Assembly (NCBI RefSeq): GCF_038594945.1
Contig: NZ_JBCFYD010000001.1
Span: 744,001-808,000, forward strand
Direction: 5' to 3'
Source of the DNA: Fodinibius sp. Rm-B-1B1-1
Lineage (GTDB): Bacteria; Bacteroidota; Rhodothermia; Balneolales; Balneolaceae
Length of the DNA stretch: 64,000 nucleotides
The position numbers and the translations under genes are program-made. Numbering within the stretch: position 1 is the stretch's first letter; the number at the start of each line of letters is the position of its first letter. A model generated the notes under the pieces. It ran no database searches, was not told where the DNA came from, and was given only the letters and a program-made list of their open reading frames with translations. Below, one piece after another: positions 1 through 64,000 of the stretch.

Positions 1-1461
1 ATCCAATGTTTCCATACCTAAACTCTCTAAAATACCGTTCATGGTTTGCAGGACAAGAAGATCAGATACCCCTTCAACAATCAAATTATTTGGTCCAACA
101 AATAAAGTTTGGTGAATTTCATATCCGAGAGCTCCTTGAAGTGGAAACAAACTGTCATCCGAAGCTTCTAAAACGTCAGTTAATACTTTTGTACCCTGTT
201 CTTCTACTGGAAGCACTTCATCTGCCTTAAGACTCTGATCTTCAACAATCCTCACTCTTTCAAATTTCTGGGCATCTACCATGAATGGAGAATGAGTAGT
301 ATAAATCAGTTGATGATCATCTTTCAGATCTGTTTCAAAATAGTTAATTAAATCTTCCTGTGCCTTTGCATGTAAAAACAAACCCGGCTCATCTAATAGC
401 AATACTAATGATTCATGTTTCTTTTTTAAGTCAGAATACCAAGCAAGAAATGAAAAGAACCAAACAAATCCCCTTGATCTGGTTCCTAGCAAAGTACTAA
501 CCCAATGTTTTTTATCGTAAACTTCGGCCCAAATATTTGTTCCATTTTGCATTCCATCGGGATCATTAGGTTGTCCTGGCCGAACATCAAACTGCATTTG
601 TAAATGATCGTTTTGAGACCAGTATTCCACAATTTTTTTGGTAAGATGATTCCCTGCTCCCTGTAATCTGTTTTTAAGTTTTTGAGTTCGTCCTGGATTC
701 AAAAGATCATCTAAATCTAATCTTGCTAAATTAATTAAACCTAAAAGTGGATAATCAGATTCTTTTAATTGTCTTGATTCTTTCCTCTGTTTCAGATTCT
801 GAATGTTAGCAAGACCATTCATCTGATAATATTGGTCGAAGTACAAAAACTTTGGTACACGGTCGCTTAGAATATTGTTATATATGTAATACTCTAAGCT
901 GTTATCTATAATTGTGTTTAGAATATTTTTTAATTCTGAATGTTCATTGTTCTCGCTAGACTCATCTAACAGTGCTTTAATTTCCTTAGGACTATCTTTC
1001 TTCTTTAAGTTCTTTGATAGTTCACTATCTATATCAAAATTGTTGATTAAACTTCTTATTGATGATTTTAGATTAACATTCAGTTGGAACGTCCTTTCAT
1101 TATCATACCCTTTGAAGAGTTTTAGAGAAGTGCCTTTCCTAATTGCTGTATCCCCAAACAGCTCACTAACTGCATTTAAATCACCTTGATCAAGCTCATA
1201 AGTTGCCTCTACAACTTTTGAGTGATTTCCACCCTCTTCTATTTTCTGTCTATAATCCTCAACGTCCCATCTTGGATAATCATCTGTTACACTATAAGTG
1301 TTTTTGGATTGCTCAATTGGATTTAATCGATATAACGCATCAAGAAGTGCGGTTTTTCCGGCTTCGTTCTTACCCACCAAACATGTTATATCATTAATTA
1401 CGAACTCATTTGAATCTCTGATGCTCTGAAAGTTATATACTTGTGCTTTGGTCAGTTTCAT
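1..1461 (-). CDS. OLD-family ATP-dependent nuclease (AAA ATPase plus TOPRIM), 3' end outside window
   Basis: An open frame starts at ATG 1461-1459 and runs without a stop off the left edge (487 codons visible). The N-terminus reads MKLTKAQVYNFQSI, typical of the RecF/SMC-like ATPases of the OLD family (COG3593-like). A Walker A motif, GKNEAGKT, lies at residues 30-37. A Walker B, LVLLLDEPG, has its acidic pair at D357-E358 and is followed by an SMC-like THSPFM segment. From about residue 458 the text NNLIVEGVSD marks the start of a TOPRIM nuclease domain, with the metal-binding glutamate at E463; the rest of that domain is cut off. OLD proteins are ATP-dependent nucleases, and several act in phage defence (P2 Old, Gabija GajA). 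Whether this one stands alone or has a helicase partner lies outside the window. It sits next to tRNA-Phe, a common insertion site, so an accessory origin is plausible but not shown. Confidence 0.85.
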   Translation of the reverse strand, partial: MKLTKAQVYNFQSIRDSNEFVINDITCLVGKNEAGKTALLDALYRLNPIEQSKNTYSVTDDYPRWDVEDYRQKIEEGGNHSKVVEATYELDQGDLNAVSELFGDTAIRKGTSLKLFKGYDNERTFQLNVNLKSSIRSLINNFDIDSELSKNLKKKDSPKEIKALLDESSENNEHSELKNILNTIIDNSLEYYIYNNILSDRVPKFLYFDQYYQMNGLANIQNLKQRKESRQLKESDYPLLGLINLARLDLDDLLNPGRTQKLKNRLQGAGNHLTKKIVEYWSQNDHLQMQFDVRPGQPNDPDGMQNGTNIWAEVYDKKHWVSTLLGTRSRGFVWFFSFLAWYSDLKKKHESLVLLLDEPGLFLHAKAQEDLINYFETDLKDDHQLIYTTHSPFMVDAQKFERVRIVEDQSLKADEVLPVEEQGTKVLTDVLEASDDSLFPLQGALGYEIHQTLFVGPNNLIVEGVSDLLVLQTMNGILESLGMETLD

Positions 1462-1698
1462 ATTTCCTCTTGAATCAACGTACTGTTTTAGTGAACATAC
1501 AACTGGTAGTTATATACCTAATCAATCCCAAAAAATAAAACAAGCTATATACTAGTTTCTCGCACAGAATCAGGAAGGTGATAAATAAAAATTTCGGAAA
1601 TGTGAGTAAAAAAGAAGCAATATGAGGAGAGCTAAAACAAAGCTAAAAACAAATACTACCTACATAGTTGTTTTAGCATTGTTTTACTATAAAATACT

Positions 1699-1731
1699 AA
1701 AGCCCTGCAACTCAAGGAGTTACAGGGCTTT
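1699..1731 (-). terminator. Terminator hairpin downstream of tRNA-Phe
   Basis: AAAGCCCTG at 1699-1707 pairs with CAGGGCTTT at 1723-1731, with further partial pairing inside. On the minus strand it begins four bases past the tRNA 3' end and is followed by a T-rich stretch. It most likely ends the tRNA transcript. Confidence 0.75.
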
Positions 1732-1734
1732 GCG

Positions 1735-1807
1735 TGGGACCGGGCGGAATCGAACCGCCGACACCGCGATTTTCAGTCGCGTGCTCTACCTACTGAGCTA
1801 CAGTCCC
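1735..1807 (-). tRNA. tRNA-Phe (GAA anticodon)
   Basis: The reverse complement folds as a 73-base tRNA. The acceptor stem is GGGACTG with its 3' partner ending in GTCCCA, the D arm contains AGCTCAGTAGGTAGAGC, and the T arm contains GGTTCGATTCC. The anticodon stem CGCGA/TCGCG closes the loop CTGAAAA, giving anticodon GAA for phenylalanine. CCA is not encoded after the discriminator A. It is transcribed from its own promoter just upstream and ends in an adjacent hairpin, so it is an independent single-tRNA unit. Confidence 0.96.
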
Positions 1808-1825
1808 AACTCGATTAAGAGTTGC

Positions 1826-1856
1826 CAAATATAAAATCTTTTCGACTTTATACAAA
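1826..1856 (-). promoter_or_regulatory. Bacteroidota-type promoter of tRNA-Phe
   Basis: On the minus strand TTTG (1853-1856) is followed after 19 bases by TATATTTG (1826-1833). This is an exact match to the -33 TTTG and -7 TAnnTTTG boxes recognised by the Bacteroidota primary sigma factor. The tRNA 5' end lies 18 bases beyond the -7 box. The element lies in the 3' flank of recJ. Confidence 0.8.
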
Positions 1857-1880
1857 GAGGATATTCCCGATTTTTTGAAG

Positions 1881-3596
1881 TTATCTATCTTGCACTTCGA
1901 CATCGCGAAGCCGAACCTGCAGAGTACGCCGGCCATTCCATTCATTTTCTTCCAGTGAGTACGCAATATTAAGTTTTTGCTCGTCGCTGTTTCGGATCAC
2001 CGGCAAATATTCGTGCATATTAAACCCAATCACATCAAATGCACCAGATCCATTTTGCTTCACCTTCATCTTCAGGTGCCCCTTTCCTACAATTGTGGGT
2101 ACGCCAACCACTTCTACATCCCTGCTTACAAAAATGGGTCGCAAATTCCCCGGCCCAAAGGGCTCAAACTGACTTAATAATTTCCAAAAACGCAAGTCGA
2201 CATCACTGAGATCAAGCTCGCTGTCAATATTCAGCTCAGGCTTAAAGTCCTCTTTCGACAACCGTTCGGCAGCAATATCATTAATACGCTGGCGGAATTC
2301 CTCCAGATTTTCCTTGGCAATCGTCAATCCCGCGGCATACTCATGTCCACCAAATTGCTCGAGCAGATCCTCACATTCCTTAAAAGCCTCATAAATGTTA
2401 AATCCATCAATACTTCGAGCCGATCCTTTAATCTTTCCATCTATAGTACTCAACATTACCGCTGGTCGGCCATAGGTATCAACCAGTCGAGAAGCCACAA
2501 TTCCAATTACGCCCAAGTGCCAATCAGGCTGGTGCAGCACCATTGACGAAATCTTATCCAGATTATAATCCTTATCAACCATAGCCTTGGCCTCTTCCAT
2601 AGTTTCACTATCCTTATCGCGGCGGGCAATATTGATACTCTCTAACTCATGGGCACGGGATTCAGCCTCGGCCGGCGTTTCCGAAATAAGCAACTGCACC
2701 GCTTTGGTCGCATCCCCCATTCGTCCGGCCGCATTAATGCGCGGACCAATAGAAAACACGATATTTGAAGTTGATATAGAACCAATACTCAAGTTTATCA
2801 GGTCTGTTAGTGCTTTAATCCCAACACGGGGCTGCTCATTAATTCGCTTGAGCCCCTCACGCATCAAAATGCGATTTTCATCCACAATCGGAACAATATC
2901 AGACGCAATCGAAATGGCTACTAAGTCCAGCAGTTTATAGGCCAGCTTATCGGCCAAACCCAGCTTTTTGATGGTTCCCTGAATTAGCTTGAAACCAACC
3001 CCCGCCCCGGAAAGTCCTTCAAAGGGATACTCACAATCTTCGCGTTTGGGATCGAGAACGGCCACCGCATCGGGAATTCTATCACCCACATTGTGATGAT
3101 CACAAATAATCACATCGATACCGTGCTCTTTAGCCTGCTCGGTCTCTTTAACAGCTGTAATCCCACAATCCACTGAGACAATGAGATCAGCTTGGGTATC
3201 AATAGCATACTGTATTCCCTCTTCGTTGATACCGTACCCCTCTTTAAAACGATGGGGGATATAAAAGTCAACATCAACGCCAAACTCCTTCAAAAAGATA
3301 TAAAGTATAGCTGTAGATGTCGTTCCATCAACATCATAATCCCCATAAATGAGAATTTTTTCCCTATTCCGAACAGCCTCTGCCAATCGAGCAGTCGCCT
3401 TGTCCATATCCTTCATCAAAAAAGGATCATGGATCTGGCTTAAATCGGATCGGAAGAATGATTCGGCTTTCTCATAATTATCAACACCACGCAAAACAAG
3501 AAGGCGGGCTATTTTTCGGGGAACCCCCAGCTGCTCTTGCAAATCGGATACAGCTTCTTCGTTCTCTGGTGTAGCAAAAACCCAGCGAAAAGACAT
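1881..3596 (-). CDS. recJ: Single-stranded-DNA-specific exonuclease RecJ
   Basis: This 571-residue protein matches RecJ over its full usual length. It has the DHH phosphoesterase motifs GDYDVDG at 85-91 and DHH at 166-168 (ICDHHN), both of which bind the catalytic metals. A later LSGAGVGFKL segment and a DHHA1-type FGGHEYAAGLTI motif follow, with the C-terminal OB-like region after that. RecJ degrades single-stranded DNA 5' to 3' in RecFOR recombination, mismatch repair and base excision repair in the cytoplasm. The gene is monocistronic here, with a 374-base gap separating it from the divergent leucine dehydrogenase gene. The ATG at 3596 gives the family N-terminus (FRW...). Confidence 0.96.
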   Translation of the reverse strand: MSFRWVFATPENEEAVSDLQEQLGVPRKIARLLVLRGVDNYEKAESFFRSDLSQIHDPFLMKDMDKATARLAEAVRNREKILIYGDYDVDGTTSTAILYIFLKEFGVDVDFYIPHRFKEGYGINEEGIQYAIDTQADLIVSVDCGITAVKETEQAKEHGIDVIICDHHNVGDRIPDAVAVLDPKREDCEYPFEGLSGAGVGFKLIQGTIKKLGLADKLAYKLLDLVAISIASDIVPIVDENRILMREGLKRINEQPRVGIKALTDLINLSIGSISTSNIVFSIGPRINAAGRMGDATKAVQLLISETPAEAESRAHELESINIARRDKDSETMEEAKAMVDKDYNLDKISSMVLHQPDWHLGVIGIVASRLVDTYGRPAVMLSTIDGKIKGSARSIDGFNIYEAFKECEDLLEQFGGHEYAAGLTIAKENLEEFRQRINDIAAERLSKEDFKPELNIDSELDLSDVDLRFWKLLSQFEPFGPGNLRPIFVSRDVEVVGVPTIVGKGHLKMKVKQNGSGAFDVIGFNMHEYLPVIRNSDEQKLNIAYSLEENEWNGRRTLQVRLRDVEVQDR

Positions 3597-3970
3597 AATT
3601 ATCTGTTTTTTTCTTTTTTGTCATAAATAGCGTACCGGCGATCAAACCAAATAGCCATACTGCTTTGCCAACAAGCTGTCAACAAAGGATTCTTAATTAA
3701 AATACAATATCCGTACTAAAATTCATTATCTAAACGCTGTTTATCCAGACATTCGTTTACAATTTGCAGTAGACTTCTTGATGATACATTTACTACTAAA
3801 ATTGCCCCATTTTTTGTACCTTTGCATACTTTGATCGACTCAACTATTCATAGAATAATTAATGCCGGGGTTTATTAAGAGATAATTTAAATCGAACAGC
3901 AACTTTTTGCTGAGGTTTTTACAAAACTGATTTTTTGAACGATAGTTTTAATGATTTAAACCAGATTATC
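3597..3970. other. Divergent intergenic region between recJ and leucine dehydrogenase
   Basis: This 374-base AT-rich spacer separates two divergent genes. It holds a clear -7 box (TACCTTTG, 3817-3824) on the plus strand. No RNA gene, riboswitch or additional coding frame could be supported in it. Confidence 0.5.
3817..3824 (+). promoter_or_regulatory. Probable -7 promoter box for leucine dehydrogenase
   Basis: TACCTTTG matches the Bacteroidota TAnnTTTG box. No good TTTG lies 19-21 bases upstream (only TTTA at 3789-3792, 24 bases away), so the call rests on one element. It would give a leader of roughly 140 bases before the ATG at 3971. Confidence 0.4.
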
Positions 3971-5143
3971 ATGGAATCTACTACTTTGGAAAAAAATAAG
4001 GCTGCTGATTTAAGCGAGGACTTCCCGCTTTTTGGCAAGCTGCAATCGTACGAGCATGAACAAATTGTGGTCTGCTCAGAACCAACCATGGGCTTGAAGG
4101 CTATTATTGCCGTTCATGACACTACATTAGGACCTGCACTTGGTGGTGTTCGGATGTGGCCTTATAATAATGAGAAAGAAGCTATTCGCGATGTACTGCG
4201 CCTTTCGCGTGGTATGACTTACAAGGCAGCCATTTCGGGTCTTAATCTCGGTGGTGGAAAAGCCGTAATCATTGGGGATCCCCGGAAAGAGAAAAGTGAA
4301 GCGCTTTTCCGCGCTTTCGGCCGGTATGTTGATAGCCTGGGCGGACGATATATTACTGCTGAAGACGTTGGAACCGACGTGCAAGCTATGGAATGGGTCC
4401 GGATGGAGACCAAATATGTAACCGGTTTACCAAAAGCTATTGGCGGCAGCGGCGACCCTTCTCCCGTAACAGCTTACGGCGTTTATCAAGGGATGAAAGC
4501 ATGTGCCCAAAAGGCTTATGGATCTGATTCCCTGGAAGGCAAACGCATCTCCATTCAAGGGGCTGGGCATGTAAGTTCGTACCTTGCTGAGTTTTTGCAC
4601 AAAGAAGGAGCCGAACTTCTCATCTGTGATATTTATGAGGATAAAGTAAATGCTCTGGCCGACAAAGTGGACGCTGAAGTAGTTGATCCCGATGACATTT
4701 ATGGACTTAATGTAGATATATTTAGTCCCTGTGCGTTAGGCGGTGTCATTAATGATGATACGATGGATCATCTAAACTGTGATATCGTAGCTGGAGCTGC
4801 CAACAACGTACTTGAAGAGGAAGATAAACACGGACAAATGCTGCTGGATAAAGGCATCCTTTATGCTCCGGATTATGTGATTAATGCTGGTGGGCTTATT
4901 AATGTAGCCAGCGAACTTGAAGGCTATAACGAGGAACGGGCAGAAGGTCAGGCCGAAAAGATTTATGATACTATTCTAGATATCCTGAATTATTCTGAAG
5001 AAAACGATACCCCAACCTTTACAGCCTCAAATATTCTTGCCGAACAGCGGATGAGTAATGTGGGCAAAATTCATAATATTTATACCTCTCAGAGTAACTT
5101 TACAGGTCATATTGGCGACCTCTATAAACATGCCAATCTGTAG
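3971..5143 (+). CDS. ldh: Leucine dehydrogenase (Glu/Leu/Phe/Val dehydrogenase family)
   Basis: The protein catalyses NAD-dependent reversible oxidative deamination of branched-chain amino acids to 2-oxo acids, linking leucine, valine and isoleucine to acyl-CoA and branched fatty acid synthesis. It has the family core HDTTLGPALGG, and the substrate-binding and catalytic lysines lie twelve residues apart (YKAAI and GGGKAVI, K85 and K97 with this start), as in Bacillus leucine dehydrogenase. A Rossmann motif, GAGHVSSYLA, follows. The ATG at 3971 gives 390 residues, slightly longer than the usual ~365 because of a short N-terminal extension. An in-frame TTG at 3935 is a less likely start. It is followed by a strong terminator, so it is probably transcribed alone. 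Confidence 0.92.
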   Translation: MESTTLEKNKAADLSEDFPLFGKLQSYEHEQIVVCSEPTMGLKAIIAVHDTTLGPALGGVRMWPYNNEKEAIRDVLRLSRGMTYKAAISGLNLGGGKAVIIGDPRKEKSEALFRAFGRYVDSLGGRYITAEDVGTDVQAMEWVRMETKYVTGLPKAIGGSGDPSPVTAYGVYQGMKACAQKAYGSDSLEGKRISIQGAGHVSSYLAEFLHKEGAELLICDIYEDKVNALADKVDAEVVDPDDIYGLNVDIFSPCALGGVINDDTMDHLNCDIVAGAANNVLEEEDKHGQMLLDKGILYAPDYVINAGGLINVASELEGYNEERAEGQAEKIYDTILDILNYSEENDTPTFTASNILAEQRMSNVGKIHNIYTSQSNFTGHIGDLYKHANL

Positions 5144-5168
5144 AAGAAATAGTTAAAATCGTATATTG

Positions 5169-5200
5169 AGGCGGCTCAAATTTTTGGGCCGCCTTTTTTG
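5169..5200 (+). terminator. Rho-independent terminator after leucine dehydrogenase
   Basis: A GGCGGC/GCCGCC stem around a CAAATTTTTGG core is followed by TTTTTT. It begins 26 bases after the leucine dehydrogenase stop codon and isolates that gene from hslO. Confidence 0.85.
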
Positions 5201-5237
5201 TTATACCTTGATCAATCAGGTGAAAAATTAGACGGTT

Positions 5238-6143
5238 ATGATTTCAAAAGAAGACTTTATTACAAAAGATCGCCTCATCAAAGGCATTGCCAAAGATGGC
5301 ACGCTCAAAATATCTGTAGTAAAAACCACAGATATAATTAAAACAGCCCGCAAAAAGCATGGCCTTTCTCTGCTCAATACCGTGCTATTGGGACGCGCAT
5401 TAACAGGTACCATGTTGATGGCCTCCGAACTTAAAGGAGAAGAACGCATCAAAATGCGCATCGAAGGCCAGGGGCCAGTAGGCCTGCTTGTTGCCGAAGC
5501 CAATCGCGTAGGAGAAGTCCGGGGCTATGTTCAACATCCACAAGCCGAATTTGATTATACCAACGGTGATACCAATATCAGTGATGGCCTGGGTGTTGGG
5601 GTAATGACCATCAGCAAAACATTGTACAACGAAGCTGAGCCCCGACACAGTAGCATTGAACTCATAAAAAGCAATATCACTGATGACCTTGCTTACTACA
5701 TGGTGCAGTCTGAGCAAATCCCATCCGCTATTCTTTTGGATGTTGGCCTTGATGAAGAGGGCAACATCACAGAAGCAGGTGGTTTGATGATCCAGCGTAT
5801 GCCCGATGCTCCGGAAGGTGCCATTGACCAGCTTCAAGAAAAAATGCTGCAATTTGATTCTATCAGCCAAATGTTGGGTAACGGCCTTTATATTGATGAT
5901 ATCATGAAAAAGGCTATGGATCCCATGGAAGTAAAAGAGCTTGACCGTCAGCCGGTCGACTTTTTCTGTCGCTGTACTCGTGATCGCTTCAAAAATGCAT
6001 TAGCCATGCTTGGCGTTGAAGACCTCAAAGAGATTAGCGACGAGGGACAAGAGCTTGTCTGTCATTTTTGTAACGAGCATTATAACATCACCAAAAATGA
6101 AATTGAAGAACTATTGATGGAAACCAAAGCTAAAATGAACTAA
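5238..6143 (+). CDS. hslO: Hsp33 redox-regulated holdase chaperone
   Basis: This 301-residue protein is a full-length Hsp33. The C-terminal redox switch keeps all four zinc-binding cysteines as CRC (C244, C246) and CHFC (C275, C278). Hsp33 is inactive with zinc bound. On oxidative unfolding it forms disulfides and dimerises to hold unfolding cytoplasmic proteins. The N-terminal domain begins with LIKGIAKDGTLKISVV, typical of the family. The ndh gene begins 15 bases after its stop, so the two are likely cotranscribed, pairing an oxidative-stress chaperone with a respiratory flavoprotein known to generate superoxide and peroxide. That functional link is inference. Confidence 0.96.
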   Translation: MISKEDFITKDRLIKGIAKDGTLKISVVKTTDIIKTARKKHGLSLLNTVLLGRALTGTMLMASELKGEERIKMRIEGQGPVGLLVAEANRVGEVRGYVQHPQAEFDYTNGDTNISDGLGVGVMTISKTLYNEAEPRHSSIELIKSNITDDLAYYMVQSEQIPSAILLDVGLDEEGNITEAGGLMIQRMPDAPEGAIDQLQEKMLQFDSISQMLGNGLYIDDIMKKAMDPMEVKELDRQPVDFFCRCTRDRFKNALAMLGVEDLKEISDEGQELVCHFCNEHYNITKNEIEELLMETKAKMN

Positions 6144-6158
6144 GAAATTATTACTGGG

Positions 6159-7430
6159 ATGGGAGATAGCAAACATGTTGTCATTGTAGGCGGTGGATTT
6201 GGTGGAATTTCAGTTGCCAAAAAGCTAAAACGATCGAATGTTGATATTACAATTATCGACAAAAGTAATCACCATCTTTTTCAGCCATTACTTTACCAGG
6301 TGGCGACAGCAGCTCTTTCACCGGGAGATATAGCCGTTCCGATCCGTGCTATCCTGGGCGAACGAAAGGGCTTAAAAGTCCTGCTGGGCAATGTTACCGA
6401 GGTCAATAAAAAGAAACAGTTTGTTGCTCTGGAGAATGGCCAGAAAGTTAATTTCGATTATTTGGTGCTGGCGCCTGGAGCACAATACAATTATTTTGGA
6501 AATGACGGTTGGAAGAAACACGCTCCGGGCCTAAAATCTGTGGGGGATGCTTTGCAAATTCGTGAGCGTCTATTGCTGTCCCTTGAAAAGGCCGAGCAAC
6601 TCGAAGATCCCAAACTTCGCGAACCCTATCTTACTTTCGTAGTTATAGGTGGCGGACCAACAGGTGTTGAGATGGCCGGTGCCATCGGTGAAATTGCCAA
6701 GCGGAATATGATGCGCGATTATAATACCTTCAGCAAAAATGAGACGCGCATCTTCTTAGTCGAAGCCGCACCGAAAATCCTCAATGGCTATCCTGATTCG
6801 CTATCCGAACAAGCACGTGAAACCTTAGAAGAAATGGGCGTCCGCGTTTTAACAAATACACCTGTTACAGGTATTAGTGAAAGCAAGGTTTCTTTTTCGG
6901 AGGGAGCTATTGACACTCCCAACATTATCTGGGCGGCAGGTGTAGCTGCATCGCCGCTTCTGTCATCCCTTGAAACGAAACAAGATCGGACCGGTCGCGT
7001 TTTTGTAGAAGATGACCTTTCTATCCCTGGCAACGACAATGTTTTTGTCATTGGAGATGCTGCTCACAAAAAGGATAAGTCTGGAAATCCCCTACCCGCA
7101 TTGGCCCCGGTTGCCATCCAGCAGGGTAAATTCCTGGGTAATCTCATTCAAAATGAACTCAAAGATAAAGAACGCACATCATTTAACTTTGTAGATAAAG
7201 GAACCATGGCAACTATCGGACGTGCCAAAGCAGTTGCTGATATCCGCGGGTTTAAGTTCAGCGGCTTTTTTGCCTGGATTCTGTGGTCGGTGGTTCACAT
7301 TTTCTTTTTAATTGGCTTTCGTAATCGCTTTAAGGTATTTGTAGAGTGGATGTGGCATTACTTCACTTTCAAACGCGGAGTACGTCTTATCACTGATCGA
7401 TTTAGTGAAAATGAAGACCCGGGAAATTAA
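6159..7430 (+). CDS. ndh: Type II NADH dehydrogenase (NAD(P)/FAD-dependent oxidoreductase)
   Basis: This 423-residue flavoprotein transfers electrons from NADH to the membrane quinone pool without proton pumping. It has an N-terminal FAD-binding GGGFGG at residues 11-16 and a second dinucleotide motif GGGPTG at 164-169 for NADH. The NDH-2 signature HHLFQPLLYQVATAALSP follows the first, and a VIGDAA motif closes the FAD site. The C-terminal 60 residues hold a hydrophobic, aromatic segment (FFAWILWSVVHIFFLIGF) that anchors such enzymes to the inner face of the cytoplasmic membrane. It follows hslO by 15 bases. Confidence 0.93.
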   Translation: MGDSKHVVIVGGGFGGISVAKKLKRSNVDITIIDKSNHHLFQPLLYQVATAALSPGDIAVPIRAILGERKGLKVLLGNVTEVNKKKQFVALENGQKVNFDYLVLAPGAQYNYFGNDGWKKHAPGLKSVGDALQIRERLLLSLEKAEQLEDPKLREPYLTFVVIGGGPTGVEMAGAIGEIAKRNMMRDYNTFSKNETRIFLVEAAPKILNGYPDSLSEQARETLEEMGVRVLTNTPVTGISESKVSFSEGAIDTPNIIWAAGVAASPLLSSLETKQDRTGRVFVEDDLSIPGNDNVFVIGDAAHKKDKSGNPLPALAPVAIQQGKFLGNLIQNELKDKERTSFNFVDKGTMATIGRAKAVADIRGFKFSGFFAWILWSVVHIFFLIGFRNRFKVFVEWMWHYFTFKRGVRLITDRFSENEDPGN

Positions 7431-7789
7431 AAAATGCTCTTCATTCCACAGCAAAGCGCGAGAATGAAAATAGAATGGTATTTTATAGAGCCTCTGCCTT
7501 AAACAATGAAAGACGTATTCTGTAATCGTATTGCATAGTACTACGTCAGGTGTCTGCACAGTATTATACAGACCGTCTACACAGTACTTTGTAAATACAC
7601 TACATAATATATGTATATACCCTTAATGACTGATAAAACAGGCTTATTATCATTCTGCTGGAGAAACCTGAGTCATTTTACCCTTCCCAAACTTCCAAAG
7701 TATAACAAGGCTATTGAGGTAATTAACCATTGCAACTCCCCGATCTTATCTCCAATTTAAGTGCGACCGAAAACTAAGCTTTTACTTAT
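7431..7789. other. 359-base intergenic region upstream of the P1 peptidase
   Basis: No coding frame or RNA gene is supported here. The notable content is a pair of direct repeats, GTCTRCACAGTAYT, at 7552-7565 and 7575-7588, inside an AT-rich stretch ending about 200 bases before the downstream start codon. Confidence 0.5.
7552..7588. repeat. Two direct repeats, possible operator
   Basis: GTCTGCACAGTATT (7552-7565) and GTCTACACAGTACT (7575-7588) match at 12 of 14 positions and start 23 bases apart, about two helical turns. That spacing suits a dimeric or tandem regulator binding one face of the DNA. No regulator gene is adjacent and the function is unproven. Confidence 0.35.
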
Positions 7790-8926
7790 ATGAAACTGCT
7801 GAACCTGCTTCTTTCATTACTGATTTTTGCTCCATTCGCCCTTTCTGCTCAAGATCAAAATATTCGGGACTATGGCATTGAAATTGGCGTACTTGAAACC
7901 GGTCCGTATAATGCCATCACGGATGTAAAAGGGCTCAAAGTCGGGCACCAAACCATCATTCAAAGCGATTACATCCGTACCGGTGCTACGGCTATTTTGC
8001 CTCATGATGGCAACATCTTTCAGCAAAAAGTTCCCGCTGCAGTATATGTGGGAAATGGATTCGGGAAACTGGCCGGCTCAACTCAAATTAAAGAGCTCGG
8101 TAACCTGGAGACGCCTATCATTCTCACCAATACACTTAGTGTGCCCACGGCCGCCGATGCGCTAATTGATCACACTTTTAGCTATTCAGAAAATAACCAG
8201 GTCCATTCGGTAAATCCGGTTGTAGGCGAAACGAATGACGGATATCTCAACGATATTCGTGGCCGACACGTATCCAAAGAAGATGTGCTTGCTGCTATTG
8301 ATAATGCAAAATCCGGGGCAGTAGAGCAGGGTAATATCGGGGCCGGAACCGGAACCATAGCCTTTGGATTTAAAGGCGGAATCGGTACCTCCTCCCGAAA
8401 GCTGCCGGAGCAAGCGGGTGGCTATACGGTGGGTGTTATCACACAAACTAATTTTGGGGGCGTACTTCAAATTGCAGGCGTACCCGTCGGCAAAGAGCTT
8501 GGCAAATATTATATGAGTGATCAACTCAACGAAACACCCGACGGTTCTTGTATGATAATCGTTGCCACTGACGCCCCGCTGGATGCTCGAAACTTAGAGC
8601 GTCTGGCTAAGCGAGCCCTGTTAGGATTAGGTAAAACGGGTGGTATTGCTTCTAATGGAAGTGGAGACTATGTCATTGCCTTTTCTACGGCCGAATCGGT
8701 TCGCATCCCATATCATTCTGATCAACATATTAAATCCCAGAACGTACTTCGAAATAGTGCCATGTCTCCTCTTTTTATGGCCGTAAATGAGGCAACCGAA
8801 GAAGCCATAATTAACTCACTCTTCCATGCTGAAACAATGACGGGCAGAGATGGACATACAGTAGAGGCGTTACCCGTAGAAGAAGTGTTGGAAATTATGG
8901 AACAGTATGGGCGAAGTGGAAAGTAG
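7790..8926 (+). CDS. Secreted P1-family (DmpA-like) aminopeptidase/amidase
   Basis: The protein belongs to the DmpA/P1 group of self-processing N-terminal-nucleophile hydrolases, which act as L-aminopeptidase/D-esterase/amidases. Residues 1-20 form a signal peptide ending in ALSA, so the mature protein is exported. Family blocks are present in order: GAITDVKGLKVGH-like (41-53), PVVGETNDGYLNDIRG (143-158), GAGTGT (184-189) and SNGSGDYVIAFST (288-300). Autocleavage is expected before S291 (G290-S291), which then becomes the nucleophile. At 378 residues it is full length for the family. It is a single gene between a long leader and a convergent Fe-S gene. The physiological substrate, presumably small peptides or amides in the periplasm, cannot be read from the sequence. 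Confidence 0.9.
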   Translation: MKLLNLLLSLLIFAPFALSAQDQNIRDYGIEIGVLETGPYNAITDVKGLKVGHQTIIQSDYIRTGATAILPHDGNIFQQKVPAAVYVGNGFGKLAGSTQIKELGNLETPIILTNTLSVPTAADALIDHTFSYSENNQVHSVNPVVGETNDGYLNDIRGRHVSKEDVLAAIDNAKSGAVEQGNIGAGTGTIAFGFKGGIGTSSRKLPEQAGGYTVGVITQTNFGGVLQIAGVPVGKELGKYYMSDQLNETPDGSCMIIVATDAPLDARNLERLAKRALLGLGKTGGIASNGSGDYVIAFSTAESVRIPYHSDQHIKSQNVLRNSAMSPLFMAVNEATEEAIINSLFHAETMTGRDGHTVEALPVEEVLEIMEQYGRSGK

Positions 8927-8974
8927 ATCCTGAAGATGGCACGAGAAATTTTAACGCACAACGTGCAGATAAGT

Positions 8975-9016
8975 AAAAAACGCGTTGATAACTCGTCCAG
9001 TTGGGTTATCAACGCG
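8975..9016 (-). terminator. Terminator between convergent P1 peptidase and Fe-S carrier genes
   Basis: A perfect 12-base stem, CGCGTTGATAAC (8981-8992) with GTTATCAACGCG (9005-9016), is followed on the minus strand by a six-T run (8975-8980). It terminates the Fe-S carrier transcript and may slow plus-strand transcription too. Confidence 0.85.
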
Positions 9017-9029
9017 GCCTAAAACTTAT

Positions 9030-9491
9030 TTATGTGGCAAATGAACTACCGCAACCACAGGTTTCACTGGCATTGGGGTTATCAAACGTAAATCCACGAG
9101 CATCTAATCCATCGGGATAATCTACAGAAATTCCCTTCAAATACATTAAATGCTTGGGATCTACGATAATCTTAACGCCGTTCGATACAATGACCTCATC
9201 GTCATCGGATTGGTGATCAAATCCAAGCTTATAGCTTAGTCCCGAGCAGCCACCGCCTTCAACAGCAACGCGAAGATAAAGATCATCATCCAGATCCTCT
9301 TTTGTACGAATACTGCGCACCTGATCAGCAGCCCGTTCAGTTAACGATACGGCTGGTCCGCTGAACTCTACATCGGCCGATGCCTGCATTTCTTCCAACG
9401 GAGATGCTGCTTGCTCTTGCTGCTCTTCTTCGTCATCATCAATAAGATCCGCAATAACACTATCTAAATTATCTTCAGTCTCTGCAGGCAT
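9030..9491 (-). CDS. erpA: A-type iron-sulfur carrier (HesB/IscA/ErpA family) with acidic N-terminal extension
   Basis: The C-terminal ~105 residues are a standard A-type carrier that accepts Fe-S clusters and passes them to apoproteins. The three cluster-binding cysteines are present in GGGCSGLSY and in the terminal CGCGSS. The domain begins at VSLTERAADQVRSI. Before it lies a non-standard extension of about 45 residues rich in Asp, Glu and Gln (a DDDEEEQQEQ run), which is unlike the usual ~110-residue family members. The ATG at 9491 is the only convincing start. An AlbA_2 protein lies 18 bases upstream in the same direction, so cotranscription is likely. The symbol is a family-level guess: IscA, SufA and ErpA cannot be told apart here. 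Confidence 0.9.
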   Translation of the reverse strand: MPAETEDNLDSVIADLIDDDEEEQQEQAASPLEEMQASADVEFSGPAVSLTERAADQVRSIRTKEDLDDDLYLRVAVEGGGCSGLSYKLGFDHQSDDDEVIVSNGVKIIVDPKHLMYLKGISVDYPDGLDARGFTFDNPNASETCGCGSSFAT

Positions 9492-9509
9492 TATCGTACC
9501 ACTTGTAAG

Positions 9510-10193
9510 TTAATGTTTATCATTTTGCGCATAAGTAAAATAATCGGTGTTGTCCTTGCGCGTCAAATTTAAAATCTCCGCTGCAACTAAATTTACCAAC
9601 GTCTGCGATGCTTTTTGCTGAGGAATATCCACAACTTGTGCAAATTTTTTAACGGTTATTTCACCATATTCATTCAGATAACGAAACAGCTTTTGCTCAT
9701 CCGGACCGTACTCAAAAGTTACCCCCTCATCCGAATTGCGTTTCTTAATAATCTCAATTAATTCTTTGCTGGCCACCTTATTCTGATCTTTTTCGCGCAT
9801 AAACACGATCTGTTCATCGTCACCTTTTACAAAAATTGGCTTATTAGGCGCCTCCGGCACTTTAATCACCAATAAATCCCGATCGCCAAAATGAACAATT
9901 TCGATAATAATTTTCACCGAGGGCTCGCACAATTCTACAGCAGCTTTATCAAGCAGAAATTCTTCTTCTTGATAACCCATGACCCCCACAAGCGATTTAT
10001 CATCATCCACGCCAATAAGCAAGGTTCCCCCTTTAGTATTGGCAAAAGCCGCAATTTCGCGCGCTATTTTATATGCCGATGGGATTGTTCGCTTGAATTC
10101 CAAGTACATCCCTTCCCCCGTCTGTGCCAAATTCTTGACATCGAGGTAATCCATTTCGGAAAGCGTAGCCGCGCTGTGATTTTGAGAATACAT
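9510..10193 (-). CDS. AlbA_2 (Schlafen-like) putative DNA/RNA-binding protein
   Basis: The N-terminal half is an AlbA_2 domain. It opens with a GEGMYLEFKR motif and continues with IAAFANTKGGTLLIGVDDD, the ATP/nucleic-acid-binding signature shared by Schlafen-AlbA_2 proteins. The C-terminal part (from about residue 165) looks like a winged-helix domain (LFRYLNEYGEITVKKFAQ). Such proteins are often annotated as ATP-binding or transcriptional regulators; some act in stress or defence, but most are uncharacterised. The ATG at 10193 gives 227 residues; an in-frame TTG at 10217 would add eight. It lies 18 bases upstream of the Fe-S carrier gene, so the two may share a transcript. No specific target can be named. 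Confidence 0.8.
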   Translation of the reverse strand: MYSQNHSAATLSEMDYLDVKNLAQTGEGMYLEFKRTIPSAYKIAREIAAFANTKGGTLLIGVDDDKSLVGVMGYQEEEFLLDKAAVELCEPSVKIIIEIVHFGDRDLLVIKVPEAPNKPIFVKGDDEQIVFMREKDQNKVASKELIEIIKKRNSDEGVTFEYGPDEQKLFRYLNEYGEITVKKFAQVVDIPQQKASQTLVNLVAAEILNLTRKDNTDYFTYAQNDKH

Positions 10194-10441
10194 AGCACTC
10201 AGTCTTTTTAATGACAAACGAAGGTAACAACAAAATATTAAGTCCGCATGAAGTAACGAACAAATATTATATCAAAGACTTAGCAAAAACCATATTAGCG
10301 TGCCATTCTAAACTTGCCGTGTCCCAATTTTTCGGGGTTTCAGAATCTCTCATACTACTTTTTGCAAGAAAACGAAGACCCTAAACTATATTCAGGCTGA
10401 CATGTCAGGTTTAGTCAAACCTTTGCATCTGGATGCAACGA

Positions 10442-11452
10442 TTAAATTACAATCTCCTCTTTGGGATTTCGAGTCATCAAATCATAGAGCATATCTTTGG
10501 GATCTTCCTGCTCAAATAACACGCGATAGACCGCACCGGTAATCGGCATTTCTATTCCCAACTTATTACTCCAGTCAAAAACTGAACGCGTTGTCTTAAC
10601 CCCTTCAGCTACCATATTCATATGGGATATGATATCATCCAGGCTTTTGCCCTGACCAATATTATATCCAACAAAACGGTTTCGGCTGTGCTCACTGGTG
10701 CAGGTTACAATCAAATCACCCATACCAGCCAAACCGGCAAAGGTATCTTGTGATGCTCCAAGTTGCATCCCAAGCCGCTTCATTTCGTGAAGACCACGGG
10801 TCATCAGTGCCGCCTTGGCGTTGTCGCCCATATCCGCGCCGTCCAAAACACCGGCTGCAATCGCCATAATATTTTTTACCGCGCCGCCAATCTCAACGCC
10901 AATAATGTCGTAATTAAGATATACCCTAAACATCGGGGTTAGAAAGGTATCCTGAATAATTTGGGTGGTACGTTTTGAGTTTGCACTTGCCACAACGGTG
11001 GTAGGCTTAAATTTGCTTACTTCCTCGGCATGGCTGGGTCCCGAAAGCACACCGATATGATCATCAACAATAGTACCCTCAAGCACTTCACTGAGCACCT
11101 GGGACATCGTCATAAACGTATCGTTTTCGATCCCCTTTGCCACACTCACAATCATCTCATTGCCATTAAGATGTTGCTTAATATTTGTAGCCACCTCACG
11201 CATCACATGAGAAGGGGTAGCAAAAACCACCATTTCGGGATCATCAAAGCATTCATTGGGATCCGTAGAACATTCAACCGAATCCGGGAGCGTTACATCA
11301 GAAATATAAGCAGGATTTCGGTGCCTTTTGTTAATACCATAAGCCACCTCTTGCTCACGCGCCCAAAGTTGTACTTTATTTCCAGCTCGGGCCAAAACAA
11401 TTGAAAGCGCCGTCCCAAAACTTCCGGCCCCAATAATGGTAATTTTCTTCAC
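10442..11452 (-). CDS. gpsA: NAD(P)-dependent glycerol-3-phosphate dehydrogenase
   Basis: The enzyme reduces dihydroxyacetone phosphate to sn-glycerol-3-phosphate, the backbone of phospholipids. The Rossmann motif GAGSFGTALS is at residues 8-17. The family blocks VSVAKGIE, GPSHAEEV, the lysine-containing VKNIMAIAAG and GLAGMGDLIVTC follow in the right order. Its 336 residues match the usual length. The gene starts five bases after the plsY stop codon, so the two enzymes that make and then first acylate glycerol-3-phosphate are almost certainly cotranscribed, plsY first. Confidence 0.97.
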   Translation of the reverse strand: MKKITIIGAGSFGTALSIVLARAGNKVQLWAREQEVAYGINKRHRNPAYISDVTLPDSVECSTDPNECFDDPEMVVFATPSHVMREVATNIKQHLNGNEMIVSVAKGIENDTFMTMSQVLSEVLEGTIVDDHIGVLSGPSHAEEVSKFKPTTVVASANSKRTTQIIQDTFLTPMFRVYLNYDIIGVEIGGAVKNIMAIAAGVLDGADMGDNAKAALMTRGLHEMKRLGMQLGASQDTFAGLAGMGDLIVTCTSEHSRNRFVGYNIGQGKSLDDIISHMNMVAEGVKTTRSVFDWSNKLGIEMPITGAVYRVLFEQEDPKDMLYDLMTRNPKEEIVI

Positions 11453-11457
11453 AACAA

Positions 11458-12162
11458 TTAGTTACCCGATTGCGGTTTTTCTTCTTTATTTAGCCATCCA
11501 ACGGCAGGCTTAAAAGAACTTATTTTGTTTTCAGTTCCATTCATAAGCCGCTTAATGTTTCCATTATGTTTGATAATTATGGCTAATCCAATAAATCCGG
11601 CAAAAATCAGAATACTCCCGTCAATATCCCAACCGTATCCATAACGTAAGACGACCAGTACCAATGGATACACAAATGCAGCAACAAGAGAAGCCAGAGA
11701 TACGTACCTACTTGTAGCTAATACAACCAGAAAAAAAGCAGCGGCAATACCTACTGATACCGGCTCTATGCCGCAAAGCATTCCAGCGGCTGTAGCCATT
11801 CCTTTCCCTCCATCAAAGTTGGCATAAAGAGGAAACATATGCCCCACTACGGCCGCAATACCACAAGTAATACTTAAAAAGGGATCGAGGCTCCAAAACT
11901 CAAATAATGTAACAGGTCCCGCCGCGATATGATAAGCTAACTGACTAATCCACAAAGAACTTGCGAATCCTTTAAAGAAATCAATCGCCAATACGGCTAC
12001 CCCCGGTTGCCATCCCAATAGGCGAAAGGTATTCGTTGCACCGGCATTACCACTGCCGTGAGCCCGAATATCAACTCCCTTAACGAGCTTACCTACCCAT
12101 ATTGATGATGGGATGGATCCCACCAAATAACTCAATAGTAAAACAACTCCAAGTGCAATCAT
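11458..12162 (-). CDS. plsY: Acyl-phosphate:glycerol-3-phosphate acyltransferase
   Basis: PlsY is an integral membrane enzyme that transfers an acyl group from acyl-phosphate to position 1 of glycerol-3-phosphate, making lysophosphatidate. The protein has the family motifs SIPSSIWVGKL, GSGNAGATNTFR (residues 37-48) and DGGKGMATAAG, set among several hydrophobic helices. At 234 residues it is slightly longer than the typical ~200 because of a hydrophilic C-terminal tail after KHNGNIKRL. gpsA follows after five bases, giving a compact phospholipid-initiation operon. Confidence 0.96.
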   Translation of the reverse strand: MIALGVVLLLSYLVGSIPSSIWVGKLVKGVDIRAHGSGNAGATNTFRLLGWQPGVAVLAIDFFKGFASSLWISQLAYHIAAGPVTLFEFWSLDPFLSITCGIAAVVGHMFPLYANFDGGKGMATAAGMLCGIEPVSVGIAAAFFLVVLATSRYVSLASLVAAFVYPLVLVVLRYGYGWDIDGSILIFAGFIGLAIIIKHNGNIKRLMNGTENKISSFKPAVGWLNKEEKPQSGN

Positions 12163-12256
12163 ACTTTCTGATTAAATGAGAAATGCCAACCGGTTGAAAT
12201 ATAAAATATCGTACGATAATCTCGAGGAAAAATCCCCCGAATAATTATAAACGTTC

Positions 12257-13135
12257 TTATACGTGCTCTTCGGCATGGTACGAAGAGCGAACAAGCGGAC
12301 CACTTTCCACATGTTCAAGCCCCAACTCTTCACCAATCTCTTTATATTCAGCAAATTGATCGGGATGAACCCACTCTTCTACCGGCTGATGCATCTTCGT
12401 AGGCTGCATATATTGTCCAATTGTCAATACATCAACATCATGATCGACGCAATCTTTCATTAGTTCAATAACCTGCTCACGCTTTTCACCAAAGCCAACC
12501 ATAATGCCGGTCTTTGTACGAATGCCCTGATCTTTCACACGCTGCAACAGCTCGAGCGAACGCTCATATTTCGCCTGTGGACGAATGGTTCGGTACAGAT
12601 CGGGAACCGTTTCAAGGTTATGACTTAACACATCGGGAGGCGTATCAATTACAATTTGCAGCGCTTCCCAAACGCCTCGAAAATCGGGGATCAGAGACTC
12701 AATGGTCACTCCATCGATGGCTTCACGCAGTTGGCGATGGCATTCAGCAAAAATAGGCGCGCCCCCATCTTTGCGTTCATCACGATTTACGGAGGTAAGC
12801 ACCACGTGCTTTAGCCCCATCTCTTTAGCTGCTTCGGTAACACGCCGCGGCTCATCCCAATCCAGCCCTTGCACTGGGCGGCCGGTTTTTACTGCACAAA
12901 ATGAACAAGAACGAGTGCAAACATCTCCCAAAATCATAAACGTAGCCGTGCCACGTCCCCAGCATTCTCCCATGTTCGGGCAACGAGCCTCAGAACATAC
13001 CGTGTTAAGCGAGTTGTTGCTTACTGTCTCCGAAACCTCCTTAAACTTTTCACCGGAAGGTAATTTCACACGCAGCCAATCCGGACGACGCTGGGTGGTT
13101 TCATTGCGATCTACGACATTGAGTTCTTTAATCAT
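12257..13135 (-). CDS. lipA: Lipoyl synthase (radical SAM)
   Basis: LipA inserts two sulfur atoms into protein-bound octanoyl groups to make lipoate. Both iron-sulfur cluster sites are intact: the auxiliary cluster CX4CX5C (C47, C52, C58) and the radical SAM CX3CX2C (C73, C77, C80). The C-terminal RSSYHA motif, whose serine ligates the auxiliary cluster, is also present. Its 292 residues match the family. The gene follows lipB by 18 bases on the same strand, so octanoyl transfer and sulfur insertion are encoded together. A lipoamide dehydrogenase gene lies just upstream. Confidence 0.97.
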   Translation of the reverse strand: MIKELNVVDRNETTQRRPDWLRVKLPSGEKFKEVSETVSNNSLNTVCSEARCPNMGECWGRGTATFMILGDVCTRSCSFCAVKTGRPVQGLDWDEPRRVTEAAKEMGLKHVVLTSVNRDERKDGGAPIFAECHRQLREAIDGVTIESLIPDFRGVWEALQIVIDTPPDVLSHNLETVPDLYRTIRPQAKYERSLELLQRVKDQGIRTKTGIMVGFGEKREQVIELMKDCVDHDVDVLTIGQYMQPTKMHQPVEEWVHPDQFAEYKEIGEELGLEHVESGPLVRSSYHAEEHV

Positions 13136-13153
13136 GGAACTAAAATCAAAAAA

Positions 13154-13918
13154 TTATTGCGATGCTGCTTGTTTCTCAGACGGCTTAAGATACGAAAATT
13201 GATCGTCCAGTTCAGGCAGGGAATCGACCTTTGCTATGGATACATCAAACACATCCTCAAAATGTGTTATTAACTGTTCTTTTACTTGGGATTGGTCTAC
13301 CTCGTGCCCCAACAATTTTTGCAAACTGGTCACTTCCTTATCTGTAATACCACACGGCACAATATGATTAAAATAACTGAGGTCAGCATTAACATTAAAG
13401 GCAAAGCCATGCATGGTTACCCACCGGCTACAACGAATACCCATGGCACAAATTTTCTGATCACCTACCCATACGCCGGTTAGCCCTTCAATACGTCCGG
13501 CTTCAATATTATATTCGGCACAAGTGCGAATGATAACCTCCTCGAGGTAGCGTAAGTACTTATGGACATCAGTAAAGTGGCGGTCCAGATCCAGAATTGG
13601 GTAGCCCACAATTTGTCCCGGACCATGGTACGTAATATCTCCACCGCGATCTATTTCGATAAATTCGGCATCAATATTAGCCAACTCAGCCATCCCTTTA
13701 AGGAGGTGATTCTTATCCCCGCTTTTGCCCAGAGTATAGACGTGGGGATGTTCTACAAACAGAAATACATCGTTACTTTCTTCTCCGGGCTTATAGAGCT
13801 TCTGTTTTTTTCGTCGGGCTAATTTTTCATCCACCAAACGCTGCTGGATGGTAGTTTGTAAATCCCATACCGGGCGATAGGGGGCATAGCCTAAATCAAA
13901 TAATTCTACCGTATTCAT
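13154..13918 (-). CDS. lipB: Octanoyl-[acyl-carrier-protein]:protein octanoyltransferase
   Basis: LipB moves octanoate from acyl carrier protein to the lipoyl domains of 2-oxo acid dehydrogenases and GcvH. The family signature RGGDITYHGPGQIVGYPI is present. The catalytic lysine lies in VGDQKICAMGI and the catalytic cysteine in VPCGITDKEVTSL. The ATG at 13918 (MNTVELFDLG) gives 254 residues and the normal N-terminus; an upstream in-frame ATG at 13984 would add a hydrophobic stretch atypical for LipB. It is followed by lipA with an 18-base gap. Confidence 0.95.
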   Translation of the reverse strand: MNTVELFDLGYAPYRPVWDLQTTIQQRLVDEKLARRKKQKLYKPGEESNDVFLFVEHPHVYTLGKSGDKNHLLKGMAELANIDAEFIEIDRGGDITYHGPGQIVGYPILDLDRHFTDVHKYLRYLEEVIIRTCAEYNIEAGRIEGLTGVWVGDQKICAMGIRCSRWVTMHGFAFNVNADLSYFNHIVPCGITDKEVTSLQKLLGHEVDQSQVKEQLITHFEDVFDVSIAKVDSLPELDDQFSYLKPSEKQAASQ

Positions 13919-13964
13919 AACGCTGAAAAATACAAAAGCTGAGAGGAAATAACTATACAAATAG

Positions 13965-14034
13965 AAACCCGCAGGGTTTTTCAACTTGCAGCCAAAACTT
14001 TAGAAAATTGCCTGCTGTGAAACCCTGCGGGTTT
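13965..14034. repeat. 15-base inverted repeat between lpd and lipB
   Basis: AAACCCGCAGGGTTT (13965-13979) and AAACCCTGCGGGTTT (14020-14034) are exact reverse complements separated by 40 bases. Each arm is itself nearly palindromic. The element could be a terminator for lpd (minus strand) or a dispersed intergenic repeat. The stop codon of lpd is 24 bases away. Confidence 0.6.
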
Positions 14035-14057
14035 TACAATCTATATAATGAATGGAT

Positions 14058-15464
14058 TTACGAACCTAAATGCACGCCTTCTCCGTATGCTTCAGCAACA
14101 GCTTCCATCACCGCTTCTGACATCGTTGGGTGTGGATGCACAGCGCTAATAATTTCGTGTCCGGTTGTCTCAAGATCACGGGCTACAACAGCCTCAGCAA
14201 TCAGTTCTGTAACATGCGATCCAATCATGTGGCAACCCAACCATTCACCATATTTCTCATCAAAGACTACTTTTACGAAGCCTTCTTCATGACCAAGTCC
14301 CGTTGCCTTACCACTGGCAGAGAAGGGGAACTTACCAACCTTGATATCGTAACCTTCCTCTTTGGCCTGTTCCTCAGTATATCCAACAGAAGCAATTTGC
14401 GGCTCGCAGTAGGTACAACCAGGAATGTTGTTGTAGTTAATCATCTGTGGATCTTCGCCAGCAAGCTTTTCTACACAAACAATACCTTCATGAGAAGCTT
14501 TGTGCGCCAACCACGGTCCGCCGGCCACATCACCAATCGCGTAAATATTTTCTACGGATGTCTGATAGGTCTCCTTATCAACCTGGATAGCACCTTTTTC
14601 GTACTCAACACCGATGTCATCAAGGCCAATGCCTTCCACATTTCCAGCTACGCCAACTGCAGAAAGCACCACATCCGCTTCAACAACTTCCTCATCGTCA
14701 CCAGTTTTGATGGTAACTTTGACGCCGTCGCCATCTTTTTCAACGTTGTCAACCGTACTTCCGGTGCGGATATCCATGCCCTTTTTCTTGTAGATCTTGC
14801 CGAGCTCTTTCCCGATATCTTTATCTTCAACCGGCACCAGTGAATCCTGAAGCTCAACAATGGTCACGTCGGTTCCAATAGTATTGTAGAAGTAGGCAAA
14901 CTCAACGCCGATAGCACCCGCGCCGATAATCACCATCTTGTCGGGCTGTTCTTCGAGCTGCATTGCGCGCTCCGAATCAATAATCATCTCACCATCGATT
15001 GGTAGGTTCGGCAGCTCACGTGGACTTGCACCCGTCGCAATAATGAAATTATCAGCTTTAATCTCTTCGACTACTTCTTCGTCATCATCGAGCACATTAA
15101 CCTGTTCTTTGGATGCAAAAACACCTTTGCCTTCGAAGACATCGATCTTATTGGCCTTCATCAAGAACTGAACGCCCTTACTCATTTTATTAGCCACATT
15201 TCGACTACGATCAATCATGCCATCGAAATCAGCAGAAAATCCATCCACATTAACACCATAGTCACCGGCATGTTCAATACTTTCAAAAACTTCAGCCGAG
15301 CGCAGCAGTGCTTTTGTAGGAATACATCCAATATTCAAACAAACACCGCCGAGGTGACGCTTTTCAATAATTGCTGTGTTAAAACCGAGTTGTGAAGCAC
15401 GAATCGCAGCCACATATCCACCGGGACCGGATCCTATTACGCAAACATCAAATTCTTTTGCCAT
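14058..15464 (-). CDS. lpdA: Dihydrolipoyl dehydrogenase (E3)
   Basis: This 468-residue flavoprotein reoxidises dihydrolipoamide in pyruvate, 2-oxoglutarate and branched-chain dehydrogenase complexes and in the glycine cleavage system. It has an N-terminal FAD motif GSGPGG, the redox-active disulfide GGVCLNIGC (C42, C47), an NAD motif GAGAIGVEFA and the C-terminal His-Glu dyad block HPHPTMSEA. The protein is rich in Asp and Glu. It lies upstream of lipB and lipA in the same direction, next to the genes that make its cofactor. An inverted repeat separates them, so cotranscription is uncertain. Confidence 0.96.
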   Translation of the reverse strand: MAKEFDVCVIGSGPGGYVAAIRASQLGFNTAIIEKRHLGGVCLNIGCIPTKALLRSAEVFESIEHAGDYGVNVDGFSADFDGMIDRSRNVANKMSKGVQFLMKANKIDVFEGKGVFASKEQVNVLDDDEEVVEEIKADNFIIATGASPRELPNLPIDGEMIIDSERAMQLEEQPDKMVIIGAGAIGVEFAYFYNTIGTDVTIVELQDSLVPVEDKDIGKELGKIYKKKGMDIRTGSTVDNVEKDGDGVKVTIKTGDDEEVVEADVVLSAVGVAGNVEGIGLDDIGVEYEKGAIQVDKETYQTSVENIYAIGDVAGGPWLAHKASHEGIVCVEKLAGEDPQMINYNNIPGCTYCEPQIASVGYTEEQAKEEGYDIKVGKFPFSASGKATGLGHEEGFVKVVFDEKYGEWLGCHMIGSHVTELIAEAVVARDLETTGHEIISAVHPHPTMSEAVMEAVAEAYGEGVHLGS

Positions 15465-15659
15465 GGGTCTATTTGATTTATTAATTGAATAAAAATGGTT
15501 GAATGATTGATTTGAAACCTATAATCGTTACATCAGCAATTTTACAATCAATCATTCGGCCATTTCAAAAGCGCCTTAATTTAAGAATTATAGATGAGAG
15601 ATATAAGGTTTTGCCTCATGATTATTTAGGATAAAAATTATCAGTACTAAACAATGTTC

Positions 15660-16139
15660 TTACACCGGGCTCTTTAAAATATCATCTGCTATATCTGGAT
15701 ATTCCTGCGCCAGTTTTTTAGGCTCTATCATCTCAAAATCTTCAAACTCAAAACCAGGACTTACTGTACATCCCACTAAAGAATAACGCCCCGTACAATA
15801 AGCTCGCTGCCAGCAATTTTGTGGAACCAGCCGCTGAAATGCCACCTCCTTCGCAAATGTATTCCCCAACGCTAATCTTTTCAACGACCCATCCCGATCG
15901 ATAATTTCCAACATTAATGGGTCACCATCATAGAAATGCCACCCCTCATCCCAACGCACGCGGTGCCAGTTGGATAACTCTCCTTCTGCCAACAAAAAAT
16001 AGATCCCCGTTCCGGCTGATCGTTTTTCATCATTGGGAAGCCAAACATCTTGCTCACTTCGATAACACTCCCGATAGTGTCCACCCTCTGGGTGTGGAGA
16101 TAAATTAAGCCTATTAATAACCTGTTCGACATCATCCAT
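15660..16139 (-). CDS. Cupin family protein (DUF985/Cupin_5)
   Basis: The 159-residue protein opens with LSPHPEGGHYRECYRS, the hallmark of the Cupin_5/DUF985 family. It continues with beta-rich blocks GIYFLLAEGELSNWHRV and EGWHFYDGDPLML that form a single-domain jelly roll. It ends with a GCTVSPGFEFEDFEM segment typical of the family. Members are small cytosolic proteins, some related in structure to epimerases, with no agreed reaction. The gene is a single unit between lpd and the divergent archaemetzincin-like genes. Confidence 0.85.
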   Translation of the reverse strand: MDDVEQVINRLNLSPHPEGGHYRECYRSEQDVWLPNDEKRSAGTGIYFLLAEGELSNWHRVRWDEGWHFYDGDPLMLEIIDRDGSLKRLALGNTFAKEVAFQRLVPQNCWQRAYCTGRYSLVGCTVSPGFEFEDFEMIEPKKLAQEYPDIADDILKSPV

Positions 16140-16213
16140 TTTTATACCTGAAACTTTTTTATCAGAAATCTATTTAATAAAAGTCGGCAAATTGATAATC
16201 AGAGAAATAATTT

Positions 16214-16999
16214 ATGAAACGATACGGTTCAACTTTACCGATACTAATAATAGCAATTTTAATCGGTTTTGTTTTCCAATCGTGCCTGGACCATACGGGA
16301 CCTAAGACTGAAGTCCCTGATCCACAATACTCCCATACCCAAAACCCGGGTACTTCGGCCAACGACTTCCTGGCTGATACCAGTTTCAAACATTTAGTGG
16401 TAGAAGTAGATTACATGCCCGGCTACGAGCCAAAGACCGAAGCTATTGACAGCCTGGAGGCATTTTTTGAGCAACGGCTGTACAAGAATTCCATCACTAT
16501 AAAAGAACCAACTGAGATTGAGTCACGAAATCAGGACTCATACAGTGCCGATGATGTTCGAAATATTGAGTCCGAAGAACGTTCTACCTTTTCACAAGGA
16601 GATACACTGGCCGCCTACTTTATGATTGTAGATGGCAAATACAGCGAGCGAGAGCTAATGGGGATTGCCTACTTTAATACATCTAATGCATTTTTTGGTC
16701 CGGCTTATGATGAAGCCAGTAGTGGCGTGGGTTCTATTTCTCGGGAACGTGTAGAAGCAATTTCATTCCGGCATGAATTTGGACATCTCTTTGGGCTCGT
16801 AGACATCCCCAACTCGGGTACCGAAATGCAGGAACCGCACCGAGATCAAGAACATGGCAATCACTGTGATAATGATCAATGCCTAATGTATTATGCCACG
16901 CAAACCACCGACCTAATTGGCAATACAGTGGGGGATGAAGGAATTACACCACTTGATGATAATTGCATTGCTGATTTACAGGGAAATGGCGGGAAATAA
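16214..16999 (+). CDS. Archaemetzincin-like lipoprotein metalloprotease, copy 1
   Basis: This 261-residue protein has a signal peptide with a lipobox cysteine at C24 (FQSC), so it should be a lipid-anchored envelope protein. The catalytic region has HEFGH at 187-191 with a glycine at 194. It is followed by H217-C218, then C223-L-M225, and a last cysteine at C251. The HC-x4-C-x-M arrangement is that of archaemetzincins, but here about 22 residues separate it from HEFGHxxG, more than in classical members. NCBI-style names for relatives are 'membrane metalloprotease'. A paralogue follows 67 bases downstream with the same architecture. Substrate and biological role are unknown. Confidence 0.8.
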   Translation: MKRYGSTLPILIIAILIGFVFQSCLDHTGPKTEVPDPQYSHTQNPGTSANDFLADTSFKHLVVEVDYMPGYEPKTEAIDSLEAFFEQRLYKNSITIKEPTEIESRNQDSYSADDVRNIESEERSTFSQGDTLAAYFMIVDGKYSERELMGIAYFNTSNAFFGPAYDEASSGVGSISRERVEAISFRHEFGHLFGLVDIPNSGTEMQEPHRDQEHGNHCDNDQCLMYYATQTTDLIGNTVGDEGITPLDDNCIADLQGNGGK

Positions 17000-17066
17000 A
17001 AAACAGCATTGAGAGTTTTTAAAACTATTATCTAAATTTCTTAAATACTGATCGCACGTTATTATT

Positions 17067-17861
17067 ATGATTTCTATAAAACGGTTTTCCATTCTATTAG
17101 CTTTTTGTTCGCTATCCTTACTAATTGTTAGTTGTTCCGATTCAACCACGGGGCCAGATGATTCTTCAACAACTAAACTCGACAGTAAACAAAAGCCTGG
17201 AAATTCAGCCGAGCTATTTTTACAAGACGACCAATACACCAGCCTACAGGTAGAGATTGACTATATGCCAGGTCACGAACCAACCCAAGATGGTATAGAC
17301 AGCCTCAAAACATTCCTCGTGCAGCGGCTTAACAAGCAAAACATAAGTTTTAGGTCACCCACCCAAATCGATTCCCGTAACCAAAGCAGCTATACCGCAG
17401 CTGACATCCGATCAATCGAAGAGAATGAACGTGATCATTACACAGAAAGTGATGGTAGTACGCTACAGGTTTACTTTCTTGTTGTTGATGCAAAATATAA
17501 TGACGGTGACGACGGTGGGTCTAATGTACTCGGCATTGCCTATTGGAATACATCTGTTGCTTTCTTTGGCGAAACAATTGAAGAGGTGAGTTCTGGCATT
17601 GGAGCACCGCCTGAAGAAAAGATTGAAGGTACAGTCTTTCGCCACGAATTTGGACATAATATGGGATTAACAGGAAATGGCACCCCCCATCCATCAGGGC
17701 AATCGAATCACCAAAACGGAGATGCCCACTGTTCCGTTGATGGATGTCTGATGGAGCCAGCTGTCGAAACGGGCAATTTCTTTACGAACACCTTTGATGG
17801 TGATATTCCTAACTTAGATCCGCTTTGTATTGAAGATCTGCAGGCAAACGGCGGGAAGTAA
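17067..17861 (+). CDS. Archaemetzincin-like lipoprotein metalloprotease, copy 2
   Basis: This is a tandem paralogue of the preceding gene, at 264 residues. The lipobox cysteine is C23 (IVSC). The catalytic motif HEFGH is at 193-197 with a glycine at 200; H221-C222, C227, M229 and C254 complete the archaemetzincin-type pattern. Both copies share DYMPGHEP/DYMPGYEP, the block SRNQ-S-Y-A-D, FRHEFGH and the terminal DLQxNGGK. Copy 2 replaces some of the linker between HEFGH and HC with His- and Gln-rich text, so the two copies have diverged most at the substrate side of the active site. They are likely cotranscribed. Confidence 0.8.
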   Translation: MISIKRFSILLAFCSLSLLIVSCSDSTTGPDDSSTTKLDSKQKPGNSAELFLQDDQYTSLQVEIDYMPGHEPTQDGIDSLKTFLVQRLNKQNISFRSPTQIDSRNQSSYTAADIRSIEENERDHYTESDGSTLQVYFLVVDAKYNDGDDGGSNVLGIAYWNTSVAFFGETIEEVSSGIGAPPEEKIEGTVFRHEFGHNMGLTGNGTPHPSGQSNHQNGDAHCSVDGCLMEPAVETGNFFTNTFDGDIPNLDPLCIEDLQANGGK

Positions 17862-17878
17862 TAAGTAGTTATGAGTAT

Positions 17879-17910
17879 TGAGTAGTGAGACTCTCATACC
17901 TCACTACTCA
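17879..17910. repeat. Hairpin after the second metalloprotease gene
   Basis: TGAGTAGTGAG (17879-17889) pairs exactly with CTCACTACTCA (17900-17910) around a ten-base loop, 18 bases after the stop codon. It lacks a T run, so it may be a weak terminator or a dispersed repeat. The CTCACTACTCA arm recurs near 18460. Confidence 0.55.
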
Positions 17911-17977
17911 TCAATTTTCATGGCAGATGCTTCTGAGTGATGAATGCAGTTCTCGAGCCATAAATAAGATCAACAGA

Positions 17978-18217
17978 TCATTTCATCTGATCCTCATTGA
18001 GATCAGACTGATTGGCAGACAAAATATCTTGTGCACGGTGTATATCTTCTTCTGCAACATGAATTTTAACACCGCCTGCTACCCCCATATAGTTTAAACC
18101 ACCCATATTGGTATCACTAAGATGTGCATCAATACCCTCGCTTTTGAGCTTATTCAAAGCCAAATCAGCTTGATGAGCATGTGAATAAGATCTAAGTATT
18201 ATATATGATTGGCCCAT
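17978..18217 (-). CDS. DUF2007 family small protein
   Basis: This 79-residue protein shows the DUF2007 layout: an N-terminal beta strand (SYIILRSYSHAHQADLALNKLKSEGIDAHL, residues 4-33) typical of a PII-like fold, then GGVKIHVAEEDIHRAQDIL. Such proteins are described as putative signal-transducing or prevent-host-death-like small folds, but no reaction is known. The gene is isolated between the metalloprotease pair and prfC, on the opposite strand to the former. Confidence 0.75.
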   Translation of the reverse strand: MGQSYIILRSYSHAHQADLALNKLKSEGIDAHLSDTNMGGLNYMGVAGGVKIHVAEEDIHRAQDILSANQSDLNEDQMK

Positions 18218-18455
18218 AATATCTATGATTACTTAGAAGTTTTGCGGATATATGGATAGCGGAGTAGAACTTAGGTTGGCTTCACTATTCATATTTATTT
18301 CAATTCGGTGTTAAACCTATTTCCTGTAATCATAACTCTCTTCTTTTAAATTCCCTGCTCATCAATCAGTAATTAAGTCTATCAGGATTTTATATTGATG
18401 TCAAATACAGACAACACCATAAATATGAATAGAGAATAATAAGACACCTCTTCAT

Positions 18456-18480
18456 ATCTCACTACTCACATCTCACTACT
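18456..18480. repeat. Short direct repeat ATCTCACTACT x2
   Basis: ATCTCACTACT occurs at 18456-18466 and 18470-18480, just inside the gap beyond the prfC stop codon. The same CTCACTACT core forms the arms of the hairpin at 17879-17910, so a short sequence is reiterated on both sides of the DUF2007 gene. Confidence 0.5.
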
Positions 18481-18484
18481 ATAA

Positions 18485-20101
18485 TCAGCTTTGCTTAAAC
18501 TTGAATAGGTTTTCAGCACCAACTTTCTCCTCAGCCTGACTGAGCGCATATCCACTATCAAACAGCACAATAGGATTGCCTTCCATATCCTTGGTCACAT
18601 GCGTTGAGTAACTACTTTCCAGCTTATCAATGACCTCCTGATCATCCCCCAACCAGCGCGCTGCGTGATAGGATACCGAATTCATGTGGAGTTCGGTATT
18701 GTACTCCGTTTCCATACGATGCTCTACCACATCAAACTGTAGGGCACCAACCGTTCCCAACAGCAATTCATTTCCCACACCATTGGGGACCTCAAAAACG
18801 TGTACCACCCCTTCTTCGGCCAGCTGCTTAAGTCCCTCACGCAGTTGTTTTCGCTTAAAGGGATCTTTAGTGGACACCTTCATAAAGTGCTCCGGCGTAA
18901 AAAGCGGAATTACGTCAAACTTTACAGGATCGTCGCTGTAGATCGTTGTTCCAATGCGAAATGATCCGGGATTAAACAACGACACCACATCACCAGGATA
19001 AGCCTCTTCCAAAATATTACGCTCATCTCCCATCAGCGTGTGAGGCGTCGACATTTTTACCTTGTTCCCTGTATTGCTTTCGGTAACTTGAATACCGCGC
19101 TCAAACTTTCCTGATGTAATACGAATAAAAGCTGCGCAGTCGCGGTGATCGGGATTCATATTGGCCTGCATCTTAAAGACAAAACCCGAAAATCCGCGAT
19201 CTAAATCCCGGGGCTCATCATCTTCATCAGCATAGGGCTGCGGCGGATTGGCCAACTCCGAGAAATAATCCAGAAACACATCCAGCCCAAAGTTATTGAG
19301 CGCTGAACCAAAAAATACCGGCGTCACCTTCCCATTGGCAAAGGCTTCTTCATCCATCATCTCCATCATGCCCTCGGTCAGCATCACTTCTTCACAAAAC
19401 TTCTCTTTATCAAAATCGGAGAGATGCGCTTCTTCAATACCTTCCTCTAAATCGTAAATTTCGGTTTCAGCTTTCTTGGCACCATGCTCTTCTTTTTTCT
19501 GTAGATGCAGTTTCTTACCAATCAGATCATAAATACCCTGGAAATCTCGTCCATAGCCCAGCGGCCAGGATGCGGGTATTGGTTCAATACCTAACTGGTT
19601 CTCAATATTGCTGATCACCTCCAGCGGCTCCAAACCCGGGCGGTCGCACTTGTTTACAAACGTAATAATGGGGATCTCGCGCATTTTACAGACTTCAAAA
19701 AGTTTCTCTGTCTGTTCCTCAACACCTTTGGCAACATCAATCACCATCAGGGCGGTATCGGCAGCAACCAGCGTCCGAAGCGTATCCTCAGAAAAGTCTT
19801 TGTGGCCGGGCGTATCCAGCAAGTTAAACTTGATGTTATCTTTCTCAAATCGCAGCACGGATGACGTTACGGAAATTCCGCGGTCCTTTTCGATGGCCAT
19901 CCAATCAGAAGCTGCATAACGGTTGGCTTTCCGCTGACGAATTGATCCAGCCTCATGAATAGCCCCTCCATACAAAAGCAGCTTCTCGGTCAGCGTTGTT
20001 TTACCCGCATCGGGGTGTGATATAATAGCAAAGGTACGCCGGCGCTTGGCCTCCTCTATAATTTCCTGTTGCTGTTTCGTTTTAGTATCAGTGTTCGACA
20101 T
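18485..20101 (-). CDS. prfC: Peptide chain release factor 3
   Basis: RF3 is a GTPase that removes RF1 or RF2 from the ribosome after peptide release. The 538-residue protein has the G1 motif SHPDAGKTT (28-36), G3 DTPGHKDF and G4 NKCDRPG, and the RF3-specific text RQRKANRYAASDWM. The C-terminal half carries the expected domain II and III blocks (GALQFDVVEHRMETEY). Its length matches E. coli RF3. The gene is transcribed alone, with the DUF72 gene downstream of a separate gap. Confidence 0.97.
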   Translation of the reverse strand: MSNTDTKTKQQQEIIEEAKRRRTFAIISHPDAGKTTLTEKLLLYGGAIHEAGSIRQRKANRYAASDWMAIEKDRGISVTSSVLRFEKDNIKFNLLDTPGHKDFSEDTLRTLVAADTALMVIDVAKGVEEQTEKLFEVCKMREIPIITFVNKCDRPGLEPLEVISNIENQLGIEPIPASWPLGYGRDFQGIYDLIGKKLHLQKKEEHGAKKAETEIYDLEEGIEEAHLSDFDKEKFCEEVMLTEGMMEMMDEEAFANGKVTPVFFGSALNNFGLDVFLDYFSELANPPQPYADEDDEPRDLDRGFSGFVFKMQANMNPDHRDCAAFIRITSGKFERGIQVTESNTGNKVKMSTPHTLMGDERNILEEAYPGDVVSLFNPGSFRIGTTIYSDDPVKFDVIPLFTPEHFMKVSTKDPFKRKQLREGLKQLAEEGVVHVFEVPNGVGNELLLGTVGALQFDVVEHRMETEYNTELHMNSVSYHAARWLGDDQEVIDKLESSYSTHVTKDMEGNPIVLFDSGYALSQAEEKVGAENLFKFKQS

Positions 20102-20206
20102 GAAAGAATCTCAGAGTTGGGTATTTTAAAAAGCCTCTAAAGATAAGGAAATTGCGAGCATTTATCACTTTTTCCAAAGAACACAGATTACGCAGATGAT
20201 ACGGAT

Positions 20207-20231
20207 AAACACAGGGTTAAATCCTGTGTTT
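20207..20231. repeat. Nine-base inverted repeat between prfC and DUF72
   Basis: AAACACAGG (20207-20215) pairs with CCTGTGTTT (20223-20231) around a seven-base loop. The preceding bases (ACACAGATTACGCAGAT) resemble short dispersed intergenic repeats known from many bacteria. It may serve as a weak terminator for the DUF72 gene on the minus strand. Confidence 0.45.
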
Positions 20232-20276
20232 CTAAATCTATATTTCCATCTGGTCGCAATGCTCCGCGTTCCATTC

Positions 20277-21143
20277 CTAAAATAAATTCATCTGTTGGCT
20301 TTGCCGCTCGATGGGCCAAGCGGGCATAGGATCTAATTCCACCAAATCGGAAAGCAGCTGGTGAAATTTCCGAGCTATTTGAGGCTGACTTACTTTATCC
20401 GGAGTATGTGGGAAGAAGTAAGGATGTAAACCATCCCTGATCCAATCAGCCACCACAATCGCCCATTCCTTTAAATAAGGCTCATTTGCAACAGGATCAT
20501 TTGATCCTACAAAACGCACAAACGGTCGTGCTGCTGTATTATCAAATCGGACGGGCACTTTGGGCTTTTTCTTTTTTGCCTCTAACACTGATGATTCGTT
20601 GGAATTCATTCCATATAGTTTACGCGTATCAAAAATAACACGGTCCATACTATAGCTTTTCAGCAACCGATTTAACCGGTGTTCTTGCCGCCCATGATTA
20701 AAAAAATCGGGATGACGAACCTCTACGGCATAACGATAGGAGCTGGGTAACAGGCTGACCACTTTTTCTAATCGCCCGAACTCATCGGGAGAAAAATTGG
20801 GTGGCAACTGGATATGAAACGGTCCCAAACGATCGGCAATGGGATCAAATGTATCTATAAATTGGAGCAACTCATCTTCTTCAACGTCAAGACGCTTTTC
20901 GTGGGTAATGGAACGGTGGAATTTAAAGCAAAACTTAAAACCGTCGGGAGTGGCACGCTGCCATTTTTTAAGGGTCTCTTTTGTCGGCACATTATAAAAA
21001 GTCGTATTTCCCTCAACCGCATTAAAAACAGACGAATACTGCTTTAAAAAATCATCCGGCTTGGCATCGTCTGTAAAAAAGTTGCCAGTCCATTCTTTCA
21101 GGCTCCATCCGGTACATCCAAGATGATATTTTCTGATACCCAT
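20277..21143 (-). CDS. DUF72 domain protein (TIM-barrel, YecE-like)
   Basis: This 288-residue protein has the DUF72 signature from its start: HLGCTGWSLKEWTGNFF, then FNAVEGNTTFYNVP and FCFKFHRSITHEKRL, followed by GPFHIQLPPNF and YAVEVRHPDF. These blocks form a TIM barrel related to YecE of E. coli, which has no established substrate. It is the downstream neighbour of the fatty acid hydroxylase gene, 67 bases away on the same strand, so the two may share a transcript. A metabolic link between them is not evident. Confidence 0.88.
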   Translation of the reverse strand: MGIRKYHLGCTGWSLKEWTGNFFTDDAKPDDFLKQYSSVFNAVEGNTTFYNVPTKETLKKWQRATPDGFKFCFKFHRSITHEKRLDVEEDELLQFIDTFDPIADRLGPFHIQLPPNFSPDEFGRLEKVVSLLPSSYRYAVEVRHPDFFNHGRQEHRLNRLLKSYSMDRVIFDTRKLYGMNSNESSVLEAKKKKPKVPVRFDNTAARPFVRFVGSNDPVANEPYLKEWAIVVADWIRDGLHPYFFPHTPDKVSQPQIARKFHQLLSDLVELDPMPAWPIERQSQQMNLF

Positions 21144-21210
21144 GCCGTTATTAATTATGTGTTCTCACATATTCTACCAACAATACGTCGGTATAAACCG
21201 TTCTGCCAAT

Positions 21211-21834
21211 TTAATTTTCCGGCGGCATGGTTCCAAAAACACGATCCCAAAGCGTGGTAGAAACTCCAAATGCCTTATCGGGATATTTATAATGATGCAA
21301 GGCATGGTGTCGATACTGGGTTTTAAGCACTTTTGGTACTTTTCGCTTATGCACAGCAATATGCATTGATGAGTAAATAAGGTATCCGGTCATAAATCCC
21401 GGCATAAAAAGATACACCCACTCACCCAATACCAGTGAAAACCCAAGATAGAGCAGCCCCACGATAATCAATCCCGGGATAGGAGGCATCATCAGACGCT
21501 CTTTATCGCGTGGATATTCATGATGGATGCCGTGTAGCGTATGTGCGATGGTGTGCGCCCATTCCGACTCAGGAAAATACTCATCCAAATGATTGATATA
21601 TCGGTGAAAAAAGTATTCAAAAAATGTCCAAAAAAACATCGCTCCTATATAAACTACTATAATTACTGCCAGCGATGAGGCCACTTCACGAATAAATCCC
21701 ACATAGAGAAATGCTACTACAATACTGATATAGATCGTAGCAGAGACCGGGGCAGGGGCTTTGGTCATCAATTCCAATACCGGATTATCAAAAATAGTTC
21801 CTTGGCCTTCGTTTTTTATGGTCTTCTCTTTCAT
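21211..21834 (-). CDS. Fatty acid hydroxylase / sterol desaturase family membrane protein
   Basis: A 207-residue membrane di-iron enzyme with several hydrophobic helices. The eight-histidine clusters typical of the family are visible as HRYINH, HTLHGIHHEYP, HIAVHKR and HHALHHY, matching the FA2H/sterol-desaturase arrangement. Relatives 2-hydroxylate fatty acids in sphingolipids or hydroxylate carotenoids, so the product here could be a hydroxylated lipid or pigment; which one cannot be decided. A clear Shine-Dalgarno-like AAGGAGAG precedes the ATG. The gene runs in the same direction as DUF72 and follows the large ABC export cluster. Confidence 0.88.
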   Translation of the reverse strand: MKEKTIKNEGQGTIFDNPVLELMTKAPAPVSATIYISIVVAFLYVGFIREVASSLAVIIVVYIGAMFFWTFFEYFFHRYINHLDEYFPESEWAHTIAHTLHGIHHEYPRDKERLMMPPIPGLIIVGLLYLGFSLVLGEWVYLFMPGFMTGYLIYSSMHIAVHKRKVPKVLKTQYRHHALHHYKYPDKAFGVSTTLWDRVFGTMPPEN

Positions 21835-21940
21835 AATGTACTCTCTCCTTTATTAAGGTGGCATCAATAAATAATTGTACCTCTTTTTAACCATAAATGC
21901 TATACCTCGTTATGGCATAAAGAGTTCCAACGACTGCATG

Positions 21941-24394
21941 TTATTCCTGCTGGATACTATTTACCGGATTTTGCAGCGCGGCGCGAATTGACTGATAACT
22001 AACCGTCAACAAACCAATACCCATTGTGATGATTGTAACCATGATAAAGACACTGGCTATATTCCATCCCAAATCAATACGATATGGAAAGTCTTGAAGC
22101 CACTGCATAGCCAAATAATAAATTACGGGCCACGCGATAATATTCGATATTACAATCAACTTTATATAATCCTTTGACAATAATGCCACAATACTGGGTA
22201 TAGTAGCACCCAATGTTTTGCGAATGCCAATTTCTTTGGTCCTCCGCGATGCAGTATATGATGCCAAGCCAAAAAGTCCCAGACAGGCCACAAAAATACA
22301 CAGCAACGAAAACAGGCTTGCCACACTGCTCATTTGTGATTCGGATTCATAGATCTCCTGCAGCTTCTCACCCTGGAAAAAATACGTGAACGGATCAATG
22401 TGGTTTACTTCTTTCCAGACACTTCGCAGATCGTCAATTCCTACGTTCGTACTTCCACCCGCCAATTTTACCGTAGCAAATTCTATATTTCGCACCGTGG
22501 GACGTTCGCCCTCTACCAAGTTTATAACCAGTGGCGAAATTTCTTTTTTTATAGAGGTGTAATTGAAATCCTCGACCACCCCAATAACCTGGAAAGGGGT
22601 ACGCTCATCCTCGGCCGTAGTATAATAAAACTGTTTTCCCAGACCATCACGAGGAGTTTCGGCCCCAATCTGATTTAACATAGCCTTATTAATTAAAATA
22701 GCATTGTCCGCATCAGAAGGGTGATCGCGCGAAAAACTTCGGCCGGCCAACAACTTAATGCCGTAGGTTTCCAAAAAATCGTGTTTAACATGCAGTGTCA
22801 TATTCGTGGGGGGTGCATCGGGCTGATTAGCCGGTGAATATTTTGAAAAAAACTGCCGATCGGATCCCAAAATTTTACTCATCCCCGTCACATCATTTAT
22901 ATGAGGACTCTGCAATGCCTGCTCTTTAAATTGATCAAACTCCCATGCAATTAACGTTTGCGTAATCGGCATTATAACCACCTGTTCTTTATCAAACCCC
23001 AATTCTTTGCTTTGCAGATGCTGGAGCTGCAAGTACACAATAATCGTCCCAATAATTAACATCACAGAAAGGGCAAACTGAAAGATCACCAAGCCCTTTC
23101 GAAGCCCCTTCTCATTGGCACTACTTTGTGTACCCTTTGACCCGTGCATAATTGCCCTGGGGTTAAATCCCGATAAATACAGCGCCGGGTACAAGCCAGA
23201 CAGAATGGTTATCGTCGCAAATAACAGCAGTAATCCGATGACTACTTGCGTACTGCCCAATAGGTTTAGACTTAATGACATCCCCAGCAAGCTATTTACC
23301 CAGGGCAGTGACAGATAAACCAAGAACAGTGCTAACAGAAATCCCAAACCTGTTACCAGTGCCGACTCTCCCATGAACTGTCCCAGCAACTGTTTCCGTT
23401 GCGCTCCCAATACTTTGCGCATACCCACTTCGCGTGCTCGTTCGGTAGAACGCGCTGTGCTCAGGTTCATAAAGTTAATTGCAGCAATCACCAAAATAAG
23501 TCCTGCTACCACTGAAAAAAGATAGACATAAAAAATAGATCCATTGGCTTCCATCTCCTGATCCAAATTGGAATACAAATGGATATCAGTTAGCGCCTGC
23601 AACTGCAGTGATATTGTTTCGCCCTCCTCACGATTGGCATAATTTTTATCCACAAATTCGGGGAGCTGGGCTTCCAGCTCTTGTGGAGATACCTCATCGT
23701 TCAGCTTCACATACGTCCAGCAGGGATTCCAAAACCATCGCTCCATAAATGCCCGGGATCCATACAGCTCTGGCAGACTGTTCATGGATACTAACATATC
23801 AACCTGAAAGTGAGAGGTTTGAGGCAAGGCTTCCATTACGCCGGTAACCGTAAAATCCTCAACCCCTTTAAAGGTAAGTTGTTTGCCGATAGGATTTTCA
23901 TCCCCAAAAAAGCGACGTGCCTGCTCTTCGGTAATAACGGCCGACATCGGATCATCAAGTACCGTTTGTGAGTTTCCGCGGACGAGATCGGCCGAGAAGA
24001 CATCAAAGAATGTAGAATCCACCACATAAAAATGATTAACTCGGTACGAATCCTCCGTTTCCGCATTTTGGATGGTTCGCACCTCCTCTTGCATATCAAA
24101 AAAGCGAACAGTCTTCTCAACCTGACCGGGATAATCATTTTCTAAGGTAGGGGCTACAGGGAAAGGGGTAGTAGCACTGGTCTCCGACTTAGATGAGGTC
24201 TCTGTTTTCTGTGCAACACGGTAGATGTGTTCTGACTCCTCATGAAACTGATCATAACTAAGCTCAGTAAGTACGTAAGCAGCAATAAGCAGACAACTGG
24301 CAATACCGATTGCAAGACCTAATACATTAATCAATGTAAAAATTTTGCGCTTGCTCAAATTACGAAGCGCAACCTTTAAATAATTCTTGATCAT
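21941..24394 (-). CDS. FtsX-like ABC transporter permease (MacB periplasmic-core type), second copy of cluster
   Basis: An 817-residue permease typical of Bacteroidota. It has an N-terminal transmembrane helix (about 20-40), a MacB-like periplasmic core, and two FtsX domains (helices near 280-430 and 680-800). The cytoplasmic coupling loops read EVGMRKVLGAQRKQLL and EIGIRKTLGATIPSIV. Such permeases work with a LolD/MacB-type ATPase to move substrates or signals across the envelope, and this one shares that ATPase and the HlyD adaptor with the paralogue 1.2 kb upstream. It is the last gene of the minus-strand export cluster. Substrate unknown. Confidence 0.85.
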   Translation of the reverse strand: MIKNYLKVALRNLSKRKIFTLINVLGLAIGIASCLLIAAYVLTELSYDQFHEESEHIYRVAQKTETSSKSETSATTPFPVAPTLENDYPGQVEKTVRFFDMQEEVRTIQNAETEDSYRVNHFYVVDSTFFDVFSADLVRGNSQTVLDDPMSAVITEEQARRFFGDENPIGKQLTFKGVEDFTVTGVMEALPQTSHFQVDMLVSMNSLPELYGSRAFMERWFWNPCWTYVKLNDEVSPQELEAQLPEFVDKNYANREEGETISLQLQALTDIHLYSNLDQEMEANGSIFYVYLFSVVAGLILVIAAINFMNLSTARSTERAREVGMRKVLGAQRKQLLGQFMGESALVTGLGFLLALFLVYLSLPWVNSLLGMSLSLNLLGSTQVVIGLLLLFATITILSGLYPALYLSGFNPRAIMHGSKGTQSSANEKGLRKGLVIFQFALSVMLIIGTIIVYLQLQHLQSKELGFDKEQVVIMPITQTLIAWEFDQFKEQALQSPHINDVTGMSKILGSDRQFFSKYSPANQPDAPPTNMTLHVKHDFLETYGIKLLAGRSFSRDHPSDADNAILINKAMLNQIGAETPRDGLGKQFYYTTAEDERTPFQVIGVVEDFNYTSIKKEISPLVINLVEGERPTVRNIEFATVKLAGGSTNVGIDDLRSVWKEVNHIDPFTYFFQGEKLQEIYESESQMSSVASLFSLLCIFVACLGLFGLASYTASRRTKEIGIRKTLGATIPSIVALLSKDYIKLIVISNIIAWPVIYYLAMQWLQDFPYRIDLGWNIASVFIMVTIITMGIGLLTVSYQSIRAALQNPVNSIQQE

Positions 24395-24515
24395 AAAACC
24401 TGGTGTTATAGTACCCTAATTGTATCTAACGTTTACCAACGATGAGAGTAGAAGAGCACCAGAAGATAACTTTGTTACAAAATTAACACCCGGATTAAAA
24501 CAATCTAACACAACA

Positions 24516-25547
24516 CTATTTATACTGTGTCAGATATGGGATAATATCTTCTCTTAACAGCTCGAATACTGGTTCTTTATAAGAACGCGACTGCGTAGCA
24601 TTTTGTAGTGCACCCGTGAGAACTACAACCGCATCTAAATCGGGAATTATAAAGATATACTGCCCGCCAAAGCCCCATGCAAAATAGACCTTTTCTTTCC
24701 CTACGAGCTTATTCCACCACATATATCCATAATTGTACGGATTATAATTGCTTCGAGTATATGTCTTAAAAGAATCAACCACCCACTTTTCAGAAATAAT
24801 TTGCTGACCGTTATATCGACCTTTATTCAACATCATTTGTCCAATCTTGATCATACCCTGCGGTTTCAGTGCCATATTGTTACCACCCATATAATATCCC
24901 TGTGGATCCCGATCCCAGCCTCCAACCTCAATGTTCATCGGTCTAAACAGGTATTTTTCAGCAAATGCTTTTGTTGTCATTTCCGTGGCTTTTGTAAGAA
25001 TAACCGACAGCAAATGAGAAGTACCCGTACTATACGCCATGTCACCGCCCGGCTCTTTCTCCAGTGGCTGGTCCAATGCAAATTCAACCCAATTGTCACT
25101 AACCACCCAACGCCCATAGTTATGGAAGCTGGTTGTTTCCAACCCCGATCGCATCGTCAGTAGATCTTTAATCGTTATCGACTCTTTGACTGAATCCGGA
25201 TTGGCTTCAAAGTAATCCTTAAAATAGGGGCGAATAGATTGCTCAACATCCTCGATATATCCTTTATCTACGGCAATACCTACAAGTAGCGAGATAATGC
25301 TTTTCGCTGCTGATTTGATGTTCGTCGTTTCCCCATTACGAAGTCCATCAAAATAATATTCTGCCAAAGCCTGTCCATCCTTTTGAATTAATAAACTGGT
25401 TACAGATGGAATGGCAGATACGTTATCATGGATTTGATCAAGCGACAAAGAATCTGCAGGAGTATCTCCATCTGATCGTGACGGCATGCCCAATAAAAGG
25501 GCAAAAACCAACATAAGGCTTAGTAATCGAGCAATCATAACGATCAA
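24516..25547 (-). CDS. Secreted serine hydrolase of the beta-lactamase / PBP4-like family
   Basis: A 343-residue exported protein with an N-terminal hydrophobic signal (residues 5-22). The penicillin-binding-type active site is present: SAAK at 79-82 for the nucleophilic serine and lysine, and YST at 172-174 for the second motif. A C-terminal FGGQYIFIIPDLDAVVV block fills the third. Relatives include esterases, D-amino-acid peptidases and beta-lactamases, so the exact reaction is not readable. The gene lies between the two ABC permease genes, with gaps of 121 and 89 bases. That position suggests it belongs to the export operon, perhaps acting on its substrate or on peptidoglycan. Confidence 0.85.
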   Translation of the reverse strand: MIVMIARLLSLMLVFALLLGMPSRSDGDTPADSLSLDQIHDNVSAIPSVTSLLIQKDGQALAEYYFDGLRNGETTNIKSAAKSIISLLVGIAVDKGYIEDVEQSIRPYFKDYFEANPDSVKESITIKDLLTMRSGLETTSFHNYGRWVVSDNWVEFALDQPLEKEPGGDMAYSTGTSHLLSVILTKATEMTTKAFAEKYLFRPMNIEVGGWDRDPQGYYMGGNNMALKPQGMIKIGQMMLNKGRYNGQQIISEKWVVDSFKTYTRSNYNPYNYGYMWWNKLVGKEKVYFAWGFGGQYIFIIPDLDAVVVLTGALQNATQSRSYKEPVFELLREDIIPYLTQYK

Positions 25548-25636
25548 CTTTTATTCAAAGACAGCATATCTTTTTTAAGTCCTGATTGGATGAGATCGTT
25601 CCCCGCCAATCCCTATTCACCTTTCTAAGATAGGTA

Positions 25637-28042
25637 CTATTCACTCCGTAAACTTTCTATGGGATTAGCAGAAGCAACCCTAATCGCCTGCCAACTTACC
25701 GTTACCAAGGCAATAATTATTGCTATTATTCCGGCAAGCAAAAATACAGTGTATTCAATGTCGATACGGTAGGCAAAATTTTGCAACCATTTATTCATCA
25801 CATACCATGTTACCGGTACGGCAAGAATAAATCCTGTTAGTACTAATTTTAGAAAATCTTTACTCAACAACGTTACTATCCCCGATACATTAGCACCTAA
25901 TACCTTTCTAATACCAATCTCTTTTGTACGGCGTTCTGCAGCAAATGCTGAAAGCCCGTACAATCCCATACAAGCAATAATGATGGCAACAATGGTAAAC
26001 AAGATAACAATGCGTCCCAACCTAAACTCGGTGCGATACATTGCATCAAATTTCTCATCTAAAAACTCGTATTCAAATGGCCAATTTGCGGCATACTTCT
26101 CCATTTCTGACTCAATTATCTCTAACCCCTCTGTAATATGATCCGGCGATAAGCGCGCCAACAAATTCCCTCCCGAGCTCCATGATGAAGGTTCAAAAAG
26201 TTGCAGGGTAACCGGTTCTATCTCTTCCTTTAACGATCTGATATGAAAATTTTCAACAACCCCGATAATTTCTCCCTCTTCTCTAAAGGTAACTGTTTTA
26301 CCAACAGCTTCTTCTGGCGTCCAGCCCAACTCTTCAGCCCCCTTTTCATTGAAAATATATGCCTGCGTACGGTCTGATGATAAATCCCGCGAAAAGAAGC
26401 GACCGGCTACTAAATCAATATCCAACAATTCCAAAAATTTATAATCAACTACTGAAGGGGCAAACATAATGGTTTGATCAGAATCTGTTTTAGCCTGGGA
26501 TGAAATCCTTTCTGGCCTATATCCTATCCTGACAGCATACCCACCGGGCATACTGCTTACCACTGATGCGTCCTGTACAGAAGGATGCTGACGCAATCGA
26601 TCCTTCAGGTTTTCTCGGTTATCCCACGCTGCACTACTGGGCAAACTAACTGATACAACCTGCTCACCCTCAAAGCCCAGATCCTTCTCCTGGGTATATT
26701 GCAACTGCTGATACACAATAAATGCACTGACAATAAGACTCGTTGCCAGTGCAAACTGAATAACTACCAGAGTTTGCCTAAGCCACGACCCTGAACTTCC
26801 CTTCTTACTCTTATTTTGTAATACTGAAACCGGAGCAAATTTCGAAAGATACAGGGCGGGATACATTCCAGCCAACACTCCTACTACAATAGAGGCTAAA
26901 AGTAATCCCAGCAAAAAAGTTATATTGACCTGCCAATTCAAATTAGTGCCAAACATCTGATTAAAATAGGGAAGAGTCACTACCGAAATAATTCCGCCAA
27001 TTATAAATGAACTAAAACTAAGCAAAACCGACTCTCCCAAAAACTGTGCTACCAACTGTGGACGGACCGCTCCCAACGTTTTTCGAACCCCTATCTCTTT
27101 GGCACGAATGGAGGTACGTGCCGTCGCTAAATTGATATAGTTAACACAGGCAATACTTAAAATAAAAAGTGCTATAGAACCAAAGAGGTACAGATAGGTT
27201 CTATTTCCTGTAAATCCCGAACTATTACTAAGCTCAGAAAGATGTAAATCCTTTATTTGCAAACTGAAAAATGACCGGCTTGGGTCTTCTCCCTCAGGTA
27301 TGTCATAATGATTTTTTACTAATTGATTGAACTGTGCAGGCAATGTGTTTATTACCTCAGGCGATGACAGCAAAGCATATGTATGGTGCGCAAAAGCCCG
27401 CCAGGCCGACATATCTCGCCCCCAGGCCGGCTTTGTCTGGTAGGATATAAGCATATCAAATTGGATGGTGGAATTTACTGGCGGATCTTCTACAACAGCT
27501 CCCACCTGCAGCATTTTAACCGTATCTCGTTTTTGCCAGTATACCGGTCGGCCAACCACCTCATCTGCATAACCAAAAACATTTCGCGCCGTTGAACGAC
27601 TTAACAGAATCGTATCAGGATTATCCAGCACTTCCCGGGGATTACCCTCAACCACACCAAACGAAAACAACTCAAAAAAATCCGGTTCAGCGTATTTGGC
27701 ATCGTCTATTTTTACGTAGTTTTCTTTATCACCACTGAGCAACAGATTACTTTCGTAGCTAACCCGTGTTGCCCGTTCAATACCAGGTATCTCTTCAACC
27801 ATCGTCTCAGCCAGTGGATAGGGCGTAGTGCGACTTCTTCCCCACTGGTCATTTTCCACCCCTACTGAAATTAACCGATCCGCTTTTTTATGAAACTGGT
27901 CAAAACTCAACTCTTCATGCACATATAATGCTATGAGAATACAGCAGGCCATCGCCACGGATAATCCCAACAGGTTAATACCCGCGTAGCTTTTGTGCTG
28001 GCTGAGGTTACGCAGCGCCGTCTTGATGTAGTTAAGTAACAT
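25637..28042 (-). CDS. FtsX-like ABC transporter permease (MacB periplasmic-core type), first copy of cluster
   Basis: An 801-residue permease with the same design as its downstream paralogue: N-terminal helix (about 20-41), periplasmic core with a conserved SFDQFHKKADR start, and two FtsX domains. Their coupling loops read EIGVRKTLGAVRPQLV and EIGIRKVLGANVSGIV. It is 61 bases downstream of the ABC ATPase gene and very likely forms its cognate transporter. Because the two permeases differ clearly in sequence, the ATPase may power two transporters or a heterodimer. Cargo unknown; antimicrobial peptide or lipoprotein export are the usual roles of the family. Confidence 0.86.
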   Translation of the reverse strand: MLLNYIKTALRNLSQHKSYAGINLLGLSVAMACCILIALYVHEELSFDQFHKKADRLISVGVENDQWGRSRTTPYPLAETMVEEIPGIERATRVSYESNLLLSGDKENYVKIDDAKYAEPDFFELFSFGVVEGNPREVLDNPDTILLSRSTARNVFGYADEVVGRPVYWQKRDTVKMLQVGAVVEDPPVNSTIQFDMLISYQTKPAWGRDMSAWRAFAHHTYALLSSPEVINTLPAQFNQLVKNHYDIPEGEDPSRSFFSLQIKDLHLSELSNSSGFTGNRTYLYLFGSIALFILSIACVNYINLATARTSIRAKEIGVRKTLGAVRPQLVAQFLGESVLLSFSSFIIGGIISVVTLPYFNQMFGTNLNWQVNITFLLGLLLASIVVGVLAGMYPALYLSKFAPVSVLQNKSKKGSSGSWLRQTLVVIQFALATSLIVSAFIVYQQLQYTQEKDLGFEGEQVVSVSLPSSAAWDNRENLKDRLRQHPSVQDASVVSSMPGGYAVRIGYRPERISSQAKTDSDQTIMFAPSVVDYKFLELLDIDLVAGRFFSRDLSSDRTQAYIFNEKGAEELGWTPEEAVGKTVTFREEGEIIGVVENFHIRSLKEEIEPVTLQLFEPSSWSSGGNLLARLSPDHITEGLEIIESEMEKYAANWPFEYEFLDEKFDAMYRTEFRLGRIVILFTIVAIIIACMGLYGLSAFAAERRTKEIGIRKVLGANVSGIVTLLSKDFLKLVLTGFILAVPVTWYVMNKWLQNFAYRIDIEYTVFLLAGIIAIIIALVTVSWQAIRVASANPIESLRSE

Positions 28043-28103
28043 ATACCTGGAAAGTTTAGCGTCCCATAAGAAACGTATCTTGACAACAAAGAACCCTCAA
28101 ATG

Positions 28104-28793
28104 CTATACATGAAATCCTTCTTCGACCTCCTCCTCTACAATTTTTCCATCGAAGAGATTAATCGTACGATTAGCGTAGCCCGCATCGTGGGGTGAGTGA
28201 GTTACCATCACAATGGTCGTGCCCTGCTCGTTGAGCTCTTCCAACAGCTGCATAACTTCGTTGCCGTGATCAGAATCAAGATTACCCGTAGGTTCGTCGG
28301 CAAGAAGTAATTTGGCATCCGCAACAACGGCCCGAGCAATAGCCACGCGCTGCTGCTGTCCGCCCGATAGCTGTTGAGGAAAATGGTTACGACGATGCAT
28401 CATATTCATGCGATCGAGGGCAGCCTCGGCTTTTTCTTTGCGCTTTTGTTCCGGCTCTCCCAGATAGAGCAGAGGAAGCTCTACATTTTCAAACACTGTA
28501 AGTTCATCAATCAGGTTAAAACTCTGGAATACAAAACCAATGTTCCCTTTTCGCAGTCGTGCCCGCTCTCGCTCTGATTTATCTGACACCTCATAATCCA
28601 AAAATTGATACGTACCCTCAGTCGGATTATCGAGCAACCCCAGGATATTCAACAGCGTCGACTTTCCGCATCCCGAGGGACCCATGATGGCACAGAATTC
28701 TCCTTCTGTTATTTCAAGATCGATGCCGTTTAGTGCAGTAGTTTCAACTTCATCAGTCGTGTAAACTTTTTTTAGATTATTGGTCTTGATCAT
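28104..28793 (-). CDS. ABC transporter ATP-binding protein (LolD/MacB type)
   Basis: A 229-residue ATPase with Walker [10 protein letters not shown] at 38-46, signature [14 protein letters not shown], Walker [13 protein letters not shown] and a switch histidine in MVTHSPHDA. The MacB/LolD subgroup is indicated by the start [11 protein letters not shown] and by its adjacency to FtsX-like permeases. It is the second gene of the minus-strand cluster, between the HlyD adaptor (90 bases upstream) and permease 1 (61 bases downstream). It should energise export or mechanotransmission by one or both permeases. Confidence 0.95.
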
Positions 28794-28882
28794 AGCTTTT
28801 TGTATTGGTTGATGGTCAGTTTTAATACGTCACAAACGATAAAATAGCCTTTTGTCTTTCATCTAAGTTTTCCGTAATCAGC

Positions 28883-30169
28883 CTATTGCAAATTCAATAC
28901 TTCATTATCTCCAAAGGTATCGTAGCCCGAAACTATAACTTTGTCCCCGGGTTCAAGGCCAGATAGTACTTCAAAATAATTGGGATTCTGTCGGCCGAGC
29001 TGGATATCCTGCTTCACCGCCCGATCTCCATCATCTGTAATTTTATACACCCAATTCCCCCCGGTCTTTTGATAAAATCCTCCTCGCTCGAACTGTAAAA
29101 CCTCCGCCGAATTACCCAGCATCAATCGAATCCGAAGTGTTTGGCCACGCCGTAAATTGCCGGGGATGGTATCCGTAAATTCCATATCAACCTTAAACTC
29201 TCCATTTTCCACTGCCGGGTATATTTTGGTGATTTCCAACTGATGGCGCTGTCCATTAAAATCAAATACTCCTTGTAGCCCCGGCGTAATTCTGGAAAGA
29301 TGATATTCATCAATCTTTACACGCACCTTATAGTTATCCAGAATATCAACTTGTCCAATGCGCTCGCTGGATGAAATCGACTGCCCGGGATTAAGCTCAA
29401 TGGTAGACAACTGGCCCGATATAGGCGCCGTTACCACCAGTCGATCGAGTATATTTTGCACGGCATCCAAGTTGCGCCACATACGATCCAGTGATTGATC
29501 AATTTGTTGAATCTGCTGATCTGATTTAATAGAATCCTGTTTAAAGGATGCATATATCAACTCGTGGCGCTTTTGCTGATACTCGTAATTTTCACGAATC
29601 TCCAGGAACTTCTGCTCGGCAATAAGATCTTTCTCAAAAAGTTCTTTTTCTCGCTCAAAATTTGCTTTCGTTACCTCTAACGCATTCTTGGCCTCTGCCA
29701 ACCGCTCTTGCAGGCTAAGGGTATTCTGCTCGATATTAAGTCTCGAATTTCGAGTTTGATTAATCTGATCATAAATAGCAGAGGTCTGCTGCAAAACGCT
29801 CAGCCGCAAATCTGAATTCGAAAGTGTAAGGATAGTATCGCCCTGTTGTACCATCGCCCCCGACTCTTCATATATCTCATTTACAACACCGCCTTCTACC
29901 GCATCCAGGTAAATCGTTTGAATGGGCTGTACCATACCAGATACCTGTATAAACTCCTGGAAAGCTCCCTCTTCAACCTCACTGATATTCAATGTTTCAC
30001 GCTCGACATTCAGGGTAGATCTGGAATCAAAAAAAACAAAACTGTATACAAAAAAGGCCAGAAGTGCTATACCCGCAGCGATCAGTGCTAACCGCTTTGC
30101 ACCCCACCTCTTTTTCTCAATTTTTTTGTCCATTCCCTCACTGGAAATGCGTTCCCCACTATTAGGCAT
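28883..30169 (-). CDS. HlyD/MacA-type periplasmic adaptor
   Basis: The 428-residue protein has one N-terminal transmembrane helix (about residues 27-47). It then has a split lipoyl/biotinyl-like domain (VNEIYEESGAMVQQGDTI), a long alpha-helical hairpin (about 125-240) and a beta-barrel (LSTIELNPGQSIS). This is the architecture of MacA/HlyD membrane-fusion adaptors that link an inner-membrane pump to an outer-membrane channel. An internal ATG at 30133 (MDKKIEKKRW) may be the true start. It is the first gene of the export cluster. No TolC-like outer-membrane gene is present in the window, so the channel must be encoded elsewhere. Confidence 0.88.
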   Translation of the reverse strand: MPNSGERISSEGMDKKIEKKRWGAKRLALIAAGIALLAFFVYSFVFFDSRSTLNVERETLNISEVEEGAFQEFIQVSGMVQPIQTIYLDAVEGGVVNEIYEESGAMVQQGDTILTLSNSDLRLSVLQQTSAIYDQINQTRNSRLNIEQNTLSLQERLAEAKNALEVTKANFEREKELFEKDLIAEQKFLEIRENYEYQQKRHELIYASFKQDSIKSDQQIQQIDQSLDRMWRNLDAVQNILDRLVVTAPISGQLSTIELNPGQSISSSERIGQVDILDNYKVRVKIDEYHLSRITPGLQGVFDFNGQRHQLEITKIYPAVENGEFKVDMEFTDTIPGNLRRGQTLRIRLMLGNSAEVLQFERGGFYQKTGGNWVYKITDDGDRAVKQDIQLGRQNPNYFEVLSGLEPGDKVIVSGYDTFGDNEVLNLQ

Positions 30170-30333
30170 TATTCTGCACCCTTTTTTACAAAAGTCCTAA
30201 ATTGTACTGTCAATTACCAGTATCCCGACATACGCCCGATACAATCCTATAAGTTTTTCAAGAGAAGGAGAGCATCCATTTGTTACAAAATCCATTTAAC
30301 ACCGTGGATGAATTGCTTCCGATCTATTAGCAG

Positions 30334-30747
30334 CTACACTCCCAAAATATCATCAATCCGATTTTTCAATCGCCTGTCATATTCTTTGCGTTGGTGCGAA
30401 GGTACCGAAAAGTGATATTCGGGATTCGTTATTATTACTTTTGTCTGTTTCTCTGCAACACGTTCCACCACCACTTCTCCCTGGTCCTGCTGAACCGACT
30501 GATTATTAACTGCCACCTGAGAATTAAAAACAATGGTGTATTTGTTTCCGTCATCCGACTTCTGGGCAAAACTTATATTTAATGAACTACTTCGTATTGC
30601 CTGTTCAACCGTTTCCACCATTTTGTCAAATCCATACTCATAAGTAACAGAGCGATCCCCGGCTGTATTTTCCAATGATCCACAACTTTGAAAAAGAAAA
30701 ATAATTACTAATCCTACTGTCCAAACCTTTACTTTTTTAAAATTCAT
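30334..30747 (-). CDS. Small lipoprotein of unknown function
   Basis: A 137-residue protein with a signal peptide and lipobox cysteine at C22 (FLFQSC). The mature part contains a YEYGFDKMVETVEQAIRSS helix and a set of beta strands (GNKYTIVFNSQV, GEVVVERVAEKQTKVIIT), compatible with a small alpha/beta fold like those of DUF3568/DUF2927-type lipoproteins, though no family is claimed. It lies 164 bases upstream of the HlyD gene in the same direction and might be the leading member of the export cluster. No repeat or catalytic motif was found. Confidence 0.7.
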   Translation of the reverse strand: MNFKKVKVWTVGLVIIFLFQSCGSLENTAGDRSVTYEYGFDKMVETVEQAIRSSSLNISFAQKSDDGNKYTIVFNSQVAVNNQSVQQDQGEVVVERVAEKQTKVIITNPEYHFSVPSHQRKEYDRRLKNRIDDILGV

Positions 30748-30889
30748 ATAGAGTTGAGCTATTAGCTAAAATTTATATCATCAATACAGCTATTATAAAA
30801 AAATTGCGCGTTATCTCTACATACACTCTGTTGTGGGATTATTGGGCTCTGCAATGTACCTTATTAACAAACGTATCTAATTGATTGTG

Positions 30890-30921
30890 TTTCGGCTTTT
30901 TACTTTCACCTCGTATATTTC
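30890..30921 (+). promoter_or_regulatory. Possible promoter of the glycosyltransferase gene
   Basis: TTTC (30890-30893), a 20-base spacer and TATATTTC (30914-30921) resemble the Bacteroidota -33/-7 pair with one substitution in each box. The predicted start of transcription would lie about 28 bases before the ATG at 30956. Confidence 0.35.
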
Positions 30922-30955
30922 AGTCAACTAATACTCACTTTTGGACTGTAACCCT

Positions 30956-33241
30956 ATGCCAAACAAGCCGCTGCTTACGGTCGCTATTGTCGTTCAAAAC
31001 CATCGGGATGTTATTGAGTCAACCCTGACTTCACTTTATGACATCTCGGGCATACCACTTGAACTTTTTATCGTTGATGATGGATCAAGCGACAATAGCG
31101 ACGAGGTTACTCAATCGGTTCTTGATTATTATCAGCATGAACAAACGTTTTATTTTGCTCGCAAAAAACCAGCCGGACTCGGAAACAGTTTAAATGAAGT
31201 GCTTTCACAACGAAATGGCCGGCTTTTTTGGGCTCCCCAAACCATTGCGGATATCGATGTTGAACAATTAAGCCTTCGTCTTGAGCAACTAACAGAATCC
31301 ACAAAAAGTGTCGTTGCCCTGCAGGGCCAAACGTTGCCTACAAACTACAAGGAATGGCTTTCGCTTATCAGCCAAAAAAATTGGCCACAAAATGGATCGT
31401 TTATTTGGGACTTATCAGCCCTTTCGCCCGGTAACCACTTTTTTAACCCCTACCTAACAGCTTTTCACGGACTGGAATTGGCAGCACGTCTCGGTGATAT
31501 ACCATCGGTAAAAACAACCAAAAATTGGTTTTCGCCCAGCAGCTTTTTTGAAACTACAGAACCGGATTTCACCCTTCGGCAAGAGCTATTATTAACCCTG
31601 CTTCGGCGGGCTGATTATGGCGGATCAATGCGGGAGGCTGTGTTGGAAGCCATGCAAAACCTTCCTGCCAAAACGAAAAAATCCTATGACAATGACTTGC
31701 TTAACGAAGCCGTTCAGATGAAGCAGGATGGACGTTTTAATGCCGCCCTCGAACTTATTGAAGAAGTGCTGCAAAACAATCCCAGCCATAGTGCCGCCAG
31801 TAATCTTAAAATTGAAATCCTGGAGAAAAAACGACGATTTGTAGAAGCTTCTGAGCTCAAACATCAGATCTCAAAATCGCAGCAGCAGAAAAAATCCTCC
31901 TCTCCTCAACCCGAAACCATTGATACCGAAGAGGAAGATGAGGATATAAAAATAAGCGTCATTGTGCCCACTACCACCTATGGCAAGCCGGCCCTAGAAC
32001 ACTGCCTCCTTTCACTTTCAAAACACTGCGCTACCGCTAACCTTGAACTGATTGTCGTTGACAATGCAAGCCTGGACAACACACACGATTATTTGGATGA
32101 ACTACGGGAAAAAAACTTTTTAAACTGTAAGGTTATCACCAATAAAAAGAATGCTGGATTTGCAGCCTCCGTTAATCAAGCGCTTGAAAAAACAAATGGC
32201 AAATATGCATGCATCATCCATAACGATATCGAGTTTGTGGATGATGCGATTGGCAAGCTCAGTTCCTTAATGGATGAGAACCCGGAATTTGCCGTCGTTG
32301 GTCCCACTACCAATAAAACCCTTAATCCGGACCAAGCTGCTAAAAATATAGAAGAATCCGCTCCCGATCTGATCCGTGCCGAGTATCTAGACAGCTTTTG
32401 CATGATGGTACGCACCGATGCCGGCCTTAAAATGGATGAAACGTTTCAACTCGCTTTTTTTGAGGATATTGACCTCTGCTTCCAAGCCCGGGCCAAGGAT
32501 TTTAAAGTAGGTATTGCCCCCCATATAGAAATCAAACATCACTTTGGAACTACTACTTTTGCCCTGGATCTGGATACCGAAAGTGAGCAATACTGGAAAA
32601 ATGTTTCATACTTCAATGAAAAGTGGGATATCGAAGTCTTTTCTGAGGATGAATTGAAGTCGCTCAGTACTTTTGACCAACTTTTGGCTTTGGATGATAT
32701 TGTTAACCCGCTGTTTCCCGAACAAAAAATACAGGACCAATTTAACCGTCTTTTTACTGATGAAATAAAGACTGAGATCTTAAACTCCCAACACGACGAC
32801 GACGTTCTTTGCAAGCTTGTACACTTGTTTATGGTGATGGGCGAACGGGAAATCATGCGTCGCTTGGAAGACCGGCTTGATAATATTGATATCCCCGCTC
32901 CACTTATCTATCAATTGGTTCACTTCTACTTTGAGCGAAATATTTATTCGCGATGCACTCATTATCTCAACCGGCTTAAACAACAAAACGAATCACTGCG
33001 GGCCGACCTGTATCGCCTGGCGATACTTGTTGAAAATAAAGATTTAGATCAGGCTATCCCCCGACTTAAAACACTTATGGAACACGCCCCGGCCAACCCG
33101 ATGCTATACAAACTGGCGGGAGACATCCACAAGTTCAGTGGAAACAAAGAGGAGGCACAATCATTTTATGATTTGGCTGAACAAATCAATCCTTTTGAAT
33201 TTGCTAATGAAGAAAAAGATGCTTTCGGATTTACGTTGTAG
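30956..33241 (+). CDS. Two-domain family 2 glycosyltransferase with TPR C-terminus
   Basis: The protein has an N-terminal GT-A domain (LTVAIVVQNHRDVIESTL, then VDDGSSDNS) and a second, complete GT2 domain near residues 325-540. The second carries ISVIVPTTTYGKPALEHC, VVDNASLDNT, KNAGFAASVNQ and the DxD-like HNDIEF. The first domain is short and lacks an obvious acceptor half. The C-terminal ~200 residues and the linker between the domains (LNEAVQMKQDGRFNAAL) are helical and TPR-like. The first domain may be degenerate or regulatory. Such proteins usually build cell-surface polysaccharide or glycosylate proteins. The ATG at 30956 (MPNKPLL) is preferred over an in-frame TTG at 30941. It is a single gene ending at a pair of hairpins. 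Confidence 0.85.
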   Translation: MPNKPLLTVAIVVQNHRDVIESTLTSLYDISGIPLELFIVDDGSSDNSDEVTQSVLDYYQHEQTFYFARKKPAGLGNSLNEVLSQRNGRLFWAPQTIADIDVEQLSLRLEQLTESTKSVVALQGQTLPTNYKEWLSLISQKNWPQNGSFIWDLSALSPGNHFFNPYLTAFHGLELAARLGDIPSVKTTKNWFSPSSFFETTEPDFTLRQELLLTLLRRADYGGSMREAVLEAMQNLPAKTKKSYDNDLLNEAVQMKQDGRFNAALELIEEVLQNNPSHSAASNLKIEILEKKRRFVEASELKHQISKSQQQKKSSSPQPETIDTEEEDEDIKISVIVPTTTYGKPALEHCLLSLSKHCATANLELIVVDNASLDNTHDYLDELREKNFLNCKVITNKKNAGFAASVNQALEKTNGKYACIIHNDIEFVDDAIGKLSSLMDENPEFAVVGPTTNKTLNPDQAAKNIEESAPDLIRAEYLDSFCMMVRTDAGLKMDETFQLAFFEDIDLCFQARAKDFKVGIAPHIEIKHHFGTTTFALDLDTESEQYWKNVSYFNEKWDIEVFSEDELKSLSTFDQLLALDDIVNPLFPEQKIQDQFNRLFTDEIKTEILNSQHDDDVLCKLVHLFMVMGEREIMRRLEDRLDNIDIPAPLIYQLVHFYFERNIYSRCTHYLNRLKQQNESLRADLYRLAILVENKDLDQAIPRLKTLMEHAPANPMLYKLAGDIHKFSGNKEEAQSFYDLAEQINPFEFANEEKDAFGFTL

Positions 33242-33288
33242 GCAACAGGTCACATCCTAAAATAAACACGACGGGCTTAAAAAAAGAA

Positions 33289-33348
33289 AGGCCCTACCGA
33301 TCAAAGCAGGGCCTCCACTATTCATCAAGAGAGACGCCTAAAAAGGCG
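33289..33348 (-). terminator. Pair of hairpins between convergent genes
   Basis: AGGCCCT (33289-33295) pairs with AGGGCCT (33308-33314); on the minus strand it is followed by a T-rich run ending in TTTTTTT, so it works as a terminator for the SirB1-type gene. A second small hairpin, CGCCT/AGGCG (33335-33348), lies between it and that gene. Confidence 0.6.
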
Positions 33349-33414
33349 CCTTGTAATATGCATAATTATACCGAGGTTTCAAAAATTTAATCTATCCTTT
33401 TGTACCCTGTTATA

Positions 33415-34275
33415 TTAATTACGGGCCATAATTTCGACGGTATTGAGCAATTTTTTTAACCCTTCTGCCGTATCCAGCTTATCATTTCGTTCGTAGCTAT
33501 TTATCAAATTTCGGATACAGCGAGCTAAGATTTCCTCTTCAGTGCTAACCTCAAAATGTTCACTTCGAGGCTCAACACCATTTTGCTTTAAAAAATAATA
33601 ACACTGGTCGTAGGTCACCACCTTTCCGTGATCAAAGGGGTCAATAAGCAAAGCTTCATTGCTACTTTTAAACTTCATCATAAAATGGATGGGCATGTTC
33701 ATCCCATAAAAGGGAAGGTCTAATCGACGTGCTAAAAACAGCACAATAAGCGCCAGTGAAATGGGTAATCCCCGGCGACGATCAATCACACGGTTTAAGT
33801 ACGAGTTATTGGGGTTATAATAATCGGTCGTGCTACCGCTAAAACCGAGTTCATGAAACACAAAATTCAAAACCTTATGCATTTTTTGGGTTTCACTCAG
33901 CGAATACCGGACATCATCGGCTATCATATCGGCAAAACGATCCAGTTTTTTCTTGTATTCGCGTTCGCGAAGGGTAGGGTTATCAAATCGCGACAAAATA
34001 AGCACAGCATTCTCGAGCTGCTCCATATTATTGACGCCTCCCTCGAGCACATCCAAAAAATCCTCTTCAACGCTCCCAAAGGTAATATGCTGGATAATTT
34101 CATTGATAAGCTCCCGGGCCTCATTATCGTCCGTCTCATTTTTTTGCTCATCCAGCAGGGGTACAGCTGTTTCGCCAAGCTCAAACAAGCGATTTCGCAC
34201 CTGCGACTTCACATAGGGGTCGGGGTCTTCCAATAAATATACAAGAGATTCTATTTCGGCTTTATTAGCTGCCAT
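33415..34275 (-). CDS. SirB1-type transglutaminase-like protein
   Basis: A 286-residue protein of the SirB1 / Transglut_core2 family. N-terminal residues 1-80 look like a HEAT-type helical repeat (DPDPYVKSQVRNRLFELG). The core runs through FHELGFSGSTTDYYNPNNSYL, then RRRGLPISLALIVLFLARRL and GMNMPIHFMMKF, which carry the conserved Asn, Gly and His positions of the family. The catalytic cysteine of true transglutaminases is not visible, in line with SirB1 relatives, whose biochemical role is unclear. The gene is divergent to arginine deiminase. Confidence 0.85.
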   Translation of the reverse strand: MAANKAEIESLVYLLEDPDPYVKSQVRNRLFELGETAVPLLDEQKNETDDNEARELINEIIQHITFGSVEEDFLDVLEGGVNNMEQLENAVLILSRFDNPTLREREYKKKLDRFADMIADDVRYSLSETQKMHKVLNFVFHELGFSGSTTDYYNPNNSYLNRVIDRRRGLPISLALIVLFLARRLDLPFYGMNMPIHFMMKFKSSNEALLIDPFDHGKVVTYDQCYYFLKQNGVEPRSEHFEVSTEEEILARCIRNLINSYERNDKLDTAEGLKKLLNTVEIMARN

Positions 34276-34392
34276 TTTCTTTGGGAATACTCACTTCCGT
34301 TGTTAGTCTAATTACTTTTTGCAACAGCTTTGGTCATTAAATCGTGCGAAAATATAGAGAAAAACTTTTTGAATTTTCTACTTAATTCTCAA

Positions 34393-34424
34393 TTTAAATA
34401 TTGCCTGCTCAAAGCGTATATTTG
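34393..34424 (+). promoter_or_regulatory. Promoter of arginine deiminase
   Basis: TATATTTG (34417-34424) is an exact match to the Bacteroidota -7 box; TTTA (34393-34396) lies 20 bases upstream in the -33 position. The start codon at 34480 is about 50 bases downstream of the expected transcription start. Confidence 0.55.
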
Positions 34425-34479
34425 GCCTCGTGTAGTTAGCTTATCGGCATAGTTATTAACCTTTTTAAGAAAAACTTTC

Positions 34480-35703
34480 ATGCAACTTTCTGTTCGATCT
34501 GAAACCGGTTTACTTAAGAGTGTTATTGTTCACACCCCTGGAAAGGAGGTTTCGCTGGTTAACCCCGAGCTCAAAGACGAACTCCTTTTCGATGACATCA
34601 TTTTTGAGAGTGACGCGCGTAAAGAGCACTTGGATATGCTAAAAGTTTTTGAGGCCGCCATGCCCAAAAACGGTACCATCCACGAAATAACAGATCTTTT
34701 TGAAGAAGCCCTCTCTGCTGAAGATGCCCGGGGATATTTTATTGAACAACTTATCAAACAGCTTCCACAAGAAAACCTTAAGGCTATTGAACAAGATTTA
34801 TTTCGTCTTTCCGCCACAGAGTTGCTGCGGTTTGTTATAGATGGTGCTACGCCCTCAATTCCAGAATTTAACATGCACCCCACGCCTAACCTTCTATTTA
34901 CACGAGACCTGTCGGCAGTCATTAACGACAGTATTTTGCTTTCTCAGCCTGCTAAAAAAGCACGCATGCGCGAAGCCATTTTGATGGACACACTCATTAA
35001 GTTTCATCCCTTGTTTGATAACATTAGGAAAAATACGATTTCTATTACCAAGCAGGAGTCTATCGAGGGGGGCGATGTGCTTGTTGCTTCAGACAAGGTA
35101 GTACTCATTGGCATGAGCGAGCGTACCTCGTTTAGCGGACTAATGAACGCCACTAAAGGATTGCTTGATCAAGGCGTTGAACATGTTCTTGCTGTTGATA
35201 TTCCCAAACAGCGGTCATCCATGCACCTCGATACTATCTTTACGTTTGCAAGTCCGACCGAGTGCGTAGCTTTTCCACCAGCTATCACCGAACGCCAAAA
35301 TAATGTAGTAGCATTACGGTCACAAAATGGATCTATAATATCGGAGTCGATGCCTTCGTTAAAACAAGCGCTCGAAGAACTTTTGGAACGCGACCTGACC
35401 TTTATTAATTGCGGCGGCGCCAATCGCACCAATCAATTCCGTGAACAATGGACGGATGGTGCCAACGTTTTTGCCATCGCACCAGGTATTATTGTGGGCT
35501 ACGAACGAAACACAAATACATTTAATGAGTTGAAAGAACATGGCTACCGGTTGATGAATCAATACGAATTTATTGAAGAATATAAGGATGCACTTTTTGA
35601 TCCTGCTGACAAAAAAATTGCTATCAGTTTCTTAGGCCATGAACTTTGCCGGGGACGCGGTGGCGCACGCTGCATGACCATGCCAATTGCAAGAAAATCA
35701 TAA
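34480..35703 (+). CDS. arcA: Arginine deiminase
   Basis: The enzyme hydrolyses arginine to citrulline and ammonia, the first step of the ATP-yielding arginine deiminase route. All catalytic blocks are present in the 407-residue protein: FTRDLSAV, EGGDVLV, MHLDTIFTF and the terminal CRGRGGARCMTMPI, whose cysteine C398 is the nucleophile. Its length matches the family. No ornithine carbamoyltransferase, carbamate kinase or arginine/ornithine antiporter gene is adjacent, so here it may work in nitrogen supply or pH homeostasis instead of a compact ATP-forming operon. The site-2 protease gene starts 15 bases after its stop. Confidence 0.95.
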   Translation: MQLSVRSETGLLKSVIVHTPGKEVSLVNPELKDELLFDDIIFESDARKEHLDMLKVFEAAMPKNGTIHEITDLFEEALSAEDARGYFIEQLIKQLPQENLKAIEQDLFRLSATELLRFVIDGATPSIPEFNMHPTPNLLFTRDLSAVINDSILLSQPAKKARMREAILMDTLIKFHPLFDNIRKNTISITKQESIEGGDVLVASDKVVLIGMSERTSFSGLMNATKGLLDQGVEHVLAVDIPKQRSSMHLDTIFTFASPTECVAFPPAITERQNNVVALRSQNGSIISESMPSLKQALEELLERDLTFINCGGANRTNQFREQWTDGANVFAIAPGIIVGYERNTNTFNELKEHGYRLMNQYEFIEEYKDALFDPADKKIAISFLGHELCRGRGGARCMTMPIARKS

Positions 35704-35718
35704 CAAAGCGTATCACCT

Positions 35719-36945
35719 TTGGAGAACAAACCAACCTATAAAACGGACGTATACATCGACGATTTTTCTGAGCCACCAACCATTTGGCAAACCATGCGCC
35801 GAACCCTTGACCCGAAAACAGTTGGCAAACATCTGGCCCTTTTTATCATCACTGTATTTACTGTTTCTTTTGCCGGAGCTGCTTTTGTAGGATTTACACC
35901 CTCATATTTTCCCCTCGGACTTCCTTCGCTATCCGACTTTTACCGCGGACTCCTTTTCGCCGGTCTTCTTTTAGGATTTCTGGGCGTGCACGAATTCGGC
36001 CACTATTTTGCGGCGCTATACCATCAGATAAAAGTAACCTTACCCTACTTTATTCCCATTCCGCTGGGCATTGGAACAGTAGGGGCTGTCATCCGCATCA
36101 AACAAAAAATTAACGATACCTATAAAATGTTTGATGTCGGTGCTGCAGGTCCATTGGCTGGATTTGTCGTCTCCCTTGTGGTGCTACTTTACGGGTTTTC
36201 CACTCTGCCCGATGCGAGCTACATCCAAAATTTTGCCGGACACGAATCCGTAAAAGAGTATGTAGCACAGAATGGCATCTATCCCGACAGTCCGCAACAA
36301 GAAACCAATGGAAATGTACTTATCGTTGGCAACACCTTACTGTATGGATTTTTAGCCTCCTTTTTCGAAAACGTGCCCCCCATGTGGGAAATGTATCACT
36401 ATCCCTTTTTATTTGCAGGATGGCTGGGACTCTTCTTCACGGCACTGAACCTAACGCCCATTGGTCAACTCGATGGGGGCCATATTTTATACTCTCTCTT
36501 GGGATTTAAAAAACACCAAACCGTAGCACGAATCTTTTTTGGCGTACTCGTCACACTGGGAGGAATTGAGGCTATACCCTTTATTCATCTATCCCTTGGT
36601 GAATATGCCTATTCATACGGTTTGTTGAGCTGGATAATTTGGGCAGGAGTGCTGATGATGCTTCTCCGAAAGGGTTTTCGTGATGATTTTGAGTGGATTT
36701 TACCAGTCTTCATCAGTTCATTAACCATTGCTGCATCATACCTGTTTTTTATCGTCGGCAACCTAACGACATCTGGCTCGCTTATCTGGGTCTTTTGGTC
36801 ATTTTTTATCGTCTTTTTTGTGGGAATTGAACATCCACCGGCACTCCGCGAACGCGAGCTTGACCCTACCCGAAAGACCTTAGGATGGCTTTGTATGGTG
36901 ATTTTTGTACTCTGTATTAGTCCCAATCCATTATATTTAATCTAA
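35719..36945 (+). CDS. Site-2 protease family intramembrane metalloprotease (M50)
   Basis: A polytopic membrane protease of 408 residues with the zinc motif HEFGH at 91-95 in a transmembrane segment. A second conserved motif, LTPIGQLDGGHIL, carries the metal ligand D252. Additional C-terminal helices after residue 280 resemble the plant EGY/S2P-like group. Such enzymes cut within the membrane, releasing anti-sigma factors or processing signal-peptide remnants. The start is uncertain: TTG at 35719 gives the coordinates here, and an ATG at 35794 would remove 25 residues. It starts 15 bases after arcA, so it may be cotranscribed with it, though no functional link is evident. Confidence 0.85.
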   Translation: MENKPTYKTDVYIDDFSEPPTIWQTMRRTLDPKTVGKHLALFIITVFTVSFAGAAFVGFTPSYFPLGLPSLSDFYRGLLFAGLLLGFLGVHEFGHYFAALYHQIKVTLPYFIPIPLGIGTVGAVIRIKQKINDTYKMFDVGAAGPLAGFVVSLVVLLYGFSTLPDASYIQNFAGHESVKEYVAQNGIYPDSPQQETNGNVLIVGNTLLYGFLASFFENVPPMWEMYHYPFLFAGWLGLFFTALNLTPIGQLDGGHILYSLLGFKKHQTVARIFFGVLVTLGGIEAIPFIHLSLGEYAYSYGLLSWIIWAGVLMMLLRKGFRDDFEWILPVFISSLTIAASYLFFIVGNLTTSGSLIWVFWSFFIVFFVGIEHPPALRERELDPTRKTLGWLCMVIFVLCISPNPLYLI

Positions 36946-36965
36946 CATCGTTTTCCTTATCTTTA
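36936..36965 (+). promoter_or_regulatory. Possible weak promoter of the small TPR lipoprotein
   Basis: TTTA (36936-36939), an 18-base spacer and TATCTTTA (36958-36965) loosely match the -33/-7 pair, one base short of consensus in each box. The element overlaps the end of the upstream site-2 protease gene and lies 34 bases before the ATG. Confidence 0.28.
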
Positions 36966-36999
36966 GGTTCATTTACAACCCCAAAACCCTATCACTTTA

Positions 37000-37419
37000 A
37001 TGCGTTATTTATTTCTCTCTCTCATTGCACTTCTTTTTATCTCATGCACTAACGAAACACCAAAAAATGTAGCTGAACGGGTAGACCAGCTTATTGCTGA
37101 AGACAATTATACCCAGGCACTCAACATTCTTAATGATGCCGATGCTGAAGAAACGGATACGAATCTGAACGAACTTAAGGAGAAAACGTACCTTAATTAC
37201 GGGCTGTATCTTGAGTATCGCGGTCCCGAAGGCAGTACCATGCGTGATCGTATGACATCGGCACTGGAACAGTATATTGAAGTGCTCAAAATCAATCCCG
37301 ATAACCAAAAGGCGCGGACCGAAATTGACCAGATTATGAGTATATACAGCACTATGCCTGATAAATCTCCCGGTGATGAAATTATTAGTGAACTTAACAA
37401 ACTGGGTTTTGATTATTAA
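37000..37419 (+). CDS. Small TPR-like lipoprotein
   Basis: A 139-residue protein with a signal peptide and lipobox cysteine C16 (LLFISC). The mature part is helical: VAERVDQLIAEDNYTQALNIL and TSALEQYIEVLKINPDNQKA match TPR-like repeats and suggest a protein-interaction scaffold. It lies 54 bases after the site-2 protease gene and ends at a strong terminator. No enzymatic motif was found. Confidence 0.72.
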   Translation: MRYLFLSLIALLFISCTNETPKNVAERVDQLIAEDNYTQALNILNDADAEETDTNLNELKEKTYLNYGLYLEYRGPEGSTMRDRMTSALEQYIEVLKINPDNQKARTEIDQIMSIYSTMPDKSPGDEIISELNKLGFDY

Positions 37420-37435
37420 TAAAAAGTGAAACAGC

Positions 37436-37480
37436 AAAAGGCAGAAGTACCTTACATTACACATTTACCATCTGCCTTTT
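37436..37480 (+). terminator. Terminator after the TPR lipoprotein
   Basis: AAAAGGCAGA (37436-37445) pairs exactly with TCTGCCTTTT (37471-37480) around a 25-base loop, ending in a T run. It closes the arcA-to-lipoprotein transcript. Confidence 0.7.
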
Positions 37481-37556
37481 CACACGGCCCAGTTAAAACT
37501 TATATTTAAAATGAGGGTCATTCTTTAACAAAAGCATAGTCAATAAACCCTAAAAC

Positions 37557-38027
37557 ATGTCCAACAACTCAACACCCACCATTAAGAACCGTAAAGCCCG
37601 TCACGAGTATCATGTCGAAGAAACATATGAAGCGGGTATTGTTCTAAGGGGAACAGAGGTAAAGTCACTCCGCGAAGGAAATGCCAGCCTTGGTGAAGCA
37701 TTTGCATATATTAAGAACGGTGAAGTTTGGCTCAACGGCATGTATATTAAACCATACAAGCATGCTACTTACGAAAATCATGATGAGCGCAGAGAACGTA
37801 AGCTGCTCCTTAATAAGCGCGAAATTCGTGAGATGGATAAAGCCGTTAACAAAAAAGGGTATACGCTGGCTCCGCTAAAAATGTACTTTAAAAAGGGCTA
37901 TGCTAAAATCCTTATTGGGATCGCCAAGGGTAAACAGAAACATGACAAGCGCCAAGACATTAAAGAACGCGATACGAAACGCGAGCTCGAGCGCAAATAC
38001 AAAGGCACCTACAAAGTTAACATGTAA
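37557..38027 (+). CDS. smpB: SsrA-binding protein (trans-translation)
   Basis: SmpB binds tmRNA and delivers it to stalled ribosomes. The 156-residue protein has the OB-fold signature IKNRKARHEYHVEETYEAGI, the block LRGTEVKSLREGNASL and the basic C-terminal tail that reads the empty mRNA channel (KQKHDKRQDIKERD). A TATATTTA box (37501-37508) 49 bases upstream is a plausible -7 element. No tmRNA (ssrA) gene was seen in the window. mtfA follows after 11 bases. Confidence 0.95.
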   Translation: MSNNSTPTIKNRKARHEYHVEETYEAGIVLRGTEVKSLREGNASLGEAFAYIKNGEVWLNGMYIKPYKHATYENHDERRERKLLLNKREIREMDKAVNKKGYTLAPLKMYFKKGYAKILIGIAKGKQKHDKRQDIKERDTKRELERKYKGTYKVNM

Positions 38028-38038
38028 CCGGCACTGCC

Positions 38039-38815
38039 ATGTTCGGCTTTAAAAAATGGCGGCGTAAACGCCTGCTTAACAAACCTTTTCCCGAAGATTG
38101 GCTCCCCATTCTTAAAACTAATGTTCCTTATTACAAACATTTGCCCGGCGATCTTCAGAAAAAGCTACAGGGACTTACCCAAATTTTTATCGCGGAAAAA
38201 CAGTTTGAGGGTTGTGCCGGACTTGAACTAACAAATGAAATTAGAGTCAGCATTGCAGCCCAGGCATCCATACTGTTGTTGGGTATTGATGACCTTTCTT
38301 ACTTTTATGAAGATCTGCGCTCGGTACTCGTATATCCCCAAAAGTATGTAGCTAAGGTAAAACAGCGCAACAACGGCTTTTTTGTAGAGGAAGGATTTGA
38401 ACAACGTCATGGCGAAGCTTGGTCGCACGGCTATGTTATCCTGGCCTGGGATGAGGTTCAAAAAGGAGCTTCAGATATCCATGACGGTGAAAACTTAGTA
38501 TTTCATGAGTTTGCCCACCAGCTGGATTACGAATATGGTGCTACGGAACAAATTGAACATCGAGCAACAGATTCACACTTTCTCTCGTGGGCACGTATCG
38601 TAGGTGACGAGTACCAAAAATTTTTAACGAGCATCCAACAAAATCAACAAACGCTCATTGATCACTACGGAGCCACTAATTTAGCCGAGTTTTTTGCTGT
38701 AATAACCGAACTGTTTTTTGAGCGGCCCATAGATTTAAAAAAGAAACATCCGCAGCTATATCAACAGCTCTCAAAATTCTATCAGCAAGACCCTGCCAGC
38801 TATAGCAAACCGTAA
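38039..38815 (+). CDS. mtfA: MtfA-like zinc-dependent peptidase (M90)
   Basis: MtfA is a cytoplasmic zinc peptidase; in E. coli it sequesters the glucose repressor Mlc and modulates PtsG. This 258-residue protein has the family start FKKWRRKRLLNKPFPEDW and the M90 active site HEFAHQLD at 156-163. The flanking signature FVEEGFEQRHGEAWSHGYVI and a downstream NLAEFFAVITELFFERP are also present. The gene follows smpB by 11 bases, so they are probably cotranscribed. It is not known whether Mlc has a homologue here, so the peptidase call is firmer than the regulatory role. Confidence 0.88.
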   Translation: MFGFKKWRRKRLLNKPFPEDWLPILKTNVPYYKHLPGDLQKKLQGLTQIFIAEKQFEGCAGLELTNEIRVSIAAQASILLLGIDDLSYFYEDLRSVLVYPQKYVAKVKQRNNGFFVEEGFEQRHGEAWSHGYVILAWDEVQKGASDIHDGENLVFHEFAHQLDYEYGATEQIEHRATDSHFLSWARIVGDEYQKFLTSIQQNQQTLIDHYGATNLAEFFAVITELFFERPIDLKKKHPQLYQQLSKFYQQDPASYSKP

Positions 38816-38834
38816 TCTCGGTAGCCGCTTTTAA

Positions 38835-39341
38835 TCACCGAATTGAAACGCTTGTATTTAGTTCGGGATTATTTTTTAGCGTCTGATAAATCACGCAATA
38901 CCGCTCAGTCAATTCGATAAGCTTTTCTATTCTTTTGCCAGAGGCCGCTGTGTCTAACTCAAAATTCAAGGTGATAGATTTAAAACCTACCGGTGCCTCT
39001 TTTGATACAGCCATTGTCCCCCTGAAATCAAGTACCCCTTCTGCCCGAACGGTTCCCTCGGCAATCTCAATCTCCATGGCGGTTGCTACCGATTTTAACG
39101 TCACCCCCGCACAAGCAACGAGCGCTTCCAATAGCATATCACCAGAACAGGTTTGCGTGCCATCGCCCCCCGTTGCCGGATGTAATCCTGCTTCTACCTC
39201 ACCCGCATCCGTTGGAACATTACAGGCAATACCCTCTCCTAACTTTCCCTCAGCCTCCAAGATCCATTCGGCTTTTTCGGGACTCGTCTTGTATTTTTCC
39301 TTAAGTGGAGCTTGAACCGCACGTAATTCTTCCTTATCCAT
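38835..39341 (-). CDS. OsmC family peroxiredoxin-like protein
   Basis: The 168-residue protein belongs to the OsmC/Ohr superfamily. The two redox cysteines are visible as TCSGDMLLEALVACAGVT and ERYCVIYQT. OsmC proteins reduce organic hydroperoxides. An exact -7-like box lies 36 bases upstream, and the gene is divergent to the cytochrome c lipoprotein on the same strand side. Its N-terminal RAVQAPLKEKYKTSPEKAEW block marks the DUF-type OsmC subgroup common in Bacteroidota. Confidence 0.88.
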   Translation of the reverse strand: MDKEELRAVQAPLKEKYKTSPEKAEWILEAEGKLGEGIACNVPTDAGEVEAGLHPATGGDGTQTCSGDMLLEALVACAGVTLKSVATAMEIEIAEGTVRAEGVLDFRGTMAVSKEAPVGFKSITLNFELDTAASGKRIEKLIELTERYCVIYQTLKNNPELNTSVSIR

Positions 39342-39376
39342 GATCGATTTTTCCTTTATTCTATCTCAATTTCGGT

Positions 39377-39384
39377 CAAAAATA
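39377..39384 (-). promoter_or_regulatory. -7 promoter box of the OsmC gene
   Basis: On the minus strand TATTTTTG matches TAnnTTTG exactly and lies 36 bases before the ATG. No clear TTTG was found at -33, so only this element is claimed. Confidence 0.4.
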
Positions 39385-39411
39385 AGTGATCTCAAGACCG
39401 TATCCCACCTA

Positions 39412-39939
39412 TTATTTTTGAGATGTCGCTACCGGCATATTTTGTGGGAATAATGACAAATATGGAGTCTGGGGTTCTAATTCCGGGCTTATTGCCAAGG
39501 GAACGTGCTCACCTTTGGGGCCCAGCGATTTTATATATACATAAATTGCGCGCATATCTTCTTCACTCATCCTATTAACGTTCATCCATGGCATCGGTGG
39601 TAAAGCTTTCCGATTCTTCAGTGTTTTTACCCACGTTTCTTCATCCCATTCCTGAACACGCAACCGCAAGTTCGTAGGATAGGTCGTTCCCCATGGGCCC
39701 CGCCAACCTACGGCAGACCCCATCAGCCAATCTTCTTCAGGCACTTGTCCGCCCATCATCAAGTATCCATCTGTGTGACAATCATTGCAACCCGTAATAG
39801 TTACCAAATACTTACCTGCTTCAATGGGATTATCCCATTTTACATGTAGCGTCTCAATCACCTCATCTTGTTCAGCTTGTGCAGAACAACCTGTTAACAC
39901 TGTGACCACTAATAACCCCACAACTAATTCTTTTTTCAT
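39412..39939 (-). CDS. Cytochrome c domain lipoprotein
   Basis: A 175-residue exported lipoprotein with lipobox cysteine C18 (VLTGC) and a single haem c site CNDCH (C51, C54, H55). A later PPMPWMN gives a candidate axial methionine. It would sit on the periplasmic face and carry electrons. The arrangement GCNDCHT-DGYLMMGGQVPE resembles small cytochrome c proteins linked to dehydrogenases or oxidases in this phylum. It is followed by the OsmC gene in the same direction. Confidence 0.85.
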   Translation of the reverse strand: MKKELVVGLLVVTVLTGCSAQAEQDEVIETLHVKWDNPIEAGKYLVTITGCNDCHTDGYLMMGGQVPEEDWLMGSAVGWRGPWGTTYPTNLRLRVQEWDEETWVKTLKNRKALPPMPWMNVNRMSEEDMRAIYVYIKSLGPKGEHVPLAISPELEPQTPYLSLFPQNMPVATSQK

Positions 39940-40086
39940 ACTCTCTTCTCCCTTATTTTGATATTTTTCCGAGTTTTATCAACTCAATTATATTTTATAA
40001 ATATACTTTACCTTTCGATATCATGGAAGAAAATATTACGTGTTAACATTCTGTTTTTACTTATGTTGCATTCCCATTGAAAGCCA

Positions 40087-40115
40087 AAAGGCCGCCCTGT
40101 TAAGGCAGCCTTTTG
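40087..40115 (-). terminator. Terminator of RNase P RNA
   Basis: AAAAGGC (40087-40093) and GCCTTTT (40109-40115) close a stem with an internal GCC/GGC pair. On the minus strand it is followed by T-rich text, 14 bases past the RNase P RNA 3' end. Confidence 0.75.
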
Positions 40116-40129
40116 ATGTAGTTTCTAAG

Positions 40130-40476
40130 GATGATCTGTAAGCCGAATTCTGTATCCCGACAGCTGTCAGGATGGCAATCATTTATCTGGTCCCCAAATT
40201 ACTTTGGGGCTCGAGCACTCTACCCGGCTGTATTGCGACGAGCAACGCACAGCCTGCATGAGCTTGCACCCCGTGAGGTTTGCCATGCCTCCGAATGTTA
40301 CCACCGGAGCGGTGAGCTCTTACCTCGCCTTTTCACCTTTTCCCCAACGAATCAGGGTAGTCTATTTTCTGTGGCACTGGCTAACCGGTTTCCCGGATCT
40401 TCCCGTTAGGAAGCACGGTGCTCGTAGGTGTTCGGACTTTCCTCACGCTATGCAGCGAGCGATTGCCCGATCATCC
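40130..40476 (-). ncRNA. rnpB: RNase P RNA
   Basis: The minus strand begins GGATGATCGGGCAATCGC and ends CAGATCATCC, so the outer P1 stem (GGATGATC with GATCATCC) closes the molecule. The conserved 5' region GAGGAAAGTCCGAACACC and the 3' conserved block ACAGAATTCGGCTTACAG, both universal in bacterial RNase P RNA, are in place, as is the GCCGGGTAGAG segment. The length of about 347 bases is normal. The RNA is the catalytic part of the enzyme that trims tRNA 5' ends. It has its own terminator. Confidence 0.94.
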
Positions 40477-40514
40477 TAAATAATATGTTAAAGAACATCT
40501 GCTCAAAAAACGAA

Positions 40515-40551
40515 AAGATGTACAATATCGTATATAAATACTGTACATCTT
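40515..40551 (-). terminator. Terminator of the coiled-coil/Nif3 pair
   Basis: AAGATGTACA (40515-40524) pairs exactly with TGTACATCTT (40542-40551). On the minus strand a T-rich tail follows, 28 bases past the stop codon of the coiled-coil protein. Confidence 0.65.
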
Positions 40552-40578
40552 CAAAATACCACTAAACCAACAAAATTA

Positions 40579-41313
40579 TTACAACGACAGCTCCTCTTTG
40601 GCTGTTTCGAAAAATGATGGATGCACCACAATGCGTCCACTGTTTTCGTCAATAATAATTTTATTCTTTTTGCGAACCTCAACCTGAGTTTGCGGAGGCA
40701 ACGCCATCCCTAAAGCTGCACCACGCTCCATGGGTACAACAGCAAGTCCATTTGATAGTCCATTGCGTAAACGCTTATAGCTTTTCAGATAACGTTCATC
40801 AATATTTTCTTCGACCTCTTCACGCTTCTCTAAAAGCATATCTTCTTCTTTCTGCGTATCCTTCTTGACCTCTTCAAGATTTTCATTTTTTTCTTCATGA
40901 AGCTCTTTGGTATCCTCCAACTTTTCTTGAAGTTCTTCCATCTCAGGACCGACCTCTTCAAGACGGTTTGTGATCTCTTCCAAACGAGACTCAGAATTTT
41001 CAATAACCTGCTTTTGCGACTCGATCTCTTTGGTCAACGCGTCATATTCGCGGTTATTCCGGACCGACATCTGCTGCTCTTCGTACTTCTCCATCTTATT
41101 TTGGGCATCTTCAATCTCAAGCTCCAGGTTATCGCGCTCAACCTTCAGCTCTTTTTCCTCTTCCTCAAGCCGACTGATCTTTGCCTCAAGTCGATTTATA
41201 TCGGTTTCGATATCCAGAATTTCCTCCGGCAAATCGCCACGCAGCTGCTTAAGCTCGTCTATTCTGCTGTCGATATATTGAAGATTTGCTAATTGTTGTA
41301 GTACTTCTTCCAT
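40579..41313 (-). CDS. Coiled-coil CT398-like protein with lost zinc ribbon
   Basis: A 244-residue protein predicted almost entirely as coiled coil from about residue 10 to 180 (heptads rich in Glu and Lys). It matches the C4-type zinc ribbon family (CT398/DUF164) that normally ends with four cysteines. Here the terminal block reads GAALGMALPPQTQVEVRKKN and later DENSGRIVVHPSFF, where the usual GAC.GC and CPxCGRIL cysteines are absent, so it cannot bind zinc that way. Family members are usually found beside Nif3, as here (gap of 39 bases), and the two are likely cotranscribed. Confidence 0.85.
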   Translation of the reverse strand: MEEVLQQLANLQYIDSRIDELKQLRGDLPEEILDIETDINRLEAKISRLEEEEKELKVERDNLELEIEDAQNKMEKYEEQQMSVRNNREYDALTKEIESQKQVIENSESRLEEITNRLEEVGPEMEELQEKLEDTKELHEEKNENLEEVKKDTQKEEDMLLEKREEVEENIDERYLKSYKRLRNGLSNGLAVVPMERGAALGMALPPQTQVEVRKKNKIIIDENSGRIVVHPSFFETAKEELSL

Positions 41314-41352
41314 AGATTATATTACGTCGTTTATTCCTGCGGATTTTATTTA

Positions 41353-42411
41353 TTAAGCATCAGGTACATATACCTGCATAGGGTTGGTGATTACTTCGGT
41401 TTCAAGAACGTCAACATCTTCAAATGCTTCCGTTAGTTCTTGCTGAAGGGCCGCCACCACTGGCACTTCACTTTCATAATGGCCTACATCGACCAGTAAA
41501 AAATTATCAGTATCAGTAAAATAATCGTGATATTTAATATCAGCTGTTACAAATGCCTGCGCTCCCTCTCCAATAGCAGTGCCCGTTAATGAAACCCCGG
41601 CACCGCCACATACAGCTACCTTTTTAATACGATCCACCGATCCCGAAAAACGTACTGCTGTAACATCAAGCGCATCAGCTACCGTATCCAAAAACTGTTG
41701 CTGAGTTAATCCTTTATCGCGATAAAACCCAACCACGCCCATACCTACATTCTTCGATGGGCTGGCAACTTCCATCACCTGGAAACTTCCATGATGAAGT
41801 AATCCATTTTTCTCAAGCTCTTTTTCCAACTCTGAAACATGATGTTCATCAATAATCGCCTCATAGGTATATTGATGATCTTTTTTGCCTTCTACCTTGT
41901 AATAATGCGCCTCTTCCGCTGAATAATAATTCAACAATTTAAGCACCGAATCACTTTCAGAATGATTCGTTGTAAGCACAATTTTTCGACTGATATTGTA
42001 GCTGTTATCCAAAAACTTAAGATTCTCGAGCCCCAACTCTTTGGCCAGTACAAATGAAACCCCATCAAGAGCTGCATCTAAATTAGTATGGGCGGCAATG
42101 AGCCCAATATCATTTTTTATCAGCTTAAAAATAATTTTACCCTGCTCATCGGTGGGATTAATACGATCAATACTTTGAAAAATGAGCGGGTGGTGTGCGA
42201 CGATTAAATCACAATCGTTCTCAAGAGCTTCGTTCACAACATCCAGCGTAACATCTAAACAGGTGAGAATCTTTGAAACTTGCTGGTTGGGATCTCCTAC
42301 GAGTAAGCCAACATTATCGTAGTCGAGCTTTGTGCTGGGCGGTGCCCACTGGTTTAGGAAGGTAGAAATATGCCGAACCTGAATATTCATCTGTGGTTTA
42401 TCGGCCCCCAT
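41353..42411 (-). CDS. Nif3-like dinuclear metal centre protein
   Basis: A 352-residue member of the Nif3/YqfO family. The metal-binding motifs LIVAHHPLIF, AAHTNLDAA and the C-terminal block FLLVDVGHYESEVP are present. The larger size with a middle insert (residues ~160-240) matches the long YqfO type. An alternative ATG at 42390 starts at MNIQVRHIST, the usual N-terminus. Reaction is unknown; some members are labelled GTP cyclohydrolase type 2, but that label is not reliable. It precedes the coiled-coil protein gene on the minus strand. Confidence 0.9.
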   Translation of the reverse strand: MGADKPQMNIQVRHISTFLNQWAPPSTKLDYDNVGLLVGDPNQQVSKILTCLDVTLDVVNEALENDCDLIVAHHPLIFQSIDRINPTDEQGKIIFKLIKNDIGLIAAHTNLDAALDGVSFVLAKELGLENLKFLDNSYNISRKIVLTTNHSESDSVLKLLNYYSAEEAHYYKVEGKKDHQYTYEAIIDEHHVSELEKELEKNGLLHHGSFQVMEVASPSKNVGMGVVGFYRDKGLTQQQFLDTVADALDVTAVRFSGSVDRIKKVAVCGGAGVSLTGTAIGEGAQAFVTADIKYHDYFTDTDNFLLVDVGHYESEVPVVAALQQELTEAFEDVDVLETEVITNPMQVYVPDA

Positions 42412-42643
42412 GCTTTAGCATTCCTGTTTTATAGCACCTGAGGCGATACAAAAAAATATCAGAGTCGAAATAAAAAATACTCAGAGCGTGAACGGTCAAT
42501 TTACATTCGATTCTTTAATTCAGACCCTTAAAATACCATTTTAATCCCTTTCTTAAAAGCTTATTTTTAAGTAATTAAACCGCGTTGATCTATCAAGAAA
42601 TTATCTAAATCAGTATTAACCAAACGTTTCAAACACCCTTTTT

Positions 42644-43348
42644 ATGCCCAACGATATTTGTCACAATCTGGAAAACGTACAACAACGCATAACAAAAGCT
42701 TGCAAAGAAGCTGGCCGCAGCCCAGATGAAATTACTCTTGTTGCCGTAAGCAAAACCAAACCTGTTGATGACATCAAAGAAGCCTTTAAGTGCGGGCAGG
42801 TTCATTTTGGAGAAAATCGTGCCAGGGAATTGCAGGACAAAATGGAAGACTATGAAAATAACGAACTCCAGTGGCATATGGTCGGAAACCTGCAAACCAA
42901 TAAAATAAAATACATGGTTGAACGGGTGAACTGGATTCACTCTATAGAAAAGTCGAAGTACCTGAGTGAAATTGAAAAGCGTGCCTCCCGAATAGATCGC
43001 GTCATCAACACGTTAATACAAATAAATATTAGTGGCGAAGACCAAAAAAGTGGATGCGAACCCAAAGACCTAAAAGAAATTCTGAAATATGCACAAGGCC
43101 TTGACCATGTACGAGTTCGCGGCCTTATGGGGATGGCAACGTTTGTAGATCCCGAAGACGTGGAAAGCGTACGACCAGAATTTAAGATGCTTAGAAAGTT
43201 ACGGGATGACCATCGGAAGTACGAAGCTGAAAATGTAAGTCTTAACGAACTTTCGATGGGAATGACAAACGATATGGAAATTGCTATTGAAGAGGGCTCA
43301 ACAATGGTCCGGGTAGGACGCGCAATCTTTGGAGAACGTAACTACTAA
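42644..43348 (+). CDS. YggS-family PLP-binding protein
   Basis: The 234-residue protein has the YggS/PLPBP signature: VAVSKTKPVDDIKEA with the PLP-binding lysine K37, HFGENRARELQDK, WHMVGNLQTNK, and ELSMGMTNDMEIAIEEGSTMVRVGRAIFG at the end. YggS controls pyridoxal phosphate homeostasis and has no known catalytic reaction. The gene is upstream of the small membrane protein array with an 79-base gap, so transcriptional linkage is possible but not shown. Confidence 0.93.
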   Translation: MPNDICHNLENVQQRITKACKEAGRSPDEITLVAVSKTKPVDDIKEAFKCGQVHFGENRARELQDKMEDYENNELQWHMVGNLQTNKIKYMVERVNWIHSIEKSKYLSEIEKRASRIDRVINTLIQINISGEDQKSGCEPKDLKEILKYAQGLDHVRVRGLMGMATFVDPEDVESVRPEFKMLRKLRDDHRKYEAENVSLNELSMGMTNDMEIAIEEGSTMVRVGRAIFGERNY

Positions 43349-43427
43349 GTAAAATTATCGTTATAAGTACTTTCAATCTCACTAAGATTTAGTACATTAC
43401 TAATAGTAATTAACAGGGCAGATTATT

Positions 43428-43745
43428 ATGGCAGCATGGATCTGGGTACTTATTCCGCTTGTAGCAATTATCGGTGCTTTTATTATTGAGTATCAAAAAA
43501 ATAAAATGTCGATGATGAATCGGAGCCGGCAAAATGAAGAGGAAGTCGAAGACCTTCGTAAACTTGTTAATTCGCTTAAAGGACGTATTGAAAACCTGGA
43601 AGCGATCGCGGCTGGTGAACCCGATGATTTCTCGACTGGAGCGGGACGAGGAATGGAAGAAATTGAAATTGACGACTCATCAACCGTTAAGGAAAATGAA
43701 CAGGAAGTTTCTAATCTTGCAGACAAGAAGAGGAGCAAATCATGA
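43428..43745 (+). CDS. Small membrane protein with coiled coil, PspB-like, copy A of three
   Basis: A 105-residue protein with one N-terminal transmembrane helix (about 4-22) followed by a short coiled coil (38-62) and an acidic, flexible tail. The motif LKGRIENLEAIAAGE closes the coiled coil and is repeated in the next two genes. This layout, TM segment plus RxRIxxLE-type coil, resembles the phage-shock protein PspB, but similarity is short and the assignment is inference. The stop TGA overlaps the next ATG (ATGA), so translation of copies A and B is coupled. Confidence 0.8.
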   Translation: MAAWIWVLIPLVAIIGAFIIEYQKNKMSMMNRSRQNEEEVEDLRKLVNSLKGRIENLEAIAAGEPDDFSTGAGRGMEEIEIDDSSTVKENEQEVSNLADKKRSKS

Positions 43746-44044
43746 GTGGACCTGAATTTGTCGTTGCTATTGTTGCTATTTGTTGTGCTACCGGATTAAT
43801 CAAAAAATGGATGGATTCCCGAAATAACACATCCAGTCTTACAAAAAATGAGCTCGATAATCTTCAGAAGGAACTCCATCAGTATCAAAAGGAAATGAAA
43901 AAACGAGTTCAAAATCTTGAGGCCATTGTTGCCGAAGAGGATGGTGACAATGATGAGAAATCTGGGTACCAACAAATTGAAGCCTCCTCAACTGAGGGTA
44001 ATCTAACGAATGATCTTCAACAAAAAGAACAGGTATCATCATGA
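43742..44044 (+). CDS. Small membrane protein with coiled coil, PspB-like, copy B of three
   Basis: A 100-residue protein with an N-terminal hydrophobic segment (about 6-21), a coiled coil (33-58) and an acidic tail. The shared motif reads MKKRVQNLEAIVAEE. It overlaps the flanking genes by four bases on each side (ATGA), so all three are translated as a unit. Its N-terminus, MSGPEFVVAIVAICCATGLI, differs from copy A, showing that the genes are diverged paralogues and not recent duplicates. Confidence 0.8.
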   Translation: MSGPEFVVAIVAICCATGLIKKWMDSRNNTSSLTKNELDNLQKELHQYQKEMKKRVQNLEAIVAEEDGDNDEKSGYQQIEASSTEGNLTNDLQQKEQVSS

Positions 44045-44418
44045 GTTTTGAGGAAATGGTAGTTGCCTTGGTAGGCTCTATCGGGGCATTTGCACTGGTA
44101 GGTTACCTCGCAGCAAAAACGTTCAACCTTGTTAAAACATGGATTAATCGCAATAAGGGTGGCGTTCCCGAAGAGGAATTCAATCGGCTTGCTCGCGCTT
44201 TTATGGATTATAAAAAAAATTCGCAGCGCAGACTTGAACATTTAGAAGCTATTATTGCCGATGAAGAACCCAATAGCCAAACGCAAGAACAGGAACAGAA
44301 GCCCCCTAAACAAATAGATGCTCCTAACAAGGAAATTGAAATAGAAGACTCGGAATCAGCTTCCCAAGGATCCCTATCGTCGGACCATAATAATCTGCGG
44401 AACATGCTACGGGAGTAA
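44041..44418 (+). CDS. Small membrane protein with coiled coil, PspB-like, copy C of three
   Basis: A 125-residue protein with a longer transmembrane segment (about 8-30), a coiled coil containing QRRLEHLEAIIADEE, and a Gln/Glu/Pro-rich tail. Its start overlaps copy B by four bases. It ends 50 bases before a DivIVA-domain gene that starts with its own ATG. The tail is the longest of the three, suggesting different cytoplasmic partners. No enzymatic motif is present. Confidence 0.78.
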   Translation: MSFEEMVVALVGSIGAFALVGYLAAKTFNLVKTWINRNKGGVPEEEFNRLARAFMDYKKNSQRRLEHLEAIIADEEPNSQTQEQEQKPPKQIDAPNKEIEIEDSESASQGSLSSDHNNLRNMLRE

Positions 44419-44468
44419 CCTGTTAAACAAACTATCTTTTTTACTACAAGGGTACACTTACTATTATT

Positions 44469-45095
44469 ATGAAACTTACTGCGCTGGAAATTAAACAACA
44501 GGAATTTGAAAAGTCTCTTCGTGGATATGACAAGGATGAGGTACAAGCCTTTTTAAACCTCATGTCAAATGAATGGGAGCATTTGGTAGCTAAAAACCGC
44601 GAGCTCGAAAAACGTATTGATGAGTTGGAGGAGAAACTAAAACATTACGAGCGCGTTGAGGAAGCTCTTCATGAAACCCTGCAAACGGCTAAAGAATCAG
44701 CAGAGCAAAAACTTACCGGTGCCCGTAAAGATGCTCGGAATAAGATTGAAAAGGCAGAAATGGAGGCCGAATCGATCATTCGGGAAGCTACGCAACAACG
44801 TCAGCAGGTTCGACAAAGCATTATCCGACTACTCGATCGACGCAAAGAAATTATTAGTGGTATTCGCTCGTATCTGGAAATGGCCCAGGAATCACTGGAG
44901 CAGTTTTCCAAAGATGAGGCAGCTCTCTTTGAGTTACCTGCTGATGACGATCAGTTTTCTGACAAATTAAAAGAGCAAACTGAACGTCGCCGTAAAGCCC
45001 TGCGAGATGATGACGAAGATGAGCTCGAAGATGATACTCAAACAATGCCCCCCGGTACCGAAGATATTGACGATCTTATTGATGAACTTGATTAA
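44469..45095 (+). CDS. DivIVA-domain coiled-coil protein
   Basis: The first ~60 residues form a DivIVA domain (MKLTALEIKQQEFEKSLRGY and YDKDEVQAFLNLMSNEW). A long coiled coil follows (about 65-150), with an acidic C-terminal tail. DivIVA-domain proteins bind curved membrane and organise division or envelope growth at the cell pole. Whether this one does so in a Gram-negative phylum is not known. Position just after the three small membrane proteins makes a shared envelope role plausible. No GTPase or peptidoglycan enzyme is next to it. Confidence 0.85.
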   Translation: MKLTALEIKQQEFEKSLRGYDKDEVQAFLNLMSNEWEHLVAKNRELEKRIDELEEKLKHYERVEEALHETLQTAKESAEQKLTGARKDARNKIEKAEMEAESIIREATQQRQQVRQSIIRLLDRRKEIISGIRSYLEMAQESLEQFSKDEAALFELPADDDQFSDKLKEQTERRRKALRDDDEDELEDDTQTMPPGTEDIDDLIDELD

Positions 45096-45210
45096 GTGCT
45101 TCATCACTACAATCGGTTTTTGAGGATCTTTTACTTTTCGGAGTTTCCTATCTCGAGTGGGTTTTTATATTTTCTGTAATCGATCTTAATCCAACCAGAT
45201 TTTTGTATCC

Positions 45211-46047
45211 ATGCAACGAGAAACCGTAGAAGAATTTCGAAAAAAGCGAAAAGAGGCCCTTTCTTTTATACAAGGTGCTACAGACGAAAAACCTAATTAT
45301 TTAATTATTTTGGGTACTGGTCTTGGTAAGTTAGCAGATGCCATTGACATCGTTGATAGCGTATCTTATGATGATATTCCTCACTTCCCGGTATCTACGG
45401 TAGAAAGTCATGCCGGCCGACTTCTTTTTGGATCTCTAAGTGGAAAAAAAGTAGTGGCCATGCAAGGACGCTTTCATTATTACGAGGGATACAGCATGCA
45501 AGAAATTGCCTTTCCTCTCCGTGTTCTTCATGCTCTCGGAACCGAAACACTTCTTGTGAGTAATGCCTGTGGAGGGATGAACCCAAACTTTTCTCGCGGC
45601 GAAATTATGCTCATCAACGATCATATCAACATGCTCGGAGATAACCCACTTATTGGGCCCAACGATGATGAACTCGGGCCCCGCTTCCCGGATATGAGCG
45701 ACCCTTACACCGAACGACTGCGGAATGTCGCCGAAGAAGTTGCATTAGAGAAAAGTATTAAAATGCACGAAGGAGTTTATTTAGCGCTCAGCGGTCCCAC
45801 AATGGAAACGAAAGCAGAATATCGCTTCCTCCGTAATATCGGCGCCGATGTAGTAGGGATGAGTACCGTCCCCGAAGTAATCTCAGCGGTGCACATGGGC
45901 ATGGATGTGCTGGGCATTTCAGTAATTACTGATGAGTGCTTTCCCGATGCCCTTGAACCAGTAGATATTGAAGATGTATTAGAAGCAGCCGGAGAAGCCG
46001 AGCCCAAGATGACTGAAGTTATCATTGGGGTCTTGGAAAAACTATAA
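45211..46047 (+). CDS. punA: Purine nucleoside phosphorylase
   Basis: A 278-residue purine nucleoside phosphorylase of the trimeric, mammalian-like class. It phosphorolyses inosine and guanosine for purine salvage. Diagnostic blocks are ILGTGLGKLAD for phosphate binding, VESHAGRLLFG, MQGRFHYYEGYSMQEI, SNACGGMNP and GPTMETKAEYRFLRNIGADVVGMSTVPE. Purine-binding positions are in place. It is followed after 12 bases by the TonB-domain lipoprotein, an unrelated function. Length is normal. Confidence 0.93.
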   Translation: MQRETVEEFRKKRKEALSFIQGATDEKPNYLIILGTGLGKLADAIDIVDSVSYDDIPHFPVSTVESHAGRLLFGSLSGKKVVAMQGRFHYYEGYSMQEIAFPLRVLHALGTETLLVSNACGGMNPNFSRGEIMLINDHINMLGDNPLIGPNDDELGPRFPDMSDPYTERLRNVAEEVALEKSIKMHEGVYLALSGPTMETKAEYRFLRNIGADVVGMSTVPEVISAVHMGMDVLGISVITDECFPDALEPVDIEDVLEAAGEAEPKMTEVIIGVLEKL

Positions 46048-46059
46048 CCCTATTTTTAC

Positions 46060-46467
46060 ATGCGCACCTTTTGGTTTACGATAGCCTGCTGTTTTTTCTC
46101 AACCGTTATTTTTGTGTACGGCTGTAGTAGCTCTAAAAATACACAGTCTCCCCCTGAAGTAACAAAAGAGAATATCAAAGTAGTAACAGAAACTACCCCT
46201 GCCATTATTGGTGGGTTAGATGCATTGCACCAACAGTTAAGGTATCCTGCTCATCTTTACGCAGATGGTACAAAAATTATGCTCGAAGCAAATGTGCTCA
46301 TTGATGCTGAAGGCAATGTTAATCGTATTTCTTTTAACAAAGACAAATATCCCGAACTAAAAGCAGCAGCCGAAAAAGCCATACGTAAGGTACGGTTTGT
46401 ACCCGGAAAACGAGATGGGAAAGAAGTAGATATGTTTGTGACCTTACCTATCCAATTCACGTTTTAA
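46060..46467 (+). CDS. Lipoprotein with TonB C-terminal domain
   Basis: A 135-residue lipoprotein with lipobox cysteine C22 (VYGC). Its C-terminal ~85 residues form a TonB CTD: IIGGLDALHQQLRYPAHL, IMLEANVLIDAEGNVN, KAAAEKAIRKVRFVPGKRDG and VTLPIQFTF. It has no proline-rich spacer or inner-membrane anchor like canonical TonB. A lipid anchor instead of an inner-membrane helix makes it unable to transduce energy in the normal way. The gene is 12 bases after punA. Function unknown; it may be a scaffold or degraded TonB. Confidence 0.85.
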   Translation: MRTFWFTIACCFFSTVIFVYGCSSSKNTQSPPEVTKENIKVVTETTPAIIGGLDALHQQLRYPAHLYADGTKIMLEANVLIDAEGNVNRISFNKDKYPELKAAAEKAIRKVRFVPGKRDGKEVDMFVTLPIQFTF

Positions 46468-46585
46468 AACATTTTGTGGGTATAACAAAATTATTTGTAC
46501 CAATTTTATCTCAAAAAGCGTTAAATTTACATGAGCTTTCTACAAGGGGAAGCTACTTATAAACATCACCCAATCCTCTAACTCT

Positions 46586-47362
46586 ATGTTTTACGGTGAT
46601 TTTAACGATGATATTTGGGATGAGCACCAGTGGGAAACTCACCTCAATGATATTGAACGTCGAAGTACTCACCTTCGGAAATTTATTATCCAGGAACACT
46701 CTGGCAATATCCCCCGATGGCTTAAACTCCTGCAGGAAAATTCCGATGAGTTTGATGCCGTAGATGCCTTTATCGAGGAAGAACTTCTGATCGACGAAGC
46801 CTATTTCCCGGGAGAAGATGATGAGGAGATTGACGATGAGGATGATAGCGAAGAAGAATGGGAAGACTTTTTGTTTGATGATCTTGAAGAAGATTTCTTC
46901 TTGGATGACGACTACGATGATTTTGATGAGGGGGAAGAGTGGAAAGAACTAAGTGAAGACTTTGCTATGTCAAATACCGGTTCCATTGACACCCTGTATG
47001 TTTACAACAACTCCCGCATGCTTGCCGCTTCCATATTGCAGTGGGCCGAAACCATCAATCCTAAATATATCACCATCAACGTCAATGAATTTATCGGCAA
47101 TGTGCTTAAAATTGGAGCAAAAATTGCCGGTGGTTATTCCTTTGGGTTTGACCGAGATTTCTTAGGCGGAAATATTGCCTACACCAAAAAATCTCTTTAT
47201 TGCGCCAATGATGCCCTTACTATTTTACAACGGGATTTAAAAGGCAGCTCGTTTATCACTAAAAAACAGTATTTCTACTTCCACGAACAACTGTTCACAC
47301 TCAGAAACGACATTGGGATTTACATCCAAGAGCTACGCGAACAGTTTTACAATGGGATATAA
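46586..47362 (+). CDS. Acidic protein of unknown function
   Basis: A 258-residue cytosolic protein with no recognisable family. Residues 75-130 are a run of Asp and Glu (EDDEEIDDEDDSEEEWEDF and so on). Flanking N- and C-terminal regions are ordered. The C-terminal half has helices and a KKSLYCANDALTILQRDL segment. Acidic inserts of this size are common in salt-adapted bacteria and in chaperone-like proteins that bind basic partners. There is no signal peptide, transmembrane segment or catalytic motif. It is a single gene, convergent with the isoaspartyl peptidase gene. Confidence 0.65.
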   Translation: MFYGDFNDDIWDEHQWETHLNDIERRSTHLRKFIIQEHSGNIPRWLKLLQENSDEFDAVDAFIEEELLIDEAYFPGEDDEEIDDEDDSEEEWEDFLFDDLEEDFFLDDDYDDFDEGEEWKELSEDFAMSNTGSIDTLYVYNNSRMLAASILQWAETINPKYITINVNEFIGNVLKIGAKIAGGYSFGFDRDFLGGNIAYTKKSLYCANDALTILQRDLKGSSFITKKQYFYFHEQLFTLRNDIGIYIQELREQFYNGI

Positions 47363-47423
47363 AAGTGTTGAAGAACGAAAGTGTTTTTGATTTACACATT
47401 TTCGTACTCCAACACCTGACAAT

Positions 47424-48467
47424 TTAGTCCCAGATAGCTACTTCTCGATTTCCTTCCGAGTCAGAGCTTCCCCGAAACATTCCATTCGTATTCATATCCG
47501 TATAGATATTGCCATACTTATCAACAGCAATCATACCAGCCTCACCGGGATTTAGCACATCATTTAACAAATAATCTCCGGCTTCTTCAAGAGTAGCCGG
47601 TTTATATTTCATATACGAGCTAACCGTATGTCCTGATACCGCCCGCATAATTTTTTCGCCCCAGCCGGTCATGGAAACCGCCACAACATCACTTGCGTAC
47701 GTGCCACTGCCAATAATAGGCACATCACCAACGCGACCAAACTTCTTGTTCGTCATACCTCCGGTAGAAGTACCTGCCACAATTTGTCCATTTTTATCCA
47801 CCGCAACAGCTCCAACGGTACCAAACTTTTCCCCATCGGCATAAAGCGCCGTTTTATCTTCTTGGGGGATCAAGCTGGACTGCTCGGTATTATCTTCTTT
47901 CTCTTGTTCAAGAGCACGTTGCAGTGCTTCATATCGCGATTCCGTATAAAAGTAATCCTGTTCTACCCGCTCAACACCAACCTTATCAGCATATCGTTCA
48001 GCACCTTCTGTGGCAAACATCACATGCTCGGATGTCTCCATCACCTTGCGAGCCAGCGTAATAGGATTTTTTACCGTCTTAACTCCCGTTATAGTACCGG
48101 CTTCGCGCGTATTTCCTACCATAAAAGCAGCGTCAAGCTCGTGCTCACCATCATGCGTAAAAACAGCACCTTTGCCCGCATTAAACTTGGGGTTATCCTC
48201 CAAATAATTAATCACCTTCTCGACGGCATCTTCCGCAGAACCGCCATCAGCCAAAATATCTTCACCGATCGTAAGAGCCTCATCCAAATCATTAAAATAG
48301 GCCTGCTTCACTGAATCGGGACGATCTTCAGAAATTGCACCTGCACCACCATGTAGTGCTATGGCCCACTCTTTTTTCTGCTGGTCCTGCTGTACCCCCG
48401 GTTGCATACAGCCAATCGCTACCACAGCAACCACCAATAATCCAATAACTTTTTTCATAATCCCCAT
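47424..48467 (-). CDS. Isoaspartyl peptidase / L-asparaginase (Ntn-type), lipoprotein
   Basis: A 347-residue N-terminal-nucleophile hydrolase. It has the start HGGAGAISEDRPD, the block NPKFNAGKGAVFTHDGEHELDA and the autocleavage site FGTVGAVA, where T217 becomes the nucleophile. The substrate pocket GTSTGGMTNKKFGRVGD follows. It cleaves isoaspartyl dipeptides and asparagine. A lipobox cysteine (C20, VAIGC) after a hydrophobic signal predicts export and lipidation, unusual for a type III asparaginase family member. An alternative start at 48458 (M4) leaves the same signal. It carries a near-perfect promoter upstream and stands alone. Confidence 0.92.
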   Translation of the reverse strand: MGIMKKVIGLLVVAVVAIGCMQPGVQQDQQKKEWAIALHGGAGAISEDRPDSVKQAYFNDLDEALTIGEDILADGGSAEDAVEKVINYLEDNPKFNAGKGAVFTHDGEHELDAAFMVGNTREAGTITGVKTVKNPITLARKVMETSEHVMFATEGAERYADKVGVERVEQDYFYTESRYEALQRALEQEKEDNTEQSSLIPQEDKTALYADGEKFGTVGAVAVDKNGQIVAGTSTGGMTNKKFGRVGDVPIIGSGTYASDVVAVSMTGWGEKIMRAVSGHTVSSYMKYKPATLEEAGDYLLNDVLNPGEAGMIAVDKYGNIYTDMNTNGMFRGSSDSEGNREVAIWD

Positions 48468-48493
48468 ACTATATTTATTGAAGTTTGTGTCCG

Positions 48494-48526
48494 CAAAATT
48501 ATAAGCACCACAATCCCCACTTCAAA
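48494..48526 (-). promoter_or_regulatory. Promoter of the isoaspartyl peptidase gene
   Basis: On the minus strand TTTG (48523-48526), a 21-base spacer and TAATTTTG (48494-48501) match the Bacteroidota -33 and -7 consensus exactly. The ATG at 48467 lies 26 bases past the -7 box. Confidence 0.65.
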
Positions 48527-48593
48527 GTCTGAGAATACTTTGTAACAATATTTAATAGGTGTAAGGTTTTGCACTCTCACCGATCATACTAAT

Positions 48594-51005
48594 GTGAGTA
48601 TTCATCAGACATATCAATTTCCCTTTGCCTCGTACCCTGCCGTACGATTAGCACTGCTGTTGATAGCAGGCATTATTGCAGACTATCAGCTTGATGTTTC
48701 TATCTCTATCTGGCTGGTACTGTTCGGCATTTGTGGACTTACATACCTAACGGCCGAACTGATCTACCACCGGTTGCTGGGCAATAAAATTTATAATACA
48801 GCTATACTCTCCTACTTAGCTCTTATCATTTGTTTTGGGGGCACCTGGCATTCCCTTTGGGATTATCGCTCAGCGCCCAATCACGCGCAAGTGATCAACA
48901 CTTATACATGGCATGAACTCACCTTTTCGGGCAATATCCAACAGGTCAAACAAACCAGCACCGGCAAACTGCAGGTAGATGTGAGTGTAGATTCCACGGT
49001 TTTCCCAGATAAATTAAGCTGGGATAAGTCATATAACTTGCGAGCAGTTTTAAATCCCGATGATTTGTCTATTCCGAATGCGTTGACGTTAGGAAATCGC
49101 ATCACCTTTACGGCTACCGTGTATCCATTAGAAGAAAAACGTAACCCGTCTCAGTTTGACTACAAACAGTATTTAGCCTCTCAAAACATCTACAGCCAGG
49201 TAGGTATCAAAGAAATAACTTCCATCAAAGTAAATAGTAATCCTTGGCGCTGGAGCTACCTGCGCAAACACGTTCTTAATGCCATCGATCACAATTTTAG
49301 CCAACAAACCTCATCACTGGCCAAGGCGCTACTCATCGGATATAAAAACGAGCTCGCTCGAGAAGAAAAGATCTCATTCTCCCGCGCCGGACTTTCCCAT
49401 ATCATGGCTGTCTCGGGCCTGCACGTAGGATTTCTTTTACTTCCTTTTTGGTTCGTTATCCCCTTCTTTTGGACCATTAAATACGGTAAACAGATAGGCA
49501 TTACCCTTCTTGGCTTTGTGCTACTTATTTACGCAGGGCTAACTGACTTTTCGGCCTCCGTTACCCGTGCCTCACTCGTAGGCATGTTATTAGCCTACGG
49601 CAAACTCTTCCATAAGGTTCGTGACTCCAAAAACCTGACGGCTGTGGCAGCACTCATAATTTTACTTATCAATCCCTCCGACCTCTTTTCCATCGGATTC
49701 CAACTCTCCTTTGGCGCTGTTTATATCATCCTGCTCACCGCACCCGTTATTCAGCGGGGGTTACCCAATTGGATTCGTTTCAAATGGTACGGCGAACCGA
49801 TCATGATTATCATCATTTCCTTTCTTGTGCAAGTAGGACTCTTTCCTTTATTAGCCTACTACTTTGGTGAATTTTCCCTCATTGGTCCGCTGGCTAATGC
49901 CTTCGTCATTCCCTTTCTTGGGGTTGCCGTGCCTTTGGCGCTGCTTCTGCTACTCATTTATCCATTTTCTCCAACTGCAGCCCAAACGCTCAATTACCCT
50001 ATCGATTTATTCCTGCAGTGGCTTAATCGCTTTGTGGATTATACCGCAACCCTTCCCTGGAGCTGGGTACAAATCCACATTGATAGCCTGCTATTTTTTG
50101 GGATGTGGATTACTGCCATTTTCCTTATTGCATCGCTCCCCATTCCAAAAATGCGCTGGAAGATGCTCATTGTCTTTTTAATAGCCTGCTGCCTACATCA
50201 AAGCAACCAACTCATCAAAAAAATAAAACCAGCACCATTACAAGTAACATTTTTCGACGTCGGACAGGGTGACGCTGCGCTCGTTTCAACGCCCAGCAAC
50301 AAACACTTTCTGATTGATGTCGGACGATGGCAGCCCGATTACAACAGTGCGAAATATATCATCATCCCGCATCTTAAAGAAGAAGGCATAGACAAGCTGG
50401 ATGCGGTATTTTTATCCCATCCGCACGCTGATCACATCGGCGGCATTCTGGAAATCATAGATGCCATCCCAGTAGACACTATCTACAATTCGGGGACGCA
50501 TTACGATTCCAACTTATACAGCTCATATCGCAAGAAAGCTGTCCAAAAGAATATCCCCATTAAAGCACTTACGGCCGGCGATCAGGTGAACATCGACCCC
50601 ACATTACGACTTTTTGTTTATGGCCCTGAACCTTCAAACTCATCAGCCAACGTCAATAACAGATCACTGGTGCTCGAACTGGTTTACGGGGAAACCGAAT
50701 TCCTATTTATGGGTGATGCCGAAGAGCAGCAAGAACATAACCTAACGAAGAACTTTCCCAAGTTGCTCAATACAAACTTTCTAAAAGTAGGTCACCATGG
50801 AAGTAAAACCAGTTCGGGTTATGAGCTCTTGGAATTAGCTTCACCAGATATCGGAATGGTATCACTGGCAAAACAAAATCGATTTGGCCATCCGCACCAA
50901 AAAGCAACGCAGAGATTGCATCAATATATACCTACGCTTTACTTTACAAGCTTAGATAAAGCTTTAACTTTTGTTTCAGATGGGTCTCAAATATACCGGA
51001 AATAA
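48594..51005 (+). CDS. comEC: ComEC/Rec2-family competence channel protein
   Basis: An 803-residue polytopic membrane protein that forms the DNA channel of natural transformation. It has an N-terminal DUF4131 region, a competence domain with GLSHIMAVSGLHVGFL, and a C-terminal metallo-beta-lactamase domain. That domain shows FFDVGQGDAALV, LSHPHADHIGGI and KVGHHGSKTSSG. The start is GTG at 48594. Presence of ComEC does not by itself prove competence; no other com or pilus gene is in the window. xseB follows 101 bases downstream. Confidence 0.92.
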   Translation: MSIHQTYQFPFASYPAVRLALLLIAGIIADYQLDVSISIWLVLFGICGLTYLTAELIYHRLLGNKIYNTAILSYLALIICFGGTWHSLWDYRSAPNHAQVINTYTWHELTFSGNIQQVKQTSTGKLQVDVSVDSTVFPDKLSWDKSYNLRAVLNPDDLSIPNALTLGNRITFTATVYPLEEKRNPSQFDYKQYLASQNIYSQVGIKEITSIKVNSNPWRWSYLRKHVLNAIDHNFSQQTSSLAKALLIGYKNELAREEKISFSRAGLSHIMAVSGLHVGFLLLPFWFVIPFFWTIKYGKQIGITLLGFVLLIYAGLTDFSASVTRASLVGMLLAYGKLFHKVRDSKNLTAVAALIILLINPSDLFSIGFQLSFGAVYIILLTAPVIQRGLPNWIRFKWYGEPIMIIIISFLVQVGLFPLLAYYFGEFSLIGPLANAFVIPFLGVAVPLALLLLLIYPFSPTAAQTLNYPIDLFLQWLNRFVDYTATLPWSWVQIHIDSLLFFGMWITAIFLIASLPIPKMRWKMLIVFLIACCLHQSNQLIKKIKPAPLQVTFFDVGQGDAALVSTPSNKHFLIDVGRWQPDYNSAKYIIIPHLKEEGIDKLDAVFLSHPHADHIGGILEIIDAIPVDTIYNSGTHYDSNLYSSYRKKAVQKNIPIKALTAGDQVNIDPTLRLFVYGPEPSNSSANVNNRSLVLELVYGETEFLFMGDAEEQQEHNLTKNFPKLLNTNFLKVGHHGSKTSSGYELLELASPDIGMVSLAKQNRFGHPHQKATQRLHQYIPTLYFTSLDKALTFVSDGSQIYRK

Positions 51006-51106
51006 TTTTGAGAAACTTTACAACGATAAAAAGAGTTGGAATCTGATGAGTAAAACTTTTTATTTATATGGTTTAAGAATTTAATGACCTTATTACTGCA
51101 CTATTT

Positions 51107-51325
51107 ATGTCCGAAAAGGAACGTCCGAGCTTCGAAGAAGCTTTAAAAAGACTGGAAGAAGTTGTAAATCAGCTTGAAGACGAATCTATTTCTCTTGAAG
51201 AATCGATTGATCTGTACGAAGAAGGAATAAAACTCTCCAAAATTTGCACAGAAACACTTGAAGAGGCAGAGCTGCGCATCCAAAAAGTAGCCGACCAGCA
51301 TGCCGATGATAATGAAAAGAAATAA
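51107..51325 (+). CDS. xseB: Exodeoxyribonuclease VII small subunit
   Basis: A 72-residue protein with the family text PSFEEALKRLEEVVNQLEDE and SLEESIDLYEEGIKLSK. It partners with XseA in a nuclease that degrades single-stranded DNA in either direction. The large subunit gene xseA is not adjacent or elsewhere in the window. dxs starts six bases after its stop, so the two are cotranscribed, as xseB often is with isoprenoid genes. Confidence 0.9.
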   Translation: MSEKERPSFEEALKRLEEVVNQLEDESISLEESIDLYEEGIKLSKICTETLEEAELRIQKVADQHADDNEKK

Positions 51326-51331
51326 TCAATT

Positions 51332-53254
51332 ATGGAATTTGAAAAAGTAACGCCCGGTCCACTCTTAGCAGAAATTGATTCGCCCGATGATCTCAAAAAG
51401 CTCGGTCCAGAGCAATTGGTAGATGTCTGTGATGAGCTCCGGGATTTTATTATCGATATCGTCTCGATTCATGGCGGACACTTTGGTGCCAGTTTGGGAA
51501 CGGTAGAAATGACTGTAGCCCTGCACTATGTCTACAATACGCCCAAAGATCTGCTGCTTTGGGATGTGGGACACCAGGCATACGGACATAAAATACTTAC
51601 CGGGCGGCGTGATAATTTTCACACAAACCGCAAATACGGTGGACTTTCGGGTTTTCCAAAGCGAAGTGAAAGTAAATATGACACTTTTGGTGTTGGACAT
51701 TCCAGCACCTCTATTTCAGCAGGTCTTGGCATGGCCGTCTCTCGTGATTTAGATGAAAGTGATAAAAAAGTGGTTTCGGTTATTGGAGATGGCGCCATGA
51801 CCGGCGGACTTGCTTATGAAGCGATGAATAATGCCGGGGTTATGAATTCGGATATCTTGGTCATCCTCAATGACAATAACATGTCGATTGACCCCAATGT
51901 GGGAGCCATGAAAGAATATCTCACCGAAATTACGACCAGTAAAACATTTAACAAACTGCGTGACGAGATTTATGACATGCTGGGCCATTTTAAATCAGCT
52001 GGTGAAAAAATGCGCACGATGGCCTCAAAACTGGAAAAAGCGATTTCTACGGCCATCACGCCCGGTGGCCTCTTCCAGGCATTAGGCTTTAAATACTATG
52101 GTCCCGTTGACGGACACAATGTGGATGCTATGCGTCGACATTTGGAAGACCTAAAAGACATCCCGGGTCCCAAATTATTGCATGCCGTTACCGTTAAGGG
52201 AAAAGGGTTTGCTCCGGCCGAACGGGAACAAACGAAATGGCATGCCCAAAGTAGTCCCTTCGATAAAATTACCGGTAAGCAGATCGACCCTGATACTACT
52301 CCAAAACCACCAAAGTACCAGCACGTTTTTGGGGAAGCGGTGGTAGAGCTTGCGGATGAGAATGAAGATATCGTAGGTATTACTCCAGCCATGCCCAGCG
52401 GGTCAAGCCTGTGGCCACTGATGAACAAGTATCCCGACCGCGCTTTTGATGTCGGCATTGCCGAACAGCATTCCATCACCTTTGCAGCGGGATTAGCGGC
52501 CGAAGGCAAAAAAGCGTTTGCAGCTATCTATTCCACCTTCTTGCAGCGCGCATACGATCAGGTAATTCACGATGTAGCCATTCAAAAGCTGCCAGTCGTC
52601 TTCTGTATTGATCGTGCTGGGTTAGTCGGTGCCGATGGTCCTACACACCACGGGCTGTATGACATTTCGTATCTCCGCAGCGTACCTAACATGATTGTTT
52701 CTTCACCGATGAATGAGGAAGAACTTCGTGATATGATGTATACGGCCTCAAAATATGATGACTGCGCTTGGGCCATTCGCTACCCCCGTGGACGTGCGAC
52801 CGGCATGGATTATCCTGAAGGCTTTAAGGATATGGAAATAGGGAAGGGACAAAAACTGCGTGATGGCGACGAAATTGCAATCTTGAGTTTTGGTCCATTT
52901 GGCAACTACGTGATGGAAGCCGCTGATGATTTGGCCGAAGAAGGCATTAAAGTAGGACACTTTAACATGCGGTTTGCCAAACCGCTGGATACCGATCTGA
53001 TTGACGAAATCTGTCATACCTACGAGCGTATTATCACCATCGAAGATGGCACTCGTCTGGGCGGATTCGGCAGTGCCGTTGCGGAATATCTTGCTGATAA
53101 ACCGCATCACATTCCCACAACCATTATGGGTGTACCTGACCGTATCGTAGAACACGGTACGCAAGAGGAACTTCATCACGAGGTTGGACTTGATCCGGAA
53201 GGCATTAAGAAAAAAATACGCGAAGTGCATGAATCGGCATCTCTGAAGGCTTAG
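51332..53254 (+). CDS. dxs: 1-deoxy-D-xylulose-5-phosphate synthase
   Basis: Dxs condenses pyruvate and glyceraldehyde-3-phosphate in the first step of the MEP isoprenoid route, with thiamine diphosphate. The 640-residue enzyme has the ThDP motif GDGAMTGGLAYEAMNNAG, the N-terminal LWDVGHQAYGHK and GGLSGFPKRSES. The transketolase-type pyrimidine domain has AEQHSITFAAGLAAEG and DRAGLVGADGPTHHG. It follows xseB by six bases and ends in a palindromic/terminator region shared with the convergent aat gene. Confidence 0.97.
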   Translation: MEFEKVTPGPLLAEIDSPDDLKKLGPEQLVDVCDELRDFIIDIVSIHGGHFGASLGTVEMTVALHYVYNTPKDLLLWDVGHQAYGHKILTGRRDNFHTNRKYGGLSGFPKRSESKYDTFGVGHSSTSISAGLGMAVSRDLDESDKKVVSVIGDGAMTGGLAYEAMNNAGVMNSDILVILNDNNMSIDPNVGAMKEYLTEITTSKTFNKLRDEIYDMLGHFKSAGEKMRTMASKLEKAISTAITPGGLFQALGFKYYGPVDGHNVDAMRRHLEDLKDIPGPKLLHAVTVKGKGFAPAEREQTKWHAQSSPFDKITGKQIDPDTTPKPPKYQHVFGEAVVELADENEDIVGITPAMPSGSSLWPLMNKYPDRAFDVGIAEQHSITFAAGLAAEGKKAFAAIYSTFLQRAYDQVIHDVAIQKLPVVFCIDRAGLVGADGPTHHGLYDISYLRSVPNMIVSSPMNEEELRDMMYTASKYDDCAWAIRYPRGRATGMDYPEGFKDMEIGKGQKLRDGDEIAILSFGPFGNYVMEAADDLAEEGIKVGHFNMRFAKPLDTDLIDEICHTYERIITIEDGTRLGGFGSAVAEYLADKPHHIPTTIMGVPDRIVEHGTQEELHHEVGLDPEGIKKKIREVHESASLKA

Positions 53255-53266
53255 TATTGCTTTTTA

Positions 53267-53352
53267 AATTGATGCGCATCAATTGAGTAAAATATGCTTA
53301 TGTTTTGCCAAAAACATAAGCATTAACCAATTAGTTAATGCGCATCTTTTTT
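53267..53352. terminator. Multi-hairpin region between dxs and aat
   Basis: An 18-base perfect palindrome, AATTGATGCGCATCAATT (53267-53284), is followed by a 13-base hairpin (ATGCTTATGTTTT at 53294-53306 with AAAACATAAGCAT at 53311-53323). A third hairpin has CATTAAC/GTTAATG (53321-53340). The palindrome's GATGCGCAT can also pair with ATGCGCATC at 53339-53347, next to a TTTTTT run, giving a nested terminator for dxs. Confidence 0.7.
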
Positions 53353-53944
53353 ACTTCTTATGCGCAACACTAAACTCAGCCTCTTTTTTGAGAGCCTTTT
53401 TTAACCGCTTTTCATACTCCTCGGCCGATATTTCAATACACCCAAACTGTGCCAGGTGCTCCGTCCAAAATTGCGTATCCCAAAGCTCAAAGCCACCTTG
53501 TAGCAATGCCTGGTGAGTCCAATACAGTGCCACTTTCGAGGCTTCTTTGGCCCAACCAAACAGGGATTCTCCAAAAAAGGCTGCACCCAGTGAAACGCCA
53601 TACTGCCCGCCAACCAGCTCCCATTTTTGATCCCAAACACTCACCGAATGCGCATGACCCAACTCATGCAAACGGCAATACGACTCGATAATTTCATGGG
53701 ATATCCACGTTGAATCCCGATCAGCGCAGGCTTCCATCACCTGACGAAAGTTATAATCAAATTTGATGTGATAGTGCTGATTACGAACGATCCGCTGCAC
53801 GTTAGAAGAGACATGAAATTCATCCAGTGGTATTATGCCACGTCGACTTGAGCTATACCATTTAGCTTCAGGATCATCCCGTGAATCGGCCATCGGGAAA
53901 ATACCGTTGGCATAGGCGTTTAATAATTCTTCTGGAGTGAGCAT
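53351..53944 (-). CDS. aat: Leucyl/phenylalanyl-tRNA--protein transferase
   Basis: Aat attaches Leu or Phe to proteins with N-terminal Arg or Lys, marking them for ClpS/ClpAP degradation. The 197-residue protein has the family blocks LLNAYANGIFPMAD, WYSSSRRGIIPLDEFH, DSTWISHEIIESYCRLHELGHAHSVSVW and GVSLGAAFFGESLF. Length is slightly shorter than E. coli Aat (234). It is convergent with dxs. No ClpS gene is nearby. Confidence 0.94.
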   Translation of the reverse strand: MLTPEELLNAYANGIFPMADSRDDPEAKWYSSSRRGIIPLDEFHVSSNVQRIVRNQHYHIKFDYNFRQVMEACADRDSTWISHEIIESYCRLHELGHAHSVSVWDQKWELVGGQYGVSLGAAFFGESLFGWAKEASKVALYWTHQALLQGGFELWDTQFWTEHLAQFGCIEISAEEYEKRLKKALKKEAEFSVAHKK

Positions 53945-53991
53945 CTATTATCTGATTACTTACAAAACCTAAAGTTTGCACTAAAAAGTAA

Positions 53992-54016
53992 GGTTACGCA
54001 GCAAAACTACGTAACC
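53992..54016. repeat. Short inverted repeat upstream of aat
   Basis: GGTTACG (53992-53998) pairs with CGTAACC (54010-54016) in the 265-base gap between aat and the met-zincin gene. The rest of this gap has only small imperfect repeats and no gene. A regulatory role is speculative. Confidence 0.35.
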
Positions 54017-54209
54017 AAAACCAAGTCCCATAATATTTAAACTCTATCTCTTTCCATAGCTCGGCTACAGAACACAAACAACTTATATAATTTTCAACCT
54101 CCCTAAATGCCTCTTCTCCAAGAGAGATTTCCAGGCTAATTAATTTTAGAATTAAATCTCTTATTCAGGAGTTCCTCCTTGGACAAGTAGGGCAGGAGGA
54201 TTGATCGGC

Positions 54210-56675
54210 CTACCTAAAACTACACTGCATAAACCCGAGCTCATCAGATCCAATGGGCGACCCCGGTGGTGGAGTCAACGGCTCGGTGGGCATAAACATT
54301 TCTCCCTCGTCTTTAAACTGCTGCAACGTACGATATCCATATAAAAGAGATGCGATGCGCTGTTCTTTTTCTGCTCGATTTTCGGCCTCTTCACGCATCC
54401 ACTCACGCAACGCTTCAAGCTTAAAATTGGTAACGGCACGTACTTGTGATGACGCCTGATCATCCGCAGCTAAATTCATCATCTGGTATAAAACAACGTG
54501 ATTAACCGTATTTTGAACAGCTCCTTTATACCCATCAGCAACCGGCTGCTTCCAAGTCCGATCAATTAAGGTATCCAACATATCACCAAGGCCCAGGTTA
54601 TCTGCATTGTGCGCTTCTGACTGTACTAACCGGGCTGCCCGTTCGGTATTGAACAATAATTCTGCGGACATTGCTGCCGCTGTTTCCGCTGCACTCAACG
54701 GATCAAACGTAGGATCGGTATGACTGTTAAACAATTCACGGGAATCATAATAGCCTATGGGACGTGGTGGTATTAGTTCCACAATGCGTTCGGGCATGGT
54801 CAGCTGTTCCGCAGACAGCGTTTTGAGCATAGCATCCAAAGCAGCCCGCTGGGTAGAATCCGGTACTGGTTCAGGACCGACCTGACTATCTCCACGAAGG
54901 TTGTAACTGTAATTTTGTCCACCAATTAATTTAACCGTACCGTCAATTTGGTAACGGTGAAATAAGTAGATAGGCACCAAGGCATCTTCCAGCTTAGCCA
55001 TTGGGGTACCTTGTGGTATATTTGATTCCGAAAAGTTCTGCAAGGCAATATCCCGCACATCCATAATATGATGCAGCTGATCGACCGCATCTTCGCCGTT
55101 ATCCCAGAGGTGAGCTTTAGGATGAGCTCCTCCTGCGGGACGTGCATCCGAATCTGAGATAAAAAGCAACCCATCATCTATCGCACCTTCAAGCACATTA
55201 TTTAGCGCGGCCTCTTTACTTGGCAGACCCGAAACATCCTTATACCCATATTCAACGGCCACCTTATCCCATTCGCCAATGCCCGTATCATAGGCATCAG
55301 ACAGGTCCAGTGTACTATCTTGAGTAATATTCACTTTGGGAGCCGGATAATCCATAACCGAAGCACGATTGTTGGTGCTGGCCGCAAAATTGTGTGCGAG
55401 ACCAATAGTGTGACCAACTTCGTGTGCAGAAAGCTGGCGAATTCGTGCCAGCGCCATCTCCAGCATGGGATCATATTTCTCAAAACTTGCTCCCTCTTTA
55501 TATGGGGATAACAATCCCTCAGCAATTAAATAATCCTGTCGCACGCGCAGCGATCCCAGTAGCACGTGACCCTTGATGATTTCTCCCGTCCGCGGATCCA
55601 CCACTGACGAACCGTACGACCAGCCACGCGTTGACCGGTGCACCCAGTTAATCATATTATAGCGCACGTCCATGGGGTGAGCACTATCTGGCAACACCTC
55701 TACGCGAAACGCATCCTGATAACCTGCCGCCTCAAAAGCCTCATTCCACCAACGGGCACCATCCAGCAGTGCACCACGAATAGGCTCAGGCGTTCCCGGG
55801 TCTAAATAATAAACAATAGGCTCAACAGGCTCACTCATCTCCGCAGCTGGATTTTTCTTCTTAAGCCGATGCTTGGTGATAAATCGTTTGGTGAGCGATT
55901 CTCCAACCGGCGTGCTGTAATCCTGGTAGCTGATGCCAAAATATCCCGCACGAGGATCAAACGTTCGGGGCTTAAAATCATCATCCGGCAGCTCCACAAA
56001 TGAGTGGTGTTGACGAACAGTGATTGCATCAGATGTAGGGGTTACCGAGCGAACTTGTCCGCCGGGATTACTGCCCGTAAACGTAAGCGTAGCTTCGAAT
56101 TCTGTATTTTTGGGGAAGTTCATCGTTGCCTCGCGATACAAAGCCGAGCGACTGTTATCTACACTAAAGTTTCCTTCGTTACTGCGTTGTAACCGCTCAC
56201 TGACGCCGTGGGCATCCCGCATTAGAAAATCGGTAGCATCAACAAGCACGCGATCTCCTTCCTGTGCCGCAACCTCAAATCCCCACAACACTGATTGCGC
56301 AAAAGCATCACGCACCGACTCTTGTTCTTTGGGATTATCGGTGATGGCCCGATACGAATAGTTTGGCTGTACCATCAGGACCTTGGGGCCACGACGCTCA
56401 AATTTTACGATTCGATCGTCGCCCAGCTGATTACGATCGAGTCCAATATCATTCGAGCCAACTCCTGCGGCAAGCGAATTAACATACAGAAACTCCGTAT
56501 TAAACTTGTCGATCTCCAGCCAAATCTTCCCACTGGAATCATCCCAGTAATAGGTGAAAAATCCCTCCTCCTTTTCAAGTCCTTGCGTTTCCTTGCTAAT
56601 GGAAGGAAGATCTTGGGAAAAACCGGTTGCTGTTATAAATAGAAGTGTAAATAAGAAAACAGAAAGTCGCTTCAT
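54210..56675 (-). CDS. Large secreted zinc metalloprotease (met-zincin, DUF5117/DUF4953-like)
   Basis: An 821-residue exported protein with a signal peptide ending near residue 20 (ATGFSQ). The zinc site is HEVGHTIGLAH at 418-428, followed by a methionine-turn SVMDYP at 439-444, so it is a true met-zincin. The N-terminal part (20-280) matches the DUF5117/5118-type segments that precede such proteases in Bacteroidota. The C-terminal 250 residues are helical. Such enzymes are envelope or secreted proteases with unknown targets. It is a single gene with an MITE-like repeat in its upstream flank. Confidence 0.88.
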   Translation of the reverse strand: MKRLSVFLFTLLFITATGFSQDLPSISKETQGLEKEEGFFTYYWDDSSGKIWLEIDKFNTEFLYVNSLAAGVGSNDIGLDRNQLGDDRIVKFERRGPKVLMVQPNYSYRAITDNPKEQESVRDAFAQSVLWGFEVAAQEGDRVLVDATDFLMRDAHGVSERLQRSNEGNFSVDNSRSALYREATMNFPKNTEFEATLTFTGSNPGGQVRSVTPTSDAITVRQHHSFVELPDDDFKPRTFDPRAGYFGISYQDYSTPVGESLTKRFITKHRLKKKNPAAEMSEPVEPIVYYLDPGTPEPIRGALLDGARWWNEAFEAAGYQDAFRVEVLPDSAHPMDVRYNMINWVHRSTRGWSYGSSVVDPRTGEIIKGHVLLGSLRVRQDYLIAEGLLSPYKEGASFEKYDPMLEMALARIRQLSAHEVGHTIGLAHNFAASTNNRASVMDYPAPKVNITQDSTLDLSDAYDTGIGEWDKVAVEYGYKDVSGLPSKEAALNNVLEGAIDDGLLFISDSDARPAGGAHPKAHLWDNGEDAVDQLHHIMDVRDIALQNFSESNIPQGTPMAKLEDALVPIYLFHRYQIDGTVKLIGGQNYSYNLRGDSQVGPEPVPDSTQRAALDAMLKTLSAEQLTMPERIVELIPPRPIGYYDSRELFNSHTDPTFDPLSAAETAAAMSAELLFNTERAARLVQSEAHNADNLGLGDMLDTLIDRTWKQPVADGYKGAVQNTVNHVVLYQMMNLAADDQASSQVRAVTNFKLEALREWMREEAENRAEKEQRIASLLYGYRTLQQFKDEGEMFMPTEPLTPPPGSPIGSDELGFMQCSFR

Positions 56676-56832
56676 CGGTGCACTATTTTATTGGGAGTTA
56701 AAAAACCGTTGGTAAGTAACTGGTTTTCGAGAAAAGATTAAAACCAAGATACAAGTTTTAAAAAGTATATTTGCAAGTTGGCCAATCCTTCAGAAGGTCA
56801 GGCAACTACAGGTTTGAGAACAAAAATAAAAA

Positions 56833-56931
56833 CAACCACCCTGCCCCCTTCATAAGTAGGGAATTATGTTGCATAATATCCTAAGCAATAAATATTCTTC
56901 CCTTTTAAAGGGGGAGATGTAAGAGGGGTTG
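56833..56931. mobile_element. MITE-like element with imperfect terminal inverted repeats
   Basis: The 99-base block starts CAACCACCCTGCCCCC and ends AAGAGGGGTTG, so its ends are imperfect inverted repeats (CAACC.CC.. with ..GGGGTTG). Each end has its own small hairpin (CCCTTCATAAGTAGGG and CCCTTTTAAAGGGG). It lies in the gap between the met-zincin and fabI and codes for nothing. Similar short elements are widely scattered in Bacteroidota genomes. Confidence 0.5.
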
Positions 56932-56938
56932 TCCAAAA

Positions 56939-56973
56939 CAAAAAATGCCCGGCATTTCGAAAACACCGGGCAT
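56939..56973 (-). terminator. Terminator of fabI
   Basis: ATGCCCGG (56945-56952) pairs with CCGGGCAT (56966-56973); a T run follows on the minus strand. It is 30 bases past the fabI stop codon. Confidence 0.8.
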
Positions 56974-57002
56974 CTGAATAGCATATTAAACGAGATGACG
57001 TG

Positions 57003-57848
57003 TTACTCATCCCCTTCATCATCGGCATACATTTCAGCCAGGTCGTTAATCATCTCCTCATTAATTCCCGCTGTGACAAATCCGCCATCGTGATACAGAT
57101 TCTGCATGGTCACCTTACGCGTAAGATCAGAAAACAATGTTACGCAATAATCCGCACACTCATCAGCCGTAGGATTCCCCATCGGAGCCAACTTGTCAGC
57201 AAAAGTATACATCCCGTCAAAACCTTTAATACCACTTCCTGCTGATGTTTTGGTCGGTGCCTGCGATACCGTATTCACGCGAATACCGCGATCGGCCAGG
57301 CGACTACCATAATTTCGGGCGATACTTTCGAGCAGCGCTTTGGCATCATTCATATCGCTGTATTTTGAAAAAATGCGCTGCGCGCCAATGTACGAAAGCG
57401 CAACAATACTCCCGCCGTCAGCCAAGATATCAGCTTCATCTGCATAGCGGATAACTTTGTGCAGTGATACCGAAGAGATATCCAGCGTTTGCTGCAACCA
57501 GTTATAATTGAGCTCTTCGTAGCCCTTCTTTTTACGCACATTGGGAGACATCCCGATGGCGTGAAGCATGAAGTCAATTTGACCGTGCTCTTCTTTTACG
57601 TTCTGCATCAGCTCTTCTATTTCATCTTCATTCGTCACATCGCAGGGAAAAACTTCCGCCCCCGTTTCTTCGGCAAGATCATCCAGATCCCCGAATCGCA
57701 GGGCCACCGGAGCGTTGGATAATGAAAACTCTGCCCCCTCACGTTTACACGCTAAGGCGATTCTCCATGCGATACTGCGATCATCAAGGGCACCAAAGAT
57801 CAATCCCTTCTTTCCCTTAAGCAGTCCATATCCTTGTTGGTCAGCCAT
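57003..57848 (-). CDS. fabI: Enoyl-[acyl-carrier-protein] reductase (NADH)
   Basis: FabI performs the last reduction in each cycle of fatty acid elongation. The 281-residue SDR has the start YGLLKGKKGLIFGALDDRSIAW and the active-site pair in SYIGAQRIFSKYSDMNDAK (the YxxxxxxK pattern), followed by GSRLADRGIRVNTVSQAP. It is the target of triclosan-type inhibitors. The C-terminal tail is acidic. It is a single gene divergent to ffh. Confidence 0.96.
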   Translation of the reverse strand: MADQQGYGLLKGKKGLIFGALDDRSIAWRIALACKREGAEFSLSNAPVALRFGDLDDLAEETGAEVFPCDVTNEDEIEELMQNVKEEHGQIDFMLHAIGMSPNVRKKKGYEELNYNWLQQTLDISSVSLHKVIRYADEADILADGGSIVALSYIGAQRIFSKYSDMNDAKALLESIARNYGSRLADRGIRVNTVSQAPTKTSAGSGIKGFDGMYTFADKLAPMGNPTADECADYCVTLFSDLTRKVTMQNLYHDGGFVTAGINEEMINDLAEMYADDEGDE

Positions 57849-57972
57849 AAAATAGTATCCTCAATTTCTTTGAATTCAATAGATTTCTGTGGGAAGATAA
57901 TAAAAGAAACATAAAAACTGTCATTACACATTTTGTCGTTATTCTTATCATAATTTCTATTAAATAATTCTG

Positions 57973-58002
57973 TTGATAACACAGAAAATTGTCCTTATTT
58001 TG
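57973..58002 (+). promoter_or_regulatory. Probable promoter of the ffh operon
   Basis: TTG (57973-57975), a spacer of 19-20 bases and TTATTTTG (57995-58002) match the -33/-7 pair with one mismatch in the -7 box. The ATG of ffh is 72 bases downstream. Confidence 0.4.
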
Positions 58003-58074
58003 CGGGACTCTTATTCCCATGCCGTATTTGGGAGTAAGTGAATAAGTTTTAAAAACTCAGATTACAATAAACAA

Positions 58075-59430
58075 ATGTTTCAAGATCTCTCATCAAAATT
58101 AGATAGCGCCTTTCAGAAACTGAAAGGAGAAGCTAAGATCACCGACGTCAACATTGCGGAAACGGTGAGAGAAATACGTCGCGCTCTGCTCGATGCCGAT
58201 GTGAACTACGAGGTTGCCAAAGAGTTCACGAACAAGGTAAAAGAGCGTGCGATGGGAGAAGACGTGCTTACCGCCGTCAATCCCGGTCAGCAGTTTACGA
58301 AAATTGTACATGATGAGCTGACCGATATCTTGGGTCAAGAGCGTGTGGACATTTCTGTTGCACATACGCCACCGACCGTTATTCTGATTGCCGGCTTGCA
58401 AGGTTCTGGTAAAACAACCTTCAGCGCTAAGCTGGCTCGTTACTTGAAACAGGAAAACAATCGTAATCCTATTTTAGCCGCGGCCGACGTTTATCGTCCG
58501 GCAGCTATTGATCAGCTCAAAACACTGGCCGACTCTATTGACGTGCCGGTCTACTCCATCAATCAGCAAGATGCTGTGCGCGTGGCCAAAGAGGCCGTAA
58601 ACATGGCCAAAAGTCTGGCATTAGATACCGTTATCATTGATACAGCCGGACGTATGCACGTGGATGAAGAAATGATGGATGAGGTGGCTGAAATTAAAAA
58701 GGCGGTTGAACCCGATGAAACATTATTCATCGTGGATTCGATGACCGGCCAGGATGCGGTAAACACGGCCAAAGAATTTAATGAAACCATCAATTATGAT
58801 GGTGTTGTACTTACCAAGCTTGATGGTGACACCCGCGGCGGGGCGGCCCTTTCAATTAAGAAGGTGGTCCAAAAACCGATCAAGTTTGTAAGCACCGGCG
58901 AAAAGCTGGATGCCCTTGCTCCATTCTATCCCGAGCGAATGTCGAAACGAATCCTCGGTATGGGTGATGTGGTATCATTGGTGGAGAAGGCACAAAAAGA
59001 ATTTGATGAAGAAGAAGCACAAAAGCTGCAGAAAAAGATTAAGTCGGATGAGTTTGATCTCGATGACTTTTATCAGCAGCTGCAGCAAGTGAAAGGTATG
59101 GGTAATATCCAGGATCTGGTTGGGATGATTCCCGGCGCTGGAAAAGCCCTGCAAGAAGCAGACACTGAAATTGATGAAGACTCCTTCAAGCCTATTGAGG
59201 CAATCATTTGCTCAATGACTCCGGAAGAGAAGCACAATCCGGATATTTTAAACGCCACGCGAAAACGCCGAATCGCCAAAGGTTCCGGGACACGCGTTTC
59301 GGATATCAACGATCTGTTAAAGCAGTTTGAACAGATGAAGAAGATGATGAAGTCGTTCTCGGGTATGGGCAAGATGGGCAAATTGATGCAAGGTATGAAG
59401 GGAATGAAAGGAAATTTACCATTTGGTTAA
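58075..59430 (+). CDS. ffh: Signal recognition particle protein Ffh
   Basis: Ffh binds signal sequences of nascent membrane proteins and brings ribosomes to FtsY at the membrane. The 451-residue GTPase has an N-domain, G1 GLQGSGKTTFSAKLA, DTAGRMH and TKLDGDTRGG, and a methionine-rich M domain ending MMKSFSGMGKMGKLMQGMKG. A strong terminator follows, but the rpsP operon lies 120 bases downstream on the same strand. Confidence 0.97.
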   Translation: MFQDLSSKLDSAFQKLKGEAKITDVNIAETVREIRRALLDADVNYEVAKEFTNKVKERAMGEDVLTAVNPGQQFTKIVHDELTDILGQERVDISVAHTPPTVILIAGLQGSGKTTFSAKLARYLKQENNRNPILAAADVYRPAAIDQLKTLADSIDVPVYSINQQDAVRVAKEAVNMAKSLALDTVIIDTAGRMHVDEEMMDEVAEIKKAVEPDETLFIVDSMTGQDAVNTAKEFNETINYDGVVLTKLDGDTRGGAALSIKKVVQKPIKFVSTGEKLDALAPFYPERMSKRILGMGDVVSLVEKAQKEFDEEEAQKLQKKIKSDEFDLDDFYQQLQQVKGMGNIQDLVGMIPGAGKALQEADTEIDEDSFKPIEAIICSMTPEEKHNPDILNATRKRRIAKGSGTRVSDINDLLKQFEQMKKMMKSFSGMGKMGKLMQGMKGMKGNLPFG

Positions 59431-59437
59431 TACCATT

Positions 59438-59472
59438 GATGCCAACTGTTTAGCCCAGTTGGCATCTTTTTT
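59438..59472 (+). terminator. Terminator between ffh and rpsP
   Basis: GATGCCAACTG (59438-59448) pairs exactly with CAGTTGGCATC (59456-59466), then TTTTTT. It lies just past the ffh stop codon and separates it from the ribosomal operon. Confidence 0.92.
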
Positions 59473-59549
59473 ATATAAATATTGCGCAAGATTCCGACAA
59501 TATCCTCTATACAAAATCAACGCAAATTTAAAACTAAGGAAATAATCCA

Positions 59550-60464
59550 TTGTTAAGAATAAGATTACAACGTAGAGGTCGAAAAAAGCGACCTATCCAT
59601 CATATTGTTGTTGCGGATAACCGCAAGCCCAGAGATGGACGCATTATTGAAGATTTAGGTCGTTTTGATAACGTAACACCCAACAACCAGCTTGATCTGG
59701 ACAGAGAACGTGCACTACACTGGTTAAAGCAAGGTGCTCAACCAACTGATACCGTTCGTTCTATTTTCAAGAACCAAGGTATCATGTACGAAATGCACTT
59801 GTACCGTTGGGGCAAGTCGGAAGAAGAAATTGAAGAAGCTCTTGCTGAGTGGCGTGAACGTCGCGAGGAGAAGGAGGAAAAAGTTCCTACGCGCAAAGAA
59901 CGTCAACAGGCACTATTAGAAGCCGAGGAAAAAGAATTCCAGAAGCAGCTTAAAAAGAAAGCTGAAGAGGCTGCCAAAGAAAAAGCTAAGCAGGAAGCTC
60001 TTGCATCTGACGAAGAGGAAGAAGAGGATGCTGATGAAGCTACTGCAGAGGCAGATGAGGCCGAGGCCGCTGATGAAGATGATCAGCAAGAAGCCGAAGC
60101 ACAAGAAGAAACAGCAGACGAAGAAGTAGAGGAAGCTGCTGATGAAGAAACGGAAGAAGTCGAAGCTCAAGAGGAAGAGTCTGGCGACGATTCTGAAGAA
60201 GAGACTGAAGCTCAGGAAGAATATGACGAAACTGAGGAAGAGGTTGAAGCTTCTGATGATGAAGAGGAAGATACGGAAGACGCTGCAGATGAGGATGAAG
60301 AAGAATCAAAAGCAGAAGGACAAGTATCTACCGATATGTTAGCGAAAGAAGCTATTGAACATATCGAGAATACACCTCTTGATGAGCTTGAAGGCTTTGT
60401 CCCTGAAGACGAAGATCGGGTCACCGTTCAACGTGCTTTGGATGACAAGAAAGAGAATAGTTAA
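59550..60464 (+). CDS. rpsP: Ribosomal protein S16 with very long acidic C-terminal extension
   Basis: The first ~85 residues are S16: MLRIRLQRRGRKKRPIHHIV, then ADNRKPRDGRIIEDLGRFDN and VRSIFKNQGIMYEMHLYRWG. S16 is a 30S assembly protein. The protein is 304 residues, far longer than the usual 80-180. From about residue 150 to 255 it is almost only Glu, Asp and Ala (EEEEEDADEATAEADEAEAA and similar). A C-terminal segment after residue 260 (MLAKEAIEHIENTP) is ordered. The start is TTG at 59550, supported by the AAGGA at 59535-59539 and the correct N-terminus. Upstream is a terminator; downstream are rimM, trmD and rplS. Confidence 0.92.
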   Translation: MLRIRLQRRGRKKRPIHHIVVADNRKPRDGRIIEDLGRFDNVTPNNQLDLDRERALHWLKQGAQPTDTVRSIFKNQGIMYEMHLYRWGKSEEEIEEALAEWRERREEKEEKVPTRKERQQALLEAEEKEFQKQLKKKAEEAAKEKAKQEALASDEEEEEDADEATAEADEAEAADEDDQQEAEAQEETADEEVEEAADEETEEVEAQEEESGDDSEEETEAQEEYDETEEEVEASDDEEEDTEDAADEDEEESKAEGQVSTDMLAKEAIEHIENTPLDELEGFVPEDEDRVTVQRALDDKKENS

Positions 60465-60466
60465 AT

Positions 60467-60500
60467 AAAGATGGACACCATCTTTAAGATGGCATCCATC
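60467..60500 (+). promoter_or_regulatory. Double hairpin between rpsP and rimM
   Basis: AAAGATGG (60467-60474) pairs with CCATCTTT (60478-60485) and GATGG (60488-60492) with CCATC (60496-60500). The two hairpins are just after the rpsP stop and 11 bases before the rimM ATG. They could be a processing or attenuation site that sets different S16 and RimM levels; there is no T run. Confidence 0.5.
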
Positions 60501-60510
60501 AACAGAACAG

Positions 60511-61047
60511 ATGCTGGAACCAATTGAAAACCAGTATGAAAAGATCGGGTATATCTCCCGATCACACGGCGTACAGGGAGAAGTATTAATCATTCCCGAT
60601 ATTTACGCGCCTTCGCTTTTTGATGTTCTTGATCTGGTTCGTATTGAAACGACCAGAGGGGATTTGATCCCTGCCCGGGTAGAGTCGGTTCGGGTACAAG
60701 AAAAAAATAACCGGCTTTCGTTCTTTGTAAAATTTGAACACGTAGCTGATCGCACGCAGGCCGAAGAGCTTAAAAACTTCTCGGTATTTGCCGATCGCGA
60801 TGTGGTAGAATCCCTGTTGGATTCGGATGAACGTCCGCTCGATCTAACTTCTTTCCAAGTATTTTCTGATGGAAAGTTAGTCGGTGCTGTAGATGTAATG
60901 CTGGAAAACCCGGCACACCCGATACTTCAGGTAACCACCGATGAGCAACAATTGCTCATCCCCGTTGTGGAGGAATATATTGTCGGTATCGATGAAGAGG
61001 CACAACAAATTCAATGCAAAAACCTGAAACAACTAAGAGGTATATAA
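60511..61047 (+). CDS. rimM: 16S rRNA processing/ribosome maturation factor RimM
   Basis: RimM helps 30S head assembly by binding S19. The 178-residue protein has the N-terminal beta-barrel start YEKIGYISRSHGVQGEVLI and the PRC-barrel part HPILQVTTDEQQLLIPVVEEYI. Its gene ends immediately before the ATG of trmD, with no intergenic bases, so translation is coupled. It sits between rpsP and trmD, the classic order. Confidence 0.94.
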   Translation: MLEPIENQYEKIGYISRSHGVQGEVLIIPDIYAPSLFDVLDLVRIETTRGDLIPARVESVRVQEKNNRLSFFVKFEHVADRTQAEELKNFSVFADRDVVESLLDSDERPLDLTSFQVFSDGKLVGAVDVMLENPAHPILQVTTDEQQLLIPVVEEYIVGIDEEAQQIQCKNLKQLRGI

Positions 61048-61749
61048 ATGATACGCATTGACATCATATCGGCGGTACCCCAGGTTTTGGAAAGTCCTCT
61101 GAATCACAGCATCGTGGGTAATGCGCAGGATGATGGATTGGTTGAAATCCATACGCATGACCTTCACGATTACACGGAGGATAAACACAACAAGGTGGAT
61201 GACTATCCCTATGGCGGCGGTGCTGGCATGGTTTTGACACCACAGCCGATTTTTTCGTGCATTGAGCACCTGCAAAATCAGCGTGATTATGATGAGATCA
61301 TTTTTACGGCTCCTAACGGTCAGCCGTTTAAGCAGGATGACGCCAACAGGTTGTCAACCGAGAAAAATCTCATCTTTTTATGCGGACATTACAAAGGTGT
61401 TGATCAGCGTGTGATAGATGCATTTATCACCAAAACGTATAGCATTGGCGACTATGTGCTTTCAGGTGGCGAACTGCCCGCTCTTGTAATGGTTGACTCC
61501 ATTGTTCGAGTATTGCCCGGTGTATTGGGTGATGCCGAAAGTGCACTAACGGATTCCTTCCAAAATGAAAATTTGCTGGAAGGTCCCGTTTATACGCGTC
61601 CCGCTGATTTTAAGGGGATGAAAGTGCCACAAGTGTTACGATCAGGTGATCATCAAAAAGTAAAGGAATGGCGACACCAACAGTCGCTTGAGCGTACAAA
61701 AAATGTACGTCCGGATATTTTTAAGAAATTTCGAAACGAACAGCAGTAG
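61048..61749 (+). CDS. trmD: tRNA (guanine-N1-)-methyltransferase
   Basis: TrmD methylates G37 of tRNAs with a G at position 36 and so prevents frameshifting. The 233-residue protein has the trefoil-knot SAM-binding text [32 protein letters not shown] and [11 protein letters not shown]. It begins directly after the rimM stop codon, and rplS follows after eight bases. Confidence 0.97.
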
Positions 61750-61757
61750 ATAACATT

Positions 61758-62189
61758 ATGGACAAGTTAAAATTAGCAGAACAGACATTAATTGATGATG
61801 AGTATCCCGAGTTTAAAACCGGTGATACCGTTGTTGTACACTATCGCGTTCGCGAAGGCGACAAGGAGCGAATCCAGAAGTTTGAGGGACTCGTTATTTC
61901 TCGTCGTGGTACCGGCGCCAATCAGACTTTTATGGTGCGCAAAATATCAGCGGGCAACATTGGTGTAGAGCGTATTTTCCCGCTTTACTCTCCTTTTGTC
62001 GCTAAAATAGAGCTCAAAAAACAAGGTGATATTAAACGTTCTAAGCTCTATTATCTGCGCGACCGACAAGGAAAAGCAGCGCGTATTAAAGAGAAAGACC
62101 AGAACCAGGATACGGTTCGTGAATTGAACCGTAAGGCAGAAGAGAAGGCTGCCGCTAAAGAAGCTCAAAACGCTGACGAAGAAGAGTAA
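61758..62189 (+). CDS. rplS: Ribosomal protein L19
   Basis: L19 lies at the 30S-50S interface. The 143-residue protein has the family blocks [41 protein letters not shown] and [18 protein letters not shown] Lys/Glu-rich C-terminal tail ([20 protein letters not shown]) extends beyond the ~115 residues of most L19 proteins. It is the last gene of the operon and ends at a clear terminator. Confidence 0.96.
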
Positions 62190-62251
62190 CCCCTTCGTTC
62201 TACTTGCGTTGATTTAGGTTTCTGGTTGTTCGATAGTACAATCAAATTATT

Positions 62252-62294
62252 AAAGCCATTCTATCCCTATATTGTGGATGGAATGGCTTTTTTT
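62252..62294 (+). terminator. Terminator of the rpsP-rplS operon
   Basis: AAAGCCATTC (62252-62261) pairs with GAATGGCTTT (62281-62290), with inner ATCC/GGAT pairing, followed by more T residues. It lies about 60 bases after the rplS stop. Confidence 0.85.
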
Positions 62295-62463
62295 ATCAAC
62301 CAGACTCTACTACTCATCTCTCGGGTCCTAAAGAGATCGGCACACTCAGCGAAATAATTAGCCAATCCCTGTAGCACTATTAAATGCGCCTCTTGCATGC
62401 TATCTCACAAAGCAATTCTCTCTTAAATAATCTAACGCCGCACCTCCAATATTAGGCTCATCC

Positions 62464-63153
62464 TTAATCAATAAATCGCTTATAAATTTGTACCAGTCGC
62501 TCTTGGCTTGCCCCCAAGTAATAAAGAATAAGGATCAGCATAAACACCAACTGTAATTTTACCATACCATTATTACGGTACTTTTCAGCGGATGTGATCA
62601 CAACCTCATCCAAAATAGTAAACGTGTGTTCTTTTTTAACTCGTTTAACAAACTCCTGATCCTCCATTACAATATGATCTTCGCGAAATTCCCCAATCTC
62701 AAAAAATAGCTGCCGTTTTATAAACAGGCTCTGATCCCCAAATCGAAACAGATCCACATCAAAGCGAGTAAACCAGGCATAGCATTTCAAAAAAAGGTTA
62801 TCAGAGTCAAAGCGGAGGCGAAAACATCCGGCATCCCATTCATTATTCACCGCCTGTAGCATCTTGTCGTCAAAATCTTTCGGAGGATGCGTATCTGCAT
62901 GTAAAAAGTAGAGGAGCCTGCCATTTGCTTGCTCTGCCCCAAAATTCATTTGGGCTGCACGGCCCTTGCGCGGGCTTTCCAAGACAATAACTCCCGTTTT
63001 CTCAGCTTCTTGCATCGTTCCATCCACGCTTCCGCCATCTACCACAATAACTTCTACCACCAACCCGCTACTGTGGGCTTTTACTTTTTGAATGGTTTGT
63101 CCAATGGTATCCGCTTCGTTGTAGGCGGGAATCACAACGCTTATTTCACTCAT
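62464..63153 (-). CDS. Glycosyltransferase family 2, TIGR04283 (rSAM/selenodomain-associated transferase 2)
   Basis: A 229-residue GT2 enzyme. It has ISVVIPAYNEADTIGQTI, VDGGSVDGTMQEAE, then RKGRAAQMNFGAEQANG and LHADTHPP, which fit the TIGR04283 type. The GDQSLFIKRQLFFEIGEF block follows. A C-terminal hydrophobic helix may attach it to the membrane. It overlaps the upstream TIGR04282-type gene by four bases, so translation is coupled. Products are inferred to be arsenosugars or related glycosides because of the neighbouring ArsS-like gene. Confidence 0.9.
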   Translation of the reverse strand: MSEISVVIPAYNEADTIGQTIQKVKAHSSGLVVEVIVVDGGSVDGTMQEAEKTGVIVLESPRKGRAAQMNFGAEQANGRLLYFLHADTHPPKDFDDKMLQAVNNEWDAGCFRLRFDSDNLFLKCYAWFTRFDVDLFRFGDQSLFIKRQLFFEIGEFREDHIVMEDQEFVKRVKKEHTFTILDEVVITSAEKYRNNGMVKLQLVFMLILILYYLGASQERLVQIYKRFID

Positions 63154-63767
63154 GGCAAAGCAATCCGATTTGATGTGCGTAAGTCAGCTTCGGTATCAAT
63201 ATCATTCAAAGTGGGCAAAAGATGGTATGAAAGATTCATTTTCTCAACCTGCTCTACCGTTGACTGCAGAACAGAAGAGCTGCTCCAGGATTTACCTTCA
63301 AATAATACAGGATAGTACTCGGACATCCCCAGCAAATAATACCCCCCGTCCTGCGCCGGACCAATTACGACCTCGTGAGTATCCAGCTTATTAAATGCTT
63401 CCTGCACAATTTCATTCCGCAACGACGCACAGTCACTGCCGATGATCACCACTTTTTGTTGTTCACTTTCAAAAGCCTCTCGAAAAGCGTGCTGCATGCG
63501 CTGTCCCAGGTTTTCTCCCTCTTGGGGATATTTTTCATAGGTGCCTTTCGACCACAAATCATTCTCCTCAACAAATTGCGAATACCATACCTGCTTATTG
63601 ACGGATATGGAATCTGCCACCGACTTTGTTATCCGTAGCAACTCATGATATACATCCAGTGCTTTTTCATCTCCCACGGTTTTGGCCAGACGCGTTTTTA
63701 CTTTTCCTTTCTCGGGATTTTTAACAAAAATGATAAGCGCTGAAAGGTGTTTTTTATTCTTGGGCAT
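63150..63767 (-). CDS. TIGR04282/DUF2064 transferase (rSAM/selenodomain-associated transferase 1)
   Basis: A 205-residue protein with the TIGR04282 signature: LIIFVKNPEKGKVKTRLAKT, the block GENLGQRMQHAFREAF and IIGSDCASLRNEIVQEAF, then GPAQDGGYYLLGM. It resembles nucleotidyl-sugar-type transferases. It follows the ArsS-like partial gene after 174 bases containing a repeat and is coupled to the TIGR04283 gene by a four-base overlap. Confidence 0.9.
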   Translation of the reverse strand: MPKNKKHLSALIIFVKNPEKGKVKTRLAKTVGDEKALDVYHELLRITKSVADSISVNKQVWYSQFVEENDLWSKGTYEKYPQEGENLGQRMQHAFREAFESEQQKVVIIGSDCASLRNEIVQEAFNKLDTHEVVIGPAQDGGYYLLGMSEYYPVLFEGKSWSSSSVLQSTVEQVEKMNLSYHLLPTLNDIDTEADLRTSNRIALP

Positions 63768-63816
63768 GAACTATCTTTATTTTTACTTGGTGACTAATAA
63801 ATGGGATATATTCTCC

Positions 63817-63907
63817 GTGTCATCCCGGACCCCGATCCGGGATCTTTCGGAAGTTATTATTTCATTATTGCGGTTTTTAAGATCCTGAAACAAGTTCAGG
63901 ATGACAC
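63817..63907. repeat. REP/MITE-like intergenic repeat with terminal inverted repeats
   Basis: GTGTCATCC (63817-63825) and GGATGACAC (63899-63907) are exact reverse complements and enclose two internal hairpins: GTCATCCCGGACCCCGATCC closes with CGGGATC, and GATCCTGAAACAAG with TTCAGGATGAC. The motif text belongs to a class of dispersed repeats found in many bacterial genomes. It lies between the ArsS-like gene and its neighbours. Confidence 0.7.
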
Positions 63908-63941
63908 TATAACCAATTTCTAAGCTTAGTACCTATTACAC

Positions 63942-64000
63942 CTATTCTGCAGTAGTACCGCCACAACTGCTTCCAGCCCCGGCAGTGCATCCAAAGCAGT
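63942..64000 (-). CDS. ArsS-like radical SAM protein, C-terminal end only
   Basis: The last 18 residues of a minus-strand gene are visible: CFGCTAGAGSSCGGTTAE and a TAG stop (63942-63944). The cysteine pattern CxxC...SSCGG is typical of the C-terminal selenodomain of arsenosugar biosynthesis radical SAM proteins (ArsS, TIGR04167). The radical SAM core lies outside the window. The two transferase genes that normally accompany it lie directly downstream. Confidence 0.7.
   Translation of the reverse strand, partial: CFGCTAGAGSSCGGTTAE

Follow-up and report, generated by a model that had tools for sequence, protein, structure and literature searches.

Zinc proteases and related proteins

The archaemetzincins (family M54) carry the fingerprint HEXXHXXGXXHCX4CXMX17CXXC, in which, as described in PMC3427221, the catalytic zinc takes its third ligand from the His that precedes the Cys, and four Cys form a second site. 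The same source describes CarG of M. xanthus, an archaemetzincin relative that functions without peptidase activity and for which a change of HE to HQ is also reported. Among proteases that are held at a membrane, leishmanolysin (GP63, M8) of Leishmania has a displaced third ligand: 62 inserted residues separate the metzincin Gly from the third zinc-binding His (PMC11957388). The FP0506 elastase of Flavobacterium psychrophilum is a predicted surface lipoprotein metalloprotease of the Flavobacteriaceae, but differs in that its authors class it as a gluzincin (ExxA), without metzincin residues, and it represents another family (PMC6414381).

The DNA analyzed here, referred to as the window, is a stretch of 64,000 nucleotides (contig C1, positions 744001-808000) from the 3.4 Mb genome of a Fodinibius species, in which two genes, P1 and P2, lie head to tail with a gap of 67 bp (Table 1). 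The best explanation, which can be considered reasonably probable, is that both encode envelope metzincin lipoproteins of an archaemetzincin-like kind that stem from an old duplication, in which H217 would bind the catalytic zinc and three cysteines would form a structural site.

Table 1. Features of the P1/P2 locus, in window positions
Feature	Position	Strand	Basis
P1, metzincin-like lipoprotein, more conserved copy, 261 aa	16214-16999	+	
P1 lipobox cysteine C24 (FQSC)	16283..16285	+	sequence; alignment column invariant
P1 HEFGHLFG, residues 187-194: two zinc His, catalytic Glu, Gly (roles by homology)	16772..16795	+	
P1 spacer, residues 195-216 (22 residues), contains invariant H209	16796..16861	+	
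P1 HCDNDQCLM, residues 217-225, with the proposed third His for zinc, two Cys and the Met of the Met-turn	16862..16888	+	
P1 D248-x2-C251-x2-D254, proposed equivalent of archaemetzincin CxxC	16955..16975	+	
P2, lipoprotein paralogue, less conserved copy, 264 aa	17067-17861	+	
P2 lipobox cysteine C23 (IVSC)	17133..17135	+	sequence; alignment column invariant
P2 HEFGHNMG, 20-residue spacer, HCSVDGCLM	17643..17753	+	
prfC-like gene (label by eye), conserved neighbour and synteny marker, outside the function	18485..20101	-	

The gene pair and its relatives

Both reading frames are intact as located by an earlier note on this DNA, their products are predicted lipoproteins, and P1 and P2 share 43% identity. 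The motifs of P1 follow one another in the order C24, H187-E188-F-G-H191-L-F-G194, H217-C218-x4-C223-L-M225 and C251, and P2 has the same pattern; the lipobox, the HEFGHxxG and HC-x4-C-x-M motifs and the late Cys that had been read earlier in the two genes are thus all present in each. The earlier note had also regarded the stretch between HEFGHxxG and HC as the most divergent part of the pair, which holds only by half: the stretch is very divergent (5 of 25 columns identical, 20%), but the leader/linker (residues 1-45) also has 20% of its positions identical (9/45), and residues 226-250 come near (7/25, 28%). A search for a third copy in the same genome gave none that was convincing, with one weak match (E 4.4e-4), located in a longer frame and limited to residues 9-59 of the query, and a scan for promoters and terminators was uninformative (11 promoter-like sites for 6.8 expected; two terminator-like sites for 1.9). 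Elsewhere in the window, an 821-aa ORF (54210-56675) with a signal-like N-terminus and HEVGHTIGLAHN appears by eye to be a further zinc metalloprotease, and a 304-aa ORF (59550-60464) has, also by eye, a start resembling ribosomal protein S16 and a very long acidic C-terminal tail.

After export through the Sec pathway and cleavage by signal peptidase II, the mature proteins would start with a lipidated Cys (C24 or C23), followed, as the lipobox and the low model confidence after it suggest, by a flexible tether of about 20 residues. The lipoprotein signals previously recognized in P1 and P2 are supported by the lipid Cys column, which is invariant in the alignments, and a strict lipobox pattern is present in 126 of 134 family members, two of the other eight being without an N-terminus. 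S, D, T, N and G abound at positions +2 to +8 after the lipid Cys; Lys occupies +3 in 38 of these 126 sequences and Asp occupies +4 in 55, and the residues at +3/+4 resemble the Capnocytophaga lipoprotein export signal described in PMC6414381. The Lys is absent from both P1 (C-L-D-H) and P2 (C-S-D-S), so that their surface exposure in Fodinibius is only a guess; the safe statement, predicted from sequence, is that both are envelope lipoproteins.

Matches to the family were detected in 59 of the 128 genomes of the same order, and in at least 56 of the 394 genomes of a phylum-wide draw, a count that is a lower bound because at most six candidates were scored per genome. A scan of GTDB genomes confirmed at least 142 relatives, of which the best 80 come from Bacteroidota, Balneolota and one Rhodothermia bacterium, and a tblastn search of a plasmid collection with P1 at E 1e-5 yielded no match. 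As far as searched, the family would seem to be that of the Bacteroidota/Balneolota group, and weaker or unlisted relatives may occur elsewhere. The matches listed by literature searches on membrane metalloproteases of bacteria, Bacteroidetes in particular, and on archaemetzincins include no description of this family, and curated models leave it unnamed, Pfam providing weak reprolysin labels and NCBIfam nothing above cut-off for P1 or P2.

The 134 distinct members considered here were derived from 167 profile matches in loci L002-L152, together with P1 and P2, by collapsing sequences whose last 150 residues are identical. In P1 numbering, H187, G194, H209, C218, C223 and M225 are present in all of them, and H191, H217, C251 and D254 in 133; this invariance, together with the matches in 59 of 128 genomes, indicates that the P1/P2 pattern did not arise by chance. 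The HExxH glutamate, whose loss in orthologues had been a concern of the earlier note, is retained in 131 members, including both P1 and P2, with Q in two and S in one. Residue 248 is D in 122 members, G in eight, E, C or Q in one each, and a gap in one, while position 197, three residues after the Gly, where a contiguous metzincin motif would have His or Asp as its third ligand, is occupied by N (80), D (34), G (17), A (2) or K (1), with Asp in P1, Gly in P2 and His nowhere. The spacer between G194 and H217, which could be measured in 131 of the 134 members, is 19 residues long in 84 of these; it has 22 residues in P1, and 20 in P2 and no other member. Between the Met and the first matched Cys of the late-Cys region lie 21-32 residues (132 of 134 measured), compared with 17 in the archaemetzincin fingerprint.

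Affiliation and architecture of the proposed zinc-binding domain

The HExxH motif, a Gly two residues further on, a downstream Met and the metzincin fold are all found in P1 and P2. As the earlier note had proposed, both structures were modelled; compared by overall fold, the AF2 models (pLDDT 92.1 and 88.8, pTM 0.89 and 0.87 for P1 and P2, respectively) give AmzA of M. kandleri (2x7m) as the top VIA-align match in both cases (P1: Z 13.4, rmsd 3.4, 169 aligned; P2: Z 13.7, rmsd 3.4, 172 aligned), with that of A. fulgidus (4axq) second for both. The first row that is not an archaemetzincin is found at 12.1 for P1 and 12.0 for P2, more than one Z unit below 2x7m, a margin that is modest since venom adamalysins come next at a Z of about 12. 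Foldseek gives a TM-score to target of 0.69 with 2x7m for both proteins and ranks it first for P2 and twelfth for P1, where 11 fragilysin chains precede it by E-value; the query-normalised TM-scores of these chains are 0.40-0.46, versus 0.54 for 2x7m. Leishmanolysin is absent from the fold rows shown, which excludes nothing, and a sequence search of solved structures produced no convincing match, the best metzincin rows having E-values of 0.42 (fragilysin) and 0.53 (a snake metalloproteinase). The first place of 2x7m by Z for both models speaks for resemblance, and is no proof of descent.

With the archaemetzincins (AmzA of M. kandleri, 2x7m, and A. fulgidus, 4axq; M. labreanum, 3lmc), P1 and P2 share the fold, HExxHxxG, the HC-x4-C-x-M motif with its Met-turn (C218, C223 and M225 in all members, H217 in all but one) and a late cysteine motif. 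The fingerprint is nevertheless broken at two places. A contiguous HExxHxxGxxH is absent from the family, with a His at the usual place of the third ligand in 0/134 members; the Gly-to-His distance is 2 in archaemetzincins and 17-27 in the 131 members measured, so that the spacer is indeed longer than in classical members, as noted earlier. The x17-CxxC of the Cys4 site is also absent, being replaced by a single late Cys in the form C-x2-D, mostly with D-x2 ahead of the Cys, and CxxC occurs in a single member of the 134 (L043); P1 and P2 thus have only three of the four zinc-finger cysteines. In addition, P1 and P2 are by prediction exported and lipidated, and fall below the M54 cut-offs. PF07998 (M54) does not match either of them at E up to 10, and of 75 members searched at E up to 1 it matches 3 (lowest E 0.08); NF033823 gives P1 15.9 bits, versus a cut-off of 145, and does not match P2. 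At E up to 1, 62 of the 75 members match the NCBIfam archaemetzincin model (lowest E 1.3e-7), and almost as many match other NCBIfam models (SVAGG 58/75, M6 domain 52/75). A plain archaemetzincin label was therefore rejected, given the broken fingerprint and the missed curated cut-offs. Of the archaemetzincin assignment made in the earlier note, the fold and the HC-x4-C-x-M signature stand, but the full fingerprint and the M54 cut-offs do not: strict M54 membership fails, a relatedness in kind probably holds, and P1 and P2 probably belong to a sister family of archaemetzincin-like proteins whose zinc motif (H187, H191, H217) is interrupted.

Profile comparisons may point in the same direction. 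In hhalign, the profiles of the family and of 25 canonical M54 proteins from its phylum align with a probability of 93.9% and a score of 57.2, the highest of the four metzincin sets tried (M10-like 49.9, M43-like 45.5, Reprolysin_5 35.3), in a comparison where every score leans on HExxH and where the control sets are small and were selected by their motifs (13 M10-like proteins, mixed, 13 M43-like and 26 Reprolysin_5 domains from the phylum). Null controls scored 14.1 with reversed columns and no more than 23.7 in 20 column shuffles. The M54 alignment pairs HC-x4-C-x-M and gaps the spacer. Removal of the spacer columns increases the M54 score from 57.2 to 78.2 (M10 55.7, M43 50.6, Reprolysin_5 34.5), and the cutting of two other blocks of about 19 residues leaves the score with the 25 proteins at 57.0. 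A set of 13 lipoprotein-like M54 proteins is unclean as a test, because from an uncut score of 57.1 the two other-block cuts (72.1 and 70.0) lift it nearly as much as the spacer cut (73.0).

It is of note that the same phylum also holds canonical M54 proteins at 15 loci (L183-L197), all above the M54 cut-off, in 13 proteins of which HExGHxxGxxHCx4CxM is seen by eye. Like P1 and P2, many have lipobox-like N-termini, but they differ in their contiguous motif, intact CxxC and lack of a spacer; they appear to be lipid-anchored true archaemetzincins.

The protease mechanism that we infer for P1 and P2 from their sequences would involve a soluble metzincin zinc-protease domain of the archaemetzincin-like sister family, in which H187 and H191 of HExxH and, beyond the spacer loop, H217 would bind the catalytic zinc, with E188 as the putative general base and M225 as the Met-turn residue, all by homology. 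The spacer with H209 would probably lie beside the cleft and could act as a gate or specificity loop; being invariant, H209 must have some role, be it in a gate, as an extra ligand or in contacts within the loop. By analogy, leishmanolysin, which is also membrane-anchored, offers a precedent for such an interrupted zinc motif with its large insertion between Gly and the third His, unlike P1 and P2 in being a larger eukaryotic enzyme with a GPI anchor and a longer insertion. C218, C223 and C251, with or without an Asp (D248 or D254), would stand in for the archaemetzincin Cys4 zinc finger, in a structural site that may be held by metal or by a disulfide. Other metzincins have two disulfides at similar places (PMC3427221); the three cysteines of the family allow one at most, with one Cys to spare. 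If there is a metal site at all, its fourth ligand is perhaps D254, which is more conserved, or D248. The hhalign alignment with the lipoprotein-like M54 set places C251 opposite the second Cys of CxxC and D248 opposite the first, and in L043 (3782-4663) a Cys at position 248 yields CSHC near the end, recreating the archaemetzincin CxxC.

The earlier note had assigned H217, C218 and C223 to a second metal site, which is probably wrong, since the His before the Cys ligates the catalytic zinc in archaemetzincins and their second site consists of four Cys. An arrangement close to that idea, in which the catalytic zinc has H209 as its third ligand and H217, C218, C223 and C251 form a His-Cys3 structural metal site, is an unlikely alternative to the zinc role of H217. 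Its appeal lies in the occurrence of H209 in all 134 members, one more than H217, and in the slight rise of the M54 score (57.2 to 62.2) when only residues 197-208 are removed, which brings H209 to the classical distance; removing the whole spacer lifts the score far more, however, and the M54 alignment puts H217, not H209, opposite the third ligand. The sole member with a destroyed HExxH, L152 (609-1466, in genome G127), reads HSLGR at the HExxH site and YC at the HC site, and is thus without E188, H191 and H217, yet keeps H209 together with C218, C223, C251 and D254. This loss pattern fits a place for H217 in the catalytic site and for the remaining residues in the scaffold, L152, on a long tree branch, and L043 being single cases.

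A descent from reprolysin- or fragilysin-like metzincins, with the Met-turn cysteines in disulfides, as in adamalysins (PMC3427221), and a convergent likeness to archaemetzincins, seems improbable. The metzincin core is shared with these proteins, adamalysins reach a Z of 11-12, and the Pfam matches, weak as they are, name reprolysins: PF13688 scores 28.6 for a cut-off of 27 with P1 only, PF13582 24.9 for 22.4 with P2 only, and at E up to 1, 56 of 75 members match Reprolysin_5 and 53 match Reprolysin_3. The reprolysin (M12B) motif is HExxHxxGxxHD, which is absent from the family (residue 197 is His in 0/134), and the contiguous HExxHxxGxxH, as seen in the Reprolysin_5 set, comes without an HC doublet. 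That doublet and the natural CxxC of L043 fit archaemetzincins better, and while an extracellular location favours disulfides and fragilysin structures head the Foldseek list of P1, archaemetzincins have the highest Z with both models and the first Foldseek rank with P2. A plain reprolysin label drawn from Pfam was considered as well; Reprolysin_5 gives the lowest profile score of the metzincin families tried.

That P1 and P2 are envelope binding lipoproteins which, like CarG, use a metzincin fold without proteolysis is very unlikely. It draws on a separate tandem pair in another genus, found in genomes G076 (L018:2173-2976) and G077 (L024:3-464), in which the upstream copy has HQxGH instead of HExGH and retains the other ligands. 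Comparison of the two HQ copies, of which that of L024 is partial, at a contig end, gives a dN of 0.36 and a dS of 1.63, which suggests something other than plain decay of the HQ copy. In the assays of PMC3427221, moreover, neither A. fulgidus nor M. kandleri AmzA showed activity; the archaemetzincin of T. kodakarensis, on the other hand, cleaves casein in an EDTA-sensitive manner (PMC4681839), and the catalytic Glu is present in both window copies as in 131 of the 134 members.

Duplication and divergence of the two copies

In a tree of 66 rows, P1 and P2 fall into clades of 15 and 14 rows, each supported at 100/99 and joined at 97/91. Both kinds occur in seven genomes, the P1 kind alone in eight and the P2 kind alone in seven, counts that derive from the de-duplicated tree and exclude lost rows such as G027. 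The search for the pair in related genomes proposed earlier thus recovers it in seven but finds one kind alone in 15 of 22, which rules against an obligate two-gene unit; two copies in one locus were seen in 0 of 80 named loci with flanks of up to 4 kb. A recent tandem duplication was also rejected, on the strength of the two well-supported clades and of the 41-47% identity within the pair in the seven two-copy genomes. P1 and P2 go back to an old duplication, and their locus, which adjoins prfC, often retains a single copy. Among 20 loci compared, chosen to include eight two-copy loci and with gene names assigned by eye, prfC adjoins the locus in 19, and lpd is near it in 14, although some contigs end too early for this to be judged.

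In 20 of 21 genome comparisons it is P1 that is better conserved; P1 is under the stronger constraint and P2 diverges more, and a difference in their substrates is a guess. Rough NG86 rates give a dN of 0.06-0.09 and a dS of 1.9-2.8 for three P1-clade pairs, and a dN of 0.08-0.37 and a dS of 0.7-2.6 for four P2-clade pairs. The window P1 groups with the P1s of genomes G013, G018 and G019, and the window P2 does not group with their P2s; forcing it to do so costs 25 log units (p-AU 0.015), for a constraint group that was named after the trees were seen. Identity to the same three genomes (loci L014, L015 and L016) is 51-53% for P2 and 84-85% for P1. The discordance of P2 may be due to replacement by recombination or to unusually fast change.

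The proposal that these proteins make up a distinct family of envelope-anchored metzincins, in which a zinc motif split by a His loop and a change of the Cys4 site to Cys3-Asp co-evolved, with an HQ partner in one genus, is a tentative one, to which slightly less than an even chance is given. If it is true, the gating of the active site evolved along with export and lipid anchoring, and the partner in which Glu is replaced by Gln may regulate its active neighbour or hold its substrate. Although archaemetzincins occur widely, the proteins crystallised from A. fulgidus and M. kandleri are those reported as inactive in PMC3427221. A predicted extracytoplasmic, lipid-anchored relative with an active-site loop and Glu-less partners would provide an entry to archaemetzincin-like function, and the family a place to ask how the second site and the spacer control archaemetzincin-like enzymes.

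Follow-up and report, generated by a model that had tools for sequence, protein, structure and literature searches.

What three small, overlapping membrane-protein genes are doing directly upstream of divIVA is the question raised by this locus, which lies within a 64,000-nucleotide stretch of DNA (hereafter the window) from Fodinibius sp. Rm-B-1B1-1, a salt-loving bacterium. The initial annotation had described three open reading frames of 105, 100 and 125 residues, joined by two four-base ATGA overlaps and followed 50 bases on by a gene for a DivIVA-domain protein, and this layout was borne out by the sequence. DivIVA is a scaffold protein of cell shape and division. The cluster and its neighbours are arranged as follows, with the clade names taken from the protein tree described below.

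42644-43348, + strand: yggS/ylmE, PLP-binding protein (COG0325; Pfam Ala_racemase_N, 62.5 bits), the upstream gene of the cluster
43428-43745, + strand: PspB-like protein A, 105 amino acids, 'first' clade (PspB 21.0 bits, sub-threshold; tree, dN/dS, AlphaFold)
43742-43745, + strand: A-B junction, ATGA stop/start overlap (sequence)
43742-44044, + strand: PspB-like protein B, 100 amino acids, ending LTNDLQQKEQVSS (PspB 26.7 bits, above the Pfam cut-off; tree)
44041-44044, + strand: B-C junction, ATGA stop/start overlap (sequence)
44041-44418, + strand: PspB-like protein C, 125 amino acids, 'last' clade, ending LRNMLRE (PspB 14.8 bits; AlphaFold, tail motif)
44469-45095, + strand: DivIVA-domain protein, 208 amino acids, with the conserved C-terminal PPGTEDIDDLIDELD (PF05103, 101 bits; C-termini compared)
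45211-46047, + strand: purine nucleoside phosphorylase (PNP), the downstream neighbour (PF01048, 192.9 bits)

Between the genes, no terminator-like site was found on the coding strand, and counts of such sites were not above those of shuffled sequences. Chance does not account for the gene set, as related genomes carry these genes in the same order; the DivIVA of the window shares 88% identity with its Aliifodinibius salipaludis counterpart. Three features went beyond the initial annotation, namely the upstream yggS, the terminal LxNxL of B and C, and strong purifying selection on A. Elsewhere in the window, a bacterial class A RNase P RNA (268 bits) occupies the minus strand at 40123-40478, and the plus-strand open reading frames at 40131-40479 are artefacts of reading this RNA gene as protein.

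The architecture earlier proposed for A, B and C was found in all three: a membrane segment comes first, an acidic tail last, and between them lies a coiled coil. The shared motif at its end takes the form R-x-x-(N/H)LEAI and reads GRIENLEAIAAGE, KRVQNLEAIVAEE and RRLEHLEAIIADE, respectively. Each protein begins with a hydrophobic stretch at its N-terminus, behind which basic residues follow; from their position after the helix a cytoplasmic C-terminus is predicted for all three. AlphaFold modelled A with moderate confidence (mean pLDDT 73), placing helices at residues 3-62 and 83-104, such that the protein is predicted to consist of an N-terminal membrane helix, a long coiled coil, an acidic linker and a C-terminal helix. 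The model of C, also of moderate confidence (mean pLDDT 65), has a membrane helix and a second helix (residues 3-38 and 44-74) and a disordered acidic tail (pLDDT <50).

The likeness of the shared motif to the stress protein PspB was followed up with profile searches. Against the Pfam PspB family (PF06667; cut-off 25.6 bits) B scored above the cut-off and A and C below it, and none of the three reached the 51.7-bit cut-off of the NCBIfam equivalog TIGR02976 (B 31.4, A 18.0 and C 14.0 bits). Because short coiled coils readily yield false matches, as seen with influenza HA2 in the PDB, controls were included. E. coli PspB scored 29.8 bits against the family profile, compared with a maximum of 11.4 bits for 200 copies in which its cytoplasmic part (tail) had been shuffled, and hhalign aligned the native E. 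coli protein to the family with a probability of 95.5; other membrane coiled coils scored 10.9 (YhcB/ZapG), 2.7 (FtsB) and -0.8 bits (FtsL). PspB was matched at E<=0.01 by 27 of 51 family members, any other family by at most two, and R-x-x-x-LE kept its R and E unchanged in all 51. On the strength of the shuffles and of the YhcB, FtsB and FtsL comparisons, the resemblance first remarked upon is upheld, and A, B and C are supported as relatives of PspB, though distant ones.

Other identities were set aside. The family profile retrieved influenza HA2 coiled coils from the PDB at E values of about 2e-4, and the PDB sequence matches, mostly HA2 among those listed, carry no meaning for A, B and C. 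Searches of PHROGs and PADLOC for a phage or defence gene gave only weak matches of a coiled-coil type. ZapG/YhcB (PF06295) likewise has a single membrane helix and a coiled coil, but its match was weak and confined to B within the window (20.9 bits against a cut-off of 33.5), only one of the 51 family members matched PF06295, and E. coli YhcB, scored on the family profile, did not rise above the shuffled copies of PspB.

The conservation of the arrangement was assessed by reading about 40 Balneolales divIVA loci directly, together with a class-wide search of 195 genomes. The synteny proved deep. Amongst the 81 Balneolales genomes in which both gene positions were available, 80 had a PspB-like gene directly upstream of divIVA and in its orientation, with a gap of -11 to 309 bases (median 49); in the sole exception the two genes were on different contigs. 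The position of yggS was unchanged in most Balneolales loci, and most loci of the class, like the window, have yggS and divIVA within a single string of genes. In one family and at two further loci (L034 and L104) yggS has gone from upstream, MarC-like or GalE-like genes (identified by eye) standing there instead, and the PspB-like pair is still found on divIVA. In other Rhodothermia, a lone PspB-like gene separated yggS from divIVA at four loci (L111, L119, L129 and L130), and in further members of the class yggS adjoins divIVA with no PspB-like match between them. Outside the Rhodothermia, nine weak matches were retrieved from 394 genomes of the phylum. PNP, which served as the synteny control for the divIVA neighbourhood, adjoins divIVA class-wide and is as tightly syntenic as the PspB-like genes; as it is presumably unrelated in function, position alone proves little.

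The number of PspB-like copies per locus ranged from one to four and was most often two. In a tree of 90 proteins, a split with 99% SH-aLRT support divided a 'first' clade, containing A, from a 'last' clade made up of C and every middle copy; B of the window fell among the middle copies from its Fodinibius relatives. The Balneolales thus started from A and C as a unit, and B is a lineage-specific duplicate that arose on the C side at the genus level within the Fodinibius lineage. The conserved triplet envisaged at the outset therefore gives way to an ancestral pair, and the description of the three genes as long-kept paralogues holds for A relative to B and C, but not for B relative to C. Nor are the ATGA overlaps a conserved trait, such overlaps or one-base overlaps being largely restricted to the Fodinibius lineage. 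Purifying selection on A is strong, with dN/dS of about 0.02 within the genus where dS was measurable, and A is as slow to evolve as DivIVA (pN 0.03-0.07 and 0.06-0.09, respectively), whereas B and C evolve about three to five times faster.

The extreme C-termini of the B/C clade are fixed. An [L/I]xNxL motif was present within the last 16 residues of all 51 B/C-clade proteins; the strict LxNxL form occurred in 50 of the 51, against 0.23 expected from shuffled tails, and the broader form in all 51, against 0.85 expected, although these proteins are related and the counts are not of independent events. In C, residues L119, N121 and L123 are invariant. The linker preceding LxNxL varies freely, and an invariant end behind a drifting linker looks like a docking peptide. 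The C-terminal end of A is of the VSNLADKKR or RLVNELARKK type and has been lost in some genera. That of DivIVA reads PPGxExxDDxxDELD in the Balneolales (45048-45092 in the window) and EIEKIRRILxDLD in other Rhodothermia (L106-L133).

One family (f37; L145-L149) had DivIVA in none of 15 genomes, yet kept a tandem PspB-like pair, which neighbours an rnc-like gene (for RNase III) and gcvP and is transcribed divergently from them; the wider PspB-like family thus does not need DivIVA. Two streamlined genomes (G247 and G249) lacked both DivIVA and PspB-like proteins. In a member of the Balneolaceae (G213; L163) DivIVA was present, and PspB-like proteins, PspA and PspC were all undetected; its contig breaks off upstream of divIVA, in sequence that looks rearranged. 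A second, stand-alone type of PspB-like protein, bearing xNLEAIVTSEAW and a C-terminal AxxARRxR, was observed away from divIVA in Rhodothermia and some Balneolaceae (L157:4098-4463(-), L158:3941-4309(-), L159:3996-4364(+), L150-L155, L160 and L164). Of five such proteins scanned against Pfam, one (L150) matched PspB, weakly. Both the f37 pair and the stand-alone proteins fell outside the A and C clades, in a part of the tree where deep branches are weakly resolved.

The explanation that we tentatively favour, at somewhat less than even confidence, is that A, B and C, as descendants of the PspB family, cross the inner membrane once and serve as adaptors alongside the DivIVA scaffold of their own gene cluster, their tails docking a cytosolic partner. 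As to oligomerisation, partner and site, we infer that the membrane helix and coiled coil would hold A and C, with B as an extra C-type copy, as homo- or hetero-oligomers. This is modelled on E. coli PspB, which self-associates in the membrane through its membrane region (PMC3068692) and makes partner contacts (PMC3068692, PMC2764110). The flexible, acidic cytoplasmic tails would each display a short docking peptide at the end, namely LxNxL for B and C and a helical VSNLADKKR-type end for A. These peptides may recruit a cytosolic partner to membrane sites marked by DivIVA, whether that partner is DivIVA or a factor of division or wall synthesis.

A link to DivIVA is favoured by the near-universal adjacency in the Balneolales, by the unit staying with divIVA rather than with yggS, by the single copies between yggS and divIVA in the other Rhodothermia, by the joint absence of both components from the streamlined genomes, by the invariant terminal motif of the B/C clade and by the evolutionary rate that A shares with DivIVA. 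The self-association of E. coli PspB counts in the same direction, as does the company that divIVA keeps in Gram-positives, taken with the lack of a SepF above its cut-off in this genome (both set out below). It is weakened by the f37 pair kept without DivIVA, by the equal synteny of PNP and by G213, which has DivIVA without PspB-like proteins.

The main rival, which we consider rather unlikely, is that these are functional PspB proteins, acting as envelope-stress sensors in trans with PspC and PspA, and that their seat beside divIVA is an accident of synteny. The PspB relationship itself, as upheld by the controls, is in keeping with such a role, and PspBC can act away from PspA in known systems (PMC9239133). 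The remark that no PspA or PspC lay nearby was accurate locally, but the genome encodes one PspA and two PspC elsewhere. Most sampled Balneolales with PspB-like proteins also carry PspC and PspA, and in G213 all three Psp components are missing together, yet DivIVA is kept. However, none of the loci read had a PspB-like gene next to pspA or pspC, PspA was present in all 54 other Rhodothermia tested, including those without a PspB-like match, and g88 genomes retain PspC in the absence of PspB-like proteins. As PspA and PspC are nearly universal, their co-occurrence with the PspB-like proteins cannot discriminate. E. coli PspB, moreover, has neither the acidic tail nor the terminal motif. The genome's own PspA gene (L126, G000 C1:122000-129500) has as neighbours a further coiled-coil gene and one for a membrane protein, closely resembling the PspA/Snf7/coiled-coil neighbourhood reported in Bacteroidetes (PMC11237479).

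It is also possible, but in our estimation unlikely, that A, B and C are small membrane coiled coils that do something unrelated, such as anchor a protease, an RNase or a wall enzyme through the terminal peptide, and that were expanded in the Balneolota and are carried along in a string of housekeeping genes. PNP demonstrates that conserved adjacency here does not imply a common function, and both the DivIVA-independent f37 pair and the stand-alone relatives could be read in the same way; these proteins lie outside the A and C clades, however, and the A/C unit stayed on divIVA where yggS was lost. That the three proteins are unrelated and share a generic coiled-coil motif is highly improbable, for even though the profile finds unrelated coiled coils in the PDB and A and C score under the Pfam cut-off, this is largely refuted by the shuffle and FtsL/FtsB/YhcB controls, the selective matching of PspB and the invariant R and E.

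Comparison with known systems sets the adaptor reading in context. PspB of the E. coli pspABC operon (PF06667/TIGR02976) has in common with A, B and C, on the topology predicted for these, an N-terminal membrane helix and a short cytoplasmic helix ending R-x-x-x-LE-x-I, but is 74 amino acids long, whereas A, B and C are of 100-125 amino acids with an acidic tail and terminal motif, and occur as tandem copies with no pspA or pspC neighbour. Duplication of pspB is likewise known from psp operons, along with PspC-PspB fusions (Ravi et al. 2024, PMC11237479), but those duplicates sit in operons with other Psp genes, and the main text of that study mentions neither DivIVA nor YggS. PspB has been described as rare outside proteobacteria (PMC11237479) and as present in 26% of phyla (PMC9239133). 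In Gram-positives, divIVA genes are found near yggS, yggT, sepF and ftsZ (PMC9858780). The yggS-sepF-yggT-divIVA (ylmE-sepF-ylmG-divIVA) cluster shares with the window an upstream yggS, a final divIVA and small genes between, but the middle genes of the window encode PspB-like membrane proteins, and the best match to SepF in this genome scored 15.0 bits against a cut-off of 27. A full-text search of open-licence literature returned no connection between PspB and DivIVA, the two papers retrieved having neither name in title or abstract, and no account of the DivIVA mechanism in Balneolota was found in the literature; the PspB-like/divIVA arrangement kept across the Balneolales is not described in searchable papers.

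More speculatively, and with a low likelihood in our view, the Rhodothermia may have repurposed PspB as a membrane adaptor for DivIVA; in the Balneolales an ancient A and C pair, with LxNxL on the C side, would provide the membrane link for a SepF-less polar or septal scaffold, tying envelope-stress components to division. Were the DivIVA link real, these proteins would be the first candidate membrane partners of DivIVA in the Balneolota, and would come with a concrete, testable peptide motif. Were it false, the PspB family would still be extended, as one thriving outside psp operons.
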